Part shown: positions 1-64,000 of the stretch, one piece after another
Numbering within the stretch: the first letter of the stretch is position 1
Layout of the letters: every line of letters starts with the position of its first letter
NCBI RefSeq assembly: GCF_030814215.1
Contig: NZ_JAUSUT010000001.1
Location: forward strand, 248,001-312,000
DNA length: 64,000 bases
Source: Amycolatopsis thermophila
GTDB lineage: Bacteria > Actinomycetota > Actinomycetes > Mycobacteriales > Pseudonocardiaceae
Direction: 5' to 3'
Notes under the pieces: generated by a model
What the model saw: the letters and a program-made list of their open reading frames with translations, nothing else
What the model was told of the DNA's origin: nothing
The model's database searches: none
Made by a program: the position numbers and the translations under genes

Positions 1-1
1 G

Positions 2-229
2 CCGGACGAGAAGTGGGGCGAGACACCGCTGGCGGTGATCGCGCCGCGCACGCCCGGTGACGCGCCCACCGCCGCCGAACTGGAGGAGTGGTGCCTCGAC
101 CGGCTGGCGCGGTACAAGCGGCCGCGGAAGATCGCGGTGGTGCCGGCCCTGCCCCGGAATCCCAGCGGCAAGGTGCTGAAGACGCAGCTGCGGGCCGACC
201 GGGAGGCCGGGAAGCTGCCGGTCGAGTAG
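2..229 (+). CDS. Acyl-CoA synthetase (AMP-forming), C-terminal fragment cut by window edge
   Basis: The reading frame is open from base 2 and ends with TAG at 227-229. It encodes the last 75 residues of an ANL-superfamily adenylate-forming enzyme. The visible part is the C-terminal subdomain: RYKRPRKIAVVPALPRNPSGK, where the Lys of PSGK is the conserved lysine used in the adenylation half-reaction. These enzymes activate a carboxylic acid with ATP and load it on CoA. The next gene, 4 nt away on the opposite strand, is HMG-CoA lyase, so a role in acid or branched-chain acyl-CoA breakdown is plausible, but the substrate cannot be told from this fragment. Confidence 0.9.
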   Translation, partial: PDEKWGETPLAVIAPRTPGDAPTAAELEEWCLDRLARYKRPRKIAVVPALPRNPSGKVLKTQLRADREAGKLPVE

Positions 230-233
230 CCGG

Positions 234-1169
234 TCAGCCGCCGGTGAGGGCCTTCACGACGCGCGACGGGCTGGGGCGGCCGAGCTGCTGCGCCATCCAG
301 GCGCTCGTCCGCACCAGCGCGTCGAGGTCGACGCCGTGGTCGATGCCGAGCCCGTCGAGCATCCACACCAGGTCCTCGGTGGCCAGGTTGCCCGTGGCGG
401 CCTTCGCGTAGGGGCAGCCGCCGAGACCGCCGGCCGAAGAGTCCACTGTGGTCACTCCGGCCCGCAGGGCGGCGAGGGTGTTGGACAGCGCCTGACCGTA
501 GGTGTCGTGGAAGTGCACGGCGAGCCGGGTGACGTCGTCGAAGGCTCCGAGGACGGCCTCGACGTGCCCCGGCGTGGCGACGCCGATGGTGTCGCCGAGG
601 GAGAGCTGGAAGCAGCCCATGTCCAGTAGCCGGCGCCCGGCCGTGACGACCTGGTCGACGGCCACCGCGCCTTCCCAGGGGTCGCCGAAGCACATCGAGA
701 GGTAGGCGCGCACTTCCAGGCCCTCGTGCCGGGCCCGCCGCACGACCGGCTCGAACATCGCGAACTGCTCGTCGAAGGAGCGGTTGAGGTTCTTCCGGGC
801 GAACGTCTCGGTGGCACTGCCGAAGATCGCGATGGACTCCACACCCAGTGCCAGTGCCCGGTCGAGGCCGCGTTCGTTGGGGACGAGCACCGGGTACCGG
901 ACGTTCTCACGCCGGTCCAGCTTGGCGAGGAGGTCGTCGGCGTCGGCGAGCTGCGGGACCCATTTGGGGTGCACGAAGCTGGTCGCCTCGAGCGTCCCCA
1001 GGCCCGCCGCGGCCAGCCGGTCGAGGAACTCGAGCTTGGTGCCGAGGCCGACGACGGTCTGTTCGTTCTGCAGCCCGTCGCGAGGCCCCACTTCCCAGAT
1101 CGTGACCCGCGACGGCAACTCCCCCCGCGACGGCTCCCGCTGGGGCAGGTTCAGATCTCGCACACTCAC
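234..1169 (-). CDS. mvaB: Hydroxymethylglutaryl-CoA lyase
   Basis: A 311-residue cytosolic TIM-barrel lyase of the HMGL-like family, close to the usual 300-residue length. It cleaves 3-hydroxy-3-methylglutaryl-CoA to acetoacetate and acetyl-CoA, the last step of leucine catabolism. Key motifs are visible: GPRDGLQNE near the N-terminus (catalytic Arg and metal Asp), VHFHDTYGQA (metal-binding His pair) and GLGGCPYAKAATGN (the catalytic-Cys loop). It faces the acyl-CoA synthetase tail-to-tail. Upstream (1170-1914) is non-coding and repeat-rich; a GTTA-N8-TAAC site lies 22 bp above the start. Confidence 0.93.
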   Translation of the reverse strand: MSVRDLNLPQREPSRGELPSRVTIWEVGPRDGLQNEQTVVGLGTKLEFLDRLAAAGLGTLEATSFVHPKWVPQLADADDLLAKLDRRENVRYPVLVPNERGLDRALALGVESIAIFGSATETFARKNLNRSFDEQFAMFEPVVRRARHEGLEVRAYLSMCFGDPWEGAVAVDQVVTAGRRLLDMGCFQLSLGDTIGVATPGHVEAVLGAFDDVTRLAVHFHDTYGQALSNTLAALRAGVTTVDSSAGGLGGCPYAKAATGNLATEDLVWMLDGLGIDHGVDLDALVRTSAWMAQQLGRPSPSRVVKALTGG

Positions 1170-1191
1170 CGATGTCCACCTCCACCCCTAG

Positions 1192-1207
1192 GTTAACGCT
1201 GACTAAC
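1192..1207. promoter_or_regulatory. GTTA-N8-TAAC site upstream of HMG-CoA lyase
   Basis: GTTAACGCTGACTAAC lies 22 bp upstream of the HMG-CoA lyase start. A related 16-mer, GTTAGCAACGGTTAAC, occurs at 6253-6268 upstream of the AcoR-like gene; in one orientation 12 of 16 bases agree. The short dyad suits a TetR- or GntR-type operator. No regulator is assigned. Confidence 0.3.
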
Positions 1208-1255
1208 GCAGGGCGCCAGGGGCGGTCGGCACGAGCGCCCTGCCCCAAAAAGGAG

Positions 1256-1400
1256 CTGGGTGGTCATCCCGTCGCCTGAGGCCGTCTCGATCACTGTGAG
1301 CCAGGCCCGCACCCCCGGCACCCGCGCGAGATGACATGCCAAGCTTGCGGGCCTGGCTCACAGTGATAGGCCTCAATCAGGCGACGGGATGACCACCCAG
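1256..1400. repeat. Long imperfect inverted repeat (about 55-bp arms, 34-bp loop)
   Basis: Left arm 1256-1311 and right arm 1346-1400. The outer 24 bp (from CTGGGTGGTCATCCCG inward) and the inner 22 bp (ending GAGCCAGGCCCGCA) are perfect complements; a 9-10 bp middle segment does not pair. RNA from it would form a 46-pair hairpin. It is too long for a simple terminator and lacks a T-run, so a MITE-like insertion or paired element ends are the likelier readings. Confidence 0.7.
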
Positions 1401-1572
1401 CGACCCCCCTGCATGAGGTGAGATGACTGCACTCCCCGGTCATCCCGGAGCCTGCCCGTCCGGCGAGGACATTCTTTTGATCTTTTTCTCTGGCCTTCGG
1501 CCCGGGGCGCCTACGGCGCCGAACGGTCGCCTTGGGCTCGACCTCCCCCGCCCCCTCCGGCTGGATGGTTTC

Positions 1573-1632
1573 GGTCGCCGAGCAGACGTGTCAAGGCGGG
1601 AAAGAGTACCTTGACACGCCTGGTCGGCGACC
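1573..1632. repeat. 24-bp inverted repeat with 12-nt loop
   Basis: Arms 1573-1596 and 1609-1632 match at 22 of 24 positions; the core CGTGTCAAGG / CCTTGACACG is perfect. It lies in the same repeat-rich intergenic stretch. It could be a dispersed palindromic repeat or a terminator; no poly-T follows. Confidence 0.6.
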
Positions 1633-1656
1633 AAAGACGGGCTGGGGATCGGGGGC

Positions 1657-1799
1657 GGGGGAGGTCTGGGGACGCCGTGTGTCGCCTCGCGTTGCCGGCC
1701 GCCTGGAGGGGTTTGGGGGAGGTCTGGGAAGGTCGCACCTCGCCTGGCGTCGCCGGGTTCCGGTTCGGGTTGTGGTCCCGCGTCACCTCGCGTTGCCGG
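1657..1799. repeat. Short interleaved direct repeats
   Basis: GGGGAGGTCTGGGA occurs at 1657-1670 and again at 1716-1729, and CCTCGCGTTGCCGG at 1685-1698 and 1786-1799. The copies interleave, as if a unit of roughly 60-100 bp had been duplicated and diverged. No coding sense is visible. Confidence 0.45.
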
Positions 1800-1914
1800 G
1801 TGCCTGGGGGTGCAGGCTCCAGCCACTCTCCGCAACCCATCCCCGTCCCCAGCCACCCAAAAGACCTGGACACCGGCCGGGCGGCGCACTCCGGCGCCGC
1901 CCGGCCTGCAGCTC

Positions 1915-3027
1915 TCACTGGCCGTGCACCACCACGCCGCGGATGTTCTTGCCCGCCACCAGGTCCTCGTACCCCTGGTTCACGTCCTCCAGCCGGTACG
2001 TGTTGGTCACCAGCTCGTCGAGCTTGAGCGTCCCCGCCTGGTAGAGGTCCAGCATCTTCAGGATGTCCCGCTGCGGGTTGCCCGAACCGAACAAACTGCC
2101 TTTGATCGTCTTCTCCCACAGGGTCAGCACGGCGCCGGACACGTGGATGGTGGCCTTCGCCGGGTCGGCCAGGCCGGTCACCACGACCACCCCGCCCTTG
2201 CCGACCACGTCGAATGCCGCCGACATGACCTCCTCGTCCACGACCCCGACCGTCACCAGCGCCTTGTCCGCCCCCTGCCCGCGGGTCAGCTCGGTGACGA
2301 CCTCGTGCGCCTCCGCCGCGGTGGCGAACGCGTGCGTGGCGCCCAGTTTCACCGCGGTGTCCCGCTTGACGGCCAACGGGTCGACGACCACGACGTTCTT
2401 CGCCCCGGCGTGCGCGGCGCCCTGCACCGAGTTGATGCCGATCCCGCCGATCCCGTAGACGACCACGGTTTCCCCAGGACGGACGTCCCCCGCGTACACC
2501 GCGGTTCCCCACCCGGTCGGCACACCGCAGCCGACCAGCACCGCCGTCTCCAGTGGCACGCTATCGTCCACTTTGACCACCGAGTGCTGCGAAATGGTCG
2601 AGTACTCGGCGAAAGTCCCGAGCATGCACATCTGCCCGTAGTCCGTCCCACCCGAGTGGAACCGGAAACTGCCGTCCGGGAAACTGCCCTCCAGGATCGT
2701 CGCCCCCATGTCGCACAGGCTCTGGTGCCCCGTCGCGCAGTACCGGCACGTGCCGCAGTTGGGGATGAACGAGCACACGACGTGGTCACCGGGCTTGACC
2801 TTCGTGACGCCCGGCCCGACCTCCTCGATGATGCCCGCACCCTCGTGCCCGCCGACGATCGGGAACCGCGGCGGCAGGTCGCCGTCGGACAGGTGCAGGT
2901 CCGAGTGGCACAACCCGGCCGCCACGTAGCGGATGAGGACCTCGCCCTCCCTGGGGCCGTCCAGGTCCAGCTCGGTGATCTCGAACGGGGTCCGGAAGTC
3001 CCGCAGAACGGCTGCCTTGACCTTCAT
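1915..3027 (-). CDS. NDMA-dependent (mycofactocin-type) zinc alcohol dehydrogenase
   Basis: A 370-residue medium-chain zinc dehydrogenase. Catalytic zinc ligands are Cys40 (GLCHSD) and His61/Glu62 (GGHEGAG); the structural zinc loop is CGTCRYCATGHQSLC (C-x2-C-x2-C-x7-C); the nucleotide site is GIGGIG. Overall sequence fits the Rxyl_3153/NDMA-dependent ADH family, whose members hold a tightly bound nicotinamide and are recycled through mycofactocin. The start has a GAAAGGA ribosome site. It lies 11 nt after the aldehyde dehydrogenase and is likely co-transcribed: alcohol to aldehyde here, aldehyde to acid in the neighbour. A longer upstream frame is only read-through of antisense sequence. Confidence 0.9.
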   Translation of the reverse strand: MKVKAAVLRDFRTPFEITELDLDGPREGEVLIRYVAAGLCHSDLHLSDGDLPPRFPIVGGHEGAGIIEEVGPGVTKVKPGDHVVCSFIPNCGTCRYCATGHQSLCDMGATILEGSFPDGSFRFHSGGTDYGQMCMLGTFAEYSTISQHSVVKVDDSVPLETAVLVGCGVPTGWGTAVYAGDVRPGETVVVYGIGGIGINSVQGAAHAGAKNVVVVDPLAVKRDTAVKLGATHAFATAAEAHEVVTELTRGQGADKALVTVGVVDEEVMSAAFDVVGKGGVVVVTGLADPAKATIHVSGAVLTLWEKTIKGSLFGSGNPQRDILKMLDLYQAGTLKLDELVTNTYRLEDVNQGYEDLVAGKNIRGVVVHGQ

Positions 3028-3038
3028 CGGAAGTCCTT

Positions 3039-4538
3039 TCAGAGCGCGACGTTGACGGCTTTGGTCTGGGTGTAGAGGTCGATGGCCTCGGCGCCGAGCT
3101 CGCGGCCCCAGCCGGACTGCTTGTAGCCCCCGAACGGGATCGCGGTGTCGAACCCGTTGTAACAGTTGACCCACACCGAACCGGCCTTGATCTGCTTGGC
3201 CACCCGGTGCGCCTTGGAGATGTCCCGCGTCCAGATCCCCGCGGCGAGGCCGTATTCGGTGTTGTTCGCCGCCGCCGCGAGACCGTCCCCGGCGGAGAAC
3301 GGGATCGCCGCGACGACCGGGCCGAAGATCTCCTCCCGCACCACACTCATGTCCTCGCGCACGTCGACCAGCACGGTCGGTTCGACGTAGTAGCCGGAGT
3401 CGCCGTGGCGGCCGCCGCCGGTGAGGGCGCGGGCGCCGTCGGCGATGCCCTGCCGCAGGTAGCTGGTGACGCGGTCGAGCTGCTCCTGCGACACGAGCGG
3501 CCCCAGCTGGGTCGTCGGGTCCAGGCCGGGCCCGATCTTGACCTGGCTCGCGAACTCGGCCACCCCGGCGGTGAACTCGTCGAAGATCGAGTCCTCGACG
3601 AACAGGCGCGTGCCCGCGACGCAGCACTGTCCGTGGTTGAACAGCCAGGCGTTGGCCGAGCCGGGGATCGCGGCCTCCAGGTCGGCGTCGGCGAACACGA
3701 TGTTGGGGCTCTTGCCGCCCAGCTCCAGCGACACCTTCTTCAGGTTGCCCCTGGCCGCGTCGACGATCTTCTTGCCCACCTCGGTGGAGCCGGTGAACGC
3801 GACCTTGTCGACGTCGTCGTGCGCGGCCAGCGCGGCGCCCGCGTCGCCGAACCCGGTGACGATGTTGACCACGCCCGCGGGGAAACCGGCCTCGAGGAAC
3901 AGCTCGCCGAGCAGCAGCGCGGTGAGCGGGGTCTGCTCGGCCGGCTTGAGGATCACCGTGTTGCCCGCGGCGAGCGCGGGGGCGAGCTTGAACGCCGCCA
4001 TCACCAGCGGGAAGTTCCACGGGATGATCTGCGCGCACACCCCGACCGGCTCGCGCAGCGTGTAGGCGTGCCACTGGCTGCCCGGGATCCACGGCACCGA
4101 CGGGGTGATCGTGCGACCCTCGATCTTCGTGGCCCAGCCCGCGTAGTAGTGGAAGATGTCGGCCGACCAGGCGACGTCGACCCCCTGCGCGACGGCCACG
4201 GACTTGCCGTTGTCGAGCGCCTCCAGCTGCGCGAACTGCTCGGCACGTGCAAGCAGCAGGTCGCCCATGCGCCAGATCAGGCGCTGCCGCTCCGACGGTG
4301 TGGTCCGCGACCACGGCCCGTCGTCGAACGCCCGCCGCGCGGCCGCGACCGCCCGGTCGACGTCCTCGGCGGCACCGTGCGCCACCTCGGTGATCTTCTC
4401 CCCCGTCGCGGGGTCGAACGTGGAGAACGTGCGGCCCGACGCCGCGTTCACCCACTGCCCGCCGATCAGCAGCTGCTTGGTCCCGGACACGAACTCGCGC
4501 ACCGGCTGCCCGACGGCCTGCTCCGCTACCGCTGTCAC
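3039..4538 (-). CDS. NAD(P)-dependent aldehyde dehydrogenase
   Basis: A 499-residue enzyme of normal family length that oxidises an aldehyde to the carboxylate. Visible motifs are the cofactor site IIPWNFPLVMAAFKLAPALA, FTGSTEVGKKI, the general base in ELGGKSP, the catalytic Cys (second Cys of GQCCVAGTR) and the EEIFGPV segment. The chosen start is GTG at 4538, 7 nt after a GAGGAGG site. It forms an operon with the alcohol dehydrogenase downstream. The divider from the upstream AcoR-like regulator contains a GTGTCAA-g-TTGACAC palindrome, a likely activator site. Confidence 0.93.
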   Translation of the reverse strand: MTAVAEQAVGQPVREFVSGTKQLLIGGQWVNAASGRTFSTFDPATGEKITEVAHGAAEDVDRAVAAARRAFDDGPWSRTTPSERQRLIWRMGDLLLARAEQFAQLEALDNGKSVAVAQGVDVAWSADIFHYYAGWATKIEGRTITPSVPWIPGSQWHAYTLREPVGVCAQIIPWNFPLVMAAFKLAPALAAGNTVILKPAEQTPLTALLLGELFLEAGFPAGVVNIVTGFGDAGAALAAHDDVDKVAFTGSTEVGKKIVDAARGNLKKVSLELGGKSPNIVFADADLEAAIPGSANAWLFNHGQCCVAGTRLFVEDSIFDEFTAGVAEFASQVKIGPGLDPTTQLGPLVSQEQLDRVTSYLRQGIADGARALTGGGRHGDSGYYVEPTVLVDVREDMSVVREEIFGPVVAAIPFSAGDGLAAAANNTEYGLAAGIWTRDISKAHRVAKQIKAGSVWVNCYNGFDTAIPFGGYKQSGWGRELGAEAIDLYTQTKAVNVAL

Positions 4539-4597
4539 ACCAACCTCCTCGTCGTGGACGTGGCGGTAATGGTGACGTGGGCAACAGCGGGCTAACC

Positions 4598-4612
4598 GTG
4601 TCAAGTTGACAC
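4598..4612. promoter_or_regulatory. GTGTCAAGTTGACAC palindrome, candidate activator site
   Basis: A perfect 7-bp dyad with one central base, 60 bp upstream of the aldehyde dehydrogenase start and just after the AcoR-like regulator gene. TGTCA-N3-TGACA fits the general form of sites bound by Fis-type C-terminal HTH domains of this regulator class. Assignment to the neighbouring regulator is inferred from position. Confidence 0.5.
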
Positions 4613-4618
4613 AGCGGG

Positions 4619-6220
4619 TCAGCTCAGGCCGAGGCTCCGGACGCGCCGGTGCAGGGTGGAGCGGCTGATGCCGAGCGCCTTGGCGGCGTGCGCCTTGTTG
4701 CCGCCGCAGTCGCGCAGCGCGGCGGCGATCGCGTCGTGCTCGAGCTGCTCGATCGGGCTCAGGCGACGGGCCTTCGGGCTGCACCGGTAGGCCTCGGGCA
4801 GGTCGCGCGGCAGCACGTCACCGCAGGCGCGGGCGGCGGCGACGTGCCGGACGAGCGCCTTGAGCTCGCGCAGGTTGCCCGGCCACGGCTGGGCGGCGAG
4901 GACCTCCAGCGTGCTCGGCACGAACCGGAGCGTGCAGCCCAGGTCGGCCAGCATCGCCGCGACCAGCGCGGGCAGCTCGTCGCGCCGGGCCCGCAGCGGG
5001 GGCAGCTCGCGACGGGCGATGCAACGGCTGGCGAGGTCGGCGGCCGGACCGGTCAGCTCGGCCGCGGGCGGGCCGGTGAGCGCGAACCAGCCGCGATCCA
5101 TGACGGCGGCGATCCGCGCGGCCGACGCGGCGGGCAGCAGGGCGATGTTCTCGATCACCAGCAGTCCGGCGTGCGTGGCGACGAGCTGATCGAGGGTGGG
5201 CGTCCAGTGTTCGGCGTCGACGGCGTCGAGGACCGCGAGCGCGGCTTCGCCGGCGAGCTCGCGCGCGACGGTCGAGCGGCCGGTGCCGGGCTCGCCGCTG
5301 ATGAGGACGTGGGTCCGCTGCTCGCGGTAGGCCGCGAAGTCGCGGTGCACCGGACGCGGGGTGGCGCGCCGCGGGATCGCCTGGACGTCGGGCGGTTCGA
5401 GCTCGAACAGCACACCGGAGGCGCCGGTGATGCGTTCGAACGCCACCCCGGTTTCGCGGCCCGAGGACAGCCGCACGGTGCGGGTCTGCCGGACGCCGAA
5501 GGGTGCGTCCATGGCCAGCCCGCGCAGGACCGCGTGGTCGGCGGCGTCGAGCAGGTCGGTCGCCGCGGCGTTGGCCAGCACCACGTCGTCGCCGAGGACC
5601 AGGACCGGGCGCAGCCGGTTGAGGGCGGCGGCCTGGTAGGCGGCGAGCATGCGCTGCTCCGCGGCGCGGGAGCCTTCCAGCAGGCGATGTTCGATGTCGG
5701 CGACCGCCCGGCGCAGGAACGGTCCCAGCAGCGGGTTGGCGTGCTCGGCGGGACAGGTGATGTCCAGGACGCCCTCCAGCCGGCGCGTCACCGGGTGGAC
5801 GATCGGGTGGCCGTAGCAGGCGAAGGCCTTGAAGCTGTCGATGAAGTGCTCGTGCCCGTGCACCGCGAGCCCCTGGCGCAGCTCGAAGACGGTGGCGATC
5901 GAGTTGGTGCCGGTGTTCTCCTCGGTGAAGCGCGTGCCGGGGACGACGCCGAGGCGGTCGAGGGTCGCTTCCAGCCGGCGCTCCCCGAACCGGCGGTCGA
6001 CGATCCACGCGTCGCGGTCGGCGAGGATGAGGCTGAACGCGGTGTCGGCGAGTTCGCGGGTGGCCTGGTCGAGCACCGGTTCGGCGGCGAGGACCAGCCG
6101 GCTGCGGCGGTCGATGTCCTCGACGGTCAGGGTGTCGACGGCGGCGTCCGGCCGGAGCCCGGACAGCTCGGCCCGCCGCCAGGACAGGGCGATCTCGGGC
6201 CGCAGCGCTCCGCTCTCCAT
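4619..6220 (-). CDS. AcoR-like GAF / degenerate AAA+ / Fis-HTH transcriptional activator
   Basis: A 533-residue regulator. The N-terminal region (about 55-190) is GAF-like, with the GTRFTEENTGTNSI segment typical of AcoR-type proteins. A central AAA+ domain carries a Walker A (GEPGTGRST) but no GAFTGA loop at the expected place. The C-terminus has a Fis-type HTH (AAKALGISRSTLHRRVRSLG). Proteins of this design in actinobacteria activate alcohol and ketone oxidation genes without sigma-54. The aldehyde and alcohol dehydrogenase genes lie immediately downstream on the same strand, so they are the probable targets. No inducer can be read from the sequence. Confidence 0.88.
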   Translation of the reverse strand: MESGALRPEIALSWRRAELSGLRPDAAVDTLTVEDIDRRSRLVLAAEPVLDQATRELADTAFSLILADRDAWIVDRRFGERRLEATLDRLGVVPGTRFTEENTGTNSIATVFELRQGLAVHGHEHFIDSFKAFACYGHPIVHPVTRRLEGVLDITCPAEHANPLLGPFLRRAVADIEHRLLEGSRAAEQRMLAAYQAAALNRLRPVLVLGDDVVLANAAATDLLDAADHAVLRGLAMDAPFGVRQTRTVRLSSGRETGVAFERITGASGVLFELEPPDVQAIPRRATPRPVHRDFAAYREQRTHVLISGEPGTGRSTVARELAGEAALAVLDAVDAEHWTPTLDQLVATHAGLLVIENIALLPAASAARIAAVMDRGWFALTGPPAAELTGPAADLASRCIARRELPPLRARRDELPALVAAMLADLGCTLRFVPSTLEVLAAQPWPGNLRELKALVRHVAAARACGDVLPRDLPEAYRCSPKARRLSPIEQLEHDAIAAALRDCGGNKAHAAKALGISRSTLHRRVRSLGLS

Positions 6221-6252
6221 CCCGCCTCCCTCGGCGCCGAAGACCGAGCCAC

Positions 6253-6268
6253 GTTAGCAACGGTTAAC
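6253..6268. promoter_or_regulatory. GTTA-N8-TAAC site upstream of AcoR-like gene
   Basis: GTTAGCAACGGTTAAC sits 33 bp upstream of the regulator start, between it and the divergent hydrolase. It resembles the site at 1192-1207, which suggests one shared regulator for the HMG-CoA lyase gene and this module. Confidence 0.3.
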
Positions 6269-6396
6269 GCCGCTGGTCGAGGCCGTGCCCCCATCCGGGG
6301 GCGGGCGTGCCGCGGCGACCGGGTCCAAAGCCCCTGGTGGCGGGCGTCGACGGGGAGTGCAATCGACGTCCAGCCCGGCGGGAGGAGTGATGGCCG

Positions 6397-7290
6397 GTGG
6401 ACACCAACGGGTTCGGTGACCTCAAAGCCGTGTGCGTCAACGGCACGCCACTGGCGTACCGGGAGGCGGGCGCGGGTGAGCCGGTCGTGTTCGTGCACGG
6501 CGGGATCAGCGACCTGCGCACCTGGTCCGGACAGGTCGCCGGGTTGTCCGACGGCTACCGGTGCATCGCCTACAGCCGCCGGTTCGCGCGCCCCAATCCG
6601 GACATCGAGCCCGGGCAGGACGATCAGCTGATCCCGCACAGCGACGACCTCGCGGCGTTCCTGACCGCGCTCGGCGCGGCTCCGGCGCACCTGGTGGGCA
6701 ACTCGTGGGGCGGATTCGTGTGCCTGTACACCGCGATCCGGCACCCGGACGTGGTGCGCAGCCTGGTTCTCGAGGAACCGCCGGTGGTCTCGCTGGTGAT
6801 CGGTCCGCGCAACCGCCCGCACCCCGGCACCACGTTGGGCAACCTGGTGCGCCACCCGGCCCGCACCGCGACGGTCCTGCGGTTCGGCGCGCGCACGATG
6901 GCACCCGTGCAGAAGGCGTTCCGCCGCGGCGACGAGGACGCCGCGCTGCGGACCTTCACCCGGGGAGTGCTCGGTGCCGGCGTGGCCGACCGGATCACCC
7001 CGGCCCGGCGGACGCAGATGCGGGAGAACGCCAGTGCGCTCCGGGCGCAGATGCTGGGTGCGGGGTTTCCGCCGCTGGACCCGGCGCAGGTCCGCGCGGT
7101 GCGCGTGCCGGCGCTGCTGGTGTCGGGCGAGCTCAGCCCGAAGATGATGTCGGCGATGACCGAGTACCTCGCGGAGCTGCTGCCGGTGGTCGAGCGGGTC
7201 CGGATCCCCGGCGGGTCCCACCTCATGCACGAGGACCGGCCGGATGCGGTCAACGCGGCCATCCGCGAATTCCTGCGCCGGGCGGCCTAA
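6397..7290 (+). CDS. Alpha/beta-fold hydrolase
   Basis: A 297-residue cytosolic serine hydrolase. Visible are the oxyanion-hole strand VVFVHGG, the nucleophile elbow GNSWGG and the C-terminal catalytic His in GGSHLMHEDRP. An acidic residue after VSGE may complete the triad. GTG at 6397 is preferred because GGAGGAG ends 9 nt upstream; an ATG 7 nt earlier is out of frame. It overlaps the 3' end of the convergent FAD/Fe-S gene by 4 nt. The substrate is unknown. Confidence 0.88.
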   Translation: MDTNGFGDLKAVCVNGTPLAYREAGAGEPVVFVHGGISDLRTWSGQVAGLSDGYRCIAYSRRFARPNPDIEPGQDDQLIPHSDDLAAFLTALGAAPAHLVGNSWGGFVCLYTAIRHPDVVRSLVLEEPPVVSLVIGPRNRPHPGTTLGNLVRHPARTATVLRFGARTMAPVQKAFRRGDEDAALRTFTRGVLGAGVADRITPARRTQMRENASALRAQMLGAGFPPLDPAQVRAVRVPALLVSGELSPKMMSAMTEYLAELLPVVERVRIPGGSHLMHEDRPDAVNAAIREFLRRAA

Positions 7291-10109
7291 CGGTTGCCGC
7301 GCTCCAGCGCACGCGCCAGCACCTGCGCGAGGTGCAGGGCCCGCCGTCCGGTGAGGTCGTCGATCTGGGTGCGGCAGCTGAAGCCGTCCGCGAGCACCAT
7401 CGTGTCGTCGGACGCGGCTTCGATCTCCGGCACCAGCACCCGGTTGGCCGCGCCGACCGACACCTCGTAGTGCCCCTTCTCCACGCCGAAGTTCCCGGCG
7501 AGCCCGCAGCAGCCGGAGTCGAGCGTGCGGTTGGCGACGCCGACGCGCCGCAACAGCCGCTCGTCGGGGGCGTTGCCCATCACCGCGTGCTGGTGGCAGT
7601 GCTGCTGCGTGATCGCCTCGGCTTCCACGGCGGGGAACTCCACGTCCGGCGCGTACTGCTCGAGGAACTCCGCCAGGGTGAAGGCCCGCGACGGCAGCCC
7701 GTGCAGCTCGTCGGAGTCGAACAGTTCGCGCGCGTCGTGCCGGAACACCGCCAGGCAGCTCGGTTCCAGCCCCACCACGGGGGTCCCGGCTTCCAGCTCG
7801 GGCCGCAGCACGCGCAACGTCCGCCGCAGCACCCGCCGCGCCACGCCCAGCTGCCCGGTGGAGATCCAGGTCAGCCCGCAGCACACCGACGACGACGGCA
7901 GCACCACGTCGAACCCGGCGTGCTCCAGCACCCGCACCGCGTCGTGCCCGACCTCCGGGGACAGGAAGTTCGTGAACGTGTCCGGCCACAGCAGCACCTT
8001 GCGCCGGCCGCGGTCCCGCCCGGCGAACCCGCGCCGGAACGTCCGGGGCGCGAACCGCGGCAGCGACCGTTCCGGCGTGATGCCGCCGGCCTTCTTCACC
8101 AGCCCGGACAACCGCCCGCCCAGCACGCGGTTGACCGCCCCCGGCGCGGCCGACGCGAGCCGCGCCAGCACGGGCAGGAACCCGAGCGTGTAGTGACTGG
8201 CGGGGCGCAACCGGCCCGCGTAGTGCTGGTGCAGGAACTCCGCCTTGTACGAGGCCATGTCGACGTTGACCGGGCAGTCGGACAGGCATCCCTTGCACGC
8301 CAGGCACAGGTCCAGGGCCTCGAGGACCTCCGCCGACCGCCACCCGCCGGTCACGGTCTCGCCGCGCATCATCTCGAACAGCATGTGCGACCGCCCGCGC
8401 GTCGAGTGCTCCTCGCGCCCGGTGACCATGTAGCTCGGGCACATCACACCCGACGACTTGTCGACACACGCCCCGACGCCGACGCACCGCCGGGTCGCGG
8501 TCGCCAGGCTGCCGCCGTCGTGCGGGTACTTCAGCGTCAGCGGCAGCGGCCGGACGGGCCCGTCGAACCGCAGGTCGGCGTCCAGCGGCCGCGGGTGCAC
8601 GAGGTTGCCCGGGTTGAGCAGGTCCGCCGGGTCCCAGATGGCCTTGAACCGCTCGAACAGCGCCAGGACCTCCGGCGGGTACATGCGGGACAGCAGTTCC
8701 GCGCGTGCCTGTCCGTCGCCGTGCTCGCCGGACAGCGAACCGCCGTGCCGCACCACGAGATCGGCCGCGTCCTCCATGAACGACCGGAACTGGCGCCGGC
8801 CCTCCTCGGTGGTGAGGCCGAAGTTGATGCGCACGTGCACGCAGCCCTCGCCGAAGTGTCCGTACGGGACACCGCGCAGGCCGTACTTCGCCAGCAGGGC
8901 GCGGAAATCCCTCAGGTAGAGGCCGAGGTTCGCGGGCGGGACGGCGGAGTCCTCCCAGCCCGGCCACGCCTCCGAGCCGTCGGCCATCCGGGTGACGATG
9001 CCCGCGGCGGCCTCCCGCACCGACCACAGCACCCGCTGGTCGGCGGGCCGTGCCTCCACCACGGTCGCCGCGCCGGTCTCGCGTTCCAGCACCGTCGCGA
9101 CCTCCCCGGCGCGCGCCGCCGCGTCGGCCGGGTCGGCTCCGCCGACCTCGACGAACAACCACCCGCGTCCCTCGGGCAGCAGGTCGACCGCCGGGTGGGA
9201 CCGGCGCACCAGCAGTGAGTCGATCAGGTCGCGGCCCATGCCCTCGACGGTCAGCGGCCGCAGCGGCAGCACGGACGGCACGGCGTCGGCGGCCGCGACG
9301 TCGTCGGCGTATCCCGCGACGACCAGCGCACGGGCCGCGGGCGCGGGCACCAGCCGCACGGTGATCTCGGTCAGCAGCACGCACGTGCCTTCGGTGCCGA
9401 CCAGCGCGCGCACCAGGTTCGTCCCGTTCTCCGGCAGCAGCTGGTCCAGCGCGTACCCCGACACCCGCCGCGGGATCGACGGGAACGCCGTGCGCAGCAG
9501 GGCCAGGTTGTCCAGCGCGAGCCGCTTCGAGGCCTCGACGCGCGGATCCTCGGGCAGCGACGGGCCGATCTCCAGCCGGGTCCCGTCGGCGGTCAGCACG
9601 CCGAGCGCGACCACGTTGTCCGCCGTCCGCCCCCACGCCACGGAATGCGACCCGCACGCGTCGTTGCCGACCATGCCGCCGAGGGTGCACCGGCTGTGCG
9701 TCGACGGGTCCGGCCCGAACGTCAGGCCGTGCGGGGCCGCCGCCGCGCGCAACGCGTCGAGCACCACGCCGGGTTGCACGCGCGCGGTCCGCGTCCGCGG
9801 GTCGATCTCGAGCACGCGGTTGAGGTGGCGGCTGTAGTCGACGATGACCCCGCGCCCGAGCGCCTGCCCGCCGATGCTGGTGCCGGCGCCCCGCGCGGTG
9901 ATCGGGACGCCGTGCTCCCGGCACAGCCGGACGGTCGTCTCCAGGTCCTCCACAGTGGACGGGAACACGACGGCCAGCGGCACGTGCCGGTAGTTCGACG
10001 CGTCCATGCTGTAGGTGGCGCGCGCCGTCGTGCCGGACTCCACCTCACCCGTGAGCGCGCGGCCCAGCTCCGCCAGGAACCGCTCCTCCGCCACCACCGT
10101 CGTGCTCAC
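7287..10109 (-). CDS. Fused FAD-linked / Fe-S D-2-hydroxyacid dehydrogenase (YdiJ-like)
   Basis: A 940-residue GlcD-GlcF-type fusion. The N-terminal half has a PCMH FAD-binding fold (TARGAGTSIGGQALG at about 71-86) and a FAD-oxidase C-terminal domain. Near residue 545 there is CVGVGACVDKSSGVMCPSY and near 600 CLACKGCLSDCPV, giving ferredoxin-type cluster ligands. Two CCG motifs (CCGLTW, CCGLAGN) close the C-terminal half. The architecture matches E. coli YdiJ, a D-2-hydroxyglutarate dehydrogenase, and related D-lactate/glycolate enzymes that pass electrons to the respiratory chain. Its GTG start overlaps the preceding dehydrogenase stop (GTGA), so the two are translationally coupled. Confidence 0.85.
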   Translation of the reverse strand: MSTTVVAEERFLAELGRALTGEVESGTTARATYSMDASNYRHVPLAVVFPSTVEDLETTVRLCREHGVPITARGAGTSIGGQALGRGVIVDYSRHLNRVLEIDPRTRTARVQPGVVLDALRAAAAPHGLTFGPDPSTHSRCTLGGMVGNDACGSHSVAWGRTADNVVALGVLTADGTRLEIGPSLPEDPRVEASKRLALDNLALLRTAFPSIPRRVSGYALDQLLPENGTNLVRALVGTEGTCVLLTEITVRLVPAPAARALVVAGYADDVAAADAVPSVLPLRPLTVEGMGRDLIDSLLVRRSHPAVDLLPEGRGWLFVEVGGADPADAAARAGEVATVLERETGAATVVEARPADQRVLWSVREAAAGIVTRMADGSEAWPGWEDSAVPPANLGLYLRDFRALLAKYGLRGVPYGHFGEGCVHVRINFGLTTEEGRRQFRSFMEDAADLVVRHGGSLSGEHGDGQARAELLSRMYPPEVLALFERFKAIWDPADLLNPGNLVHPRPLDADLRFDGPVRPLPLTLKYPHDGGSLATATRRCVGVGACVDKSSGVMCPSYMVTGREEHSTRGRSHMLFEMMRGETVTGGWRSAEVLEALDLCLACKGCLSDCPVNVDMASYKAEFLHQHYAGRLRPASHYTLGFLPVLARLASAAPGAVNRVLGGRLSGLVKKAGGITPERSLPRFAPRTFRRGFAGRDRGRRKVLLWPDTFTNFLSPEVGHDAVRVLEHAGFDVVLPSSSVCCGLTWISTGQLGVARRVLRRTLRVLRPELEAGTPVVGLEPSCLAVFRHDARELFDSDELHGLPSRAFTLAEFLEQYAPDVEFPAVEAEAITQQHCHQHAVMGNAPDERLLRRVGVANRTLDSGCCGLAGNFGVEKGHYEVSVGAANRVLVPEIEAASDDTMVLADGFSCRTQIDDLTGRRALHLAQVLARALERGNR

Positions 10110-11383
10110 CAGTTCTCGATCGACCGGGCGAAGATCGCCGCCAGGTCCTCGCCGCGCACCGGCCGCGGCGAGATGGTCAGCAGGCGCTCCTGCTTGAGCG
10201 TGCCCTCGACCAGCTCGTCGATGTCGTCCTCGTCGTAGCCGACGCCGCCGATCCCGTTGGGGATGCCGATGTCGCGCATCAACGACGACAGCACGAACGG
10301 CAGCTGGTCGACCGGGTTCTGCTGCTCGGGCGCACGCGGGTCGAGGATCCGCGCGGCCCGCAGGTGCTTGTCCGGGTTCGTCGGAAAGGTGAACCGGAAC
10401 GCCGCCGGAGCGGTCAGCGACACCGACTCGCCGTGCGGCACCATCGGCTCGTCCTGCGGGTAGTTCTTCGGCCGGTACTCCTTGACGCGGCCCGCGATCG
10501 GGTACGCGCAGGCGTGCGGGATGTGCACACCGGCGTTGCCGAAGCCCATGCCGGCGAAGGTCGCGGCCAGCATCATGTCGGTGCGGGCGGCCAGGTCACC
10601 GCCGTTGAGCACGGCCCGCCGGAACGAGCGGGCCAGCAGGCTGAGGGCCTGTTCGGTCCAGGCGTCCGAGATCGGGTTCGACCCGCAGTAGGCGGCCCGG
10701 GTCTCGGGGCGGTGGCGCGCGAAGGAGTCGAACGGCTTGGCGGTGTAGGACTCCAGGGCGTGGCACAGCACGTCCATGCCGCTGGCGGCGGTCACCTCGG
10801 GCGGCATGCTCAGCGTCAGCAGCGGGTCGACGACCGCCATCGTCGGCCGCAGCCGCGGGTGGCTGATGCCGGACTTCACCTTCAGGTCGAGGAAGTCCAT
10901 GATGCACACCGGCGTCGTCTCCGAGCCGGTGCCGGCCGTGGTGGGCACCGCGACGAGCGGCTTGAGCGGCCCGGCCGGCGCCTTGCCCTGCCCGATCGGC
11001 TTGTTGACGTAGTCGTAGAGGTCGGCCGGGTGGGTGGTCATGAGGTTCACGGCCTTCGCGGTGTCGATCGACGAGCCGCCGCCGACCGCGATGAACCCGT
11101 CCCACGACGACTGCTTCGCGAAGTCCACGGCGGCCTGGATGCTCACGTCGGTCGGTTCGACGTGCACCTGGTCGTAGACCTCGACGGTCAGCCCGCCGGC
11201 CTTGGCGGCGTCGGCGACGCGCTGCGGCACGCCGGTGGCCGCGATACCGGGGTCGGTGACCAGGAGGACCCGCTCGGCGCCCATCTGCGCCAGGTCCCAC
11301 CCGATCTCGTCGACGGCGCCGGGCCCGAACTTCAGCGGCGTGGCGCCCCAGGTGAACACGGTCTCGTTGAGGTACTCGGTCAC
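10106..11383 (-). CDS. Iron-containing alcohol dehydrogenase, hydroxyacid-oxoacid transhydrogenase-like
   Basis: A 425-residue group III iron dehydrogenase. Cofactor motif GGGSSIDTAK and metal-ligand segments HALESYTAKP, HIPHACAYP and PHGESV are present. A long insert after HALESYTAKPF (through DAWTEQAL) and the overall length match the ADHFE1/HOT group, which transfers hydride between 4-hydroxybutyrate and 2-oxoglutarate, giving succinic semialdehyde and D-2-hydroxyglutarate. The start is GTG at 11383 after an AAGGG site; the longer open frame upstream overlaps another small gene. The coupled downstream FAD/Fe-S enzyme could reoxidise D-2-hydroxyglutarate. Simple alcohol dehydrogenase activity remains possible. 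Confidence 0.85.
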   Translation of the reverse strand: MTEYLNETVFTWGATPLKFGPGAVDEIGWDLAQMGAERVLLVTDPGIAATGVPQRVADAAKAGGLTVEVYDQVHVEPTDVSIQAAVDFAKQSSWDGFIAVGGGSSIDTAKAVNLMTTHPADLYDYVNKPIGQGKAPAGPLKPLVAVPTTAGTGSETTPVCIMDFLDLKVKSGISHPRLRPTMAVVDPLLTLSMPPEVTAASGMDVLCHALESYTAKPFDSFARHRPETRAAYCGSNPISDAWTEQALSLLARSFRRAVLNGGDLAARTDMMLAATFAGMGFGNAGVHIPHACAYPIAGRVKEYRPKNYPQDEPMVPHGESVSLTAPAAFRFTFPTNPDKHLRAARILDPRAPEQQNPVDQLPFVLSSLMRDIGIPNGIGGVGYDEDDIDELVEGTLKQERLLTISPRPVRGEDLAAIFARSIENW

Positions 11384-11394
11384 GGGAATCCCTT

Positions 11395-11592
11395 TCAGCC
11401 GAAGTGCCCGTGGTGAGCGAACGGGAGGGTGGCGGCCTGGCCGGGGCCGGCCTCGGGCAGCTCCACCCGCAGGGACATCGTCCCCCCGGTGTGGCCCGGT
11501 GTCTCGATGACGCTGACGCCCGGCGCGAGGCCGGCGGCACCGGGAATCCCGGTGAGCACCGGATGGGTGGGGCACGCCGTCGGTGCTGTCAT
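11395..11592 (-). CDS. Small protein resembling a metallo-beta-lactamase-fold fragment
   Basis: A 65-residue frame with a good GGGAGG site before ATG at 11592. It ends 11 nt before the iron dehydrogenase start, so it heads that operon. [20 protein letters not shown] resembles the TPGHTPGH strand of lactonase-like metallo-beta-lactamase proteins, but the HxHxDH metal motif and the rest of the fold are absent. It could be a leftover from a longer hydrolase or a short leader gene kept for translational coupling. Expression as a protein is uncertain. Confidence 0.5.
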
Positions 11593-11638
11593 CTGCGCCT
11601 CCCTGTGCCTCGCGATCCCGCGCGGTTCAGGGTGGCAT

Positions 11639-11650
11639 GTAGCATGCTAC
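11639..11650. promoter_or_regulatory. GTAGCATGCTAC palindrome, candidate GntR operator
   Basis: A perfect 12-bp palindrome immediately after the FCD/GntR gene stop and about 47 bp upstream of the first start of the dehydrogenase operon. Its GT-N8-AC form is the shape bound by FadR/FCD-type GntR dimers, and it is in the right place for control of the operon at 7287-11592. Confidence 0.5.
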
Positions 11651-12364
11651 TCAGTCAACGCCGGGGTACGCGGTCCACTCCAGCGACACCGGCGGGAGCG
11701 CGTCCCCGCTGGCAGCGGCCTCCTGGCTGATGAGGAGGCGGCCGGTGTGCAGCAGGTGCGCGCGCATCGATTCGGCCGCTTCGCCCGCCTTGCCCGCCTC
11801 GATGAGGGCGTAGATCTCCTCGTGCTCGGCGAGGATGTCGGTCAGGCTGCGCGAGGTGTCGACGGTCGAGGCGCCGCGCAGCAGGACCATGTCGCGCAGC
11901 GAGTCGATGTAGCGGGCGAGCCGGACGTTCCCGGACGCGGAGTTGATGACCTCGTGGAAGCGCCGGTCGGCGGCCATGAAGGTGGCCTCGTCGTGCTTCT
12001 CGGCGGCCACGCGCATCGCCTTGAGCTGGGCGTTGAGCTCCTTCACCCACGCCGCGGTCCGCTGGGTCACCGCGCGGTAGGTGGCGGGAACCTCCAGCAG
12101 CAGCCGGATCGCGAAGACCTCCTCGAGGTCGTGCAGGGAGGTCTGCAGGATCCGCACGCCGCGGTTGCGCTCGAACCGCACCATGCCGCGCTCGGCGAGC
12201 TGGATCAGCGCCTCACGCACCGGCGTGCGGGACACGCCCAGGCGCTCGGCGAGGTCGTGCACCGAGTAAAGGCTGCCGGCGACGAGCTCGCCGTTGACGA
12301 TGGCCGTTTTGAGCTCGGCAAGGATCTTCCCGGCGAGGTTGGCGTCGTTCCCGATCTGCCGCAT
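11651..12364 (-). CDS. GntR-family transcriptional regulator (FCD domain)
   Basis: A 237-residue repressor-type regulator: winged HTH at about 10-75 ([20 protein letters not shown]), then an all-helical FCD effector domain with the expected metal-binding His residues (FHEVIN, EHEEIY, RAHLLH). ATG at 12364 is chosen because the HTH begins right after it; the longer open frame upstream reads antisense through the next gene. It is 61 bp from the divergent molybdenum hydroxylase operon and in line with the dehydrogenase operon downstream, so it may control either or both. Confidence 0.9.
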
Positions 12365-12425
12365 CCGGGCATTTTCCCACGACGCGGGCCGTTTCACGCC
12401 CGGCCCGCCGGGTACGCCCCCGGCT

Positions 12426-12929
12426 ATGGACGCGGAGATCACCTTGCGTGTCGACGGCGCCACGCACCGGCTGACGCTCGACAGCCGCACCACCCTCCTC
12501 GACGCCCTGCGCGAACGGCTGGGCATCACGAGCCCCAAGAAGGGCTGCGACCACGGCCAGTGCGGCGCCTGCACGGTCCTGGTCGGCGGTCGCCGGGTGC
12601 TGTCGTGCCTGTCGCTGGCCGTCGCGCAGAACGGCGCCGAGGTCACCACGGCAGCGGGGCTGGCGCCCGACGGCGAGCTGCACCCGGTGCAGCGCGCGTT
12701 CCTCGAGCACGACGGCTTCCAGTGCGGCTACTGCACCCCGGGCCAGATCTGCTCCGCCGTCGGGATGCTCGACGAGGTCGAACAGGGCTGGCCGAGCCAT
12801 GCCAGCCCGGACGTCAGCGCCCGGCCCACCCTCACCCGCGCCGAGATCTCCGAGCGGATGAGCGGCAACCTGTGCCGGTGCGCCGCCTACGACGGGATCG
12901 TGGACGCGATCGAGGAGGCGGCGCGGTGA
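12426..12929 (+). CDS. Molybdenum hydroxylase, [2Fe-2S] subunit
   Basis: A 167-residue small subunit of the xanthine dehydrogenase/aldehyde oxidase family. Two cluster sites are visible: the plant-ferredoxin-like C-x4-C-x2-C pattern in [13 protein letters not shown] plus the later Cys in VLSCLS, and the C-terminal helical site [10 protein letters not shown] followed by CRC. It passes electrons from the molybdenum centre to FAD. It is first in a three-gene operon and its stop overlaps the next start (GTGA). A conventional ribosome site is weak. Confidence 0.93.
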
Positions 12930-13897
12930 AGCCGTTCGCCTACGACTCCCCCACCGACGCCGTCACCGCCGTCCGCGCGGTGGCGGACGACCCGTCCGCG
13001 GTGTTCCTGGCCGGCGGGACGAACCTGGTCGACCACCTCAAGCTCGGCATCGCGCGGCCGGGCCGGGTCGTCGACGTCACCGGGCTGACCTCCACCGAGA
13101 TCACCGAGAGCGACGGCGGGCTCTCGATCGGCGCGGGGGTGCGCAACAGCGACCTGGCCGCCGACCCGCGCGTGCGGTCCCGCTACCCGGTGCTGGCCGA
13201 GTCGCTGCTCGCCGGCGCGTCCGGCCAGCTGCGCAACATGGCGACCACCGGCGGGAACCCGTTGCAGCGCACGCGGTGCGTCTACTTCCAGGACGTCACG
13301 ACCCCGTGCAACAAGCGCACACCCGGCTCCGGCTGCTCCGCGATCGGCGGATACACCCGCTACCACGCGATCCTCGGCGCCTCCGAGCACTGCGTCGCGA
13401 CCCACCCGTCGGACATGGCGGTCGCGCTGGCCGCGCTCGGCGCTTCGGTCCGGGTACTGGGGCCCGACGGCGAGCGCACGATCCCGTTCACCGAGCTCCA
13501 CCGCCTGCCCGGCGACTCACCGGAGAAGGACACGGTCCTCGGGCACGGCGAGCTGATCACCGCCATCGACCTGCCCGCCCCGCCCGGCGGCCGGCAGCGG
13601 TACCGCAAGGTGCGCGACCGCGCGTCCTACGCGTTCGCGCTGGTGTCCGTGGCGGCCGTGCTGGACGTCGCGGACGGGACGATCCGCGACGCTCGCGTCG
13701 CGTTCGGCGGTGTCGCGCACAAGCCGTGGCGGGCGTGGCAGGCCGAAGACGCGCTGCGCGGCGCGCGCGTGTCGGACGCGGTGTTCCGGGAGGCCGCCGA
13801 GGCCGAGCTGGCGCAGGCGGAACCCGTGCCGGGCACCGAGTTCAAGGTCCCGCTGCTGACCCGAACCCTCGTCTCCGTGCTCCGGGAGCTGACATGA
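12926..13897 (+). CDS. Molybdenum hydroxylase, FAD-binding subunit
   Basis: A 323-residue PCMH/CO-dehydrogenase-flavoprotein subunit. FAD is bound by [13 protein letters not shown] and [13 protein letters not shown]. The segment with CVYFQD, PCNKR and SGCSA matches the extra [4Fe-4S]-binding loop of YagS/PaoB-type subunits, which distinguishes periplasmic-type aldehyde oxidoreductases from classical xanthine dehydrogenase. Start GTG at 12926 has a GAGGAGG site within the preceding gene. It overlaps both neighbours by 4 nt. Confidence 0.92.
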
Positions 13898-15966
13898 CCG
13901 CGATCGGCGAGCCGCTGGTGCGGCGGGACGGTGCGCGCAAGGTCACCGGCTCGGCCACCTACGCCTACGAAACCCCGGCCGACGCGCCGTTGTTCTGCCA
14001 CCCCGTGCAGGCCACCGTCGCGCGCGGCCGGATCTCCGCGATCCACACGGCCGAGGCCGAGGTGCTGGACGGGGTGCTGGACGTGATCACCTACCGCACC
14101 GCCGAACGGCTCGCGTCCACAGAGGACGCCGAGCTGGCGCTGCTGCAGGACCGCGAGGTGGCCTTCCGCGGCCAGGTGATCGGGCTGGTGGTGGCCGAGA
14201 CCTCGGAGATCGCCCGGCACGGCGCGGAACTGGTGGTCGTGGACTACCTCGAGCACGAGCACGACACCGAGCTGTCCGCCGAGCGCGACGACCTGTACAA
14301 GCCGGAGAAGGTCAACCCCGCGTTCCCGGCCGACACCGGCACCGGTGACGTCGACGCGGCCATGGCGTCCGCGGACGTGACGGTCGAGCAGACCTACCGC
14401 ACGGCGATGTACCACAACAACCCGCTGGAGCCGCACGCGACGACGGCGTTGTGGGACGACGACTTCCTGACCCTGTGGGACTCCACACAGGGCGTGCACC
14501 CGTCGCGGAAGGCGGTCGCGAAGGTGTTCGGCCTGCCCGCGGAGCGGGTGCGGGTCGTGTGCCCGTTCGTCGGCGGCGGGTTCGGGTCGAAGGGACTGCC
14601 GCACGCCAACGTCGTGCTGGCGGCGATGGCCGCCCGGGCCCACCCGGGGCGGCCGGTGAAGCTCGCGCTGACGCGGCAGCAGATGTTCTCCCTGGCCGGG
14701 TACCGGACGCCGACGATCCAGAAGATGCGGCTGGGCGCGACCCGCGACGGCGAGCTGACCGCGCTCGGGCTGGACGTCGTCGAGCAGACCTCGCGCATCA
14801 AGGAGTTCGCGGAGCAGACCGCACTGCCGTCGCGGATGATGTACGCGGCACCCAACCGCCGCACCACGCACCGGCTGGCCGCGCTGGACGTGCCGGTGCC
14901 GTCGTGGATGCGCGCGCCGGGCGAGTGTCCCGGCATGTTCGGGCCCGAGGTGGCGATGGACGAGCTCGCCTACGAGCTGGGCCTCGACCCGGTCGAGCTG
15001 CGGGTGCGCAACGAGCCGGAGGTGGACCCGGAGTCGGGCAACCCGTTCTCCAGCCGTCACCTGGTCGAGTGCCTGCGGGAGGGGGCCCGGCGGTTCGGCT
15101 GGGACTCGCGGGACCCGCGGCCCGGCGTGCGGCTGGAGGACGGCTGGCTGGTCGGGACCGGTGTGGCCGCGTCGGTGTACCCGTCGAGCACCCGGGCCGG
15201 GACGACGGCACGGGTGCGGTTCTCCCAGGGCCGGTACGCGGTGGAGATCGGCGCGGCGGACCTGGGGACCGGGGCGTGGACGGTGCTGCCGCAGATCGCC
15301 GCGGACGCGCTGGACGTGCCGGTCGAGGAGATCGACATCCGGATCGGCGACACCGACTACCCGGTGGCCGCGGTGGCCGGCGGTTCGGCGGGCACCGCCA
15401 CCTGGGGTTCGGCGATCGTGGAGGCGGCGCGGACGTTCCGCGACAAGTTCGGCCGCGACCCCGCCGACGGCGACGAGGCCGACGCGACCACCACGGACAA
15501 CCCGGCGCGGAAGAAGTACGCGATGTACGCGTTCGGGGCGCAGTTCGCCGAGGCGCGGGTGCACGCCGACACCGGGGAGATCCGGGTGCCGCGGCTGCTC
15601 GGGGTGTTCGCCGCCGGCCGGATCATCAACCCCCGCACCGCGCGGTCGCAGTTCCTCGGCGGCATGACGATGGGTCTGTCGATGGCGCTGCACGAGGAGA
15701 GCGTGTGGGATCCGCGGTTCGGTCAGGTGGTCAACCACGACCTCGCCGAGTACCACGTGTCGGTGAACGCCGACGTCGACGACATCCAGGCGCACTGGCT
15801 CGACGAGGAGGACGCTCACGTGAACGCCCTGGGCGCCAAGGGGATCGGCGAGATCGGGATCGTCGGTACCGCGGCGGCCGTCGTGAACGCGGTCTTCCAC
15901 GCGACGGGGGTGCGGGTGCGGGAGCTGCCGGTCACGCTGGACAAGGTGCTGCCGGCGTTGCCGTGA
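13894..15966 (+). CDS. Molybdenum hydroxylase, molybdopterin-binding catalytic subunit
   Basis: A 690-residue large subunit, the size of PaoC/YagR rather than the 800-residue CO dehydrogenase type. It begins at ATG 13894, overlapping the FAD gene. Motifs include [18 protein letters not shown] and, near the C-terminus, the catalytic glutamate in GAKGIGEIG. It should hydroxylate an aldehyde or N-heterocycle. No Tat signal is present on the small subunit, so the complex is probably cytoplasmic. No XdhC/CoxF-type maturation gene is nearby. Confidence 0.92.
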
Positions 15967-15996
15967 ATTGTCGGTGGGTGTCGTTATGGTCGGCGC

Positions 15997-17145
15997 ATGG
16001 AGGACTTCCGGATCGCCGTCGCCGAGGGTGAGCTGGCCGACCTGCGGGACCGTCTGGCGCGCACGCGCTGGCCGGATGCCGAAACGGTGGACGACTGGTC
16101 GCAGGGCGTGCCGCTGGCGTACCTGAGGTCGCTGTGCGCGTACTGGGCGGACGGCTACGACTGGCGTGCGTTCGAGAAGCGGGTGAACGCGCTGCCGCAG
16201 TACCGCACGGTGGTCGACGGTCTCGGGATCCACTTCCTGCACGTGCGCTCGCCGCATCCGGGGGCGCTGCCGCTGGTGCTGACGAACGGCTGGCCGGGGT
16301 CGGTCGTGGAGTACCTGGACGTGATCGGGCCGTTGACCGATCCGGTGGCGCACGGCGGGTCCGCGTCCGACGCCTTCCACGTCGTGTGCCCGACGCTGCC
16401 CGGCTACGGCTTCAGCGACAAGCCTTCCGCGCCGGGGTGGGGTGTGCAGCGGATCGCGGACGCGTGGGCCGAGCTGATGGCTCGTCTGGGTTACGCGCGG
16501 TACGGCGCGCACGGGAGCGACTGGGGCAACAGCGTCACGACCGCGCTGGGGCAGCAGCATCCCGGGGTGCTGGCCGGCATCCACGTGCAGCCCCCGATCG
16601 CCGCTCCCGACCCGGCGACGTTCTCCGATCTGACCGATCGCGAGCGGTCCGCGCTGGAGTCGCTGGCCGTGTCGGAGTCCCAGGAGTCGGGGTACGCCGC
16701 GGAGCAGTCGACGAAGCCGCAGACCGTCGGGTACGGGCTGGTGGACTCGCCGGTGGCGTTGTGCGCGTGGATCGTGGAGAAATACCGGTCGTGGATCGAC
16801 TTCGAGGGTGACCCCGAGGAGTTGCTGACGCGCGACACGATCCTGGACAACGTCAGCCTGTACTGGTTCACCCGCAGCGGCGCGTCGTCGGCGCGGTTGT
16901 ACTGGGAGAGCTTCAGGCAGGTGTCCGAGTGGTTCAGCAAGTCCACAACGGACACCGTCCGGGTGCCGGCGGGCTGCTCGGTGTTCCCCCGCGAGGTCCC
17001 CCGCCCGTCCCGCCGCTGGGCGGCCCGCCGCTACACCGACATCCGCTACTGGAACGAGCCGGCGCGCGGAGGCCACTTCGCGGCACTCGAACAGCCCGAG
17101 TTGTGGGTCGCGGAACTCCGCAACTTCTTCCGCCTGGTCCGGTGA
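15997..17145 (+). CDS. Epoxide hydrolase (EHN-type alpha/beta hydrolase)
   Basis: A 382-residue enzyme with the N-terminal epoxide-hydrolase lid domain followed by an alpha/beta-hydrolase core. The nucleophile Asp is in GAHGSDWGN, the oxyanion segment is TNGWPGS and the catalytic His is in RGGHFAALEQP. It opens epoxides to vicinal diols. ATG at 15997 has no clear ribosome site, but TTATGGT about 10 nt upstream could be a -10 box for a leaderless message. It follows the molybdenum hydroxylase by 30 nt. Confidence 0.9.
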   Translation: MEDFRIAVAEGELADLRDRLARTRWPDAETVDDWSQGVPLAYLRSLCAYWADGYDWRAFEKRVNALPQYRTVVDGLGIHFLHVRSPHPGALPLVLTNGWPGSVVEYLDVIGPLTDPVAHGGSASDAFHVVCPTLPGYGFSDKPSAPGWGVQRIADAWAELMARLGYARYGAHGSDWGNSVTTALGQQHPGVLAGIHVQPPIAAPDPATFSDLTDRERSALESLAVSESQESGYAAEQSTKPQTVGYGLVDSPVALCAWIVEKYRSWIDFEGDPEELLTRDTILDNVSLYWFTRSGASSARLYWESFRQVSEWFSKSTTDTVRVPAGCSVFPREVPRPSRRWAARRYTDIRYWNEPARGGHFAALEQPELWVAELRNFFRLVR

Positions 17146-17273
17146 CCGGAGTCCCGCTCCGCAACAGGTCCGGCATCCGTACGCCGCTCCCATGCCCACT
17201 GCCGGCCGGCAACCAGGCAGAGCCCCGGCGCGCCATCCACCGCACGCGCTCGCCCCGGCACCACCCGCGGCCG

Positions 17274-17864
17274 CTATTCCGACCAGGGCAGCACCACCAG
17301 CTCGGGCCACCGCTCCTGCCACCGCCGCGCCTTGGCCTCGTACACGTGCCGCGGCGCGAGCACCGGGTTGGGCCGGACGACCAGGTTGAACACGTCGGCC
17401 AGCCCGTGCGGCGCGTACACCCGCCACCGTCCGCCGGCCGACTGGCGGACGCCGACGCAGCAGGTCGTCGCCTCGAAGGAGTCGATCGCGGCCTCCGTGG
17501 AAGGGTACGGGCGGCACGGCACGCCGAACCGCGACTCGTACCACAGGTGGACCCGTGCTTCGTTGCGGATCTCCACCACCGCGGGCAGGTCGCCGAACAC
17601 CCCGGCGCCCGCCGTGATCGCCGCGTTCTCGGCGGCCCAGCTCAGGTCGCGGTCGTCGAAGTAGACGAGGTCGTAGTCCCGGATGCCGTACGCCGGCGGG
17701 CGGCCGGTCACCACGTTCCACACCGTCTGCACCACACAGCCCGCCGCCAGGTACCAGCCCGGCAGGTCGAGCACCGCCGCGCGGGTCAGGACCTCCGTCA
17801 GCAGCTCGTTGCGCCTCAGCGCCGCGCGGAGGGCGTCGAGCTGCCGGAGGCCCTCGGTGTCCAC
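17274..17864 (-). CDS. Nucleotidyltransferase-like protein (COG3575 type)
   Basis: A 196-residue protein with GCVVQTVWN and IRDYDLVYFDDRDLSW, the acidic motif of the minimal nucleotidyltransferase family seen in many bacteria. The biochemical role of this family is not established. The GTG start is 11 bp from the TA that marks the end of the adjacent IS630 element, so the native promoter has probably been displaced by the insertion. Confidence 0.75.
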   Translation of the reverse strand: MDTEGLRQLDALRAALRRNELLTEVLTRAAVLDLPGWYLAAGCVVQTVWNVVTGRPPAYGIRDYDLVYFDDRDLSWAAENAAITAGAGVFGDLPAVVEIRNEARVHLWYESRFGVPCRPYPSTEAAIDSFEATTCCVGVRQSAGGRWRVYAPHGLADVFNLVVRPNPVLAPRHVYEAKARRWQERWPELVVLPWSE

Positions 17865-17874
17865 CGACCCTGTC

Positions 17875-19079
17875 TAGTGCCTCGTCAGGCAACGTTCGGT
17901 AGGTAATCAGGCCTGCGGATCTTGGATTCGGGGGCGAAGCGTCGTTTCGGTCGGGCGTGGCGATTGGCCCAGCGGATGTAGCCGGCGATAGCGGTCTCCT
18001 GCGCGGTGTGGGAGGGGTAGTCGCTGCCGTCGAGGGTGAAGTAGCGCAGCGCGGTGAACTCCGACTCGATCCAGTTCAGCCAGGAGGCGTGGGTCGGGGT
18101 GAACACCAGCTCGACATCGTGGTTGGTGCACCAGGTGGCGATCTCGGCCTTGCGGTGCGGGGAGAAGTTGTCGCAGACGATGTAGAGCCACCCGGTCGGG
18201 AACCGGCGTCGGAGCTGGCGCAGGAAGGCGAGGAACTCCTGCCAGCGCTTGCGGTCGCGCAGTCGGTAGAACAGCTGACCTGAGGCCAAGTCGAGTCCGG
18301 CGAGCATGTGCCGGACCCCGCCGTAGCGGTTGTAGGTCGCCCGTAGCCGGGCCGGGCTCCCGGTGGGGAACCAGCCGCGGCCGGGGCGGGGTTGCAGGTT
18401 CAGCGGCCCGAACTCGTCCACGCAGATCACCCGGCCGCCATCGGGGATCTGTCCGGTGGCAGAGCGGTCGTAGAGGTCGAGGATGCGGTGCATCTTCTCG
18501 CTGAACTGCGGGTCTGGACTGGCCTTCCAGGTCTTGGTGGCCTGCCAGCGCACCCCGGCCGCCCGCAGGATCTGCCGGACCGTCTCGGCGCTGGCTATGA
18601 TCCGATGCCGGTCGTGGAGATGCTCGGCCAGCTTCGACAGGCTCCACGTGGTGAACGGCAGCCCGGCGTGCTGTGGTGGGGTCCGGGCGACCCGGCAGAT
18701 CAGTTCGCGGGCGTGGGGGCCGAACTTAGGAGGTCGGCCCCCGCTCCATTTTGGGTCTAGCGCCGCGAACCCCTGGGTGTTGAACGCGTGGATCACCTCC
18801 CGCGCGTACTGCGGCTTGGCCGCGAACATCGCCGCCGCCTCGGCCGCGCTGCGGCCCTGCACCGACGCAAGCACGATCCCCGCCCGCCGCAGCCGGACCC
18901 GGTCCCGCGCCGTCCTGGTGATCTTGACCAAACGCTCGGCCTCATCCGGAGTGAGCGCCCGAACGAAGACCTCGGGCTGTCGCGGCACGTCCACCACCTC
19001 CGGCAGACAGCTTTCAGCACCTGACCGGAACCGATCAAACCGGCCCGTTACGTCCCCGACCTTCCTGGACGAGGCACTA
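17875..19079. mobile_element. IS630-family insertion sequence
   Basis: A complete element of about 1.2 kb. The ends are inverted repeats: GTGCCTCGTCAGG from 17877 and, in reverse complement, GTGCCTCGTCCAGG from 19077. TA dinucleotides flank both (17875-17876 and 19078-19079), the target duplication expected for IS630/Tc1-type transposition. It holds one intact transposase gene filling nearly all the element. It lies between the nucleotidyltransferase gene and hisS. Confidence 0.9.
17885..18988 (-). CDS. IS630-family transposase
   Basis: A 367-residue DDE transposase with an N-terminal HTH array (AEAAAMFAAKPQYAREVIHAF) and catalytic acids in CVDEFGPL, CDNFSPH and WLNWIESEF. The frame is open past the element end, so the start was placed at GTG 18988, inside the element and 8 nt after a GGAGG site. 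No frameshift or stop interrupts it, so it should be functional. It stops 8 nt inside the left end. Confidence 0.92.
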   Translation of the reverse strand: MPRQPEVFVRALTPDEAERLVKITRTARDRVRLRRAGIVLASVQGRSAAEAAAMFAAKPQYAREVIHAFNTQGFAALDPKWSGGRPPKFGPHARELICRVARTPPQHAGLPFTTWSLSKLAEHLHDRHRIIASAETVRQILRAAGVRWQATKTWKASPDPQFSEKMHRILDLYDRSATGQIPDGGRVICVDEFGPLNLQPRPGRGWFPTGSPARLRATYNRYGGVRHMLAGLDLASGQLFYRLRDRKRWQEFLAFLRQLRRRFPTGWLYIVCDNFSPHRKAEIATWCTNHDVELVFTPTHASWLNWIESEFTALRYFTLDGSDYPSHTAQETAIAGYIRWANRHARPKRRFAPESKIRRPDYLPNVA

Positions 19080-19190
19080 GCACGGTCCGCGGATTTTTCC
19101 GCCACCGCTGGTTTGACTTCTCCTACGGGGGGTAGTCACCTCCCGGAGTCGCAATCCGGTGGTCGTGCAGGGGTGCCGTCGGATGGAGCA

Positions 19191-19232
19191 GGAAGCCCCG
19201 GCCCACCTCCCCCTCGGCGGGCCGGGGCTTCC
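19191..19232. terminator. 14-bp perfect stem-loop upstream of hisS
   Basis: Arms 19191-19204 and 19219-19232 (GGAAGCCCCGGCCC and its complement) around a 14-nt loop. A GC-rich stem of this size ends transcripts in actinobacteria even without a long U-run. No gene now runs into it from the left; it may have served a gene lost or displaced next to the IS element. Confidence 0.55.
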
Positions 19233-19312
19233 GTCTGTCCAGGGGTCCCGCACGGGCGCCGGCGGCGGCGCGGGACAATGGCAGGCGCACCCGAGCAGCA
19301 AAGGACCGATTC

Positions 19313-20599
19313 ATGGCGAAGGCCGCCGAGCCACCTTCAGGTACCCGCGACTTCCTGGCCGACGACGTGCGCCGCCGGAAGGCCGCCTTCGACACCGTCA
19401 GCGCGGTCTTCGAGCGCTACGGCTTCGACCCCCTGGAGACCCCGGCCTTCGAACGCCTCGAGGTGTTCGCCGGCAAGCTCGGCGACGACGCCTCGGCCCT
19501 GATCTTCAAGATCCTCAAGCGCGGGGTGCACGAGGCCAGCGGCGAGGCCGACCTCGCGCTGCGCTACGACCACACCGTCCCGCTCGCCCGGGTCATCGGC
19601 ACCTACGGCAGCCGGCTCCCCTCGCCCTACAAGCGCTACGCGATCGGCCCGGTGTGGCGCGCGGACCGCCCGGCGCAGGGCCGCTTCCGCGAGTTCGTGC
19701 AGTGCGACATCGACACGGTCGGCTCGTCCTCCCCCCTCGCCGACGCCGAGACCGTCTGGGCGCTCAACGACGCCCTGACCGCCCTGGGCGTCGAGGACTT
19801 CCGGTTCCTGGTCAACAGCCGTCAGGCGCTGCACGGCCTGCTCGAGGCGTACGGCGTCCCCGAGGAGGCGGGCACGAAGGTGCTCGGCAGCCTCGACAAG
19901 CTGGACAAGGCCACCCCGGACGCGGTGATCGCCGAACTCGCCGACCGCGGGCTGCCGACCGAGACGGCGGAGAGCCTGGTGGGTGACGTCGTCGCCACCG
20001 ACACCGACCGCATCCGCAAGCAGCTGGACACCACCGAGCGCGGCCGCGCGGGCCTCGCCGAGGTCGACAAGCTGCTGGAGCTCACGGCCGGCCTGCCGTC
20101 CGGGCGGGTCGTGTTCACGCCGCGGATGGTGCGCGGGCTGGACTACTACACGGGCCCGATCTTCGAGGTCACCGCCGCGGGCTACCCGGGCTCGATCTCG
20201 TCCGGCGGCCGCTACGACGGGCTGGTCGCGAAGCTGGGCGGCCCCGACCTGCCCGCGTGCGGCGGGTCGATCGGCCTGGAGCGCATCCTCGCGGGCCAGG
20301 CCGCGGCCGACGCCGAAGCGGGCGGCCTGGATGTGGCGCTCACCGTGCTCGGCGCCGAGGACGAGGTGCTGCGGCTGGCGAACCGGTTGCGCGCCGAGGG
20401 CCTGCGCACGGGCGTCTACCTGGGCACCTCGGGCAAGCTCGCGCGCCAGCTGAAGTGGGCCAACGACCAGCGGGCGCGCACGGTGCTGATCTACGGCCCG
20501 GCCGAGCAGGAGGCCGGCGAGGTGACCGTGCGGGACATGACTTCGGGCGACCAGACCCGCGTCCCGGTCGACGAGGTCCCGGCCCACCTGCGCCGGTAG
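19313..20599 (+). CDS. hisS: Histidyl-tRNA synthetase (non-canonical subtype for actinobacteria)
   Basis: A 428-residue class II synthetase that charges tRNA-His. Motif 2 is VWRADRPAQGRFREFVQCD, the histidine-binding segment is RGLDYYTGPIFE and motif 3 is GSIGLERI; an anticodon-binding domain follows. The LRYDHTVPLARVIG and REFVQCDID sequences resemble the eukaryote/archaeal branch more than the usual actinobacterial HisRS (which has LRPEGT and RYRQLQQ in these places, from memory of the M. tuberculosis protein). It may be a second, divergent copy. ATG at 19313 follows AAGGA. Confidence 0.9.
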   Translation: MAKAAEPPSGTRDFLADDVRRRKAAFDTVSAVFERYGFDPLETPAFERLEVFAGKLGDDASALIFKILKRGVHEASGEADLALRYDHTVPLARVIGTYGSRLPSPYKRYAIGPVWRADRPAQGRFREFVQCDIDTVGSSSPLADAETVWALNDALTALGVEDFRFLVNSRQALHGLLEAYGVPEEAGTKVLGSLDKLDKATPDAVIAELADRGLPTETAESLVGDVVATDTDRIRKQLDTTERGRAGLAEVDKLLELTAGLPSGRVVFTPRMVRGLDYYTGPIFEVTAAGYPGSISSGGRYDGLVAKLGGPDLPACGGSIGLERILAGQAAADAEAGGLDVALTVLGAEDEVLRLANRLRAEGLRTGVYLGTSGKLARQLKWANDQRARTVLIYGPAEQEAGEVTVRDMTSGDQTRVPVDEVPAHLRR

Positions 20600-20861
20600 T
20601 TCCCGGCCGCTCCCGCTTCGCCGCCGTCACCAGCCGCCCCGAGCCGGTGCGACCTCCTCGCTACGGCGCCGGCGACGGCATCGGCCGCGCCCGGGCCTCG
20701 GCGAGCACCTCCTCCTCGTCCGCCAGACCCGGGACGCCACCGCCGACCCTGGTCAACCGGGTCACCGTGACGATCAAGGAGCCGGCTGGGGGCCCGTCGC
20801 CGCGCGGTGCCGGGCCTCCTGCCTCCGCCCGGAACATGTCCCACCGGAGACCCGGGACGCC

Positions 20862-21494
20862 CTACTCGGTCGGACCGCCGGCCAGGTCGGGGGCGAACTG
20901 CGCCATCGAGACCTGCGCCGCCGCGCTGATCTCCTCCGCGGTGGCCGTGCCGGAATCCTCGACCACGGTGCTCCACGCCTGCACCGAGCCGGCGCAGAAC
21001 TCCTGGCTTTCGCGGGAATTGGCGGCCGCCACCGGGTCCTCGGCGATCTCGCCGGCGAAGTACAGCGCCAGGGCCAGCAGCGCGCCGTCCCAGCCGGGGC
21101 CCACGAACAGCGCCCCCGCGCCGCTCTGCGCGATCTCGATCGGCACCGTGTGCTCCAGCTGGAAGTCGGTGCTCTCGCCGTCCCCGGTCAGGCGCACCTC
21201 GACGATGCTGGACGGCCCGCCGAACGTCACCTTCAGCAGCCGGGGCGCGTCGCACGTGAGGATTTCGCCGCCCGCGTTGCCCTCGAGCTGGAACGAGCCG
21301 CCCTCGCGCAGGTCGCCGGTCAGCGGCAGGAACCACCGGCGCACCCTGGCCGGGTCGGTGACCGCGTCCCAGACGTCCTCGACGGTGGCGTCGTAGCGGC
21401 GCCGCAGCACGACGGTGACCGTCTCGCCGCCGGACGTCGTTCCGCGGCGGACCTCACGGTGGATCGCCTTCAGGTGGTTCGCGATGTCGAGCAT
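20862..21494 (-). CDS. SRPBCC/AHSA1-domain protein
   Basis: A 210-residue protein with a START-like hydrophobic-pocket fold: RRYDATVEDVWDAVTDPARV, then WFLPLTGDLREGGSF. Such proteins bind small hydrophobic ligands; the specific role is unknown. Its first 41 nt overlap the ArsR-type gene upstream, a common pairing in actinobacteria in which the regulator and the SRPBCC protein share one transcript. A mirror-image pair lies just beyond (21992-22808). Confidence 0.85.
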   Translation of the reverse strand: MLDIANHLKAIHREVRRGTTSGGETVTVVLRRRYDATVEDVWDAVTDPARVRRWFLPLTGDLREGGSFQLEGNAGGEILTCDAPRLLKVTFGGPSSIVEVRLTGDGESTDFQLEHTVPIEIAQSGAGALFVGPGWDGALLALALYFAGEIAEDPVAAANSRESQEFCAGSVQAWSTVVEDSGTATAEEISAAAQVSMAQFAPDLAGGPTE

Positions 21495-21837
21495 GGTCTG
21501 TCTCCTGCCTGAGTCGTCGTTCCCGCTTGCCGCGGGCCAGCTCCGTGGCGAGGGCGTCGAGCGGCTGGTCCCAGATGTGGCGGAACCGCTCCAGCCACTC
21601 CCCGGCTTCGCGCAGCGGCTCGGAGTTCACCGCGTAGAGCCGCCGCGTCCCTTCCGTGCGCACGGTCGTGAAACCGCTTTCCCGCAGCACCCGCAGGTGT
21701 TGCGAGACCCCTGGCTGCGAGATGCCGAACTCCGCCCGGATGTCCGCGGCGATGGCCCCCGAGGGCCGTTCGCCGTCCGCCAGGAGCTCCAGGATCCGCC
21801 GGCGAACCGGGTCGCCCAGCACATCGAACGCGTGCAC
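21454..21837 (-). CDS. ArsR-type winged-helix regulator
   Basis: A 127-residue regulator; HTH at about 30-70 with FGISQPGVSQHLRVLRESGF as recognition region. No cysteine metal-binding motif of classical ArsR sensors is seen. It is transcribed with the SRPBCC gene that overlaps its 3' end. Its upstream region holds AT-rich palindromes (21859-21879), likely for autoregulation. Confidence 0.87.
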   Translation of the reverse strand: MHAFDVLGDPVRRRILELLADGERPSGAIAADIRAEFGISQPGVSQHLRVLRESGFTTVRTEGTRRLYAVNSEPLREAGEWLERFRHIWDQPLDALATELARGKRERRLRQETDHARHREPPEGDPP

Positions 21838-21858
21838 GGCCCGAGTGTCTCAGTGCGT

Positions 21859-21879
21859 ACTTATATAAGTCAAGACTTA
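21859..21879. promoter_or_regulatory. Overlapping AT-rich palindromes, candidate ArsR operator
   Basis: ACTTATATAAGT (21859-21870) is a perfect palindrome and overlaps TAAGTC-aa-GACTTA (21866-21879), a second dyad. They start 22 bp upstream of the left ArsR gene and stand out from the GC-rich background. They fit an operator or -10 region for that gene. Confidence 0.5.
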
Positions 21880-21954
21880 AACCCCGGATCGGCTTAGACG
21901 CACTCCGTTATCCAGGAACCCGCCCTTGACAATCGCCGCGGTGACGAGCTTAGG

Positions 21955-21983
21955 TAACCAAGTAGTTAGATAACCGATTGGTT
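21955..21983. promoter_or_regulatory. Twin TAACC-N5-GTT repeats, candidate ArsR operator
   Basis: TAACCAAGTAGTT (21955-21967) and TAACCGATTGGTT (21971-21983) are imperfect copies spaced 16 bp apart, ending 8 bp before the right-hand ArsR start. The second contains a perfect AACC-gatt-GGTT dyad. Their position over the start region fits repressor binding. Confidence 0.5.
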
Positions 21984-21991
21984 CGATACGC

Positions 21992-22342
21992 ATGGCAACG
22001 GATCCCCTGAGCGTCACCTTCGCGGCGCTGGCCGACCCGACCCGCCGCGCGATCCTCGCGCGGCTCGCCGACGGGCCGGCGACCGTGAAGGAACTGTCGG
22101 AGCCCTTCGCGATGAGCGGGCCCGCCGTGTCCAAGCACCTGCGTGTGCTGGAGAAGGCCGGCCTGATCACGCGGGGCCGGGAGGCGCAGTGGCGTCCCTG
22201 CTCGCTCGAAGCGACCCCGTTGCGCGAGGTCGCCGAGTGGGCCGAGGGCTACCGGCGCTTCTGGGACGCCAGTTACCAGCGGCTCGACCGCTACCTGAAA
22301 ACCCTGCAGGACAAGGAGAATCCCGATGAGCACGAGCAATGA
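21992..22342 (+). CDS. ArsR-type winged-helix regulator (second copy)
   Basis: A 116-residue regulator with ALADPTRRAILARLA and an HTH centred on MSGPAVSKHLRVLEKAGLI. It is transcribed divergently from the other ArsR gene and its last 17 nt overlap the SRPBCC gene downstream. It lacks classical metal-sensing cysteines. This subgroup usually controls its own SRPBCC partner. Confidence 0.88.
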   Translation: MATDPLSVTFAALADPTRRAILARLADGPATVKELSEPFAMSGPAVSKHLRVLEKAGLITRGREAQWRPCSLEATPLREVAEWAEGYRRFWDASYQRLDRYLKTLQDKENPDEHEQ

Positions 22343-22808
22343 GACCACGCGGTTCAGCACCCCGTCGGACACCGAGATCGTCGCCGTGCGGGTGTTCGAC
22401 GCGCCGCGCACCCTGGTCTGGGACGTGTGGACGAAGCCCGAGCACGTGCGCCAGTGGCAGCTCGGCCCGGACGGCTGGACGATGCCGGTGTGTGAGATAG
22501 ACCTGCGCCCCGGCGGGAGATGGCACTACGTGTGGCGCGGCGACGACGGTGCCGAGTTGTCGATGACCGGCGAGTTCCGCGAGGTGTCCCCGCCGGAGCG
22601 CCTGGTCAACACGGAGAACTGGGGCGGTGACTGGCCGGAGGCGGTGGTGACGGTCGAGTTCACCGAGGACGACGGCCGCACCACCGCCACCACCACGGTC
22701 GTCTACCCGTCGAAGGAGGCCCGCGACGCCGCGACGGCCACCGGGATGAAGGACGGGTGGAACGCCGGCCTCGACCGCATGGCCGGCTACCTCGCCACCC
22801 TGCGCTGA
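22326..22808 (+). CDS. SRPBCC/AHSA1-domain protein (second copy)
   Basis: A 160-residue START-like protein: FDAPRTLVWDVWTKPEHVRQW, GRWHYVWRG and a C-terminal GMKDGWNAGLDRMAGYL. This form is common as the partner of ArsR-type regulators. The start lies within the regulator gene, so translation is coupled. The ligand is unknown. It ends 2 bp from the convergent HAD gene. Confidence 0.87.
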   Translation: MSTSNETTRFSTPSDTEIVAVRVFDAPRTLVWDVWTKPEHVRQWQLGPDGWTMPVCEIDLRPGGRWHYVWRGDDGAELSMTGEFREVSPPERLVNTENWGGDWPEAVVTVEFTEDDGRTTATTTVVYPSKEARDAATATGMKDGWNAGLDRMAGYLATLR

Positions 22809-22810
22809 GG

Positions 22811-23476
22811 TCAGCGACCGGACGGCTCACCGAAGGGCAGGTCGTCCAGGTTCGCGCGGAGTTCGTGCAGGTCGGAGAAGGTGCGGGCGGCGCCGTTGTC
22901 CGTCAGCTCGGCGGCGCCGAACCCGCCGGTCAGCAGCCCGGCCGAGGGCAGGCCGATCCGGTTCGCGGCGACGCAGTCCCACACCGAGTCGCCGATGACC
23001 ACGGCCTGCTCGCCCCGCACCTTCTCCAGCGCGACCTCCAGCAGGTCCGGTTCCGGTTTGGTGGCCTCGACGTCCTTGGAGCTGGTCCAGTCCCCCGCCA
23101 GTTCGCGGCCGTCGATGAGGTCGAGGTAGTGGTCGACGTGGTCGGGTTTGCCGGAGCTGGCCAGCACCACCCGGTACCCGGCGTCGTTGGCGGCCCGCAG
23201 CAGCTCGTGCGCGCCGTCGAGGGCGCACACCTCGGGCAGCATCCCGTCGACCAGTTCCTTCCACTTGGCCCGGACGTCGTCGCCGCAGGAGTCCTCGACC
23301 TCCTGGCCGGCGACCTCGGGCACGAGCTGGTCGCCGCCCATCCCGATGGCGCGGTGGATCCGCCACACCGGCACGGTCACGCCGTAGGTGCGGAACGCGC
23401 GGAACCAGGCGAGCGCGTGGTGGTAGTTCGTGTCCACCAGCGTGCCGTCCACGTCGAGCACGAGAACCTTGGCCAT
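22811..23476 (-). CDS. HAD-family hydrolase (phosphatase-like)
   Basis: A phosphoglycolate-phosphatase-like protein of about 221 residues. HAD motif I is LDVDGTLVDTN, motif II LASSGKP, motif III Lys in ATKPEPD and motif IV IGDSVWD. ATG at 23476 puts motif I at the N-terminus as usual; a GTG at 23518, 2 nt after the preceding stop, would add 14 residues and is also possible. It follows the aldo/keto reductase and is likely co-transcribed. Confidence 0.87.
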   Translation of the reverse strand: MAKVLVLDVDGTLVDTNYHHALAWFRAFRTYGVTVPVWRIHRAIGMGGDQLVPEVAGQEVEDSCGDDVRAKWKELVDGMLPEVCALDGAHELLRAANDAGYRVVLASSGKPDHVDHYLDLIDGRELAGDWTSSKDVEATKPEPDLLEVALEKVRGEQAVVIGDSVWDCVAANRIGLPSAGLLTGGFGAAELTDNGAARTFSDLHELRANLDDLPFGEPSGR

Positions 23477-23520
23477 GCCGGACGGGGTGCCCACGGCGAC
23501 CGGCCGGGAAACGCCCACGC

Positions 23521-24582
23521 TCAGCGGCGGGTGTCGATCGTGAGGTCGCCCTGGGTGACGGTGCGGATGTGGTCACCGGCGAGCATGGCGTGCGGGTAGC
23601 CGAGGTCGATCGCGCTGACTTCGTCGAGCCGCGCCAGCTGGGCGGCGGTGAACCCGACCTCCAGCGCGCCCAGGTTGTCCGCCAGCTGCGCGGGCGTGCG
23701 GGCGCCGACGATCGGTGCCGTCACGGCCGGGTTCTGCAGGGTCCAGGCCAGTCCGACCTGGGCGGGTGTGCGGCCGAGGTCCGCGGCGACCTCGCGCAGG
23801 ACTTCGGCGATGTCCAGGTTGCGTGCGGTGACCGTGCCCAGGCCGGAGTTGAAGCTCTTGCGGGTGCCGTCGGCCGCGAAGTGCGTGGCGGCCAGGTCGT
23901 CGCGGCTGTACTTGCCGGTGAGCACGCCGCCGGCCAGCGGCGAGTACGGAACCACCCCGAGACCCATCTCCCGTGCCATCGGGATCAGGTCGCGCTCCCC
24001 GGTGCGCTCGGCCAGGTTGTACTCGATCTGCAGCGCGACCAGCGGCGCCCAGCCGCGAAGGTCGGCGATCGCCTGCATGCGCGACACTTGCCACGCGGGC
24101 ACGTTGGACATCCCCAGGTACAGGACCTTCCCCTGCCGGACCAGGTCGTCCATGCCACGCAGGATCTCCTCGACCGGTGTCGTGGAGTCCCACACGTGCA
24201 GGTAGAGCAGGTCGAGGTAGTCCGTGCCGAGGTGCCGCAGGCTGGCTTCCACCGACGCGAGCAGGCTCTTGCGGTGCGCGCCACCGGAGTTGGGGTCGCC
24301 GGGCCGGCGCAGCGTCGTGTACTTCGTCGCCAGCACCAGGCTTTCGCGCCTGCCCCGGGCGAATTCGCCCAGCAGGCGCTCGGAGCTGCCGTCGGTGTAG
24401 GTGTTGGCGGTGTCGATGAAGTTGCCGCCGCGCTCGACGTAGGTGTCGAACAGCTTGCGCGCGTCGTCCCGCTCGGCGCCCCAGCCCCACTCGGTGCCGA
24501 AGGTCGCCGCGCCCAGCGCCAGCGGTGAGACCCGCAGCCCGGAGCGGCCCAGCAGCCGGTAGGTGTCGAGGGTGAGCGTCAT
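23521..24582 (-). CDS. Aldo/keto reductase
   Basis: A 353-residue NADPH-dependent oxidoreductase with a TIM-barrel fold. The catalytic tetrad is visible: Asp and Tyr in DTANTYTDG, Lys in LATKYT and His in LLYLHVWD. The C-terminal PIVGARTPAQLADNL binds the cofactor phosphate. It is divergent from an XRE/MmyB-type regulator, a frequent pairing in actinobacteria, which suggests control by that gene. Confidence 0.92.
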   Translation of the reverse strand: MTLTLDTYRLLGRSGLRVSPLALGAATFGTEWGWGAERDDARKLFDTYVERGGNFIDTANTYTDGSSERLLGEFARGRRESLVLATKYTTLRRPGDPNSGGAHRKSLLASVEASLRHLGTDYLDLLYLHVWDSTTPVEEILRGMDDLVRQGKVLYLGMSNVPAWQVSRMQAIADLRGWAPLVALQIEYNLAERTGERDLIPMAREMGLGVVPYSPLAGGVLTGKYSRDDLAATHFAADGTRKSFNSGLGTVTARNLDIAEVLREVAADLGRTPAQVGLAWTLQNPAVTAPIVGARTPAQLADNLGALEVGFTAAQLARLDEVSAIDLGYPHAMLAGDHIRTVTQGDLTIDTRR

Positions 24583-24698
24583 GGTGTCCTCCCGTGCTCG
24601 TGATCGTTGCCGGGGACGAGTCTGTGATCACCCCGAGCCGGGGGTAAGGGAAGGAAGATCCTGGGAAGAGCAGTCCCACCCGGGATGTTGGACCGGAG

Positions 24699-25562
24699 GT
24701 GATCAGCAGCACCGTGGAGCTGGCCGCGTTCCTGCGGAACCGGCGCGAACGCCTGGACCCCGGCGAGTTGGGCCTGCCGTCCCGTCGGCAGGCGCGGCGG
24801 ACCCCAGGACTGCGGCGCGAAGAGGTCGCCGAACTGGCCGGGATCAGCGTCGACTACATCGTGCGGCTGGAACAGGCTCGCGGGCTGCGGCCCTCGGTGG
24901 ACGTGGTGGAGGCGCTGGCCCGGGCGCTGCGCCTGGCCCCCGACGAACGCGCCTACCTGTTCGACCTGGTCCAGCAGCGGCCGCGCGGGACCGGCAAGCC
25001 GGCCACCACTGCCGCGCCGTCGCTGGCCCGGCTGGTCGCCGACCTGTCGCCGCGACCGGCCATGCTGATGAACCACCGCTATGACATCCTGGCCTGGAAC
25101 GGCGAAATGACGCGGTTGCTCGTCGACTTCCAAAGCCTGCCACCGTCGCAGCGCAACGTGATGTGGTTGTGCCTGATGCACCCCGGGATGCGCGAGTTCT
25201 ACGTCGACCGCGAACGCGTCGTGCGCGAGGGGATCGCCCACTTGCGCGCGGCGTGGGCCGCGCACCCGGAGGACCAGGCGTTGACCGACCTGATCGCCGA
25301 GTGCATCGCCGGTGACGAGCAGTTCGCGCGGCTGTGGGCCGAACGGGACGTCAAGGTCAACGGCCGCGGGCGCAAGGTGGTGCGGCACCCCGAGGCGGGC
25401 GAGGTCGCGGTGGAGTTCGAGACGCTCAAGCCACTCCAGGACCCGGACCAGCTGCTGGTGATCTACCGCGCCGCGGACGAGGAGAGCCGGTCTGCCCTGG
25501 ACCGGTTGTTCGCACGAGGTCCGGTCACCGCGTCAGGAGGGCGGTCAGCGGAACCGCGGTGA
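24699..25562 (+). CDS. XRE-family regulator with MmyB-like ligand domain
   Basis: A 287-residue regulator with an N-terminal HTH (LRREEVAELAGISVDYIVRL) and a PAS-like MmyB ligand-binding domain (NHRYDILAWNG, then EFETLKPLQDPDQLLVIY). The MmyB group binds fatty-acid-like ligands and typically controls an adjacent short-chain or aldo/keto reductase gene, here the divergent one. GTG at 24699 overlaps a GGAG sequence; an in-frame GTG at 24714 is an alternative. Its 3' end overlaps the convergent gene by 38 nt. Confidence 0.88.
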   Translation: MISSTVELAAFLRNRRERLDPGELGLPSRRQARRTPGLRREEVAELAGISVDYIVRLEQARGLRPSVDVVEALARALRLAPDERAYLFDLVQQRPRGTGKPATTAAPSLARLVADLSPRPAMLMNHRYDILAWNGEMTRLLVDFQSLPPSQRNVMWLCLMHPGMREFYVDRERVVREGIAHLRAAWAAHPEDQALTDLIAECIAGDEQFARLWAERDVKVNGRGRKVVRHPEAGEVAVEFETLKPLQDPDQLLVIYRAADEESRSALDRLFARGPVTASGGRSAEPR

Positions 25563-25926
25563 GCCAGGCCCAGCCCGCCACACCGGCCACGTGCGCGGCC
25601 CGCCACGCGACCGGAGCACCACGCACCACGCGGCCGACGAGCAGCAGTTCGCACAGCCAGCGCGCACCCCAGAACACCGTCTGCGCGGTCAGCACGATCC
25701 CGGCGAGCGCGCCGGGCGCGAGCAGCTCGTCGACCGGCCACAGCAGGACGCCGAGGACGACGCAGGTCAGCCCGATGAACCCGGTGTGCAGTCCGACGAC
25801 GAGCCGGGACAGGGGACTGGCCGCGACGAGGTCGGCGGGCCACCCGAGCAGCCGCGGCAGCAGGAGATGAGCCACCCCGAGCGCGATCGCGACCGTGCCG
25901 GCCAGGCGCATCTGCAGTTCGAGCAT
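25525..25926 (-). CDS. Small integral membrane protein, unknown function
   Basis: A 133-residue hydrophobic protein with four predicted membrane helices (for example VAIALGVAHLLLPRLLGW and TGFIGLTCVVLGVLLWPV). No catalytic motif is seen. Its ATG overlaps the methyltransferase stop (TGATG). It is the last gene of a five-gene operon starting at 28526. Confidence 0.7.
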   Translation of the reverse strand: MLELQMRLAGTVAIALGVAHLLLPRLLGWPADLVAASPLSRLVVGLHTGFIGLTCVVLGVLLWPVDELLAPGALAGIVLTAQTVFWGARWLCELLLVGRVVRGAPVAWRAAHVAGVAGWAWLTAVPLTALLTR

Positions 25927-26615
25927 CACGGCGCCTCGAACGCGGTCGCGGTGACCAGCGGGGTCCGCCGCACCCGGGCGACCGCGACGAGACCGGCCCG
26001 CGCCGCCACCCGGTCCCACTCCGCGTGCGGGTAGAAGTGCCAGGCGCTCGGGCCGAACGCGAGCACGTTCGGCAGGTCGCGGTGGTGCTCGACCAGCACG
26101 AGCCGTCCGCCGCGGCGCAGCACCCGCCGCGCCTCGCGGAACAGCGCCTCCCGCCCGCTGGCGGTGCGCAGCTCGTGCGCGGCCAGCACCGCCAGCACGA
26201 CGTCGGCCGAACCGGTCGCCACCGGGAGTGCCTGCGGCCGCACCGGGACCGCACGCGCCGGGTACCTCCGCCGTGCCCGGCGGATGGACGCCTCGCTGGG
26301 GCCGCGCGGGTCGAGCACGTCCAGCACCACGCCGGTGGAACCGGGCAGCACGGCGGGCAGTGCCGGGGACACTTCGTCGAAACCCGCGGTCACCAGCACG
26401 TGCCGGCGGACCGGATCGGGCAGCACGGGCCGCAGCCACGTCCAGCGGTAGAGGCCGGAGACGTCGTAGACCCACCACGAGGCGGCCAGGCTCGCGATCG
26501 TGAACCACGCTGCCCCGGCTCGCACCGGTTTCGGCACGGGCGCCAGGGCCACCACCGCGCCGGCGAGCACCTTGGGCCAGTTGAACGCCAGGACCTGGGC
26601 CACCCCGCGCATCAC
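25926..26615 (-). CDS. Class I SAM-dependent methyltransferase-like protein
   Basis: A 229-residue protein. The N-terminus has a hydrophobic stretch (VLAGAVVALAPVPKPVRAGA), and a methyltransferase-like domain follows with GVVLDVLDPRG, VLAVLAAHELRTASGRE and RVLRRGGRLVLVEHHRD. The SAM-binding GxGxG is replaced, so activity needs testing. GTG at 26615 and ATG at 26612 are both plausible starts. It is the fourth gene of the DUF3419 operon; a methyltransferase beside a BtaA-like enzyme recalls the BtaA-BtaB betaine-lipid pair. Confidence 0.78.
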   Translation of the reverse strand: MMRGVAQVLAFNWPKVLAGAVVALAPVPKPVRAGAAWFTIASLAASWWVYDVSGLYRWTWLRPVLPDPVRRHVLVTAGFDEVSPALPAVLPGSTGVVLDVLDPRGPSEASIRRARRRYPARAVPVRPQALPVATGSADVVLAVLAAHELRTASGREALFREARRVLRRGGRLVLVEHHRDLPNVLAFGPSAWHFYPHAEWDRVAARAGLVAVARVRRTPLVTATAFEAP

Positions 26616-27343
26616 CGCAGCTCACCCCGGTGCCACCCGTAGTCCACATCGGACACGTGAAACGCGTTGGCCAGCACCGGTTCGCCGAAGCGGCGCAGGA
26701 AAGCCACGCCGTGCGACCGGATCGCGACCGGCTCGGGCCGCCACGCGCTCCGGAACGCCTTGACCACCACGATGCCCCGCTTCTCCGGCGAGAACGTGTA
26801 CGGCAGCGGCCCGGCGAAGCGCCGGGCGTCGGCCGCGGTGGCGAACACCTCGTCCCACACCGGTTCCCGATCGCCGAGGTCGGCCGCGACGTCGAGATCG
26901 CCCTGCCCGTCACGGGATGTCACCGTGAACCGCAGCGCGTCCCCGTCGCGGGAGACCCGCGCCCCGCTGCGGTGGTAGTGGTAGCCGGTGAGGACGTTGC
27001 CGCCGAGGGCGAGCAGCGTGCGGTCGGTGTCGCTGCGCAGGATCTTCAGACCGCGCATGGTTTTACCGCCCGGGGTGCGCATCCGGGCGAGGATCCGGTA
27101 GCCGGTCATCACCGAGCGGAACCCGAGCGGCGCGGGCACGCCCGACGGCCGGAGGTGCCGCAGCGCGACGAGGGCGACGGCGACGAAGGCGTGCTCGGTG
27201 CCGTCCGGGGCCGTGTAGGTGTCCGGGGTCAGCCGGTCGCCCAGCAACGGCGCGAGCCGCGCCGGCTCGACCGCGTAGGTCAGGACCAGCGAATGGTCGA
27301 ACCTGGTCCGCATCGGCAGGGGATGCCTCGTCAACGCCGTCAT
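26612..27343 (-). CDS. DUF2071-type protein
   Basis: A 243-residue protein with LPMRTRFDHSLVLTYAVEP at the start and FRSVMTGYRILARMRTPGGK and FSPEKRGIVVVKAFRSAW inside, a pattern seen in DUF2071/acetoacetate-decarboxylase-like proteins. Function is unknown. Its ATG overlaps the upstream DUF3419 stop (ATGA) and its own stop overlaps the methyltransferase start, so it belongs to the same translationally coupled operon. Confidence 0.72.
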   Translation of the reverse strand: MTALTRHPLPMRTRFDHSLVLTYAVEPARLAPLLGDRLTPDTYTAPDGTEHAFVAVALVALRHLRPSGVPAPLGFRSVMTGYRILARMRTPGGKTMRGLKILRSDTDRTLLALGGNVLTGYHYHRSGARVSRDGDALRFTVTSRDGQGDLDVAADLGDREPVWDEVFATAADARRFAGPLPYTFSPEKRGIVVVKAFRSAWRPEPVAIRSHGVAFLRRFGEPVLANAFHVSDVDYGWHRGELR

Positions 27344-28149
27344 ACCGGTCTCCGTGCTTCGATGACGCCCCACAGCATCGAGCGGTCCGCGGGGCCGGGA
27401 TCCTCGCCGGGGCGCGGTTGGCGGAACGAGCGCGACACGACCACTCCCCCGGGTCGCAGGGCGTGGCGCACGGCCTTCTCGAGGCGGGACGCGTACCGCG
27501 GGTCGGGGCCGTCGAGGATGTTCGACAGGGAGATGCCGCCGTACCAGCCGCGCGGCACCTGTTCGAGGTGGTCGGCGACGTCGGCGTGGACCAGCGTGGC
27601 CGGGGCGCGCAGGTCGCCGGCGAGTTCGTCCCGGCCCGCGAGCAGGCGCCACGCCCACGGGTTGTCCGCGGGGGCGTGCCGGCCGAGCCCGCGCCGCAGG
27701 CGGGTGAGCAGCACGCGGTCGAGGCGCGGCGGGATGGCGTGGCGGAAGCCCGGCAGCAGCAGGCCCAGCGGGGCGAGCCCGGCGGCCAGGAGCCCCCGCA
27801 GGCGCCGGGATGCCAGCAGCTCGGCGGGATCGCCGTGGCGGATGACCGGCTCGATGCGCCGCCACCGCGGGTCGAGCCCCCGGAGCACGGCGCGCCCGGC
27901 GGCGAGCAGGCGTTCCGCGCTGCCCGCGGCGGCGGGTGCGCCGGCGAGCCGCGCCCGGCAGTAGGCGAGCTGGACGGGGTTGATGTCGACGCCGGTGACC
28001 TCGAACCCGGCCCGGGCGAGGGCGGACACGGTCTCCCCGGCGGCGGCGATGGCGAGCACCCGGCCGCGGGGAAACGCGCGCACCTCGACGTCCGGGTCCT
28101 CGTAGCCCCAGCCGAACAGCAGGCTGCGCCACCCCTCCCACGGGTTCAC
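27340..28149 (-). CDS. DUF3419 (BtaA-like) SAM-dependent aminocarboxypropyl transferase homologue
   Basis: A 269-residue protein with a Rossmann-type SAM site: VLAIAAAGETVSALARAG then VTGVDINPVQLAYCRARLAG. NPWAWRLLAGRD, TLVHADVADHLEQVP, LSNILDGPDPRYASRL and LRPGGVVVSRSF match the DUF3419 pattern of BtaA, which moves the 3-amino-3-carboxypropyl group of SAM to diacylglycerol to start betaine-lipid synthesis. It is shorter than BtaA (about 400 residues), so the acceptor may differ. The start is GTG at 28149, overlapping the DoxX-like stop. A methyltransferase lies two genes on. Confidence 0.75.
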   Translation of the reverse strand: MNPWEGWRSLLFGWGYEDPDVEVRAFPRGRVLAIAAAGETVSALARAGFEVTGVDINPVQLAYCRARLAGAPAAAGSAERLLAAGRAVLRGLDPRWRRIEPVIRHGDPAELLASRRLRGLLAAGLAPLGLLLPGFRHAIPPRLDRVLLTRLRRGLGRHAPADNPWAWRLLAGRDELAGDLRAPATLVHADVADHLEQVPRGWYGGISLSNILDGPDPRYASRLEKAVRHALRPGGVVVSRSFRQPRPGEDPGPADRSMLWGVIEARRPV

Positions 28150-28526
28150 CGGCGCCTCCGGGTCGCCACGAGCCATGCCAGGACGAGCAGGACGATGTTC
28201 TGCAGCACCAGGTCGAGGGGTTCGGTGATGTTCCCGCCGCCGAACGCGATCCCGCCCGTGTTGAACCCGGCCAGCAGCGCGGTCTGGACGGCCGCGGCGG
28301 TGCGTGGCGTCCACCCGGTCAGCACCCACATGCCCAGAGCGATCTCGGCGAGTCCGATGAGCACGAGCAGCACCGCCGCGTACCGGCCGAGCACGGGGAC
28401 CGACTGGACGACGGCCCGTTCGTCGGGGCGGGCGCCGAGCAGCTTGGCGACCAGGCCCTCGTAGATCCAGACGGCGGCCACCGCCCCCGGCGGCACCCAG
28501 CGAGCCACCCACTCCCCCATGCGCAC
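28146..28526 (-). CDS. DoxX-like membrane protein
   Basis: A 126-residue protein with about four membrane helices, WIYEGLVAKLLGA near the N-terminus and AEIALGMWVLTGW in the middle, typical of DoxX-like/DUF proteins. Function is unknown. It is first in the operon; starts at GTG 28526 or ATG 28520 are both possible. Its stop overlaps the DUF3419 start. Confidence 0.72.
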   Translation of the reverse strand: MRMGEWVARWVPPGAVAAVWIYEGLVAKLLGARPDERAVVQSVPVLGRYAAVLLVLIGLAEIALGMWVLTGWTPRTAAAVQTALLAGFNTGGIAFGGGNITEPLDLVLQNIVLLVLAWLVATRRRR

Positions 28527-28857
28527 CAGGTGACTCTAGATCCCGAACGGCGGACGGCACGGCTCGAACCCGTCGATCGTCACGCGGATCTCATCGCCAT
28601 TGCGCGCAGCCGCGGCCCGAGGAGGGGAAACCGCCTCCCCGGCGCGGGCGACGGGGGGGCCGCGCCGGGCCGTCCGTCCAGCTGGTGCCGCCCGGGACGC
28701 CGAGGCCCAGCAGGCCTTCGCCGTTACCATCCACTGTGGATAACCCCGGTCGACCACGCGCGATCGCGCCACCCTCACGTGAGTGACCCGCGTCCGGGGG
28801 AGGCGCCGTTTCCGCCCGGTCTCGCCGGGTACGCGGGGCGGTGAGGAGGTAAGTGCC
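28527..28857. other. Intergenic stretch with a possible frameshifted small frame
   Basis: About 330 bp. On the minus strand a frame from GTG 28734 reads into a run of seven G at about 28654-28660; if one base is shifted there it continues to TAG at 28536-28538 (ending VTIDGFEPCRPPFGI), giving a protein of about 65 residues. Nothing recognisable is encoded. The promoter of the antitoxin-family gene should lie at the right end. Confidence 0.35.
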
Positions 28858-29046
28858 ATGAACATGTTCGACAAGGCCAAGGACGCGCTGAGCAAGAACC
28901 CGGACAAGGCCGACCAGGGCATCGACAAGGCCGCGGAGGCCGCCAAGGGCCGGTTCGGCGAGCACGCCGACCAGATCGACCAGGCGTCCGAGAAGGCCAA
29001 GGACTACGTGCGCGGCCAGGGCCAGGAGCAGCCGCCCCCGCAGTGA
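28858..29046 (+). CDS. Rv0909/MT0933-type small antitoxin-family protein
   Basis: A 62-residue, highly charged, helix-forming protein (MFDKAKDALSKNPDKADQGI, then GRFGEHADQIDQASEKAKDY). It matches the short lysine-rich proteins annotated as MT0933-like antitoxins in actinobacteria. GAGGAGGT precedes the ATG at ideal distance. No toxin gene is adjacent, so a stress or chaperone-like role is as likely as toxin neutralisation. Confidence 0.75.
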   Translation: MNMFDKAKDALSKNPDKADQGIDKAAEAAKGRFGEHADQIDQASEKAKDYVRGQGQEQPPPQ

Positions 29047-29145
29047 CGGGGTCCACAGTGTCCACAGCGGAGTGAGCCCTTCGGGACCGGATTCCCGGCC
29101 CGTTGGGCTCTTCTCCTGTCCTGCGGGATGCGGGATGCTGGGCCC

Positions 29146-30066
29146 ATGTCCAGACCTGACCTGAACCCGGTGGCGCTGGCGCCCGGTGTCGTCGCCTTCC
29201 ACCAGCCGCCCGGGGGCTGGTTCGTCAGCAACGCCGGTCTCGTCGTGGGCGCCGACGCGGCGCTGCAGGTCGACACCTTCGCGACCGAGCCGCTCAACCG
29301 GCGCCTGAACACCGCGATCGACGCCTACCTGGAGCCGGGCACACCCCGCACCGTGGCGCTGACCCACGCGCACGGCGACCACGCCCACGGCGCGGGCGCA
29401 CTGGCGGCGCGGGGCGCGACGATCCTGGCCACCCCGCCCGCGGCGGGCGAGGTGCTGTCCGGGCCGCACACCTACGACATGCTGTTCAGCTGTGACTGGG
29501 GCGCCATCGACCCGCCGCCGGACGTCACGCCGGTGACCGAGCCGCGCACCGTAGACCTGGGCGGGACGTCGGCGGTGGTCGTGCCGGTGCCGGGGCCCGC
29601 GCACACGCACGGCGACCTGGTGGTGTGGCACGAGGAGTCGGGCACGCTGTTCACCGGCGACCTTCTGTTCCTCGGCGTCACGCCGCTGGCGATCTCCGGC
29701 TCGGTCGCCGGGTGGCTCGAGGCGCTGGACTGGCTGGAGACCTTCGGCGCGACGACCTACGTACCCGGCCACGGCCCGGTGACCGCGGCGGCGGAGAACC
29801 CCGTCGCGCCCGTACGGGAGTACTTCGAGTGGCTGCGGGAGGCGGTCGCCTCGTCGGCCGACTTCGCGGCGATCGAGCACGCCGCGCGCGAGCGCTGGCC
29901 GGACTGGCCCGCCGGCGAGCGGCACCGCGTCAACGCCCGGGTCGCGCACGCCCAGTCCCACGGTGGGCAGCTCGACTTCCCGGCCGGGGTCAAGGACCTC
30001 CTGACCAGCGCCGCCGCCCACGGCGAGCCGATGACCGAGACGGGCCTGATCCGCCTCGACCTCTGA
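29146..30066 (+). CDS. Metallo-beta-lactamase-fold hydrolase
   Basis: A 306-residue MBL-fold protein. Metal ligands are in THAHGDHAHG (HxHxDH), GPAHTHGD, TGDLLF and PGHGP. The sequence places it among cyclase/quinone-thioester-type MBL proteins rather than true beta-lactamases. ATG at 29146 is preferred over an in-frame ATG at 29128 because the domain begins soon after. No signal peptide is seen. It converges on the oxidoreductase gene 3 bp away. Confidence 0.88.
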   Translation: MSRPDLNPVALAPGVVAFHQPPGGWFVSNAGLVVGADAALQVDTFATEPLNRRLNTAIDAYLEPGTPRTVALTHAHGDHAHGAGALAARGATILATPPAAGEVLSGPHTYDMLFSCDWGAIDPPPDVTPVTEPRTVDLGGTSAVVVPVPGPAHTHGDLVVWHEESGTLFTGDLLFLGVTPLAISGSVAGWLEALDWLETFGATTYVPGHGPVTAAAENPVAPVREYFEWLREAVASSADFAAIEHAARERWPDWPAGERHRVNARVAHAQSHGGQLDFPAGVKDLLTSAAAHGEPMTETGLIRLDL

Positions 30067-30069
30067 CGG

Positions 30070-30495
30070 TCAGCGGATCCGCTCGCCGTAGACGCGCTCG
30101 ACCTTCAGCGTCATGAGCACCCGGCGGTCGGCGACCATCACCTGCCGGTACTCGTCCCAGTCCGGGTGCTCGCCCGCGGCGCGGCGGTAGTAGTCGACCA
30201 GCGCCTCCACTTCGGGGCCGTCCGGGTTTTCACCCGGACCGGTGAGGGTCACCGTGCCCTCGGCGGTCGCCCACGCCCAGCCGTCCGCGCTGGTGACCTC
30301 CAGCGCGGCGCGCGGGTCGCGGCGCAGGTTGCGCGTCTTGGCGCGCCCCTCGGTCATCGACACCAGGACGACCCCGGCGTCCCGGTCGTAGTAGGGCGTG
30401 ACGGGCGAGAGCTGCGGCAGGCCGTTCGCCTTGATGGTGGCCAGGACGGCGAGCTTGCTCTGGGCGAGCAGTTCGTGCGGATCGAAGGAAGCCAT
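30070..30495 (-). CDS. PPOX-class F420/FMN-dependent oxidoreductase
   Basis: A 141-residue split-barrel flavin/F420-binding protein: LLAQSKLAVLATIKANGLPQ, PVTPYYDRDAG, TRNLRRDPRAALEVT and WAWATAEGTVTLT. Such proteins reduce small molecules with reduced F420 or FMN; many actinobacterial members use F420. ATG at 30495 is chosen; ATG at 30507 would add four residues. Confidence 0.85.
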   Translation of the reverse strand: MASFDPHELLAQSKLAVLATIKANGLPQLSPVTPYYDRDAGVVLVSMTEGRAKTRNLRRDPRAALEVTSADGWAWATAEGTVTLTGPGENPDGPEVEALVDYYRRAAGEHPDWDEYRQVMVADRRVLMTLKVERVYGERIR

Positions 30496-30529
30496 GACCC
30501 CGATCATGCACCCTCACACCGGTGAGAGG

Positions 30530-30946
30530 GTCAACGCCGGAGGGCCGGCGCAGTGAGCCCGAGGGCGGCCGCGATCGCGACGGCGGCGACGGGGCCGGAC
30601 GCGAGCGCGACCAGCGCGCCTCCGAGCAGCGGCCCGGCCGCCACGCCGACGCCCCCGGCCGCGGCCCACCAGCCCACCAGCCGGTGGCGGCCGTGGTCGT
30701 CCACCGCGGTCGCCGTGGCCAGGGCGAGCGCGCTGGGCAGCAGCAGTGCCGAGCCGGCCCCCCTGCGCGAGCCGCGCCAGGTCGAGGACGAGCATCGTCC
30801 CGGCCACCGCGCACATCGCCGAGGACGCGGTGAACACGACCAGGCCCGTGACGAAGGCGCGTTTGGCGCCGAGGGTGTCCGTGATCGCGCCCGCGCCCAG
30901 CATCACCGCGGCGAAGGAGAACGCCACGACGGTGTTCGATAGTCAT
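30530..30946 (-). pseudogene. MFS transporter remnant, frameshifted and truncated
   Basis: Two frames together read an MFS drug-transporter middle part: AFSFAAVMLGAGAITDTLG, AKRAFVTGLVVFTASSAM, LARLAQG, then after a shift SALLLPSALALATATAVDD and GPLLGGALVALASGPVAA. The shift falls in a run of six C (30758-30763 on the plus strand); one base fewer restores the frame. Both ends of the transporter are missing, so it is dead even without the frameshift. It lies directly downstream of the TetR gene, a normal regulator-transporter order. Confidence 0.75.
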
Positions 30947-31007
30947 GGAACAACTGGGGACGGAGTCCGACGGTCGTCGAACACCAGACGCGGGACCGCG
31001 GTCGCGA

Positions 31008-31601
31008 TCAGGCGGAGGGGTAGAGGCGCCCCATCAGCTCGAGCACCTCGTCGATCATCTTGCGTGCCCTGGCCTTCGACGGCGCGGCCGCGACCTCGCG
31101 CCCCGCCTCGGTGGCCATCGCCGTCAGGCACAGCACCAGCATGTCCGACAGCGGCCGGGTGTGGCCGTTGACCAGCGTCGAGTTGGCGTGCAGCCATTCC
31201 CGGAACCGCCGGCGCGTGAGCAGCCCGAACCCGGCCGGCCCGCTGCCGGACAGGAAGATCCGAGCCAGCTGCCGCTCCTCCCAGCACCCCTCCAGGTAGG
31301 CGCGCGTGCCCGCGATGAACAGCCGCAGCGCGTCCTCCTCCCCCGCCGCCAGCGCGGTGCGGAACGCACGGGCCGACCGGTGCTGCTGCCGCTTCGTGTA
31401 CTCGTCGTACAGCGTGATCCACAGGTCCGACTTGGCGGTGAAGTGGTGGTACAGGCTGCCGATGCTGGCCCCCGCCCGGTCGGCGATGTCGACCAGCTTC
31501 GCGTCCTCGTAACCGGAGGCGACGAACACCTCGCGTGCGGCGTCGAGCAGCGCGGCCCGCGTGATCTGGGCTCGCGTGCTCCCGGTGGTGGCCTCGGTCA
31601 T
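31008..31601 (-). CDS. TetR-family transcriptional regulator
   Basis: A 197-residue regulator with N-terminal HTH (RAALLDAAREVFVASGYEDA, then IADRAGASIGSLYHHF) and a helical ligand domain. ATG at 31601 places the HTH at the usual distance; the frame is open further upstream without a better start. Its likely target, the MFS gene downstream, is decayed, so it may now be an orphan. Confidence 0.88.
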   Translation of the reverse strand: MTEATTGSTRAQITRAALLDAAREVFVASGYEDAKLVDIADRAGASIGSLYHHFTAKSDLWITLYDEYTKRQQHRSARAFRTALAAGEEDALRLFIAGTRAYLEGCWEERQLARIFLSGSGPAGFGLLTRRRFREWLHANSTLVNGHTRPLSDMLVLCLTAMATEAGREVAAAPSKARARKMIDEVLELMGRLYPSA

Positions 31602-31677
31602 GCTCCGATTGTGCCGGACCGCGGCGCGTGCGCCGGTCCCGGCGTGACGTGAGCCCCGCCGGGACGCGGCGTTCACC

Positions 31678-32982
31678 TCACGCTGCCGGGACGCCGTTGG
31701 CCGGCGCGGCCGGCTGCGGTGTCGTGTACGGCGTGACCGGGCCGTCGCCGTCGTCGGTGGTCAGCGGCGTGCCGGAGAACACCTGCTGCCCGCCGCGGAT
31801 GGTCGAGATCTGGCCACCGGTGTAGCCGGCGTGGGAGTCCGGCCCGTACCGGAAGGGCACCAGGCCCGGCCCGGTGAACCCGCCCTTGTTCAGCGCGTCC
31901 AGCAGGCCCTGCCGCGTCAGGTTCTTCCCGGCCGCCTGCAGCACCTGCGCGAAGGTGTAGGCGTAGGACATCGCGTAGACGACGTTGCCGTCGAACGGCA
32001 CGTTCGGGATGTAGGTGTCGTGGACCTTCTTGAACAGCTGGATCCACGAGTTGTCCGTGTCGCTGCCCGCCGGAAGGTAGGCGCTGCTGACCAGGCCCTC
32101 GATCAGGTCGGTGCCCTTGACCGACGCCCCGCTCTGCTTGGCGAAGTTCTCCAGCAGCCCGGACACCGTCACCGGGTCCGCGCCCACGCTGGAGGCGACC
32201 AGCTGCGGGGTGTAACCCAGCTTGAGCGCGGTCAGCTTGAACAGCGCGGTGTAGGCCGGGATCGCCTCCAGGACCACGACCTCCGCGCCGCTGCGCGCGA
32301 TCGCCGACACCTGCGCCGCGACGTCGGTGTTGCCCGGCTGGTACGGCTGCCTGCTCACGACCAGGCTCTGGTCGATGAACTTGTCCAGGCCCTTCATGCC
32401 GTCGGCGCCGAAGTCGTCGTCCTGGTAGAAGTAGGCGACCTTCTTGCCGGCGAAGTTCTTCGCCACGTAGTCGCCGAGGATCTTGCCCTCGACGGTGTAG
32501 TCGGGCTGCCAGCCGTAGGTGTAGGGGTTCTTGCCGGGCTGGTCCCAGCAGGTGCAGCCGGAGGCGACGAACAGGTCCGGCACGCGCGAGCTGTTGAGGA
32601 AGTCGACGACCTTCGTGTGCGTCGGGGTGCCGAGCGCGCCGACCACGGCGAACACCTTGTCCTCCAGCACCAGCTGCTTGGTGAGGGTGACGGTGTTGGC
32701 CGGGTTGTAGCCGTCGTCGACGTACTTCAGGGTGATCTTGCGCCCGTTGATGCCACCGTTGGCGTTGATGTAGTCGAACATCGCCTTGGCCGCCGGACCC
32801 TGCTCGCTGTAGCCGGGCGCCGCGTTGCCGGTCAGCGGCAGGGTGCTGCCGATCAGCACCTCGGTGTCGGTCACGCCGGGCGTGCTGCCGCCGCCCGATC
32901 CCCCGCCGCCGCACGCCGTCAACGTGAGGGCGAGCGCCGCGGTCAGCGCGACCGCCGCGCGCGGGTGTCTGGACAGGACCAT
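31678..32982 (-). CDS. ABC transporter substrate-binding lipoprotein (branched-chain amino acid type)
   Basis: A 434-residue LivK-type receptor. The signal peptide ends in the lipobox LTLTAC, so Cys24 should be lipidated and the protein anchored outside the membrane. The periplasmic-binding fold starts at VLIGSTLPLTGNAAPGYSEQ. This family binds amino acids, amides, aromatic acids or other small acids; the ligand is not certain. AAGGAG precedes ATG at 32982. It is the last gene of the liv-type operon. Confidence 0.92.
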   Translation of the reverse strand: MVLSRHPRAAVALTAALALTLTACGGGGSGGGSTPGVTDTEVLIGSTLPLTGNAAPGYSEQGPAAKAMFDYINANGGINGRKITLKYVDDGYNPANTVTLTKQLVLEDKVFAVVGALGTPTHTKVVDFLNSSRVPDLFVASGCTCWDQPGKNPYTYGWQPDYTVEGKILGDYVAKNFAGKKVAYFYQDDDFGADGMKGLDKFIDQSLVVSRQPYQPGNTDVAAQVSAIARSGAEVVVLEAIPAYTALFKLTALKLGYTPQLVASSVGADPVTVSGLLENFAKQSGASVKGTDLIEGLVSSAYLPAGSDTDNSWIQLFKKVHDTYIPNVPFDGNVVYAMSYAYTFAQVLQAAGKNLTRQGLLDALNKGGFTGPGLVPFRYGPDSHAGYTGGQISTIRGGQQVFSGTPLTTDDGDGPVTPYTTPQPAAPANGVPAA

Positions 32983-32991
32983 GTCGTCTCC

Positions 32992-34050
32992 TTAGATCTT
33001 CCGGTTACGGCGGAGCAGGCGGCCGATCCGGCGGACCCCCGACTGGATGCCGCCGGGAAAGGCCAGGATGACCAGGATCAGCACCAGTCCGTAGAGGACC
33101 AGCGGGATGTTGGCGTAGACCGCGCGCGGCAGGTTCGCCTGCTGCGCGAGGTCGGTGGACCAGGTGGGCAGCAGCGTCACGATCACCGCGCCGTACACGG
33201 CGCCGGCGAGGCTGCCGAGCCCGCCCAGCACGGCCGCGGTGAGCAGGGACAGCGACAGGGCCAGCGTGAACGCGCCCGGCGCGGCGAGGTTGTTGACGAT
33301 CGCGAACAGCCCGCCCGCGAGCCCCGCGCACCCGGCGCTCACGCAGAACGCGAGGATCTGCGTACGGGCGACGGGCACGCCGGACAGGGCCGCGGCGTCC
33401 TCGTCCTCGCGCACCAGGCGCATGTCCCGGCCGAGGCGGCTGCGGCTGAGGTTGGCCAGCAGGAACAGCACGACCACCAGGCAGATGCCGCAGATCCAGG
33501 ACTGCCACCGCTCCAGGGGGAACGACTCCCCCAGCGACAGCGGCGGCACCGGCGGGCTGACGATCAGGCCGTTCGCGCCGCCGAGGAGGTCACGCAGGCC
33601 GTGGTAGTCGGCCAGCGACGGCAGCCCGACCGCGAGCGCGAGCGTCGCACCGGCCAGGTACGGCCCGCGCAGCCGCGCCGCCGCCACCCCGACCAGCGCC
33701 CCGACCACCGCGGTGCCCGCGGTCGCCACGATCAGCACCGGCGCAAGGCTCCAGCCGGCGTTCTCCAGCAGCAGCGCGGAAGTGTAGGCGCCGACCGCGA
33801 CGAACGCGCCGTGCCCGAGCGAGATCTGTCCACTGAGGCCGGACAACACCGTAAGCCCGGCGACCGCGATCGCCGTGTAGGCGATCTGGGCCAGCTGCAG
33901 GTTCGCGAACGGGTCCAGCGCGATCGACAGCAGCCAGAACCCGGCCAGCCCCAGCACCGCCCAGAACCCGTGCCGCAGCAGGGTCGAGCGCAGCCACAAC
34001 GGGGGACGGCGCGTTTCCCCTTGCGGTGCCTGTGTTTCCGTCATCGTCAT
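32992..34050 (-). CDS. livM: Branched-chain amino acid ABC transporter permease (LivM type)
   Basis: A 352-residue permease with about nine membrane helices. LSGLSGQISLGHGAFVAVGA is the family signature. It pairs with LivH to form the channel. ATG at 34050 overlaps the LivH stop (ATGA). It precedes the receptor gene by 9 bp. Confidence 0.92.
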   Translation of the reverse strand: MTMTETQAPQGETRRPPLWLRSTLLRHGFWAVLGLAGFWLLSIALDPFANLQLAQIAYTAIAVAGLTVLSGLSGQISLGHGAFVAVGAYTSALLLENAGWSLAPVLIVATAGTAVVGALVGVAAARLRGPYLAGATLALAVGLPSLADYHGLRDLLGGANGLIVSPPVPPLSLGESFPLERWQSWICGICLVVVLFLLANLSRSRLGRDMRLVREDEDAAALSGVPVARTQILAFCVSAGCAGLAGGLFAIVNNLAAPGAFTLALSLSLLTAAVLGGLGSLAGAVYGAVIVTLLPTWSTDLAQQANLPRAVYANIPLVLYGLVLILVILAFPGGIQSGVRRIGRLLRRNRKI

Positions 34051-34928
34051 ACCCGCCGCCTCGTTCCCGCGCCGAACAACCCGTGCGGCCGCACCATCAG
34101 CACCACGATGAGCACGACGAGCGCGCCCAGCGTCACGATGTCCGGGCCGAGGTAGCCCGAGACGAAACTGAGCACCAGGCCCAGCGCCAGCCCCCCGACG
34201 ACCGCGCCCGGCGGGCTGTCCAGTCCCCCGATCACGGCGGCGGTGAACCCGAACACCAGCACCGCGTCGAACGCGGTCGGGCTGACGAACGTGCTGGGCG
34301 CGATCAGCACCCCCGCCACGGCACCGACCACGGCGGCCAGTGCCCAGCCGACCGTCAGCATCCGGCCGACGCGCACCCCCAGCAGGCGAGCCACCTCCGG
34401 CGCGAACGCCGACGCGCGCATCCGCAGCCCCACCGAGGTCCGGCGGAACACCACCGCCAGCACCGCCATCACGGTCAGCACCACCAGCACGATCCACAAG
34501 TCGTTGGGGGAGAACAGAACCTGGTGACCACCCACCTGGAAACCGGCGATGCCGAACGCCGGTGGATACGACTGCGGGGTGCCGCCGAACACCATCCCGG
34601 CGACGCCCTGCAGCCCGACGAGCAGGCCGAAGGTGACCACCACGGCGTCCAGCGGCGGCCGTTTCGCGACGGGGCGGATCAGCACCCGTTCCACGAGCGC
34701 GCCGAGCACCAGCCCGGCCACGACCGCGACGGCCAGCGCGAGCCAGTAGGACCCGCCGTGACTGACCACGGTGTAGCCGAGGAACGTCGTGATCATCATC
34801 ATCCCGCCCTGCGCGAAGTTCACGATGCGGGTGGAACGCCAGATCAGCACCAGTGCCAGCGCGACCGCGGCGTACACCGCGCCGCTGGTGAGCCCGGCGA
34901 GGGTCAGGTCGAGGAAACGGCCCATCAC
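34047..34928 (-). CDS. livH: Branched-chain amino acid ABC transporter permease (LivH type)
   Basis: A 293-residue permease with about eight membrane helices. RSTRIVNFAQGGMMMITTFL and the EAA-like FAPEVARLLGVRVGR segment identify the family. GTG 34928 and ATG 34925 are adjacent start candidates; both overlap the LivF stop. It is translationally coupled on both sides. Confidence 0.92.
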   Translation of the reverse strand: MMGRFLDLTLAGLTSGAVYAAVALALVLIWRSTRIVNFAQGGMMMITTFLGYTVVSHGGSYWLALAVAVVAGLVLGALVERVLIRPVAKRPPLDAVVVTFGLLVGLQGVAGMVFGGTPQSYPPAFGIAGFQVGGHQVLFSPNDLWIVLVVLTVMAVLAVVFRRTSVGLRMRASAFAPEVARLLGVRVGRMLTVGWALAAVVGAVAGVLIAPSTFVSPTAFDAVLVFGFTAAVIGGLDSPPGAVVGGLALGLVLSFVSGYLGPDIVTLGALVVLIVVLMVRPHGLFGAGTRRRV

Positions 34929-35632
34929 ATCTCCAGGTAGGCCCGGCGGACCCGGTCGTCGGCCGCCAGCCGGGCGGCTTCGTCGTCGGCGACCTTGCGG
35001 CCGACGTTGAGCACGACGGCGCGATCGGCGACCGACAGCGCGGTGCCCGCGTTCTGCTCGACCAGCAGCAGGGTCAGGCCGGTGTCGGCACGCAGGCCGC
35101 GCAGGGTCGCCACGATCTGCGCGGCCGTGCGCGGCGCCAGCCCGAGCGACGGCTCGTCGAGCAGCAGCAACTCGGGGCGGCTCATCAGGGCCCGGCCGAT
35201 CGCGAGCATCTGCCGCTCACCGCCGGACAGGGTCTCCGCCCGCCGTCCGCGGCGCTGCGCCAGCGGCGGGAACAGCTCGAACATCCGGGCCACGCCGGTG
35301 CGCAGCCACGAGCGGTCCCGCCGCCACAGCCCGCCCAGCCGCAGGTTCTCCTCGACCGTCAGCTCGACGATCACACCGCGTCCCTCGGGGACGTGCGCGA
35401 TGCCGGCACGCACCAGGTCTTCGGGTCCCCGGCGCGTGATGTCCTGCCCGTTGAGGCGCACCGACCCGGCTTTCGGCCGCAGCAGGCCGGACAGCGTGCG
35501 CAGCAGTGTGGTCTTGCCCGCGCCGTTCGCCCCGAGCACCGCGGTGATCGAGCCGCGCTCGACCGTCAGGTCGATGCCGTGCAGGGCGCGCACCGGCCCG
35601 TACTCGGCGACCAGGCCGCTCACCTCAAGCAT
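34925..35632 (-). CDS. livF: Branched-chain amino acid ABC transporter ATPase (LivF type)
   Basis: A 235-residue ATPase. Walker A is GANGAGKTT, signature LSGGERQ, Walker B LLLLDEPSLGLAP and the His-switch region VEQNAGTALS. ATG at 35632 matches the family N-terminus and lies inside the end of the LivG gene (8-nt overlap). Confidence 0.93.
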   Translation of the reverse strand: MLEVSGLVAEYGPVRALHGIDLTVERGSITAVLGANGAGKTTLLRTLSGLLRPKAGSVRLNGQDITRRGPEDLVRAGIAHVPEGRGVIVELTVEENLRLGGLWRRDRSWLRTGVARMFELFPPLAQRRGRRAETLSGGERQMLAIGRALMSRPELLLLDEPSLGLAPRTAAQIVATLRGLRADTGLTLLLVEQNAGTALSVADRAVVLNVGRKVADDEAARLAADDRVRRAYLEM

Positions 35633-36404
35633 CGGCGGCCACCGCTTCGCCCAGGTAGGCACGCTGCACGGCGGGGTCCTCCCGGACCACGGCGGGCGGC
35701 CCGGTGGCGATCACCTCGCCGAAATCGAGCACGACGAGCCGGTCGCAGAGGTTCATCACGAACTCCATGTGGTGCTCGACGAGCATGACGGTGGTGCGCT
35801 GCCGCAGCCCGCGCACGATGCCGGCCAGGTCGTCGATCTCAGCGGCCGACAGGCCGGCCGCGGGCTCGTCGAGCAGCAGCAACCGGGGTTCGCTGATCAG
35901 CGCGCGGGCCAGGGCGACGTGCTTGCGGATGCCGTAGGGCAGGCTCGCGCACGGGCGGTCCGCGACGTCGGAGATGCCGAACTCGTCGAGCATGGCGAGG
36001 GCCTGGTCGCGCAACCGCAGCTCGTGCCGCTCGGCCCACGGCGAGGCGAGCAGCGCCCCGACCGGCCCGGTGTGCGACCGGTGCGTCGCACCGGCGGCGA
36101 CGTTGTCCAGCGCGCTGAGGTTGGGGAACAGCCCGAGCCCCTGCAGCGTGCGGGCGATGCCCAGCCGGGTCAGCCGGTGCGGGCGCGGCAGGAGCCGGTG
36201 GCCGTCGAACGCCAGCGTGCCGGAGTCCGGGCGGACGAACCCGCAGATCGTGTTGAACAGGGTCGTCTTGCCGGCGCCGTTGGGACCGATGACGCCGAGC
36301 ACCTCCCCCTCGGCCACTTCGAGTGAGACCGTTTGGAGGACCTGCAATCCGCCGAAGGAGACGTTCAGTTCGTCCACTCGCAGCAAGGGAGCTTCCTGCG
36401 CCAT
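35625..36404 (-). CDS. livG: Branched-chain amino acid ABC transporter ATPase (LivG type)
   Basis: A 259-residue ATPase with Walker A GPNGAGKTT, Walker B LLLLDEPAAGL and switch His in VEHHMEF. The signature motif is altered: LPYGIRKHV stands where LSYGxQR/LSGGQ is normal, as in many LivG proteins. It is first in the operon, giving the order G-F-H-M-K instead of the enteric K-H-M-G-F. It is divergent from the DUF6351 gene. Confidence 0.92.
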   Translation of the reverse strand: MAQEAPLLRVDELNVSFGGLQVLQTVSLEVAEGEVLGVIGPNGAGKTTLFNTICGFVRPDSGTLAFDGHRLLPRPHRLTRLGIARTLQGLGLFPNLSALDNVAAGATHRSHTGPVGALLASPWAERHELRLRDQALAMLDEFGISDVADRPCASLPYGIRKHVALARALISEPRLLLLDEPAAGLSAAEIDDLAGIVRGLRQRTTVMLVEHHMEFVMNLCDRLVVLDFGEVIATGPPAVVREDPAVQRAYLGEAVAADA

Positions 36405-36565
36405 TTCTTGCGACCACCGCCTCTTCGCAGCGTGCCAAAACAGAATCAGGTTCGGTTTGCAGGGACCGTACACACTCGTGGACGGCTTGCCCAGCCCCTT
36501 CGGACAATCGGTGCAAGCGTGATCGGAGAGAATTCCGTTCTGCGCTGTTGCGGTGACCCGATCAC

Positions 36566-38671
36566 GTGCTATACCCGACCAGACGCCACGACGAGGTGGC
36601 GCACGAGCCCGGGGGTGCTCCCTTGCTGCGTGCACTGGTGCTGGCTGCCGCTGTGACGGCGCCGTTGATGACCGTTCCGGCGGCGGTCGCCGCGCCGCCG
36701 CGGCTGACCGTGGAATCCGTCTCCAACCCGCACCCCGATCTGGTGAGCGGCGGGCAGGTGCTGGTGCGGGTCCCGGCGGCGCGCGACGTGCGGGTGACGG
36801 CCAACGGCCGCGACGTCACCGACGGGTTCAAGCAGGCCGGCGACACGCTGCTGGGCCTGGTCAGCGGGTTGCGTGACGGTGCCAACGAGATCGTCGCGAG
36901 CGCGCCGGGGCGCGGTCGCGCGAGCCTGCGGGTGACCAATCACCCGATCAGCGGGCCGGTGTTCTCCGGACGGCAGCAGGAGCCGTTCTACTGCGAAACG
37001 CAGGCCTACGGGCTGCCGGCCGCGACCCCGCCGCTGTGCAGCGCGCCGACGCAGGTGAGTTACCAGTACCGGACCACCGGCGGACAGTTCCGGCCGATGG
37101 CCGACCCGGCGTCGCGTCCCGCGGATCTCGCTTTCGTCAACGGGATGCCTTACGTCGTGCGGGTGGAACGCGGCACGATCGACCGCGCGGTCTACGAGAT
37201 CGCCGCGCTCTTCGACGGCACCCAGCCGTCACCGTTCACCGTGGAGCGCGGCTGGAACGAGCGGCTCGTCTACACCTTCGGCGGCGGCTGCAATTCCGGC
37301 TTCCACCAGGGCTCCTCGACCGGCGGGGTGATCAACGACCTGTTCCTGTCACAGGGTTACGCGGTGGCCTCGTCCAGCCTGAACGTGCTGGACAACAACT
37401 GCAGCCCGATCATCTCCGCGGAGGCCGCGATGATGGTCAAGGAACACTTCGTCGAGACGTACGGGCCGGTGCGGCACACGATCGGCTGGGGCGGGTCGGG
37501 CGGCGCGATCCAGCAGTACGACATCGCCGACAACTACCCGGGCATCGTCGACGGCATCATTCCGGGAATCTCCTACCCGGACCCGCTCAGCACGGCCGGC
37601 CCGGTGACCGACTGCCGGCTGCTGAACCGGTACTTCGCCGGAGTGGGCAGCTCGTTCACCCCCGAGCAGCGGCTCGCGGTGGCCGGGTTCACCAGCTACA
37701 GCACGTGCGTGTCGTGGGAGCAGACCTTCGCCAGCCGGGCCACCGCGACCGGGAGTTGCGACCCGTCGATCCCGGTGGCGCAGCGGTGGGATCCGGTGTC
37801 CAATCCGGACGGTGTCATCTGCAACTCCAACGAGCAGCTGGTGAACCAGTTCGGCCGTGATCCGCGCACCGGGTTCGTGCGAAGCACGCTGGACAACACG
37901 GGCGTGCAGTACGGGTTGTCCGCCCTGCTCGCCGGGAAGATCACGCCGGCGCAGTTCGCGGACCTCAACGCCGCGGTCGGCGGGCTGGACTACACGGGTG
38001 CCCCGGTGCCGCAGCGGAGTTCGGCCGACCCGCGGGCGCTGCATGCGGCGTACCGGTCGGGGCTGGTGAACTCCGGCTCGCTGGGGTTGCGGACCACGCC
38101 GGTCATCGACCAGCGCACCGACCTCGACCTGGCCGGCTTCGGCGCCGACATCCACACCACCGAGTGGTCGTTCGTGATGCGGGAACGCCTGCGCCGCAGC
38201 GGAGCCGAGGGCAACCAGGTGATCATCGCGAACCACCCGACGGCGGCGGAGTCGGCGGCCGCGAGCCGGTACGAGCTGGACGCGATGGACCGGTGGCTGA
38301 CGGCGATCGGCAACGACCGGTCGCCGCGCGGTGCGCAGCAGAAGGTGGTCGCGAACCGGCCGGCGGACCTGGGCGACGGGTGTTACGTGTCGGCGACGGA
38401 GCGGGTGCTGGAGCCGTTGACCTACCCGGCCGCCGGACGGTGCGGCGCGCTGTACCCGGTGGCGGCGAACACGCGGATGGCGGCGGGCGAGGGCCTGGCG
38501 ATGGACGTGCTCAAGTGCCGGCTGACACCGCTGGACTTCCGGGACTACCCGGTGCGGTTCACGGCGGAGGAGCAGCGCAAGTTGCGGGCCGCGTTCCCGG
38601 ACGGCGTCTGCGACTACCGCAAGAGCGGTGAAGGTGCCCACCGGCCGGCCGGGGTCTGGCAGACGTACTAA
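36566..38671 (+). CDS. Secreted DUF6351-type protein, probable alpha/beta hydrolase
   Basis: A 701-residue exported protein. A signal peptide (LVLAAAVTAPLMTVPAAVAA) ends near residue 43. HTIGWGGSGGAIQQYDIADN has the G-x-S-G-G nucleophile elbow of serine hydrolases, and cysteine pairs suggest disulfides. The family has no established function. It is divergent from the liv-type importer, so it may release the importer's substrate outside the cell. Starts at ATG 36566 or GTG 36596 are both possible. Confidence 0.78.
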   Translation: MLYPTRRHDEVAHEPGGAPLLRALVLAAAVTAPLMTVPAAVAAPPRLTVESVSNPHPDLVSGGQVLVRVPAARDVRVTANGRDVTDGFKQAGDTLLGLVSGLRDGANEIVASAPGRGRASLRVTNHPISGPVFSGRQQEPFYCETQAYGLPAATPPLCSAPTQVSYQYRTTGGQFRPMADPASRPADLAFVNGMPYVVRVERGTIDRAVYEIAALFDGTQPSPFTVERGWNERLVYTFGGGCNSGFHQGSSTGGVINDLFLSQGYAVASSSLNVLDNNCSPIISAEAAMMVKEHFVETYGPVRHTIGWGGSGGAIQQYDIADNYPGIVDGIIPGISYPDPLSTAGPVTDCRLLNRYFAGVGSSFTPEQRLAVAGFTSYSTCVSWEQTFASRATATGSCDPSIPVAQRWDPVSNPDGVICNSNEQLVNQFGRDPRTGFVRSTLDNTGVQYGLSALLAGKITPAQFADLNAAVGGLDYTGAPVPQRSSADPRALHAAYRSGLVNSGSLGLRTTPVIDQRTDLDLAGFGADIHTTEWSFVMRERLRRSGAEGNQVIIANHPTAAESAAASRYELDAMDRWLTAIGNDRSPRGAQQKVVANRPADLGDGCYVSATERVLEPLTYPAAGRCGALYPVAANTRMAAGEGLAMDVLKCRLTPLDFRDYPVRFTAEEQRKLRAAFPDGVCDYRKSGEGAHRPAGVWQTY

Positions 38672-38709
38672 CCCGGGCGGGTGGCTTTCCTTGGTTGACA
38701 CCATGCGGT

Positions 38710-38734
38710 GAAAGCGTTGTACCGCAACGCTTTC
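38710..38734. terminator. 10-bp stem-loop after the DUF6351 gene
   Basis: GAAAGCGTTG and CAACGCTTTC flank five bases, 38 bp after the DUF6351 stop. The stem is perfect. It could end that transcript; the GAAAGC...GCTTTC ends also resemble a LacI-type operator, but the 5-bp spacer is unusual for one. Confidence 0.45.
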
Positions 38735-38938
38735 CGTCCGGGCAGAATGGTGACATGACCCAGCAACGAGTCCTCGCCGCCACAAAGCCCCCGGCCCGCC
38801 CTCCCACGCACTTCACCCGATCCACGCCCGAGCACAACGCCCCTCCTGGCCGGCACCTCAACCCACCACCAACGCCCGCACCTACTCGATGCATCCTCTC
38901 CATTGCAGGCCCTGGCGCGCGCCCCCTAGCGTGGACCG

Positions 38939-40222
38939 GTGAGCCTGAGCCACGACGACGGCCTCCGTGACGCCGCCTCCGTCGACTTCGGACACCTCGT
39001 CCACCATCGGCCGTCCGCGGTGGTGCGGCCCCGCTCCGCGCGCGAGGTCGCCGAGGTCGTCCGCAGCGCCGCGGCGGCGGGGGTGCCGGTCGCCGCGCGG
39101 GGCCGCGGCCACTCCGGGTACGGGCAGGCGCTGACCACCGGCATCGTGATCGACATGTCCACCCTCGCGACGGTGCACGAGGTGCGTGACGACCGCATCG
39201 TCGTGGACGCGGGCGCGGGCTGGGACGCGGTCCTCGAGGCCGCGTGGCGGCGCGGCAGCGCGCCACCGGTGCTGACCGACTACCTGGGACTGTCGGTCGG
39301 CGGCACGCTGTCCGCAGGCGGCATCGGCGGCACGAGCTTCCGCTACGGGCTGCAGACCGACACGGTCACCGAGCTGGAGGTCGTCACCGGCGGGGGAACC
39401 GTACACACCTGCGTCCCGAGCGACGACCTGTTCGCCGCGGTGCTGGGCGGGCTCGGCCAGTGCGGGATCATCACGCGCGCCACGCTGCGGCTCGTCGGTG
39501 CGCGGGAACGGGTGCGCCGACGGGAAATCGACCACGCGACGGTGACCTCCGCGGCGGCCGAGCAGCTCTGGTTCATCGAGGTGGGCCGGTTCGACTTCGT
39601 GCAAGGCCAGGTCCGCTACGGCGCGTCCGGACGGCGGATATTCCTGGAGACCGCGACCTACTACACCACACCCACCGAACCGCACGACGACGGCGAAGAC
39701 GTGCCGTACCTGGACTTCCAGCACCGCCTGGACGCCGCCGAAGCGCTCCTGACCCAGACCGGCGGGTGGTTCCAGCCGCACCCGTGGTGGAACTGTTTCC
39801 TGCCCGCGTCCACCGCGGTGGATTTCCTGGAGTCACTGGTGGACGCCCTGACCGCCGACGACCTCGGCCCAGCCGGGTGCGTCCTGTTCTACCCCGTGTT
39901 CACCGAAAGGATGCACGCTCCACTGGTCCGCCTACCGCCCGAGCGGGTCGCCTACCTGATCGCGATCCTGCGCTTCCCACCCGACGCCACCACGGCAGCC
40001 GCCCAGTTGACCCAAAACCTCCACCTCTACCGCGAAGCCCGCCAACGGGGCGGCACCGCCTACCCGATCGGCGCGATCCCCTTCACCACCGCCGACTGGC
40101 ACCACCACTACGGCACGGATTGGCCGCGCCTGCGGGAGTGGAAGTCCCGCTACGACCCCGCACAGATCCTCACCCCCGGCCCCGGCATCTTCCCCACCCG
40201 AGACCACTGCCCCCCGCAATGA
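38939..40222 (+). CDS. FAD-binding oxidoreductase, cytokinin-dehydrogenase-like
   Basis: A 427-residue PCMH flavoenzyme. ARGRGHSGYGQA carries the GHS motif whose His binds FAD covalently in cytokinin oxidases; LTDYLGLSVGGTLSAGGIGG, DLFAAVLGGLGQCGIITRAT and the PWWNCFLPAS region follow that family's layout. No signal peptide is seen, so it is probably cytosolic. GTG at 38939 is the start. Base composition drifts strongly to C and A over G at the 3' end, continuing into the next stretch. Other PCMH oxidases are possible. Confidence 0.82.
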   Translation: MSLSHDDGLRDAASVDFGHLVHHRPSAVVRPRSAREVAEVVRSAAAAGVPVAARGRGHSGYGQALTTGIVIDMSTLATVHEVRDDRIVVDAGAGWDAVLEAAWRRGSAPPVLTDYLGLSVGGTLSAGGIGGTSFRYGLQTDTVTELEVVTGGGTVHTCVPSDDLFAAVLGGLGQCGIITRATLRLVGARERVRRREIDHATVTSAAAEQLWFIEVGRFDFVQGQVRYGASGRRIFLETATYYTTPTEPHDDGEDVPYLDFQHRLDAAEALLTQTGGWFQPHPWWNCFLPASTAVDFLESLVDALTADDLGPAGCVLFYPVFTERMHAPLVRLPPERVAYLIAILRFPPDATTAAAQLTQNLHLYREARQRGGTAYPIGAIPFTTADWHHHYGTDWPRLREWKSRYDPAQILTPGPGIFPTRDHCPPQ

Positions 40223-40870
40223 CCGACCACGCCGAGTCCGCTGATCCCCACAACCACCGACCACCGACCACCCCACCGGAACCCCTCAATACCCGCGACC
40301 ATCGAGCACTCCGCGTGAACAGCTCAATGCCCCCAACCACCCCACCCGGCCCCTCAACACGCCCAACCACCGGCCACGCCGCCCGAACCGCCCAACACCC
40401 CCAACCACCTTCGTCGACCATCCACGCCCAACGACCACCCCGCCCACGTCGCAGCGCAGGCCCTCCCCACGTTTTCGCCCGCCGCCCACCAGAACCACCA
40501 GCCATCCCAAACACAACCGCACCCGCCCCCACGCTCCACCCCTTCGCCACATCAACTCGGCCGCAACCCCCAACCCTCCGCCCCTCACCACACCAGCCCA
40601 CCAACAGACCCACGCCGTCTCCTCTTCACCACCATCAACCGACCCCGTACCGCCAGCCCTCAACACCCGACCGCACCAGCCCCCACCACCCACGTTTCCG
40701 CCCACCGCCAGCACCATCCACCACAACCCCAGCCCTCCCAAACCCGACCGCACCAGCCGCACCGGCCATGCCTTCACCCTCCGCCGACAACAAACCAGCC
40801 CAAACCCCCAGCCCACCTGCACCCGCCCACAAAAACCACACCCGCGTCCCGGACCCAGCCGTCCATTCGT
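40223..40870. other. G-depleted, C/A-rich tract without genes
   Basis: About 640 bp in which the plus strand is mostly C and A. Two sampled 60-base lines (40321-40440) hold only 7-8 G each, while C exceeds half. Motifs such as CCACC, CAACCACC and CCCAACACC recur without a fixed period. Frames open on the minus strand (G/T-rich, many Trp/Gly/Val) look like composition artefacts. No known element was recognised. Confidence 0.6.
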
Positions 40871-40878
40871 CCCGCGGA

Positions 40879-41150
40879 TCATCTGGCGGTAGCCGTCCTC
40901 TCCGAGCGTGTCCGGGTCGCTCGCGCCTCAGCCACGTGTGCTCGGGCGGGGGACAGGTCGCCGGCCCGGCGGTAGGCGTCGCCGGACGCCGCCGCTAACG
41001 CCCGCCCGTCCCACGTCAGCTCGTCGCGCACGTCATCCCTCCGGCCAGGCAGTGCGCCGCCCACCGGCCGGCTGGTCCGCCGTCCGACCACACCGCGGCC
41101 AGGATCCGAAGCGCCGCCTCGCGTTCGGCAACGCCGTGCCAGCTCGGTGC
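40879..41150 (-). pseudogene. Possible frameshifted gene remnant
   Basis: Two minus-strand frames give protein-like sequence when joined: EAALRILAAVWSDGGPAGRW and then DELTWDGRALAAASGDAYRR. The helix-rich, alanine-heavy sequence could be the C-terminal part of a regulator. No family was recognised and no start is visible. Confidence 0.3.
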
Positions 41151-41230
41151 CCTCCGTCGACCGCCTCATGCGGGGCATCGTGCGGGCTTCGACCCACTCG
41201 AAGCCCCGACCCGCAGCTACCCTGAACACA

Positions 41231-41362
41231 ATGGGGGCCGTCACCCACCCCCTCGCGCGGACCGGGCATGCGCGCGTGATCCAGTTCTACGCCGACGACC
41301 CCCGCGCGGCGGTTGCCGCGATCAAGTCCGCCCTGGCGCGCCCGCGTGACAGCCCGCGGTGA
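41231..41362 (+). CDS. Small hypothetical protein
   Basis: A 43-residue frame (ends AVAAIKSALARPRDSPR). It has no ribosome site; TACCCT about 10 nt before ATG could be a -10 box for a leaderless message. It lies 21 bp before the roadblock gene. No family recognised; it may not be real. Confidence 0.35.
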   Translation: MGAVTHPLARTGHARVIQFYADDPRAAVAAIKSALARPRDSPR

Positions 41363-41383
41363 TCACCCCAGCACGATGCGCGC

Positions 41384-41704
41384 ATGATCATCGACGACGT
41401 CCTGCGCAGCGTCCCCGCGGTCCGGCACGCCGTGCTACTCTCCCCCGACGGGCTGGTCCAGGCCCACTCCCCCGGCATGACCACCACCGGGGCCGAGTAC
41501 CTCGCCTCGATGGCCGCGATGCTGCACAGCCTGGCCCACCGCGCGGGCGCCCTCCTGGACGGCGGTGAACCGCAGCACGTGGCCATCAGATTCAGCGACA
41601 GCTCCCTGGTGCTCGTGGCCGCGGGCCCGGCAGCGCACCTGGCCGTCACCACCACGCGCGATCCCGCCGAGGTCCTCCGGCACCTGCCCCGCCGGGACAG
41701 CTGA
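41384..41704 (+). CDS. Roadblock/LC7-domain protein
   Basis: A 106-residue protein with the roadblock fold: VRHAVLLSPDGLVQAHSPGM, ASMAAMLHSLAHRAGALL and HVAIRFSDSSLVLVAAG. In actinomycetes these proteins usually sit in conservons (sensor kinase-like, roadblock, DUF742, small GTPase). Here the partners are absent, so it is a solitary copy. Confidence 0.82.
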   Translation: MIIDDVLRSVPAVRHAVLLSPDGLVQAHSPGMTTTGAEYLASMAAMLHSLAHRAGALLDGGEPQHVAIRFSDSSLVLVAAGPAAHLAVTTTRDPAEVLRHLPRRDS

Positions 41705-42013
41705 CCACCCGAAGACCACTCGCGGCCCGGCCACAACGATCACGGGTCCGGTCGTGCAGAAACGCCTGCGCCCCGGCGGGACCTCCGATCGAAGCCCGGA
41801 AGCGGAACGTCGGCACGAGTCGTCTCGCGTCCGGGCCGGGCTCGTCGCTCCCCACCCGAGCGGGACATTCGCCAACCACACGCGCGAGGTCCCGGCGGGA
41901 GCACAAGACACCTCGCCGCCCGGTGATCACGCGTTCTCCGCACCAGCAGTAGCCAGCGCCCCCGGGGTGCACGGAGAAGTGGCCCGGAACAGCCCCGAAC
42001 CGGAGAGCGTCGC
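41705..42013. other. Intergenic stretch, nothing recognised
   Basis: About 310 bp between the roadblock gene and the convergent anti-sigma-type ATPase. No repeat, RNA or gene was seen on either strand. Confidence 0.5.
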
Positions 42014-42433
42014 TCACCAGCGCGGCGACCACGCCGGCACCGAGCAGTCCACCACCGCCCACACGGTCTTGCCGCCCCCAGCGGCGGCCCGGTACCCCCA
42101 CCCCGTCGCCAGCCGGTCGACCAGCACGAGGCCCCGGCCGCGCAGCGACTTCGGGTTTCCGTCGCCCAGCACGGGCGGAGCGGGGGAGCCGTCGTCAACC
42201 TCGATGAGGACCTCGGGGGACGGCCCGTCGCGCCTCAGTCGGATCCGGTGGGCGCCCCCGGCGTGGTCGTAGGCGTTCGTGAGCACTTCGGTCGCGACCA
42301 GCTGCACCGCGAAGACGTGGTCGTCCCCCAGGTCCGCCAGTGCACAGGCCACCCACTGGCGCACCCGCACCAGCGGGGGCACCGCGTCCGGCAGATCGAG
42401 CACCAGCTCGTCCTTCGCCGCCGGGTCGCCCAT
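42014..42433 (-). CDS. Anti-sigma-factor-type ATP-binding protein (HATPase_c_2)
   Basis: A 139-residue RsbW/SpoIIAB-like ATPase domain with N-box VATEVLTNAYDHAGG, G1 box VDDGSPAPP and G2 box GRGLVLVDRLATGWG. Such proteins bind or phosphorylate partners in partner-switch control of sigma factors; no sigma or antagonist gene is adjacent. ATG at 42433 is preferred; the longer frame to 42559 adds a basic tail without similarity. Confidence 0.82.
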   Translation of the reverse strand: MGDPAAKDELVLDLPDAVPPLVRVRQWVACALADLGDDHVFAVQLVATEVLTNAYDHAGGAHRIRLRRDGPSPEVLIEVDDGSPAPPVLGDGNPKSLRGRGLVLVDRLATGWGYRAAAGGGKTVWAVVDCSVPAWSPRW

Positions 42434-42587
42434 CCGGTTCACCACGCCCTGTCTGCTCAACGCGTTTCGCACGGCCGCCACACGGAAACCGTCACCCGTC
42501 CATGTCACACCCTCGCGCGCCCGGAGGCCAGTCCGCGCGCGCCCTGCGATCACGGCCATCTGGACGACACCCCCAGGCGACCCTAAT

Positions 42588-42606
42588 TTAGGATCGGCTT
42601 ACCTAA
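42588..42606. promoter_or_regulatory. IdeR/DmdR-type iron box
   Basis: TTAGGATCGGCTTACCTAA matches the consensus TTAGGTTAGSCTAACCTAA at 16 of 19 positions and ends 16 bp before the siderophore-receptor start. Iron-loaded IdeR/DmdR1 should repress the importer operon here. Confidence 0.85.
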
Positions 42607-42622
42607 TACGAGAGGCACTTCC

Positions 42623-43633
42623 ATGCGTTCTCCACGTCCGCGTGCGCGCGGTTCTCTGCCGGCTCTCCTCCTGGGCGCGGTCCTCGCGCTCGCGGGCTGC
42701 GGCTCGTCCGCGGAGCAGAGCGCGACCGAGCCGGCGACCCCGGCGAGCGGTCGGTTCCCGGTCACCATCGCGACCGCGTTCGGTGACGTCACGATCCCCG
42801 CGCAGCCGAAGCGGGTCGTGGCGCTGGGTTGGGGTGACGCGGAGGTCGCGTTGACGCTCGGGGTGCAGCCGGTGGGGGCATCGGACTGGCTGCCGGTCGG
42901 CGGTGACGGCGTCGCCCCGTGGATGCCGCAGGACAAGCACTACACGACGGCGCCGACGATGCTGGGCACCCTCGAGGTGAGCGCCGAGCAGGTCGCCGCG
43001 CTCGACCCGGACCTCATCCTGGACACCCGCGCCGGCGGCGACAAAGCCCGTTACGACCAGCTCGCCGCACTCGGCGTCCCGGTGGTCGGCATCCCGGCCG
43101 GCGGCGAGGCCTACGCGACCACCTGGCAGCAGCAGCTCGACATGATCGGCAAGGCCCTCGGCCGGACCAGCGAGGCCGCGAAGGTGCAGTCCGACCTCGA
43201 CGCCAAGTTCCAGCAGGCCGCCGGCGCGCACCCGGAGTTCACCGGGAAGTCCGTGGCGGTCGGCGCCAAGATGGCCGGGTCCTACGGCGCCTACGTCAAC
43301 GGCGGCGCCCGCATCGAGTTCATGGAGCGCCTCGGCTTCACCCAGTCGCCCCAGGTGCAGGCACAGGCGAACGACAGCTTCTACATCACCGTCTCCCCGG
43401 AGCGGATGGACCTGTTCAACGCGGACCTGACCGTGATCTCGCCGATCGGGGTCAGCGCCGACGAGATCACCAAGGACCCGTTGTTCCAGGCGGTGCCCTC
43501 GGTCAAGGCCGGGCACGTGGTCGTCCTGTCGGACCAGACGGTCTCCCAGGCCTTCGCCAGCGCCACCCCGCTGGGCCTGAGCTACGCGATCGACCAGGTC
43601 GTGCCGATGATCACCGAGGCGATGGCGCGCTGA
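42623..43633 (+). CDS. Iron-siderophore ABC transporter substrate-binding lipoprotein
   Basis: A 336-residue FecB/FhuD-type receptor. The signal peptide ends in the lipobox LALAGC. The binding domain starts at FGDVTIPAQPKRVVALGWGD and has VAALDPDLILDTRAGG and VVLSDQTVSQAFASATPLGL. It binds a ferric siderophore outside the membrane and delivers it to the two permeases encoded next. An iron box lies upstream and GAGAGG precedes the ATG. Confidence 0.93.
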   Translation: MRSPRPRARGSLPALLLGAVLALAGCGSSAEQSATEPATPASGRFPVTIATAFGDVTIPAQPKRVVALGWGDAEVALTLGVQPVGASDWLPVGGDGVAPWMPQDKHYTTAPTMLGTLEVSAEQVAALDPDLILDTRAGGDKARYDQLAALGVPVVGIPAGGEAYATTWQQQLDMIGKALGRTSEAAKVQSDLDAKFQQAAGAHPEFTGKSVAVGAKMAGSYGAYVNGGARIEFMERLGFTQSPQVQAQANDSFYITVSPERMDLFNADLTVISPIGVSADEITKDPLFQAVPSVKAGHVVVLSDQTVSQAFASATPLGLSYAIDQVVPMITEAMAR

Positions 43634-43637
43634 CCCG

Positions 43638-44669
43638 GTGCTCCGCGAAACCACGACCGGCCTCCCCCGGCGCCGCCGGGCCCCGCTCGGCCTCGGCCTG
43701 GTCCTGGGCCTGGTGGCACTGGGGCTGGCCGTGGTGGGCAGCGTCGCGGTGGGAGCCAAGGGGCTCCCACCGTCGGTGGTCCTCGATGCCCTGCTGCACC
43801 ACGATCCGGCCGACCCGGACCACCTGATCATCTGGCAGGTCCGCGTCCCGCGCACGCTGGTGGGCCTCCTCGCCGGCGCCGCGCTCGGGCTGGCCGGCGT
43901 GATCATCCAGGGCGTCACCCGCAACCCGCTCGCCGACCCGGGCATCCTCGGCGTCAACGCGGGCGCGTCGCTGTGCGTCGTCGTCGCGATCAGCGTCGCC
44001 GGGATCGACTCGATGACCGGCTACGTCTGGTTCGCGTTCCTCGGGGCCGCGCTCGCCGCGGTGGTGGTCTACGGCGTCGGCTCGCTCGGCCGGGACGGCG
44101 CCACCCCGCTGAAGATTGCCCTGACCGGCGCCGCGTGCGAGGCCGCGTTCCGGTCCCTGACGACCGGCATCCTGGTCAGCGACAACGCCACCTACGAGCA
44201 GTTCCGCTTCTGGCAGGTCGGTTCGCTCGCCGGACGCGATGCGGCGGTCGTCACGCAGGCCCTGCCGTTCCTGATCGCCGGTTTCGTGCTGGCGCTGGCC
44301 TCCGCGCGGACCCTCAACGGGCTGGCCCTGGGCGACGACGTGGCCCGCGGCCTGGGCCAGAACGTCCCCGCCGGCCGGGCGCTGTGCGCCCTGGCGGTGG
44401 TCGTCCTGTGCGGCACGGCGACCGCGATGGCGGGTCCGATCGCGTTCGTCGGCCTGATGGTGCCGCACGCCGCGCGCCTGATCACCGGGCCGGACCACCG
44501 CTGGCTGCTGCCGTACTCGATGGTGCTGGCGCCGCTGGTGCTGCTGGTCGCCGACATCATCGGACGGCTGGTCGCGCAGCCCGGCGAGCTGCAGGTCGGG
44601 ATCGTCACCGCAGCGATCGGCGCGCCGGTGTTCATCGCGCTGGTCCGCCGGAAGCGCGTGCGCGGATGA
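43638..44669 (+). CDS. FecCD-type iron-siderophore permease (first)
   Basis: A 343-residue permease with about nine or ten membrane helices. VPRTLVGLLAGAALGLAGVI, RNPLADPGILGVNAGASL and AGPIAFVGLMVPHAARLI are family signatures. GTG at 43638 starts 4 nt after the receptor stop. Its stop overlaps the second permease gene (ATGA). Confidence 0.93.
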   Translation: MLRETTTGLPRRRRAPLGLGLVLGLVALGLAVVGSVAVGAKGLPPSVVLDALLHHDPADPDHLIIWQVRVPRTLVGLLAGAALGLAGVIIQGVTRNPLADPGILGVNAGASLCVVVAISVAGIDSMTGYVWFAFLGAALAAVVVYGVGSLGRDGATPLKIALTGAACEAAFRSLTTGILVSDNATYEQFRFWQVGSLAGRDAAVVTQALPFLIAGFVLALASARTLNGLALGDDVARGLGQNVPAGRALCALAVVVLCGTATAMAGPIAFVGLMVPHAARLITGPDHRWLLPYSMVLAPLVLLVADIIGRLVAQPGELQVGIVTAAIGAPVFIALVRRKRVRG

Positions 44670-45688
44670 CCACGGTGATGGCGGTGCAGCGGCGCACGGC
44701 GCGCCGGACCGCGGTCGTGACGCTGGTGCTGGCGGCCGCGGTGCTCGCGGTGTTCCTGCTGGCGCTGTCCATCGGGGACTTCCCGATCGCGTTGCCCGAC
44801 GTGGTGCGCACGCTGTTCGGCAACGGCACCGTGCGGGACAACTACATCGTGCTGCGGCTGCGGTTGCCGCGCGCGCTGGCGGGGCTGCTGGCCGGATTCG
44901 CGTTCGGGTTGTCCGGCGCGCTGTTCCAGCGGGTGCTGCGCAACCCGCTCGCCAGTCCCGACGTCATCGGCGTGACGGCAGGCTCCTCGCTGGCCGCGGT
45001 GCTGTGCCTGATCACGTTCGGCGTCACCGGGGCGATCGTGCCGGCCGCGGCGCTGGTGGGCGGGCTGGTCACGTCCGTCCTGATCTACGCGCTGGCCTGG
45101 CGCCGCGGCGTGACCGGGCACCGGCTCGTGCTGGTCGGCATCGGGGTCGCCGCGCTGGCGGCGAGTGCCATGTCCTACTTCCTGACCCGGTCCGACGTGC
45201 GGATCGCGACGCAGGCGTTGGTGTGGATCACGGGCAGCTTCGCCCGGGTCTCGTGGACCGAGGTGCGGATGGCCGCCGTGTTCCTGGTGGTGCTCGTGCC
45301 GGCCGCACTGCTGCTCGGGCGGGCGCTGTCGGTCCTGCAACTCGGCGACGACGCCGCGAAGGGCCTGGGGCTGCGCGTGGAACGGGTGCGGCTCGGCCTG
45401 CTGGCGCTGGCGGCCGAGCTGTGCGGGGTGGCGACGTCGGTCGGCGGTCCGATCGCGTTCGTGGCGCTGGTGTCCGGGCCGATCGCCACGCGCGTGCTGC
45501 GCACCGGGCGCCCCGGTCTGCTCCCGTCCGCGCTGGTCGGCGCGCTGATCACGCTGCTCGCGGATTTCGCCGCGCAGCACCTGCTCAGCGGCACCCACCA
45601 GCTACCGGTCGGCGTGGTCACCGGTGCCGTCGGGGCGCCCTACCTGCTGTTCCTGCTGGCCACGGCGAACCGGGGAGGACGTTCGTGA
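44666..45688 (+). CDS. FecCD-type iron-siderophore permease (second)
   Basis: A 340-residue permease with LPRALAGLLAGFAFGLSGAL, RNPLASPDVIGVTAGSSL and GGPIAFVALVSGPIATRVL. It forms a heterodimer with the first permease. It ends GTGA, with a GTG in position to start the ATPase gene, but no ATPase follows. Confidence 0.93.
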   Translation: MTTVMAVQRRTARRTAVVTLVLAAAVLAVFLLALSIGDFPIALPDVVRTLFGNGTVRDNYIVLRLRLPRALAGLLAGFAFGLSGALFQRVLRNPLASPDVIGVTAGSSLAAVLCLITFGVTGAIVPAAALVGGLVTSVLIYALAWRRGVTGHRLVLVGIGVAALAASAMSYFLTRSDVRIATQALVWITGSFARVSWTEVRMAAVFLVVLVPAALLLGRALSVLQLGDDAAKGLGLRVERVRLGLLALAAELCGVATSVGGPIAFVALVSGPIATRVLRTGRPGLLPSALVGALITLLADFAAQHLLSGTHQLPVGVVTGAVGAPYLLFLLATANRGGRS

Positions 45689-45768
45689 CCCGTGGGGCGC
45701 CCGTGCATGGCGCCCACGCGTTGCGGGGGCCTGGCCCGCGGGAGACAGCCGAGCTCACGGGCTGGTGA
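45685..45768 (+). pseudogene. Start remnant of the missing siderophore ATPase gene
   Basis: GTG at 45685 overlaps the permease stop exactly as expected for a coupled third gene. The frame encodes only 27 residues and ends at TGA 45766-45768, with no Walker motif. The rest of the ATPase gene appears to be deleted or replaced. Identity is inferred from position only. Confidence 0.45.
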
Positions 45769-46142
45769 CCAGCGCGGAGTACCAGCGCCACTCGCCCGGC
45801 CGCGACAGGCCCGGCAGGTCGGCACCGCCGGCGGCCCGCAGCAGCGGCCACAGGCGTCCGGCCTCACGCGGGGAACAGCCGCGCCCGGACCAGCGCGCAC
45901 AGCTCGCCCGGTGGCTGCCACGGCAATCCAGCCTGCGGTCAGTCCGTGCGTGTGCACCAGCGTCTCCACGATGCCCACGGCGGCGAAGCCCGCCAGGTCG
46001 CTGTGGTCGACGACGCCGACAGCGGCTACCTGGTGCGCGGCGTGCTGCACGGCGTGGTGTGCGCGGCCGTGCTGCTGGCCGCGGTCGCGGTGGCGTCCTC
46101 GCTCCGCCTGCGGCAGCGGCCGCACCTGAAGTTCGTGGGCCG
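45769..46142. other. Rearranged stretch with gene fragments
   Basis: Two protein-like fragments but no intact gene. On the minus strand a C-terminal piece reads LWPLLRAAGGADLPGLSRPG and ends near 45760. On the plus strand YLVRGVLHGVVCAAVLLAAV, a membrane helix with basic tail, ends at TAG 46144-46146. This fits a deletion junction beside the truncated importer operon. Confidence 0.4.
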
Positions 46143-47732
46143 CTAGCCCCCGCGGCCGGGTCCGCCGGTCAGGGTGGTCCACAGGCCGGCGTCGAAGTCC
46201 TCCAGGGGGAGGCGGCCGATCATGTACCGCACCGCGTATTCGATCTTGCCGCGCCAGCGGGCCGCGGCTTCTTCCGGGCTGCCGGAACGCAGTGCGGCCA
46301 GGATGCCGCCCGCGTCGTGGATCATGCGCGGCACGGCGCCGGTGTAGTCCAGGCCCAGGATCGAGATGAACATCCGCAGCTGAACGCCGAGCCGGTTGAA
46401 GTGCAGGGCCGTCCGGGGCAGATCGGCCGCCTCGGCCATCGCCTCCTGGAACGCCAGGTCGGCCTCGGCGGTCTCCTCCGCCTGTCCCGACCGCGCGCGG
46501 TCCCGCACCTCGGCCACCGCCTTCGCCACCGGCGTCAGCTCCCCTGGCCCGCGCGTGGCCAGTCTGCGCACCAGCAGCGATCCGAGCGCGGCCCGCGCGG
46601 CGTAGGTCTCCAGCACATCGCCTGCCCGCATCCGCGGGATGGCCGCGCCCCGGTTCGGCAACAGTTCGAGCAGCCCGTCCGCGGCGAGCGAGCGCAACGC
46701 CTCCCGCGCCGTAGCGCGCGAGACCCCGAGCCGGGCCGCCAGTGGCGCCTCCCGGATCCGTTCCCCGGGCTGAAACCTGCCCCGCGCGATCGACTCCCGC
46801 AGCACCGGCACCACCCGTTCGGCCGGCCTCGTGCCCGCCGCTACGGACCGGTGAAGACGGTCCTCGGGTGAGTCAGTGATGACGCGCCCCCGCGGCACCC
46901 ACGAGAACGGCGACGAGCGATCCCACGCCCGCAACGCACCGGTGAGATCGGCCAGGTCCCCGGTGTCCAGTCCGGGTGCGGTGAGGACCTGCTCGGCCTG
47001 CGCGTGCCACACCTCGGGCGCAACGACCAACGGCCGCAATCGCGTCTGGTGCGGCAACCAGCTCGCGTCCGCACCGGCCAGCAGCACCACCACTTGGCCG
47101 CGGGCCGGCACCGCCCGGTCGACCGCGACCAGGAACGCCCGCAACCCGGACGGCGCCGCGGCGGCGGACCGGGCGATCGCGACGGCGGCGAGCAGTGTCT
47201 GACTCCCGGTCCGCGCCACTTGCCGCGCCCGCCCGGACACCACCGCACCGCCGGCGTCACCGGCCAGGGCGAGGACGGCCGCGGTCCCGTCGAAGTAGAC
47301 CCCGGCCACGTGCCGGAACGCCGCCACCGCGGGCACACCCGCCACCGGCGGCCACAGCGAGCGCACGATCCGGCTCACGGTGCTCTGGCTCAGCCCCGTG
47401 GCCGCGGCCAGTGAGCGCGTCGACCACGGTCCACCGGGTGCCAGAAGGGTGGACAGGACCAGGGAGACACCGCCGTCCGCCACCGTCCGCGGACGCCCGC
47501 GCCGTCGCCGGTCGCCGAGCGCGGGCAGGCCGCCCGAGGCGAAGCGGTCCCGCCACCGCGTCACCACGTCCCGCGACACCCCCAGCGTCCGGGCCACCTC
47601 GGCGACGGTGGGCGCCGAAGCGCAGGCGAGCACGATCCGCGCTCGCGCCACCACCGCCTGCGGGCTCGACGGGCTGCCGACCACTCGCTCCAGTGCCGCC
47701 CGATCGGCCGCTCTCAATTCCAGAACCGCCAT
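46143..47732 (-). CDS. Fusion regulator: degenerate IS630 transposase + GntR/FCD
   Basis: A 529-residue unbroken frame. Residues 1-85 form an IS630-type HTH (VAEVARTLGVSRDVVTRWRD, GRPR linker), 100-130 a second HTH (GLSQSTVSRIVRSLWPP). Residues 140-285 follow the IS630 core (HVAGVYFDG, ADASWL, RAWDRSSPFSWVPRGRVI) but the catalytic acids are gone. Residues 300-365 are a GntR winged HTH (LAARLGVSRATAREALRSLA) and 370-510 an FCD domain in which expected metal His residues are partly replaced (AFQEAM, WRGKIE). It is divergent from the MFS/flavoenzyme operon and probably regulates it. Two DNA-binding modules in one chain are unusual. Confidence 0.8.
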   Translation of the reverse strand: MAVLELRAADRAALERVVGSPSSPQAVVARARIVLACASAPTVAEVARTLGVSRDVVTRWRDRFASGGLPALGDRRRRGRPRTVADGGVSLVLSTLLAPGGPWSTRSLAAATGLSQSTVSRIVRSLWPPVAGVPAVAAFRHVAGVYFDGTAAVLALAGDAGGAVVSGRARQVARTGSQTLLAAVAIARSAAAAPSGLRAFLVAVDRAVPARGQVVVLLAGADASWLPHQTRLRPLVVAPEVWHAQAEQVLTAPGLDTGDLADLTGALRAWDRSSPFSWVPRGRVITDSPEDRLHRSVAAGTRPAERVVPVLRESIARGRFQPGERIREAPLAARLGVSRATAREALRSLAADGLLELLPNRGAAIPRMRAGDVLETYAARAALGSLLVRRLATRGPGELTPVAKAVAEVRDRARSGQAEETAEADLAFQEAMAEAADLPRTALHFNRLGVQLRMFISILGLDYTGAVPRMIHDAGGILAALRSGSPEEAAARWRGKIEYAVRYMIGRLPLEDFDAGLWTTLTGGPGRGG

Positions 47733-47796
47733 CCCGCCAGCGTAGTCTCACTTCTGACTCAGCCCGGAAAAAAAGACCAGTTCGTCGTCGACACCG

Positions 47797-47806
47797 TTGT
47801 CTACAA
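47797..47806. promoter_or_regulatory. TTGTCTACAA dyad, candidate GntR operator
   Basis: TTGT-CT-ACAA lies in the divergent space between the fusion regulator and the MFS gene, 57 bp before the MFS start. TTGT-N-ACAA is the usual shape of FCD-type operators. The regulator is assigned by position. Confidence 0.45.
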
Positions 47807-47862
47807 AAATCGCGGTACCGATACTTCACCGCTATCCATCCAGCAGAGGCGAGGAGTACCGG

Positions 47863-49227
47863 ATGCGGCATTCGATCATCGACGCCGAACCGTACGGGAA
47901 GTTCCACCGGAAACTGTTCTTCCTGTCCGCGGGCGGGCCGTTCCTGGACGGCTACATCCTGAGCGTCGTCGGCGTGGCCATCGGCGGGGCGTCGGCCGAC
48001 CTCGGGCTGACCCCGGGGCAGGAAGGACTCGTGGGTGCGTCGGCACTGGTCGGCGTCCTGCTCGGCGGGCTGGTGTTCGGCTGGGTCACCGACCGCGTCG
48101 GCCGCCAGCTCATGTACACGATCGACCTGGTCGCGCTCGTGCTGTCCTCCGCACTGTGCCTGGTCGTGCCCGACGCGTGGTGGCTGATCGCCCTCCGCGT
48201 CGTCGCTGGCGTCGCGGTCGGCGCGGACTACCCGATCGCCACGTCCCTGCTCGCCGAATGGCTACCCGCGGACCGCCGCGGCCGCACCATGGGCGCGCTC
48301 GTCGCCGCGTGGTTTGTGGGCGCCGCGGCCGCCTACCTCGTCGGCTACGCGGTGACCGCGGTCGCCGGGGACGAACCGTGGCGCTGGATCCTGGCCAGCG
48401 GCGCGCTTCCCGGGATCATCATCCTGCTGGCCCGCCTGGGCACTCCCGAGTCGCCCCGGTGGCTGCTGCGCCACGGCCGGCGCGACGACGCCAGGGAAGC
48501 CATCCACAAGGCGTTCGGCCGCTACCCCACCGAGGCGGAACTGACCGTCCTCGCCGAACAGGAACCGCCTGCGAAGTCCCGCCTGTCCCGCGTCTTCACC
48601 GGCGGCTACCTGCGCCGCACCCTGTTCGCGGGCGGGTTCTGGCTCTGCCAGGTCGCACCCGCGTTCGCGATCATCACCTTCTACCCGGTCGTGCTCGGCG
48701 CCTACGGCTTCTCCAAGGGAGGCACCGCACTGCTGTGGTCCGCGGCGGTCACGCTGGTGACGATGGCCGGCTGTTTTCCGTGCATCCGGCTCGTCGAGTC
48801 GTGGGGCCGCCGTCCGGTGATCATCTGGACCTTCGTCGCCTCCGCGATCCCGCTGGCGGTGCTCGGCTTCTTCCCGGGACTGCCCGCCGTGCTCGCGATC
48901 GTCCTGTTCTCGGTGAACGCCCTCGCCCAGGGCGGCGGCAACATCCTGCAGTGGATCTACCCGACCGAACTGTTCCCCACCGACATCCGCGCCTCGGCCG
49001 TCGGCGTCGCCAGCGCGATCAGCCGGATCGGTGCGGCGGGGGGCACCTACCTGCTCCCCCTGAGCCTCGACCACCTCGGCCTCGGCCCGACCATGCTCAT
49101 CGGCGCCGCGATCGCCGTCATCGGCACGGTGATCTGCGTGCTGTGGGCGCCGGAGACGCGGGGCCAGGCCCTGCACGAGAGTTCCTCGACGACACCGGTG
49201 CGCCGGGCCCGGGAGACCGCGCGATGA
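47863..49227 (+). CDS. MFS transporter (sugar-porter/metabolite-proton type)
   Basis: A 454-residue transporter with 12 expected helices. DRVGRQLMY and ADRRGRTMGA are the A-type loops between helices 2-3 and PESPRWLL plus PETRG the sugar-porter signatures. ATG at 47863 follows GAGGAG; an upstream in-frame GTG overlaps the operator. It is translationally coupled (ATGA) to the flavoenzyme gene and probably imports its substrate. Confidence 0.9.
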   Translation: MRHSIIDAEPYGKFHRKLFFLSAGGPFLDGYILSVVGVAIGGASADLGLTPGQEGLVGASALVGVLLGGLVFGWVTDRVGRQLMYTIDLVALVLSSALCLVVPDAWWLIALRVVAGVAVGADYPIATSLLAEWLPADRRGRTMGALVAAWFVGAAAAYLVGYAVTAVAGDEPWRWILASGALPGIIILLARLGTPESPRWLLRHGRRDDAREAIHKAFGRYPTEAELTVLAEQEPPAKSRLSRVFTGGYLRRTLFAGGFWLCQVAPAFAIITFYPVVLGAYGFSKGGTALLWSAAVTLVTMAGCFPCIRLVESWGRRPVIIWTFVASAIPLAVLGFFPGLPAVLAIVLFSVNALAQGGGNILQWIYPTELFPTDIRASAVGVASAISRIGAAGGTYLLPLSLDHLGLGPTMLIGAAIAVIGTVICVLWAPETRGQALHESSSTTPVRRARETAR

Positions 49228-51263
49228 CCGACCCGCTGCTCACCCCGTTCCGCCTGAAGACCCTTACCCTGCGCAACCGCGTTGTCAGCACGTCGCACGA
49301 GCCCGGCTACGGCGTCCACGGCATGCCCGCCGACCGCTACCGCGCCTACCACGTCGAGAAGGCCCGCGGCGGGATCGCGCTGACCATGATCGGTGGCGGC
49401 GCCGTCGTGAGCCCGGACGCCACCCCCTCGTTCGCGAACCTGCGCATGGACTCCGACGACGTGGTCCCCTGGCTGCGGCGGCTGTCCGACGAGGTGCACG
49501 CCGAAGGCGCGGCGGTGATGACCCAGCTGACGCACCTCGGTCACCGCACCAGCAACCACAGCGGCGACTGGCTTCCCGTGCTGTCGGTGAGCGCCGTGCG
49601 CGAGCCCGCGCACCGCGCGTTCACCCGGGAAGCCGAACCGCACGACCTGCGCCGCATCGCCGCCGACTTCGCCAGTGCCGCCCTGCGCTGCCAGGACGGT
49701 GGCCTCGACGGTGTCGAACTGATGGCGTACGGGCACCTGCTCGACAGCTTCTGGTCGCCGGCGATGAACCGGCGCACCGACGGCTACGGCGGTGACCTGG
49801 ACGCCCGGATGCGCTTCCCGCTCGAGGTGATCGCGGCGGTGCGCGAGGCGGTCGGCAGCGACTTCGTGGTGGGGATCCGCATGGCCGTCGAGGAACGACG
49901 GCCCGGCGGGCTGACCGCCGAGGAGGGGCTGGAGATCGCCCGGCGCGTCGTGGACGCGGGCATCGACTTCATCAGTGTGATCCGCGGCCACATCTCGACC
50001 GAGAACGGCCTCTCGCACGTGATCCCGCCGATGGGCGAACGGTCGGCACCGCACCTGACGCTCGCCGGCGCGGTCCGCGCGCACGTCGGCGTGCCGGTGA
50101 TGCACGCGGCGCGCATCGCCGACCTGGCCACGGCCCGGTACGCGATCGCCGAGGGCCTGCTCGACCTGGTCGGCATGACCCGCGCGCACCTCGCCGACCC
50201 GCACCTGGTGCGGAAACTGCAGGCCGGGGAGGCCGACCGCATCCGGCCGTGCGTCGGGGCGAGCGCGTGCATCGACGCGGCCTACCTCGGCGAACCGGCC
50301 CACTGCGTGCACAACGCCTCGACGGGCCGGGAACTCCAGCTGCCGCACCGGATTCCGCCCGCACCGGCCGTCAAACGGGCGGTCGTCGTCGGTGCGGGCG
50401 TGGCCGGTCTGGAGGCGGCCCGCGTGCTCGCCGAGCGCGGGCACGACGTGACCGTGTTCGAGGCGGCCGACCAGCCCGGCGGACAGCTGCTGCTGGCCGC
50501 CAAGACCCCCCGGCGTCGTGACCTGGCCGGCATCGTGGACTGGCGCGTCGCCGAGCTGCGGCGGCTCGGGGTCGCGGTGAAGCTGAACCACTACGCCGAG
50601 GCCCGCGAGGTCCTCGAGCTGGAGCCGGACGTCGTGGTCGTCGCCACCGGCGGGACGCCCGACACGCGGTTCCTGGACGCGGGCGCGAACCTCGTGCACG
50701 ACACGTGGGACGTGCTCTCCGGCGCTGTCCGGCCGTCCGGTTCCGTGCTCGTCTACGACGACCACGGCGGCCATCCCGGCCTGGACGCGGTGGACGCGCT
50801 GCTGGACGCGGGCGCGGACGTGGAGTGGGTCAGTCCGGAAAGGACGATCGGGGTCGAGGTCGGCAGCGTCAACGCCCCGCCGTACCTGCGGCGCTTCACC
50901 GGCGACGGGGTGCGGGTCACACTGCTGCACCGGCTGACACGGGTCGAGCGGGACGGCAGCCGCCTGCGGGCGGTCTTCACCAGCGACCTCGCCGACACTG
51001 GCGCGGAGACGCTGACCCGCGTCGTCGACCACGTCGTGGTGGAACACGGGACGCTGCCCAACGCCGACCTTTACCACGACCTGGTGCCGCACTCGACGAA
51101 CCTCGGCGAGATCACCGTCGCCGAGCTGCTGGCCCGGCGGGAGCAGCCGGCCGGCCCGAACGCCGACGGCGCGTTCCGCCTCTACCGCATCGGCGACGCC
51201 GTGAGCAGCCGCAGCATCCACTCCGCCGTGCTGGACGCGTTCCGCCTCTGCGTCGCGGTGTGA
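49224..51263 (+). CDS. OYE-type flavoenzyme, N-methylproline demethylase / DgcA-like
   Basis: A 679-residue protein: N-terminal old-yellow-enzyme barrel with FMN (to about 370), a short cysteine cluster (PCVGASACID, HCVHN) and a C-terminal FAD/NAD domain (AVVVGAGVAGLEAARVLAER). SHEPGYGVHGMP, YHVEKARGGIALTMIGGG, GGLDGVELMAYGHLLDSFWS and MTRAHLADPHLV follow the DgcA/N-methylproline demethylase group more than 2,4-dienoyl-CoA reductase. That group oxidatively removes N-methyl groups from betaine-derived amino acids. It has fewer cluster cysteines than trimethylamine dehydrogenase. It is encoded with the MFS transporter. Confidence 0.85.
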   Translation: MTDPLLTPFRLKTLTLRNRVVSTSHEPGYGVHGMPADRYRAYHVEKARGGIALTMIGGGAVVSPDATPSFANLRMDSDDVVPWLRRLSDEVHAEGAAVMTQLTHLGHRTSNHSGDWLPVLSVSAVREPAHRAFTREAEPHDLRRIAADFASAALRCQDGGLDGVELMAYGHLLDSFWSPAMNRRTDGYGGDLDARMRFPLEVIAAVREAVGSDFVVGIRMAVEERRPGGLTAEEGLEIARRVVDAGIDFISVIRGHISTENGLSHVIPPMGERSAPHLTLAGAVRAHVGVPVMHAARIADLATARYAIAEGLLDLVGMTRAHLADPHLVRKLQAGEADRIRPCVGASACIDAAYLGEPAHCVHNASTGRELQLPHRIPPAPAVKRAVVVGAGVAGLEAARVLAERGHDVTVFEAADQPGGQLLLAAKTPRRRDLAGIVDWRVAELRRLGVAVKLNHYAEAREVLELEPDVVVVATGGTPDTRFLDAGANLVHDTWDVLSGAVRPSGSVLVYDDHGGHPGLDAVDALLDAGADVEWVSPERTIGVEVGSVNAPPYLRRFTGDGVRVTLLHRLTRVERDGSRLRAVFTSDLADTGAETLTRVVDHVVVEHGTLPNADLYHDLVPHSTNLGEITVAELLARREQPAGPNADGAFRLYRIGDAVSSRSIHSAVLDAFRLCVAV

Positions 51264-51443
51264 TCCACGGGGAGGGCGGGCGGCACTCGCCGTCCGCCCT
51301 CCGAAAGTCGTGGGCTGAACGGAGCCACTTCTTCCTGCTGCCGACGTTCCAGTGGCCAGTTTGCGACAGACATCTTCCTACCGTGCGCAAAAGTGGTTAG
51401 TTTCCCAGAGCATCCGTTGCCCGCTGCTGGGAGGCAGAGATCA

Positions 51444-51482
51444 ATGGTGATCCGTTCCCGAACCGCGCAGGTCGAGCGGTGA
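51444..51482 (+). CDS. Possible 12-residue leader peptide
   Basis: ATG at 51444, nine nt after GGGAGG, encodes MVIRSRTAQVER and stops at TGA 51480-51482, overlapping the GTG start of the LuxR-type gene (GTGA). The better ribosome site belongs to this mini-frame, so the downstream start may rely on coupling. It may have no function as a peptide. Confidence 0.4.
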   Translation: MVIRSRTAQVER

Positions 51483-51703
51483 CCGCCACGCTCGACGAAC
51501 CCCTCAGATCCACCGTCCTGAACGAGCAGGAACGCGCCGTGCTGGCGCTGCTCGCGGACGGGCTGCCGATCGAGGCGGTGGCCCGGCGGCTCAACCTGTC
51601 CAAACGCACGGTGCAGCGCCGGATCCGGCGGATCTGCGACCGGCTGGACGTCCACGCGCCGATCCAGGCCGTGGTGTGGGCCGCCCGGCGCGGGCTCATC
51701 TGA
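51479..51703 (+). CDS. Stand-alone LuxR-type HTH protein (left flank)
   Basis: A 74-residue protein that is nearly all HTH: LNEQERAVLALLADGLPIEA, then ARRLNLSKRTVQRRIRRICD. No sensor or receiver domain is present. Its C-terminus (DRLDVHAPIQAVVWAARRGLI region) is very like that of the gene at 59022-59231. It lies 57 bp before the sugar-oxidation operon and may regulate it. Confidence 0.8.
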   Translation: MTATLDEPLRSTVLNEQERAVLALLADGLPIEAVARRLNLSKRTVQRRIRRICDRLDVHAPIQAVVWAARRGLI

Positions 51704-51759
51704 CGTGCGGTGCGACCACCGCAACGGCAAGGCAAATCCGACGCTAGGCGAGGGATGGT

Positions 51760-54700
51760 ATGCGGCACAGACGTGATCTCGAACCGAGCCGATCGAGACG
51801 GCCCTGGGCACCACCACGGCGGCGGGGCAGGTTCCGGCGGTCGCTGGCCCAGCTGTGCGGACTGGTCCTGCTGACCGCCGTGCCCGTGGTCCCCGCGCTG
51901 GCCGCGCCGGCCCCGGCCCCGGCCGAGGCCGCCGTGGCGGCGTCGGAACCGGTGCGGGTGCTGGTCTTCCACGGCCCGTCCGACCGGCAGGCCGACCCGG
52001 TGAACACCGCCGCCGCGGCGATCCAGGAACTGGGCCGCACCGGCGGGTTCCAAGCCGACGTCACGGCCGACCCGGCTGCGTTCACCCCGGCCAACCTGGC
52101 CCGTTACCGCGGCGTGGTGTTCCTCTCCGCCGACGGTGTCACGCTCAGCCCGGCCCAGGAGGACGCGCTCAAGGCGTTCGTCGCCGCCGGCAACGGGTTC
52201 GTCGGCGTCCACGACGCCGCCCGCGCACAGTCCACATCGGACTGGTTCACCGGGCTGATCGGCACCCGGCCGGCGGCGAGCCCGGACACGGTGCAGCAGG
52301 CCGTGGTCGACGTGACCGACCGGCAGCACCCCGCCAACACGGGCCTGCCGCTGAACTGGACCCGCTCCGACCAGTGGCTGAACTGGAGCCCGAACCCGGT
52401 CGGCCAGGTGCACACCATCGCCCAGGTCGAGGAGTGGAAGTACCAGGCGGGCGACGAGGCCAACGGCGCGTTCCACCCGGTGTCCTGGTGCCGCGACTAC
52501 TCCGGCGGCCGCTCCTTCTACACCGGCATGGGCCGCACCCCGGAGAGCTACACGACCGACCAGCTCTTCCGCGGTCACCTGCTGGGTGCGATCCAGTGGA
52601 CGGCGGGCATGGTGCGCGGCGACTGCCAGGCGACCATCGCGTCGAACTACACCGTGGAACGCCTCACCGCCAAGAACCAGCCGGGGCAGCTGGACCAGAT
52701 CGGTGAGCCGCACGGCCTCACGATCGCCCCCGACGGCAAGGTGTTCTACATCGGCAAGGCCGCCTGCCCGTCCGGCCCGGTCGTCGACTGGTCGGACCCC
52801 GACGTCGGCCTGGGCTGCGGCACGATCCACCAGTGGGACCCGAAGACCAAGCAGGTCAAGCTGCTGACCACGCTCGAGGTGATGGGCAACCGCGGCAGCG
52901 GTGACGAGCTGGTGAAGAACGAGGAGGGCCTGGTCGGCATCACGCTCGACCCGGACTTCGCCCGCAACGGCTGGATCTACGTGTACTGGATGCCGCACGA
53001 GTCGATCGACCGCGACCTGCGGATCGGCCAGCGCACGGTGTCCCGCTTCACCTACGACGCGGCGAGGCAGACCATCGACCAGTCGACCCGCAAGGACCTG
53101 CTGCACTGGGACGCCCAGATCCACAGCTGCTGCCACGCCGGCGGCGGCATGGCGTTCGACGACGCGGGCAACCTCTACATCGGTGTCGGGGACAACAACT
53201 CCTCCGGCGGTTCGGACGGCTACTCCGGCAACAACTGGACGGCCGAGTACAAGGGCACCTCGTTCCAGGACGCCCGCCGCACCTCCGGCAACACCAACAA
53301 CCTCAACGGCAAGGTGCTGCGCATCCACCCCGAGGCGGACGGCACCTACACGATCCCGCCGGGCAACCTGTTCACCGGGACCGAGGAGGGCGGCGGCAAG
53401 ACCCGCCCGGAGATCTACGTGATGGGTGTGCGCAACATCGCGCGCCTGGCGATCGACAAGCAGCACGACTGGCTCACCGCGGGCTGGGTCGGTCCGGACG
53501 CCGGCGGCCCGAACCCGGAGCTGGGCCCGGCCAAGTACGAGACCGCGACCGTCATCACCTCGGCGGGCAACCAGGGCTGGCCGTACTGCATGGGCAACCG
53601 GCAGCCCTACCGGGACCGCAGCAACACCGACGCGAGCGTCCTCACCGGCTGGTACGACTGCGGTGACCTGAAGAACACCTCGCCGCGCAACACCGGCCTG
53701 GTGGACATCCCGCCCGCACGGGACAACGCGATCTGGTACTCGCCGCAGGGCGGCGGCCCGGTCTACCCGGCGCGCGCCGACGGCAGCGGGATCCCGTCGT
53801 ACGTCCAGTCCGAGGCCACCTACACCGAGCCCTACCTCAAGGGCGGCGGCCAGGCGGTCATGTCCGGCCCGACCTACCACCGCTCGGAGGTCAACACCGC
53901 CAGCGGGGTCGCGTGGCCGGCCTACTGGGAGGACAAGTGGTTCATCGGTGACGAGTCCAACGCGAACAACCGCATCGCGGTGACGCTCGACCCGTCGCGC
54001 GTGCCGAACCAGGGCCCGCCGGCGTTCGCCGAGGACCTGCGGCAGATCATCAAGGGCGGCGGTGGCGACACCGCGCTGCAGAGCTGGATGGACGCCAAGT
54101 TCGGTCCGGACGGGGCGCTGTACCTGCTGGACTACGCGGGCGGGTTCTTCAGCCTCGACCCCAACCAGAAGCTGATCCGGATCAGCTACCACGGTGGGGC
54201 GCCGACCCCGTCCCCGGAGGCGGCGACCGTCGCGACGACCACCCAGGCCGGCCCGATGACCATGGCGTTCAACGGCGCCAAGGCCGGTGGCGTGTCCTGG
54301 CGGTGGGACTTCGGTGACGGCACCACGTCCACCGAGGCCAACCCCACGCACACCTACCTGCGCGGCGGCACCTACGACGCCACGCTGGAGGTCACCTACG
54401 CCAACGGGGAGAAGGCCACCAAGCGGCTGCCGGTGACGGTCAGCTGCCCGGCTCCGGATGCCCGCAAGTCGGTGTGGATCCTCGACTCCGAGACCAAGGT
54501 GGCCAACCGCAACATCGGCCTCGGCTGCACCGTCAACGACCTGATCGACGACGAGCGGGCCTGGCCGGACCACGACGCGTTCACCGCGTACGTGACCGAC
54601 GTGACGAACAAGCTGCGCGGGTTCGGGCTGCTGTCCGACAAGGACGTGAACGCGCTGGTCCGGGCGGCCTCGTCGTCACCGGTGGGCCGGGCGGGCACCA

Positions 54701-55350
54701 CGGGCTACGAGTGGCTGTTCGACGGCACGTCGACCAACGGCTGGAGCCAGGCCCCGGACGGGAGGTTCGACCTGCAACCGGACGGGACCCTGCACAGCTC
54801 GGGCGGCATGGGCATGCTCTGGTACTCGGGCAAGGCGTTCGGCGACTTCTCGGTGCGCCTGCAGTTCCGGGACGTCGCACCGGCCGGTGACCGCGCCAAC
54901 AGCGGCGTGTTCACCCGGTTCCCGGACCCGCGCACACCGCTGGAGCAACGCCCGCCGGGCAGCTGCGGCACGGTCGGCTCGGCGCGGACGTCGCAGGCGT
55001 GGGTGGCGATCTACTGTGGACACGAGATCCAGATCAACGACAACACCGCGGGTGACGCGCAGAAGACCGGTTCGGTCTACAACTTCTCGCAGGTGGGTCT
55101 GGACGGGGCGTTCCCGACGGCGAAGGGCGTCTGGAACGACTACGAGGTGCGGGTGACCGGCCAGCACTACACGATCATCCGCAACGGTGTGGTCATCAAC
55201 GAGTTCGACAACACCCCGGGCAAGCCGTCGTCGCGCGCCGGCGACCCGCCGACGGACCTGCGGCAGTTCTTCAGCGGGTTCATCGGCTTGCAGAACCACA
55301 GCGATCGCGACGTGATCGAGTTCCGCAACATCCGGGTGCGCCAGCTCTAG
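51760..55350 (+). CDS. Secreted ThuA / PQQ-type sugar dehydrogenase / PKD / DUF1080 multidomain protein
   Basis: A 1196-residue exported protein. A basic N-terminus and signal segment (LCGLVLLTAVPVVPALAAPA) precede a ThuA-like domain (65-290; VRVLVFHGPS, GNGFVGVHDAA). Residues 312-830 form a glucose/sorbosone dehydrogenase-type propeller (EPHGLTIAPDGKVFYIG, CCHAGGGMAFDDAGNLYIGV, NLNGKVLRIHPEADG). A PKD domain (844-900; WRWDFGDGTTSTEANPTHTY) and a DUF1080/3-keto-disaccharide hydrolase-like domain (982-1196) follow. Together they suggest extracellular oxidation and cleavage of a glycoside. First gene of a four-gene operon. Confidence 0.88.
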   Translation: MRHRRDLEPSRSRRPWAPPRRRGRFRRSLAQLCGLVLLTAVPVVPALAAPAPAPAEAAVAASEPVRVLVFHGPSDRQADPVNTAAAAIQELGRTGGFQADVTADPAAFTPANLARYRGVVFLSADGVTLSPAQEDALKAFVAAGNGFVGVHDAARAQSTSDWFTGLIGTRPAASPDTVQQAVVDVTDRQHPANTGLPLNWTRSDQWLNWSPNPVGQVHTIAQVEEWKYQAGDEANGAFHPVSWCRDYSGGRSFYTGMGRTPESYTTDQLFRGHLLGAIQWTAGMVRGDCQATIASNYTVERLTAKNQPGQLDQIGEPHGLTIAPDGKVFYIGKAACPSGPVVDWSDPDVGLGCGTIHQWDPKTKQVKLLTTLEVMGNRGSGDELVKNEEGLVGITLDPDFARNGWIYVYWMPHESIDRDLRIGQRTVSRFTYDAARQTIDQSTRKDLLHWDAQIHSCCHAGGGMAFDDAGNLYIGVGDNNSSGGSDGYSGNNWTAEYKGTSFQDARRTSGNTNNLNGKVLRIHPEADGTYTIPPGNLFTGTEEGGGKTRPEIYVMGVRNIARLAIDKQHDWLTAGWVGPDAGGPNPELGPAKYETATVITSAGNQGWPYCMGNRQPYRDRSNTDASVLTGWYDCGDLKNTSPRNTGLVDIPPARDNAIWYSPQGGGPVYPARADGSGIPSYVQSEATYTEPYLKGGGQAVMSGPTYHRSEVNTASGVAWPAYWEDKWFIGDESNANNRIAVTLDPSRVPNQGPPAFAEDLRQIIKGGGGDTALQSWMDAKFGPDGALYLLDYAGGFFSLDPNQKLIRISYHGGAPTPSPEAATVATTTQAGPMTMAFNGAKAGGVSWRWDFGDGTTSTEANPTHTYLRGGTYDATLEVTYANGEKATKRLPVTVSCPAPDARKSVWILDSETKVANRNIGLGCTVNDLIDDERAWPDHDAFTAYVTDVTNKLRGFGLLSDKDVNALVRAASSSPVGRAGTTGYEWLFDGTSTNGWSQAPDGRFDLQPDGTLHSSGGMGMLWYSGKAFGDFSVRLQFRDVAPAGDRANSGVFTRFPDPRTPLEQRPPGSCGTVGSARTSQAWVAIYCGHEIQINDNTAGDAQKTGSVYNFSQVGLDGAFPTAKGVWNDYEVRVTGQHYTIIRNGVVINEFDNTPGKPSSRAGDPPTDLRQFFSGFIGLQNHSDRDVIEFRNIRVRQL

Positions 55351-55432
55351 CACACCTCCCCTCCCCGGTGGCGCCGCTCGTCGGGCGGCGCCACCGGCTC
55401 CCCACCTGTGACGACGAAAGGGTTGTCGACCC

Positions 55433-57049
55433 ATGCGCATCCTCCGGGGCGTGCTGGTGGCCGGGACAGCGACACTGTGCCTGCTCACCGGCACCACCAC
55501 CGCCGCACTCGCCGAGCCGGTGCCGGTCACCGGCACCTCGGTGGCACCACTGGCGGACCAGGTGCTCACCTGGACCGCGAACGACAGCATGACGGAGTAC
55601 GCCTCCGCACCGGCCACCGCCGTCGCCGGGGCGGCCACCATCGTGTTCGAGAACAGCACGGCCACCGGCAACACCACCGCGATGACCCACACGCTGACCT
55701 TCGACACCACGACGCCCGGCTACAACCACGACGTCGACGTCAACATCACCGCCAGCCCGCTGGACTCCCAGGGCGGCCGGCACGAGGTGCAGGCCACGCT
55801 GACCCCGGGCAAGTACCGCTACTACTGCGCGATGCCCGGCCACACGATGAGCGGCGAGCTGATCGTCACCGAGGGCGGCGGCCAGCAGGACACCACCCCG
55901 CCGGAGGTGACCGCCACCGTCGACGGGAACACCGACGGCGACGGCAACTACATCGGCACCGCCACCGTCACGCTGGCCGCGACCGACGACAGCTCCGGCG
56001 TGGACACCGTCGAGTACACCCTCGACGACGACAACTACCGCCCCTACGACGGGCCGATCACCATCACCGCGCCGGGCGCGCACAACGTCCACTACCGGGC
56101 CACCGACAAGGCGGGCAACGCAGCCGAGCCGAAGACCCTGGTCGTCACCGTCGTGCAGCCCGACAACGACACCACCCCGCCGGTCGCCACCGCGACCGTC
56201 GCCGGCGACCGGAACGACAGCGGGAACTACGCGGGCAGCGCCACCGTCACCCTCGCCGCCACCGACAGCGGATCCGGCGTCGCGACGATCGAGTACACAG
56301 TGGACGGCAGCGGGTTCCGCACCTACAGCCAGCCGGTCGTGCTGTCGCAGACCGGCACCCACACCCTCACCTACCGCGCGACCGACAAGGCGGGCAACAC
56401 CAGCCAGCCCAAGTCGCTCACCGTGGTCGTCGACCCGCTCGGGGACGTCGTCGCGCCGTACGTGACGGCCGATCTGTCGGGCGAGGTGAACACGCAGGGC
56501 TCCTACGTCGGCAAGGCCACGCTCACCCTGGCCGCCACCGACACCGAATCCGGCGTCGCCTCGATCGAGTACGACCTCGACGGCGCGGGATTCGTCCGTT
56601 ATGGACAGCCGGTGACGCTGACCGCGGTCGGGACGCACATGCTGCACTACCGGGCCACCGACCGGGCGGGCAACGCCAGCGCGGTGCAGATGCTGTCGTT
56701 CACGATCGCCGAGGCGGGCGACGTCACGGCGCCGGTGGTGTCGGTGCAGCTCGCCGGTGCGCAGAACTGGTCGTGGGACTTCGTCGGCCCGGTGACGGTG
56801 ACGCTCTCCGCCACCGACGAGGCCTCCGGCGTCTCGCGGATCCAGTACTCGGTGGACGGTTCGGCATTCACCCGGTACACCAAGCCGTTCGTCATCGACC
56901 ACGTCGGCACCCACACCATCCGCTACAAGGCGACCGACGAGGCCGGCAACACCAGTGCGACCGCGAGCGTGACGTTCACCGTGGCGGCCGCGACCGGCCC
57001 GTCCCACCAGGCCCCGCACCCGAACGCCGCCGACCAGCGCATGGTCTGA
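55433..57049 (+). CDS. Secreted cupredoxin with four Ig-like (OmpL47-type) repeats
   Basis: A 538-residue exported protein with signal peptide (VLVAGTATLCLLTGTTTAALA). The cupredoxin domain (about 45-145) has the type 1 copper ligands: His in AMTHTLTF and Cys/His/Met in YYCAMPGHTM. Four repeats of about 92 residues start near 153, 246, 338 and 430; each has ATDxxSG, IEYxxDG and YRATDKAGN. Blue-copper domains carry single electrons. Placed between a sugar dehydrogenase and a copper oxidase, it could shuttle electrons between them; the repeats may hold it in the cell wall. Confidence 0.88.
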   Translation: MRILRGVLVAGTATLCLLTGTTTAALAEPVPVTGTSVAPLADQVLTWTANDSMTEYASAPATAVAGAATIVFENSTATGNTTAMTHTLTFDTTTPGYNHDVDVNITASPLDSQGGRHEVQATLTPGKYRYYCAMPGHTMSGELIVTEGGGQQDTTPPEVTATVDGNTDGDGNYIGTATVTLAATDDSSGVDTVEYTLDDDNYRPYDGPITITAPGAHNVHYRATDKAGNAAEPKTLVVTVVQPDNDTTPPVATATVAGDRNDSGNYAGSATVTLAATDSGSGVATIEYTVDGSGFRTYSQPVVLSQTGTHTLTYRATDKAGNTSQPKSLTVVVDPLGDVVAPYVTADLSGEVNTQGSYVGKATLTLAATDTESGVASIEYDLDGAGFVRYGQPVTLTAVGTHMLHYRATDRAGNASAVQMLSFTIAEAGDVTAPVVSVQLAGAQNWSWDFVGPVTVTLSATDEASGVSRIQYSVDGSAFTRYTKPFVIDHVGTHTIRYKATDEAGNTSATASVTFTVAAATGPSHQAPHPNAADQRMV

Positions 57050-57079
57050 CTCCCCCATCCCCCAACGGAAGGACCGTTC

Positions 57080-58006
57080 ATGTCCCATCTTTCGCGGCGG
57101 GCCGTGCTCGGCGGTGCGGCCGCCGGGCTGGCCGCGTCGGTCGCCGTGCCCGGTCTCGCGGCCGCCGCGCCGGTGCAGCCGCAGGGCGAGACCCGGCGCA
57201 TCACGATGTACGCCGAGAAGATCTCCGACGAGCTGTACGGCTACGGCCTGGCCCCGGGCGCGGCGACCGTGCCCGGGCCGGTGCTGGAGATGTGGGAGGG
57301 CGACACCCTCGAGATCGACCTCGTCAACACCACCGACCGGGTGCTGTCCCTGCACCCGCACGGCGTCGACTACGACGTCAACTCCGACGGCACCCTGATG
57401 AACAACTCGGCGGTGATGCCCGGCCAGACGCGGCGCTACACCTGGCGCAGCCACGTGGGCTACCGCCGGGCGGACGGGTCGTGGGCCGAGGGCACCGCGG
57501 GGTACTGGCACTACCACGACCACGCGATGGGCACCGAGCACGGCACCGAGGGCATCCTCAAGGGCCTGTACGGGGCGCTGGTGGTGCGGCGGCAGGGCGA
57601 CCTGCTGCCCAAGCGCCAGTTCACCGTGGTGTTCAACGACATGCTGATCAACAACCGCCCGGCGCACCAGGCCCCGACGTTCGAGGCGAACCTGGGCGAG
57701 CGGGTGGAGTGGATCGCGATCGGGCACGGCAGCAACTTCCACACCTTCCACCTGCACGGGCACCGCTGGCTGGACAACCGCACCGGCATGCGGACCAGCG
57801 AGTACGACCACAGCCCGCTGATCGACATCAAGGACCTCAACCCGGGTGTGTCGTTCGGGTTCCAGGTGATCGCCGGCGAGGGCGTCGGGCCGGGGATGTG
57901 GATGTACCACTGCCACGTCCAGAACCACTCGGACATGGGCATGGCCGGGATGTTCCTCGTCCGCAACGCCGACGGCACGATGCCCGCCGGTGTCCACGAC
58001 CACTGA
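57080..58006 (+). CDS. Two-domain multicopper oxidase (small-laccase type)
   Basis: A 308-residue enzyme with a Tat signal ([15 protein letters not shown]). Copper ligands are complete: HPHG (near 92), HYHDH (144), HTFHLHGH (221) and [12 protein letters not shown] (277). The length and motif spacing match two-domain laccases such as Streptomyces SLAC, which work as trimers and reduce oxygen to water. It would be the terminal oxidase of the proposed chain. It follows the cupredoxin gene by 30 nt. Confidence 0.92.
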
Positions 58007-58026
58007 ATTGATCGGAGGAGATTGAC

Positions 58027-58947
58027 ATGTGTGGTGGCGCTCCCGTCGCGTTCGACCGGCGGCGGTTCCTGGCAGGTGTGACGGCGACGGCGGCCGGTGT
58101 CGCGGCGCTCGGTTTCGGGGCTTCCCCGGCGGCGGCCGCGGAACCGGACGGCGGATGGGGCCGGACCATCCCGAACAGCCGGATCGGCCTGCAGATGTAC
58201 TCGGTGCGGGACGCGTTCATGTCCCAGCCCGAAGCGGTCCTCGCCGCCCTGGCCCGCGCCGGGTACCGGAACCTGGAGTTCGCGGGTTTCCCGGGCGGGA
58301 CCGACCCCGCGCACGCCCGGGAGATCCGGCCGCTGCTGGACAAGTACGGCCTGCGGGCCGTGTCCAGCCACCACGGGTACGCCGAGTTCACCGACGAGGC
58401 CCGGCTCGACGAGCTGATCGAGATGGCCCGGATCCTCGGGCAGCAGTACATCGTCTGCCCGGGCGGTGTGCCGGACACGGCGGAGGGTTTCGCGGCGGCG
58501 GGGCCTGCGTTCAACCGGGCCGGGGAGAAGATCCGGCGCGCGGGGATGAAGCTGGGGTACCACAACCACACCGGCGAGTTCCTCGGGCACGGGCCGGACG
58601 GGCGCACGTTCTACCAGATCCTGCTCGACGCTTCCGATCCCCACCTGCTGTACATGGAACTGGACATGGGCTGGTCGTCGGCGGCGGGGTTGAGCGCGCA
58701 GGACAACGTGGAGCTGATCCGCGCCAACCTCGGGCGGATGCTGCTGGCGCACGTGAAGGATCTGGACGCCAACGGCAACCTCGCCGACCTCGGCACGGGC
58801 GTCGTCGACTACCGCACCATCCTGAGCGGCGCGACCCGCCTGGGGATGCGCGAGTTCATCATCGAGAACGACGACCAGAGCAACCCGCTCACCGATTCCC
58901 GTGCCGACCGGATGCACGACTACCTGGCCGCGCTGCGACTCGGGTAG
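58027..58947 (+). CDS. Tat-exported sugar isomerase/epimerase (TIM barrel)
   Basis: A 306-residue xylose-isomerase-like barrel with a Tat signal (DRRRFLAGVTATAAGVAALG). Metal and substrate motifs include GLQMYSVRDAF, SSHHGYAEF, LGYHNHTGEF, MELDMGW and HVKDLD. This family includes 3-keto-sugar isomerases/hydratases and appears with ThuA and DUF1080 proteins in keto-sugar pathways. Folding in the cytoplasm with metal before export would explain the Tat route. GGAGGAG precedes the ATG. Confidence 0.88.
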   Translation: MCGGAPVAFDRRRFLAGVTATAAGVAALGFGASPAAAAEPDGGWGRTIPNSRIGLQMYSVRDAFMSQPEAVLAALARAGYRNLEFAGFPGGTDPAHAREIRPLLDKYGLRAVSSHHGYAEFTDEARLDELIEMARILGQQYIVCPGGVPDTAEGFAAAGPAFNRAGEKIRRAGMKLGYHNHTGEFLGHGPDGRTFYQILLDASDPHLLYMELDMGWSSAAGLSAQDNVELIRANLGRMLLAHVKDLDANGNLADLGTGVVDYRTILSGATRLGMREFIIENDDQSNPLTDSRADRMHDYLAALRLG

Positions 58948-59021
58948 CGGGTCTCCGGTAGGGCCTCCGGTAGGGGAAGGATCCGGCTCCGGCGGGGATG
59001 GGCAGGCCCGCCGGAGCCGGG

Positions 59022-59231
59022 TCATATCGCGCCGTGGCGGACGGCCCACACCACCGCCTGGATGGGGGTGGCCACCCCGAGGCGGTCGCAGACCGCCCGG
59101 ATGCGGCGGCGCACCGTCCGGCCCGACAGGCCCGTCCGCCGGGCCACCTCCTCGGGCGACAGGCCCTCCGCGAGCAGCTCCAGGAGGACCAGGTCGCTGC
59201 GTGGCAGTTCGGTCACCTCCGGCCCCTCCAC
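59022..59231 (-). CDS. Stand-alone LuxR-type HTH protein (right flank)
   Basis: A 69-residue HTH-only protein: LLELLAEGLSPEEVARRTGL then SGRTVRRRIRAVCDRLGV and PIQAVVWAVRHGAI. It is the sister of the gene at 51479-51703 and points inward from the other end of the sugar-oxidation cluster. GTG 59231 is taken as start; GTG 59216 or a longer frame to 59297 are possible. Confidence 0.72.
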   Translation of the reverse strand: MEGPEVTELPRSDLVLLELLAEGLSPEEVARRTGLSGRTVRRRIRAVCDRLGVATPIQAVVWAVRHGAI

Positions 59232-59389
59232 CGTCCCGTCTCCCACCCAGCATCGTGATCGCCGGGACCGCGACGGGTCAATGACAGAACAGGACAAGGT
59301 GGTTCAGACCGGCGGCCGTTCCGGGACAGGGCTGGAAAGTCCTTCCCGGGGAGCCACCGCCGGACAGCGTCGAGCGGCCAGCCGAGCCC

Positions 59390-59684
59390 TTGAAGCCGGC
59401 ACCGGGACAGCCGGACAACCTCGTCTTCATCACCCGATCGGAGAGGGTCGCCGAGCCGAGGAACGTCAACACCATGCTCGACCGGGTGTTACGGAGAGCG
59501 ACCATCGACCCCAGCGGCCTGCATGACTTGCGCCACACCTGTGCGACGCTGCTGCTGGAAGACGGGCGAGCATCCGCGAGGTGACGGAGCACGGGCCACG
59601 CCTCGCTCACGACGACGGCCGACAACTACGGTTCACGTGCCGGACCAGGCGAAGCGGCAGATGGAGCTGGTCGTGGGGACCTGA
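59390..59684 (+). pseudogene. Tyrosine-recombinase (phage/ICE integrase) C-terminal remnant
   Basis: PDNLVFITRSERVAEPRNVN and LHDLRHTCATLLLEDG give the integrase core with HxxR. Pieces after it (IREVTE, GHASLTTTADNY, HVPDQAKRQMELVVGT) belong to the same protein but fall in different frames, so at least three frameshifts are present and the N-terminal two thirds are missing. It lies 58 bp from the 3' end of the tRNA-Asn gene, the usual attachment site side for such integrases. Confidence 0.82.
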
Positions 59685-59704
59685 TGTCACCCCTGGATGC
59701 CAGA

Positions 59705-59731
59705 AGGGCCCCGGATGATCTCCGAGGCCCT
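59705..59731. terminator. Stem-loop after tRNA-Asn
   Basis: Arms 59705-59715 and 59721-59731 pair at 10 of 11 positions around five bases, 10 bp beyond the tRNA 3' end in its direction of transcription. Likely the tRNA terminator. Confidence 0.6.
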
Positions 59732-59741
59732 GTTTGTGCAG

Positions 59742-59814
<73 letters not shown>

Positions 59815-59958
59815 ATGCTCTGTGTCGCCCGGATCGCTCCGGGCTGACGGGACAGAACTTTAGCCCATGGCCGATCGCGCTCTGCAAGCACCCCCCGGCA
59901 CTTCCCGCGGGGTTGGGGGACAATGAGTGATCGAGCCGGAGACACCAGGGAGGCGGGC

Positions 59959-60201
59959 ATGAAGACTTTCCTGCTCGGCGCGGCCGTCGGGTACGTGCTC
60001 GGCGCGCGGGCGGGCCGTGCGAGGTACGAGCAGATCGTGCGGACCTACCGATCGGTCGCCGACCACCCGGCCGTGCAGGGCGCCGCGGGCGTCGTCCGGG
60101 CCAAGGTCGGCGAGAAGGTGGGCCACAAGCTGCCGTTCGCGCGGTCCGCGGGCGGCCCGAACGGGCACCGGACCAGGGAGCCGAAGGCCACGCAGGCGTA
60201 G
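59959..60201 (+). CDS. Small membrane-anchored protein (YtxH-like)
   Basis: An 80-residue protein with one N-terminal helix (FLLGAAVGYVLGARAGRARY) and a basic, alanine-rich tail. Such proteins are common and uncharacterised in actinobacteria. ATG at 59959 follows GGGAGG; an upstream GTG-type frame start at 59923 is less likely. Confidence 0.75.
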   Translation: MKTFLLGAAVGYVLGARAGRARYEQIVRTYRSVADHPAVQGAAGVVRAKVGEKVGHKLPFARSAGGPNGHRTREPKATQA

Positions 60202-60458
60202 GCCGCCGACCGCTGGGCCACCGGCAGGTCGGACCCGCGGCGGCCAGGGTACTTCCCCCGGGCGGGCGACCAGGGCGGCGTGGCGCGAGCGGCGGAGGCA
60301 CCGGCGAGCTGACCGGTCGCGGCCGGCAGCGGTACCCGCAGGTGGAGGCGCACGTGCGCAGGGCCCCCCGACGAGCCGCCCCGGCCGATGTCCGAGCACG
60401 CCGCCTGCCTCACGCCGGCACGATCCGGTTCCCCGAGGTGTCGCAGAGCGTCACGTGG

Positions 60459-60560
60459 AGAAGTCGATCTACCCAGACGGTGTCCAGCACGTCTGCGATC
60501 TCTTGCGCCCGGCTTCGGCGCGGCCGTCGGCCTGCTCACCGCGTCTCGGGGGCCGCGACG
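60459..60560 (+). pseudogene. Decayed 5' fragment of an XRE-type regulator
   Basis: GTGGAGAAGTCGATCTAC at 60459-60476 is identical to the first 18 bases of the XRE gene at 63732. The next residues (CDLLR against CRLLR) still align, then frame and similarity are lost (VGLLT against AGLTQ in another frame). It is best read as a broken paralogue. Confidence 0.5.
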
Positions 60561-60685
60561 CAGATCGGCGGCAGGTAGAGCACGCGCCGGGGCTTCTGAA
60601 CATCAGCTCACCCCGCACCCGTGGGACAGTCCGGCGGACCCGGGGCTCCCCTCCTCAGGTTGGTGTCCGTCCAGGCCAGCCCGGC

Positions 60686-60952
60686 CTAGACGAGCTGGTA
60701 GGTGTCAGTCCGGTACGTCTCCGCGCCGGCGGGACAGACCGAGGCGCCGCAGTTCTTGCCGGCGACGTAGAGCAGACCGTCCGGCATGTCGTGAGTGACC
60801 CGCTCGACCTCACCGCCGACCCAGTCCGCTTCCGCGCGCCGCCGCACTGGGCCGGGAGCAGGCAGCTGCGGGCATGACGTGGGTGAGCCACCAGCGGTAG
60901 TCCGGGCCGGTCGCGCGGCACAGCAGATCAGGGCGAGGTCGCGAGCGCTCAT
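60686..60952 (-). CDS. Small hypothetical protein, possibly frameshifted
   Basis: An 88-residue frame ending DMPDGLLYVAGKNCGASVCP and ETYRTDTYQLV looks protein-like, but its first half reads better in another frame (PDYRWWLTHVMPAAA). It may be a damaged gene. No family was recognised. Confidence 0.35.
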   Translation of the reverse strand: MSARDLALICCAARPARTTAGGSPTSCPQLPAPGPVRRRAEADWVGGEVERVTHDMPDGLLYVAGKNCGASVCPAGAETYRTDTYQLV

Positions 60953-61007
60953 ACGGGCACCGCCCGAAGCACCTCGCCCCGGAAGCTCTCCACGACACAA
61001 TGACCGC

Positions 61008-61625
61008 ATGCGGGAGGGCTACATGCGCAACCACCTTGAGGATCCCGAATTGGGCAGGGTGGTCAACCGCTACGTGACGCCGGGCGGTCGGTACAAGAAG
61101 CTGTCCTACCGCAAGCTCATGAGGATGGCCCCGGAGGAGCGGTTGCGCTTCGGCCGGGCGTTCGCCGAAGACGCCCGGCTGGTGACCGATGACGAACTGC
61201 GAAACCTGCTCGACTACGAATGGCGGGCGCGCCGGACAGCCGCTTGGCTGATCGGCCTCGATCGTCGCACCAGGTTCCGCGAGCAACTTGGTGAACTGCT
61301 GCTCGCCAGTGAAATGGCCTACGCAGGCAAGGCGTACTGTTTCGCGCTTGCGCGGTTCGGCACCGAGGAGGATGCCCAAGTCCTGATCGCCTACCTCGGC
61401 CACTACCTCCCCCAGGTCGACCTTTCGTATGACCAGGCAGACGCCCTGGGCGCGCTGCAATTCATAGATGCCAAGATCGGGACCCACCACGCCGCCCGGT
61501 TCCTCCAGGAGGGCGGGTTGTGGCATCGGTGGGCTCACCCGGAGTCGAGACTGACAGCCCCGCCACTCCTCCTCCGAGACATCCACGACCTCTGCACCCT
61601 CGCCGATGAATGGATGGCTGCCTAG
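61008..61625 (+). CDS. DUF6000-type protein
   Basis: A 205-residue soluble protein. EMAYAGKAYCFALARFG, QVLIAYLGHYLPQVDLSYDQ and ALQFIDAKIGTHHAARFL fit the DUF6000 pattern as I recall it. Function unknown. ATG at 61008 is in frame; the ATG at 61000 is not. Its GC content looks slightly lower than its neighbours, in line with transfer. Confidence 0.65.
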   Translation: MREGYMRNHLEDPELGRVVNRYVTPGGRYKKLSYRKLMRMAPEERLRFGRAFAEDARLVTDDELRNLLDYEWRARRTAAWLIGLDRRTRFREQLGELLLASEMAYAGKAYCFALARFGTEEDAQVLIAYLGHYLPQVDLSYDQADALGALQFIDAKIGTHHAARFLQEGGLWHRWAHPESRLTAPPLLLRDIHDLCTLADEWMAA

Positions 61626-61719
61626 GCCGGCTCGGCGACGGCTCCCAGCCCCACCACGGTCCTGGTGGTGGGGCCGAGGCTCATGGTCGAGACGGTCAAG
61701 GGATGCTCAGGGTCAGGCG

Positions 61720-61945
61720 AACAGGTGCGCGTAGACGTCGACGTCGTGGGTGGTGGCCCACCGCCAGCCCCCAGCAGTTCGCCGGTCGGCGAGTAGGCGG
61801 GCAGCAGCGCACGCGGGTCGAACTCCTCGATGGGCACGGTCACACTGATCACCTCCGCGCCCGAGCCGTCCATGGCAATCAGCTGCACAGTCCACATCGG
61901 AACGTTCGTACCGAGCTCGCCCCGCTGAATCCCGTTCTGATCCAC
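61720..61945 (-). pseudogene. Fragment of an actinomycete-element-type small protein
   Basis: Minus-strand sequence VPMWTVQLIAMDGSGAEVIS and VTVPIEEFDPRALLPAY looks like part of small proteins encoded on actinomycete conjugative elements. The rest of the frame (Thr/Pro-rich) is not convincing. It abuts the truncated regulator on the other strand, so a deletion joined two partial genes here. Confidence 0.35.
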
Positions 61946-62265
61946 CGGCGGGGATCCGGCGCAGCATCGACGAGGGCATCGGCTCGCACACGATCTCGGC
62001 GAAGATCGACCACGCGCTGGCCTACTTCCGCAAGCTCGACGGCGTACCCGGAATCGAGATCCGCACCCACGGAACGGTGCTCTACAACAGCATCTTCCGC
62101 TTCGACGACGAGATGATCATCAACCCGCACGTCTACGGCAAGATGGCCGCCCACGCCCCCGCGCTGCACCTGCGGCGGTTGTCGGCGGGCGACCTGTTCA
62201 CCACCTACGCGGACAGCTTCACCGCCGTGTGGGAGCACGCTCAACCGCACAAGTGGGAGGACTGA
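61921..62265 (+). pseudogene. 5'-truncated regulator, DUF5919-type C-terminal domain
   Basis: The frame is open from about 61921 to TGA 62263-62265. IEIRTHGTVLYNSIFRFDDE, MIINPHVYGKMAAHAPALHL and LFTTYADSFTAVWE fit the C-terminal ligand-like domain found behind HTH domains (DUF5919). The HTH half is missing. It is followed 5 nt later by the NUDIX gene, a regulator-NUDIX order often seen in actinomycete integrative elements. Confidence 0.6.
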
Positions 62266-62270
62266 GGCTC

Positions 62271-62741
62271 GTGCCGAAGAAGGACTACTACGACGACCCC
62301 GACGCCCCGGCCGCCAACAGCATCGTGCCCGCGGTCGCCGCGGTCGTGCGCAACGAGGCCGGCGACATCCTGATGATCGAGCGCACCGACAACGGACTAT
62401 GGGCACTCCCCGGCGGAGCCCAGGACCTCGGCGAGTCGGTGGTGGACGCCGTGCGACGCGAGGTCGAGGAAGAAACCGGGCTGACGGTCGAGGTCACCGG
62501 GATCAGCGGCATCTACTCCGACCCCAAGCACCTCATCGCCTACGACGACGGCGAGGTCCGGCAGGAGTTCTCGATTTGCTTCCACGCCCGCCCGCTGGCA
62601 GGCACGTTGCGGCCCAGCTCGGAGTCACGACAGGTGCACTGGGTCGCCCCGGAGCGCCTGGACGAGCTGGACATCCACCCGTCCATGCGGCTGCGTATCG
62701 ACCACACGGTCAAGAACCCTGAGGACGTCCATTTGGGTTAG
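62271..62741 (+). CDS. NUDIX hydrolase
   Basis: A 156-residue pyrophosphohydrolase. The Nudix box is complete: GGAQDLGESVVDAVRREVEE followed by ETGL (G-x5-E-x7-RE-x2-EE-x-G). Substrate unknown; nucleoside diphosphate derivatives are usual. GTG at 62271 is the start. NUDIX genes are recurrent accessory genes of actinomycete integrative elements. Its 3' end overlaps the convergent HD remnant by 32 nt. Confidence 0.9.
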   Translation: MPKKDYYDDPDAPAANSIVPAVAAVVRNEAGDILMIERTDNGLWALPGGAQDLGESVVDAVRREVEEETGLTVEVTGISGIYSDPKHLIAYDDGEVRQEFSICFHARPLAGTLRPSSESRQVHWVAPERLDELDIHPSMRLRIDHTVKNPEDVHLG

Positions 62742-63287
62742 CCGCCGAGACGGCGGAGAGACGGCCCTTCGTGCGCTCGACGGCTGTCAGCAGCTCGGGG
62801 GTGGCACCGGTGATGAACCGAGTCACGAGGTGGCCAGGGCCGTAGCGCCGCTTGATCTCCGCAATGCGGTCTTCGGCGTCGACGGTCTCGCCGTCCGGCG
62901 AGGTGGTGAGGTCGCAGTACCAGAGCGCGTCGCGGATCGAACCGCGCTCGTCGTGGAAGTCGGCCAGCTGTTCGGTCAGCCCCGCAGTTCGGCTTCATAG
63001 ACGGCGTAGGAGTGGTGTGCGACGAGGTGCACGAGCCGTTCGGGGGCATTGACCTTGGCTAGGTAGGTAGCGCCGTCGATGGGGTGAAAGCCGGTGTCGA
63101 CCAGATCGGGGGCATACCCGATGTCGTGAAGAATGGCCGCGGCTTCGAGGAGTTCGGCGTCCGATCCGGCGACCGGCGCGAGGGTGCGTGCCTGCCGTGC
63201 TACGCCCTGGACGTGGGCCCATCGTCGAGGCAGCGCGTCACGCAGCTTCGCCTCGGAGAGGTCGTATGCCCACGAGATCAGCGACAT
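62710..63287 (-). pseudogene. HD-domain phosphohydrolase, single-base frameshift
   Basis: The N-terminal 103 residues carry the HD motif (AAAILHDIGYAPDLVDTGFH, LVAHHSYAVYEAELRG) and then meet a TGA. The next frame continues the same protein (LTEQLADFHDERGSIRDALW, ETVDAEDRIAEIKRRYGPGH). One missing C near 62979 (GGCTGACC instead of GGCCTGACC) explains the break. The intact protein would have about 192 residues. A truncated HD domain could still fold. Start at 63287 overlaps the GntR gene by 10 nt. Confidence 0.8.
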
Positions 63288-63601
63288 CCGCCCACCGTAA
63301 CGTCAAGATTCAGCGGACGCCGAGGCCCGCGAACGAAGGTGCCCTTGGAGCAGACGGTCACGACCAGGCCCAGCTCCCGCAGGATGCTGGTCGCGTGGCG
63401 GGCCGTGCCCAGTGAGACGCCGTACTCGGCGACCAGCCGCCGTTCGGCCGGCAACGGGGTGTTGGGTTTCAGTTGGCCTGCGGCGATGAGCCTGGCCAGG
63501 TGATCGGCCAGCTGCTCGTAGATGTACTTGTCCGGGTTGCTGTCCGGATCAAAGACGATGCGTTGGTCGACGGCTCCGCGGCCGCCGAGGTCATCGCTCA
63601 T
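63278..63601 (-). CDS. Short GntR-family regulator (KorSA-like)
   Basis: A 107-residue protein consisting of a winged HTH (LADHLARLIAAGQLKPNTPL, AERRLVAEYGVSLGTARHAT) with a short N-terminal tail and no effector domain. In actinomycete integrative elements similar proteins (KorSA) repress transfer and replication genes. GGAGGG precedes ATG 63601. It is divergent from an XRE gene; twin GGATATCC sites lie between. Confidence 0.82.
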   Translation of the reverse strand: MSDDLGGRGAVDQRIVFDPDSNPDKYIYEQLADHLARLIAAGQLKPNTPLPAERRLVAEYGVSLGTARHATSILRELGLVVTVCSKGTFVRGPRRPLNLDVTVGGCR

Positions 63602-63683
63602 GCTCCCTCCTGCCTGTCGGCGATACCGGGTGCGCGCCGCGCCGCACACCAGCGCCGCTCGTTGCGACAGGGCACGAGCGCCA

Positions 63684-63707
63684 GGATATCCGATTTTGGG
63701 ATATCCG
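63684..63707. promoter_or_regulatory. Twin GGATATCCG operators
   Basis: GGATATCCG occurs at 63684-63692 and 63699-63707, 15 bp apart. Each contains the perfect palindrome GGATATCC. They lie between divergent GntR and XRE genes, 83 and 25 bp from the two starts, and suit cooperative repressor binding on one helix face. Confidence 0.6.
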
Positions 63708-63731
63708 TCGGCTCTCCGGTCGCCTTGACAG

Positions 63732-63968
63732 GTGGAGAAGTCGATCTACTCGGCCAAGTACCAACAGCTCTGCCGCCTCCTGCGCGAACTACGCCAGGAA
63801 GCCGGCCTCACGCAGGTGCAGGTAGCAGAGCGCCTCGGGGTGCCACAGTCGTTTGTCAGCAAGTACGAGTCAGGGGAGCGACGGCTCGACTTGATCGAAC
63901 TTCGACATGTGGCTGGTGCCCTTGGAACATCCGTGACTAACGTGATCGGGAGGCTCGACCTCTCCTGA
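63732..63968 (+). CDS. Small XRE-family HTH regulator
   Basis: A 78-residue single-domain regulator with HTH TQVQVAERLGVPQSFVSKYE and the ESGERRLD segment typical of the Cro/C1 type. GTG at 63732 follows AGGTGG only loosely, so a leaderless message is possible. A broken copy of its 5' end lies at 60459. It probably forms a control pair with the divergent GntR gene. Confidence 0.85.
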   Translation: MEKSIYSAKYQQLCRLLRELRQEAGLTQVQVAERLGVPQSFVSKYESGERRLDLIELRHVAGALGTSVTNVIGRLDLS

Positions 63969-64000
63969 GGGTTGTCTGGTGACGGCGTGTTGCAATCAGT

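Follow-up and report, generated by a model that had tools for sequence, protein, structure and literature searches.

The closest described routes to 3-keto-glycosides are those of the Caulobacter LacABC plus DUF1080 and the Bacteroides BT2157 types, in which the dehydrogenase is LacABC or what we take to be a Gfo/Idh-type enzyme. DUF1080 is the former name of 3keto-disac_hyd, and DUF1080 proteins are described in passages of PMC9007349 as known or proposed 3-keto-glycoside hydrolases. Two-domain small laccases (SLACs), among them PDB 3CG8, the Amycolatopsis enzyme 3T9W and Ssl1, have drawn about twenty years of work, largely on their use as phenol oxidases in biotechnology; part of PMC3527528 describes the physiological functions of most bacterial laccases as unknown, and part of PMC7036934 describes those of Streptomyces laccases as speculative. 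Six-bladed GSDH propellers are represented by the soluble PQQ-dependent glucose and aldose sugar dehydrogenases, namely sGDH of A. calcoaceticus (1C9U), E. coli YliI (2G8S) and S. coelicolor 3DAS. In the fungal pyranose dehydrogenase CcPDH (family AA12), a GSDH-like propeller, with PQQ seen bound in the crystal, is combined with an electron-transfer domain, a cytochrome b (excerpt of PMC6881789).

The window, a stretch of 64,000 nucleotides from Amycolatopsis thermophila, contains four genes, P0001 to P0004, all on the plus strand and separated by 82, 30 and 20 nt (Table 1). The initial annotation had placed here a sugar-dehydrogenase propeller, a cupredoxin, a two-domain multicopper oxidase (MCO) and an isomerase, and the genes and their Pfam matches agree; its gaps of 30–82 nt hold for the first two intervals but not for the third. 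Its span, 51479..59231, was set by the two LuxR-type HTH genes that flank the four-gene set, of which the upstream one is a candidate local regulator. Pfam matches place an MFS transporter gene and an FMN/pyridine-nucleotide oxidoreductase gene just upstream of the set. As judged by eye, P0003 and P0004 begin with Tat-like RR motifs and P0001 and P0002 with signal-like segments; P0001 is probably exported, and the proteins of the set look exported.

Table 1. Features of the locus, in coordinates of the window.
Feature	Position	Strand	Basis
Orphan LuxR-type HTH protein, 74 aa, GTG start	51479..51703	+	GerE PF00196, E 5e-11
P0001, ThuA - GSDH six-bladed propeller - PKD - 75-aa module - 3-keto-disaccharide hydrolase (KDH), 1196 aa	51760..55350	+	
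P0001 ThuA domain, residues 66-281	51955..52602	+	PF06283, E 6.9e-58
P0001 GSDH propeller domain, residues 291-810	52630..54189	+	Pfam GSDH match 384-611
P0001 Cys457-Cys458-His459, vicinal cysteines beside presumed catalytic His	53128..53136	+	Alignment to sGDH His144
P0001 PKD domain, residues 819-894	54214..54441	+	PF18911, E 1.2e-14
P0001 75-aa module	54472..54690	+	Sequence comparison with cupredoxin proteins of other loci
P0001 3-keto-disaccharide hydrolase domain, residues 984-1194	54709..55341	+	PF06439, E 8.5e-35
P0002, cupredoxin then four OmpL47-type Ig-like repeats, 538 aa	55433..57049	+	
P0002 cupredoxin domain, type-1 Cu ligands His86, Cys132, His137, Met139	55523..55882	+	
P0003, two-domain small laccase (SLAC), 308 aa, Tat-like leader	57080..58006	+	Cu-oxidase_2 and Cu-oxidase_3
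P0004, xylose-isomerase-like TIM barrel (sugar isomerase/epimerase type), 306 aa, Tat-like leader	58027..58947	+	
Second orphan LuxR-type HTH protein	59022..59231	-	GerE, E 4.4e-6

A cupredoxin and a two-domain MCO lie near the ThuA-GSDH gene in 62 of 63 loci taken from the best 80 of 486 matches to P0001, a count valid for this clade only. The 63 loci remained from 75 after removal of 11 non-actinobacterial loci (L095–L105) and a fragment (L085); the sole locus without partners, L090, is a 4.6-kb contig and was counted. At four same-family loci of about 4 kb each (L010–L013), the cupredoxin lies beside the KDH-bearing end, and the sequence is too short for a SLAC. In a class sample of 148 genomes, the dehydrogenase clade occurs in 21 (limit 850 bits, chosen after a gap between 854.6 and 307.9 bits had appeared), the cupredoxin in 22, two of them with weak matches only (73–76 bits; G122 and G137), and the SLAC, searched with a profile built from the SLACs of these clusters, in 22. 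All 21 dehydrogenase carriers have both partners, the cupredoxin at most 1.7 kb and the SLAC at most 2.9 kb away. A genus sample of 150 genomes, in which SLACs were sought with the 3CG8 chain, contains 91 genomes with dehydrogenase and SLAC, one with the dehydrogenase only, its locus ending at a contig edge, four with the SLAC only and 54 with neither (Fisher p 9e-35, relatedness ignored); the SLAC is divergent in 91 of 91, at 1002–1275 bp. In the family of G099, both genes are present in 16 of 22 genomes, nine of which also belong to the class sample, and neither in six. Conservation of the neighbourhood had been set as a test beforehand and was passed very strongly; the counts (62/63 loci, 21/21 class carriers, 91/92 genus carriers) reject a chance neighbourhood.

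What is conserved is gene content, namely ThuA-GSDH, cupredoxin and two-domain MCO, with KDH carried by the ThuA-GSDH or the cupredoxin protein, and not gene order. By hand count over 62 loci, SLAC genes on the strand of the dehydrogenase gene lie upstream of it in 50 and downstream in 3, and in 9 the SLAC gene is divergent. Cupredoxin genes on that strand lie downstream in 42 and upstream in 9; the other 11 are on the opposite strand. These varied positions reject a conserved order; the four-gene order expected by the initial annotation is restricted to Amycolatopsis loci, and elsewhere the SLAC is upstream on the same strand or divergent.

P0001 exceeds the Pfam cut-offs for ThuA, GSDH, PKD and 3keto-disac_hyd, and its propeller has the six-bladed GSDH fold. 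Specifically, His459, Arg558-Asn559 and Gly589-Pro590 are invariant in 63/63 ThuA-GSDH rows and align with sGDH His144, Arg228-Asn229 and Gly247-Pro248, the last four of which have roles that we take as given; 3/3 Bacteroidota rows likewise keep the presumed catalytic His together with Arg-Asn and Gly-Pro. The propeller, His, Arg-Asn and Gly-Pro are shared with sGDH, YliI and 3DAS, but P0001 differs from these enzymes in its inserted loops, in the Cys-Cys directly before the presumed catalytic His (invariant in 63/63 aligned rows and 3/3 Bacteroidota rows), in its fused ThuA, PKD and KDH domains and in its constant cupredoxin and MCO partners. It also differs in the site at which sGDH binds the PQQ carboxylates: basic residues matching sGDH Lys377, Arg406 and Arg408 are absent from the aligned propeller positions, where the alignment is distant. 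At what we take to be the equivalent YliI positions, the family has Ser733 and Ser775, both mostly Ser, and an invariant Met777, and the Bacteroidota rows have Ile or Met with Arg next, then Ala, Ser or Lys, then Ile. Arg406 is presumably the third carboxylate-binding residue of sGDH. Lys377 and Arg408 are named in passages of PMC6881789. Another arginine could stand in for the lost basic residues, e.g. Arg507, an invariant residue of an inserted loop.

Profile searches of the 148 class genomes found PqqC over the cut-off in two, with one more below it, and PqqE over the cut-off in the same two; both are among the 21 dehydrogenase carriers and one is the window's own genome, leaving 19 of 21 carriers in which neither exceeds its cut-off. 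Some match to the PqqE profile occurs in 131 of 148 genomes and in all 14 control genomes, and the sub-threshold matches are taken as other radical-SAM proteins. Because the Lys377/Arg406/Arg408 equivalents are absent and PqqC and PqqE are rare, a working quinone cofactor is in doubt; canonical PQQ binding draws no support from the propeller sequence, and the label 'PQQ' is doubtful. Thus, of the PQQ-type dehydrogenase in the initial annotation, the presumed catalytic residues stand and the carboxylate-binding ones do not, which goes part of the way towards the missing PQQ/heme site that it had named as a refutation. A quinone-type or other organic cofactor is probable, held beside the Cys-Cys in a manner different from PQQ in sGDH. 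At two of four paralogue loci examined (L127 and L128), a CCH-type GSDH paralogue lies outside the set, which counts against the sugar-oxidation system favoured below. A propeller that binds or serves as a scaffold and oxidises nothing, in a group of surface proteins that stay linked on other grounds, would also suit the loss of the basic residues at the aligned PQQ-binding positions, and hedgehog-interacting protein, which is not known to oxidise, has the same fold; given the invariant His, Arg-Asn and Gly-Pro and the constant pairing with electron carriers, we regard this as very improbable.

The Copper-bind match of P0002 is barely over the Pfam cut-off (22.3 vs 21.2 bits). However its AF2 model has a mean pLDDT of 91.4, with cupredoxins and cupredoxin domains as top structural matches, the His-Cys-His-Met ligands are invariant in 31/31 cupredoxin rows, and the signature is present in 62/62 cupredoxin proteins; by ligand set and modelled fold, the domain qualifies as a type-1 copper cupredoxin. 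No cell-wall sorting motif or C-terminal membrane helix was found in the 62 cupredoxin-protein tails, three of them cut or masked. The KDH domain of P0001 scores 120.9 bits against a PF06439 cut-off of 26.8 and is a putative 3-keto-glycoside hydrolase. It is attached to the propeller or the cupredoxin protein in 62/62 loci: the GSDH protein bears it at 56 of 63, nine of which have it on both proteins, and at six the cupredoxin protein bears it instead. The 75-aa module, covered by no Pfam best stretch on four proteins scanned, is present on 56/63 ThuA-GSDH proteins and 51/62 cupredoxin proteins, although not on P0002.

P0003 matches PDB 3T9W, deposited as a small laccase, with E 1.1e-188 and about 95% identity (our own count on the alignment). 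By sequence it belongs with 3CG8, 3T9W and Ssl1, and we see no difference in the protein; the novelty lies in the constant association of its gene with those of a dehydrogenase-like protein and a cupredoxin. Its two cupredoxin domains keep all type-1, type-2 and type-3 copper ligands, which bears out the 'complete' enzyme of the initial annotation, and the ligand motifs are intact in 62 of 63 SLAC copies, the exception being a second copy in L043 with Tyr for a type-1 His. SLACs without the dehydrogenase count against a dedicated role in sugar oxidation: they occur in 4 of 95 SLAC genomes of the genus sample, one as a degenerate fragment, and in the class sample G075 has a SLAC but not this dehydrogenase and G087 a second SLAC. 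G145 and G198 have second sets, each of a cupredoxin and two SLACs.

SLACs oxidise phenols in vitro, according to parts of PMC3918160 and PMC3527528, and the Amycolatopsis small laccase 3ta4 was solved, judging from its title, with an apparent lignin-model ligand. The set could act on phenolic glycosides, with the dehydrogenase and KDH releasing the phenolic aglycones of plant glycosides, the SLAC oxidising these phenols as an enzyme coupled to the same substrates and not serving as a dedicated terminal oxidase, the dehydrogenase returning electrons to quinones or radicals, and the cupredoxin as a shuttle. We consider this unlikely, as it leaves unexplained both the cupredoxin at 62 of 63 loci and the cytochrome c fusion in Bacteroidota relatives. 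It seems distinctly improbable that the SLAC instead oxidises Cu(I) or matures the dehydrogenase or cupredoxin, for example by forming a protein-derived cofactor or the Cys-Cys disulfide, and passes on no substrate electrons in turnover. The invariant Cys-Cys of the propeller would suit maturation, and SCO6710, by gene number two from the SLAC SCO6712, is putatively CsoR-repressed (excerpt of PMC6414726); however, a copper oxidase needs no separate blue-copper carrier as constant as the SLAC itself, and a scan of 1.44 Mb for one CsoR-like operator pattern gave no such sign, with 1 site where shuffles averaged 8.65. Fungal AA12 dehydrogenases, thought to feed lytic polysaccharide monooxygenases (LPMOs), offer a precedent for a cupredoxin that feeds secreted LPMOs with the SLAC as mere overflow. 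This strikes us as exceedingly improbable, since the constant neighbour is the SLAC and no LPMO family was found in the five scanned of 13 recurrent non-core clusters.

These 13 clusters come from 62 neighbourhoods, the widest reaching 16 of 62 loci; the five scanned gave no Pfam match, ABC ATPase, ROK, LysR and ABC permease, respectively. P0004 is an AP_endonuc_2 TIM barrel (PF01261, E 4.4e-16) with PDB relatives 8BVK, 8TCD and 8TCS. An isomerase is present at only 15 of 63 loci, 4 with close relatives of P0004 (>500 bits) and 11 at 69–126 bits, so it was rejected as a core member and is optional, where the initial annotation had counted it into the pathway.

The set shares the KDH domain and, in some loci, an exported-looking sugar-isomerase-like partner with the 3-keto-glycoside pathways, but its dehydrogenase is a GSDH propeller, its parts look exported, and its proposed electron route runs through a cupredoxin and an MCO. 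No LacABC- or Gfo/Idh-type 3-dehydrogenase was found among P0001–P0004, the two genes just upstream and the five scanned non-core clusters. Like CcPDH, it would join a propeller to an electron carrier, here a cupredoxin in place of cytochrome b. Searches of eight non-actinobacterial genomes (of the 11 loci) gave three strong matches, two weak and three none. The Bacteroidota proteins at L121, L123 and L124 have the domain order of P0001 through PKD and its CCH motif, but carry a fused cytochrome c as acceptor, with no KDH match in the same protein.

On balance, we favour an extracellular, copper-dependent glycoside-oxidising system as the product of the set. Oxidation of a glycoside by the propeller would take place outside the membrane, and C3 is the probable site, given that the propeller is constantly paired with a 3-keto-glycoside hydrolase. 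Electrons would pass singly to the cupredoxin, then to the type-1 copper of the SLAC, which would reduce O2 to water; the potential of two-domain laccases, 0.35–0.45 V in the part of PMC8236229 available, fits such a chain. The KDH domain, perhaps with ThuA, would cleave the keto-glycoside, and in some species the exported isomerase would reshape the keto-sugar before uptake. The linkage, the shuffling of KDH between proteins and the Bacteroidota cytochrome c fusion make dehydrogenase to cupredoxin to SLAC to O2 the best reading of the sequences. More tentatively, and with real room for doubt, we propose that the two-domain SLACs of actinobacteria serve chiefly as terminal oxidases in an extracellular chain of sugar oxidation feeding secreted 3-keto-glycoside cleavage, and that the dehydrogenase forms a separate GSDH class, common to the cytochrome-c-fused Bacteroidota proteins, with a cofactor other than canonically bound PQQ that sits by the vicinal Cys-Cys.

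Among the matches listed in open-licence literature, we found no description of the ThuA-GSDH/cupredoxin/SLAC partnership. Because the dehydrogenase-like, blue-copper and SLAC genes of actinobacteria such as Amycolatopsis and Streptomyces near-invariably adjoin, the job of the laccase may be to pass electrons from extracellular sugar oxidation to oxygen; if right, small laccases would gain a physiological role, and the partnership makes their function directly testable with named genes, by inference SCO6710–SCO6712 in S. coelicolor, a strain used in the laboratory. The work also flags a GSDH subclass for which the usual 'PQQ-dependent' label may be wrong. If true, the proposal would give the 3-keto-glycoside pathways an oxygen-linked branch located outside the membrane of Gram-positive bacteria.

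Proteins P0001 to P0004 are encoded on one strand, with intergenic gaps of 82, 30 and 20 nt, and the four-gene set lies between two orphan genes for LuxR-type HTH proteins. Signal sequences of the cluster proteins were assessed by eye. The domain architectures and the coordinates of the features discussed here are collected in the table. The integrase-like remnant and the tRNA-Asn gene at the end of the cluster are possibly the trace of a mobile element.

Features of the cluster, its surroundings and its relatives in other genomes
Feature	Location	Description
Four-gene cluster	window 51760-58947	
P0001		ThuA, GSDH propeller, PKD and 3-keto-disaccharide hydrolase (KDH, former DUF1080)
P0002		cupredoxin, then four OmpL47 repeats
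P0003		two-domain laccase (SLAC); about 95% identical to PDB 3T9W (Amycolatopsis) across 281 aligned positions
P0004		TIM-barrel isomerase-like protein
75-aa module	window 54472-54690	ahead of KDH in P0001
Genes immediately upstream	window 47797-51263	MFS sugar-type transporter; FMN/pyridine-nucleotide oxidoreductase
Integrase-like remnant (by eye)	window about 59400-59814	adjoins tRNA-Asn gene
pqqC and pqqE matches	G000:C1:6719959-6721947	side by side, above cut-off, in the window's own genome
Insert inside ThuA	L033:9974-14005 and 53 other clade loci	roughly 100 aa
Bacteroidota fusions	L121:4160-7600; L123; L124	ThuA-GSDH(CCH)-PKD-cytochrome c
Second SLAC copy	L043:8138-8971	Tyr replaces type-1 copper His; intact copy alongside
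Tandem SLAC pair with cupredoxin-OmpL47 gene	L107 (G075:C34); L108 (G145:C1); L109 (G198:C54)	no ThuA-GSDH in these stretches
SLAC fragment overlapping KDH piece	L136 (G259:C83)	appears to be what is left of a decayed cluster
GSDH paralogues	L127; L128	about 700 aa, CCHVGG motif, away from cluster

The P0001 search, of which the best 80 of 486 matches were kept, yielded 75 loci from named genomes under more than 20 genus names. ThuA and GSDH of the P0001 clade (hereafter the dehydrogenase) occur together in 63 of them. Genes for a cupredoxin and for a two-domain multicopper oxidase lie nearby in 62 of these 63, the exception being a 4.6-kb contig. One record, labelled Rhodococcus rhodnii, holds a cluster that on visual inspection looks similar to the Kibdelosporangium clusters, and its assembly may be mislabelled.

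Because this search keeps only the best matches, whole genomes were sampled additionally, in class, genus and family samples that partially overlap. In the class sample of 148 genomes, where the dehydrogenase clade lies above 850 bits and the next match scores 308 bits, the dehydrogenase occurs in 21 genomes and the cupredoxin and SLAC in 22 each, G075 being the one extra genome in both lists. All 21 dehydrogenase genomes contain all three genes, the cupredoxin lying no more than 1.7 kb and SLAC no more than 2.9 kb from the dehydrogenase. In the genus of G147, inferred to be Streptomyces, SLAC is present in 95 of 150 genomes and the dehydrogenase in 92; 91 genomes have both, invariably divergent and 1002-1275 bp apart. 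Where the dehydrogenase occurs alone, in a single genome, the contig breaks off just beyond it. SLAC occurs alone in four genomes: in G259 it is a degenerate remnant accompanied by part of KDH, and the other three show no further core gene within the 8.7-15 kb examined. The family of G099 has both genes on the same contigs in 16 of 22 genomes and neither in six. In the window's own genus, a close P0002 relative is found in 9 of 19 genomes, and in all nine SLAC, the isomerase and the GSDH-KDH end lie beside it. Fisher values for the linkage, which ignore relatedness, are 1e-24 and 9e-35. Gene order and strand differ between genera, so the linkage has outlived rearrangement. The association of dehydrogenase, cupredoxin and laccase noted in the initial annotation is conserved, whereas its four-gene order is confined to the Amycolatopsis loci.

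Domains have been redistributed among the partners. The dehydrogenase protein bears KDH in 56 of 63 loci, nine of which, from Micromonospora/Asanoa, have a second KDH on the cupredoxin protein; in six Streptomyces loci only the cupredoxin protein has one. The 75-aa module, for which no Pfam match was seen on the four proteins scanned, is present on 56 of 63 ThuA-GSDH proteins and, mostly at the end, on 51 of 62 cupredoxin proteins, P0002 itself lacking it; common to both proteins, it is possibly a docking module. An insert interrupts the ThuA match in 54 of 63 loci; in two examples viewed by eye it resembles a sugar-binding domain of the discoidin/CBM32 type.

The propeller model (mean pLDDT 81.6) best matches 2ISM, 3A9G, 7CGZ/7CDY, PQQ-bound 3DAS and E. 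coli YliI (2G8S). His459 aligns with catalytic His144 of soluble PQQ glucose dehydrogenase (sGDH), and the PQQ- and Ca-contacting residues have Arg558-Asn559 and Gly589-Pro590 as their aligned counterparts. Assuming that YliI and sGDH are equivalent at Lys377, Arg406 and Arg408, the clade has predominantly Ser at the first two of these places and an invariant Met at the third. Basic residues of this kind form ion pairs with PQQ carboxylates (PMC6881789). In addition, PqqC and PqqE exceed the cut-off in only 2 of 148 class genomes, the window's own and G131, both among the 21 carriers, so that the other 19 would have to take up PQQ from outside or work without it. Arg507, which is invariant, lies in a loop missing from YliI and forming the poorest stretch of the model, and might substitute for a missing PQQ-binding residue. 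Each of the 63 aligned sequences has Cys457-Cys458 ahead of His459; this Cys-Cys-His motif also occurs in two of four actinobacterial GSDH paralogue loci looked at away from the cluster. The presumed catalytic positions of the PQQ dehydrogenase initially proposed are thus kept, but the PQQ-binding basic residues appear from the alignment to be replaced, and PQQ is doubtful as the cofactor.

Single ThuA-GSDH-PKD-cytochrome c proteins occur in two Lunatimonas species and Flavihumibacter (three of eight non-actinobacterial genomes searched), and their propellers carry the same Cys-Cys-His motif as the actinobacterial clade. A further Bacteroidota locus of this group, L122, is without ThuA and has a CBM_6 match below cut-off. 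A relative of the propeller is thus fused to cytochrome c in these Bacteroidota; in actinobacteria a blue copper protein is the neighbor. Among the hints of a dehydrogenase function for the propeller, with the cupredoxin as acceptor, this hard-wiring to an electron carrier is the strongest.

The type-1 ligand signature is kept in 62 of 62 cupredoxins, and 62 of 63 SLAC copies have complete ligand motifs, the second copy in L043 being the exception. Two-domain laccases are reported to have potentials of 0.35-0.45 V (PMC8236229). Given typical cupredoxin potentials, such values would suit them to take electrons from a cupredoxin. The sets combining a cupredoxin with two SLAC genes are possibly a cupredoxin-laccase module serving another donor.

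The best reading of these sequences is that a glycoside would be oxidized outside the membrane, with electrons passing through the cupredoxin and SLAC to O2, and that KDH, from a family of known or putative 3-keto-glycoside hydrolases (PMC9007349), would then cleave the product. Against this reading stand the missing PQQ residues, SLAC without the dehydrogenase in the four genus genomes and G075, and extra SLAC copies in G087, G145 and G198. The isomerase, initially counted as a chain partner, lies beside P0001-P0003 here but is present in only 15 of 63 loci, where it would act after KDH cleavage; 11 of the 15 have a Tat-like leader at the N-terminus, and in the remaining four the upstream extension of the frame precludes a judgement.

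The laccases of G340 and G323 are 98% identical to chain 3CG8, which we take to be S. coelicolor SLAC; 4gyb, titled S. lividans, has the same sequence. In G340, SLAC and ThuA-GSDH are divergent, and cupredoxin-OmpL47-KDH comes next after ThuA-GSDH. SLAC is SCO6712 (PMC3918160), and the literature lists SCO6710 as a glycosyl hydrolase and a putative target of CsoR repression (PMC6414726). We infer that SCO6710-6712 is this cluster in S. coelicolor. The role of Streptomyces laccases is called speculative in a review, and no description of the dehydrogenase-cupredoxin-SLAC partnership was found in the literature searched. All parts belong to known families, and the chain as read here would be a variant of exported sugar-dehydrogenase chains.
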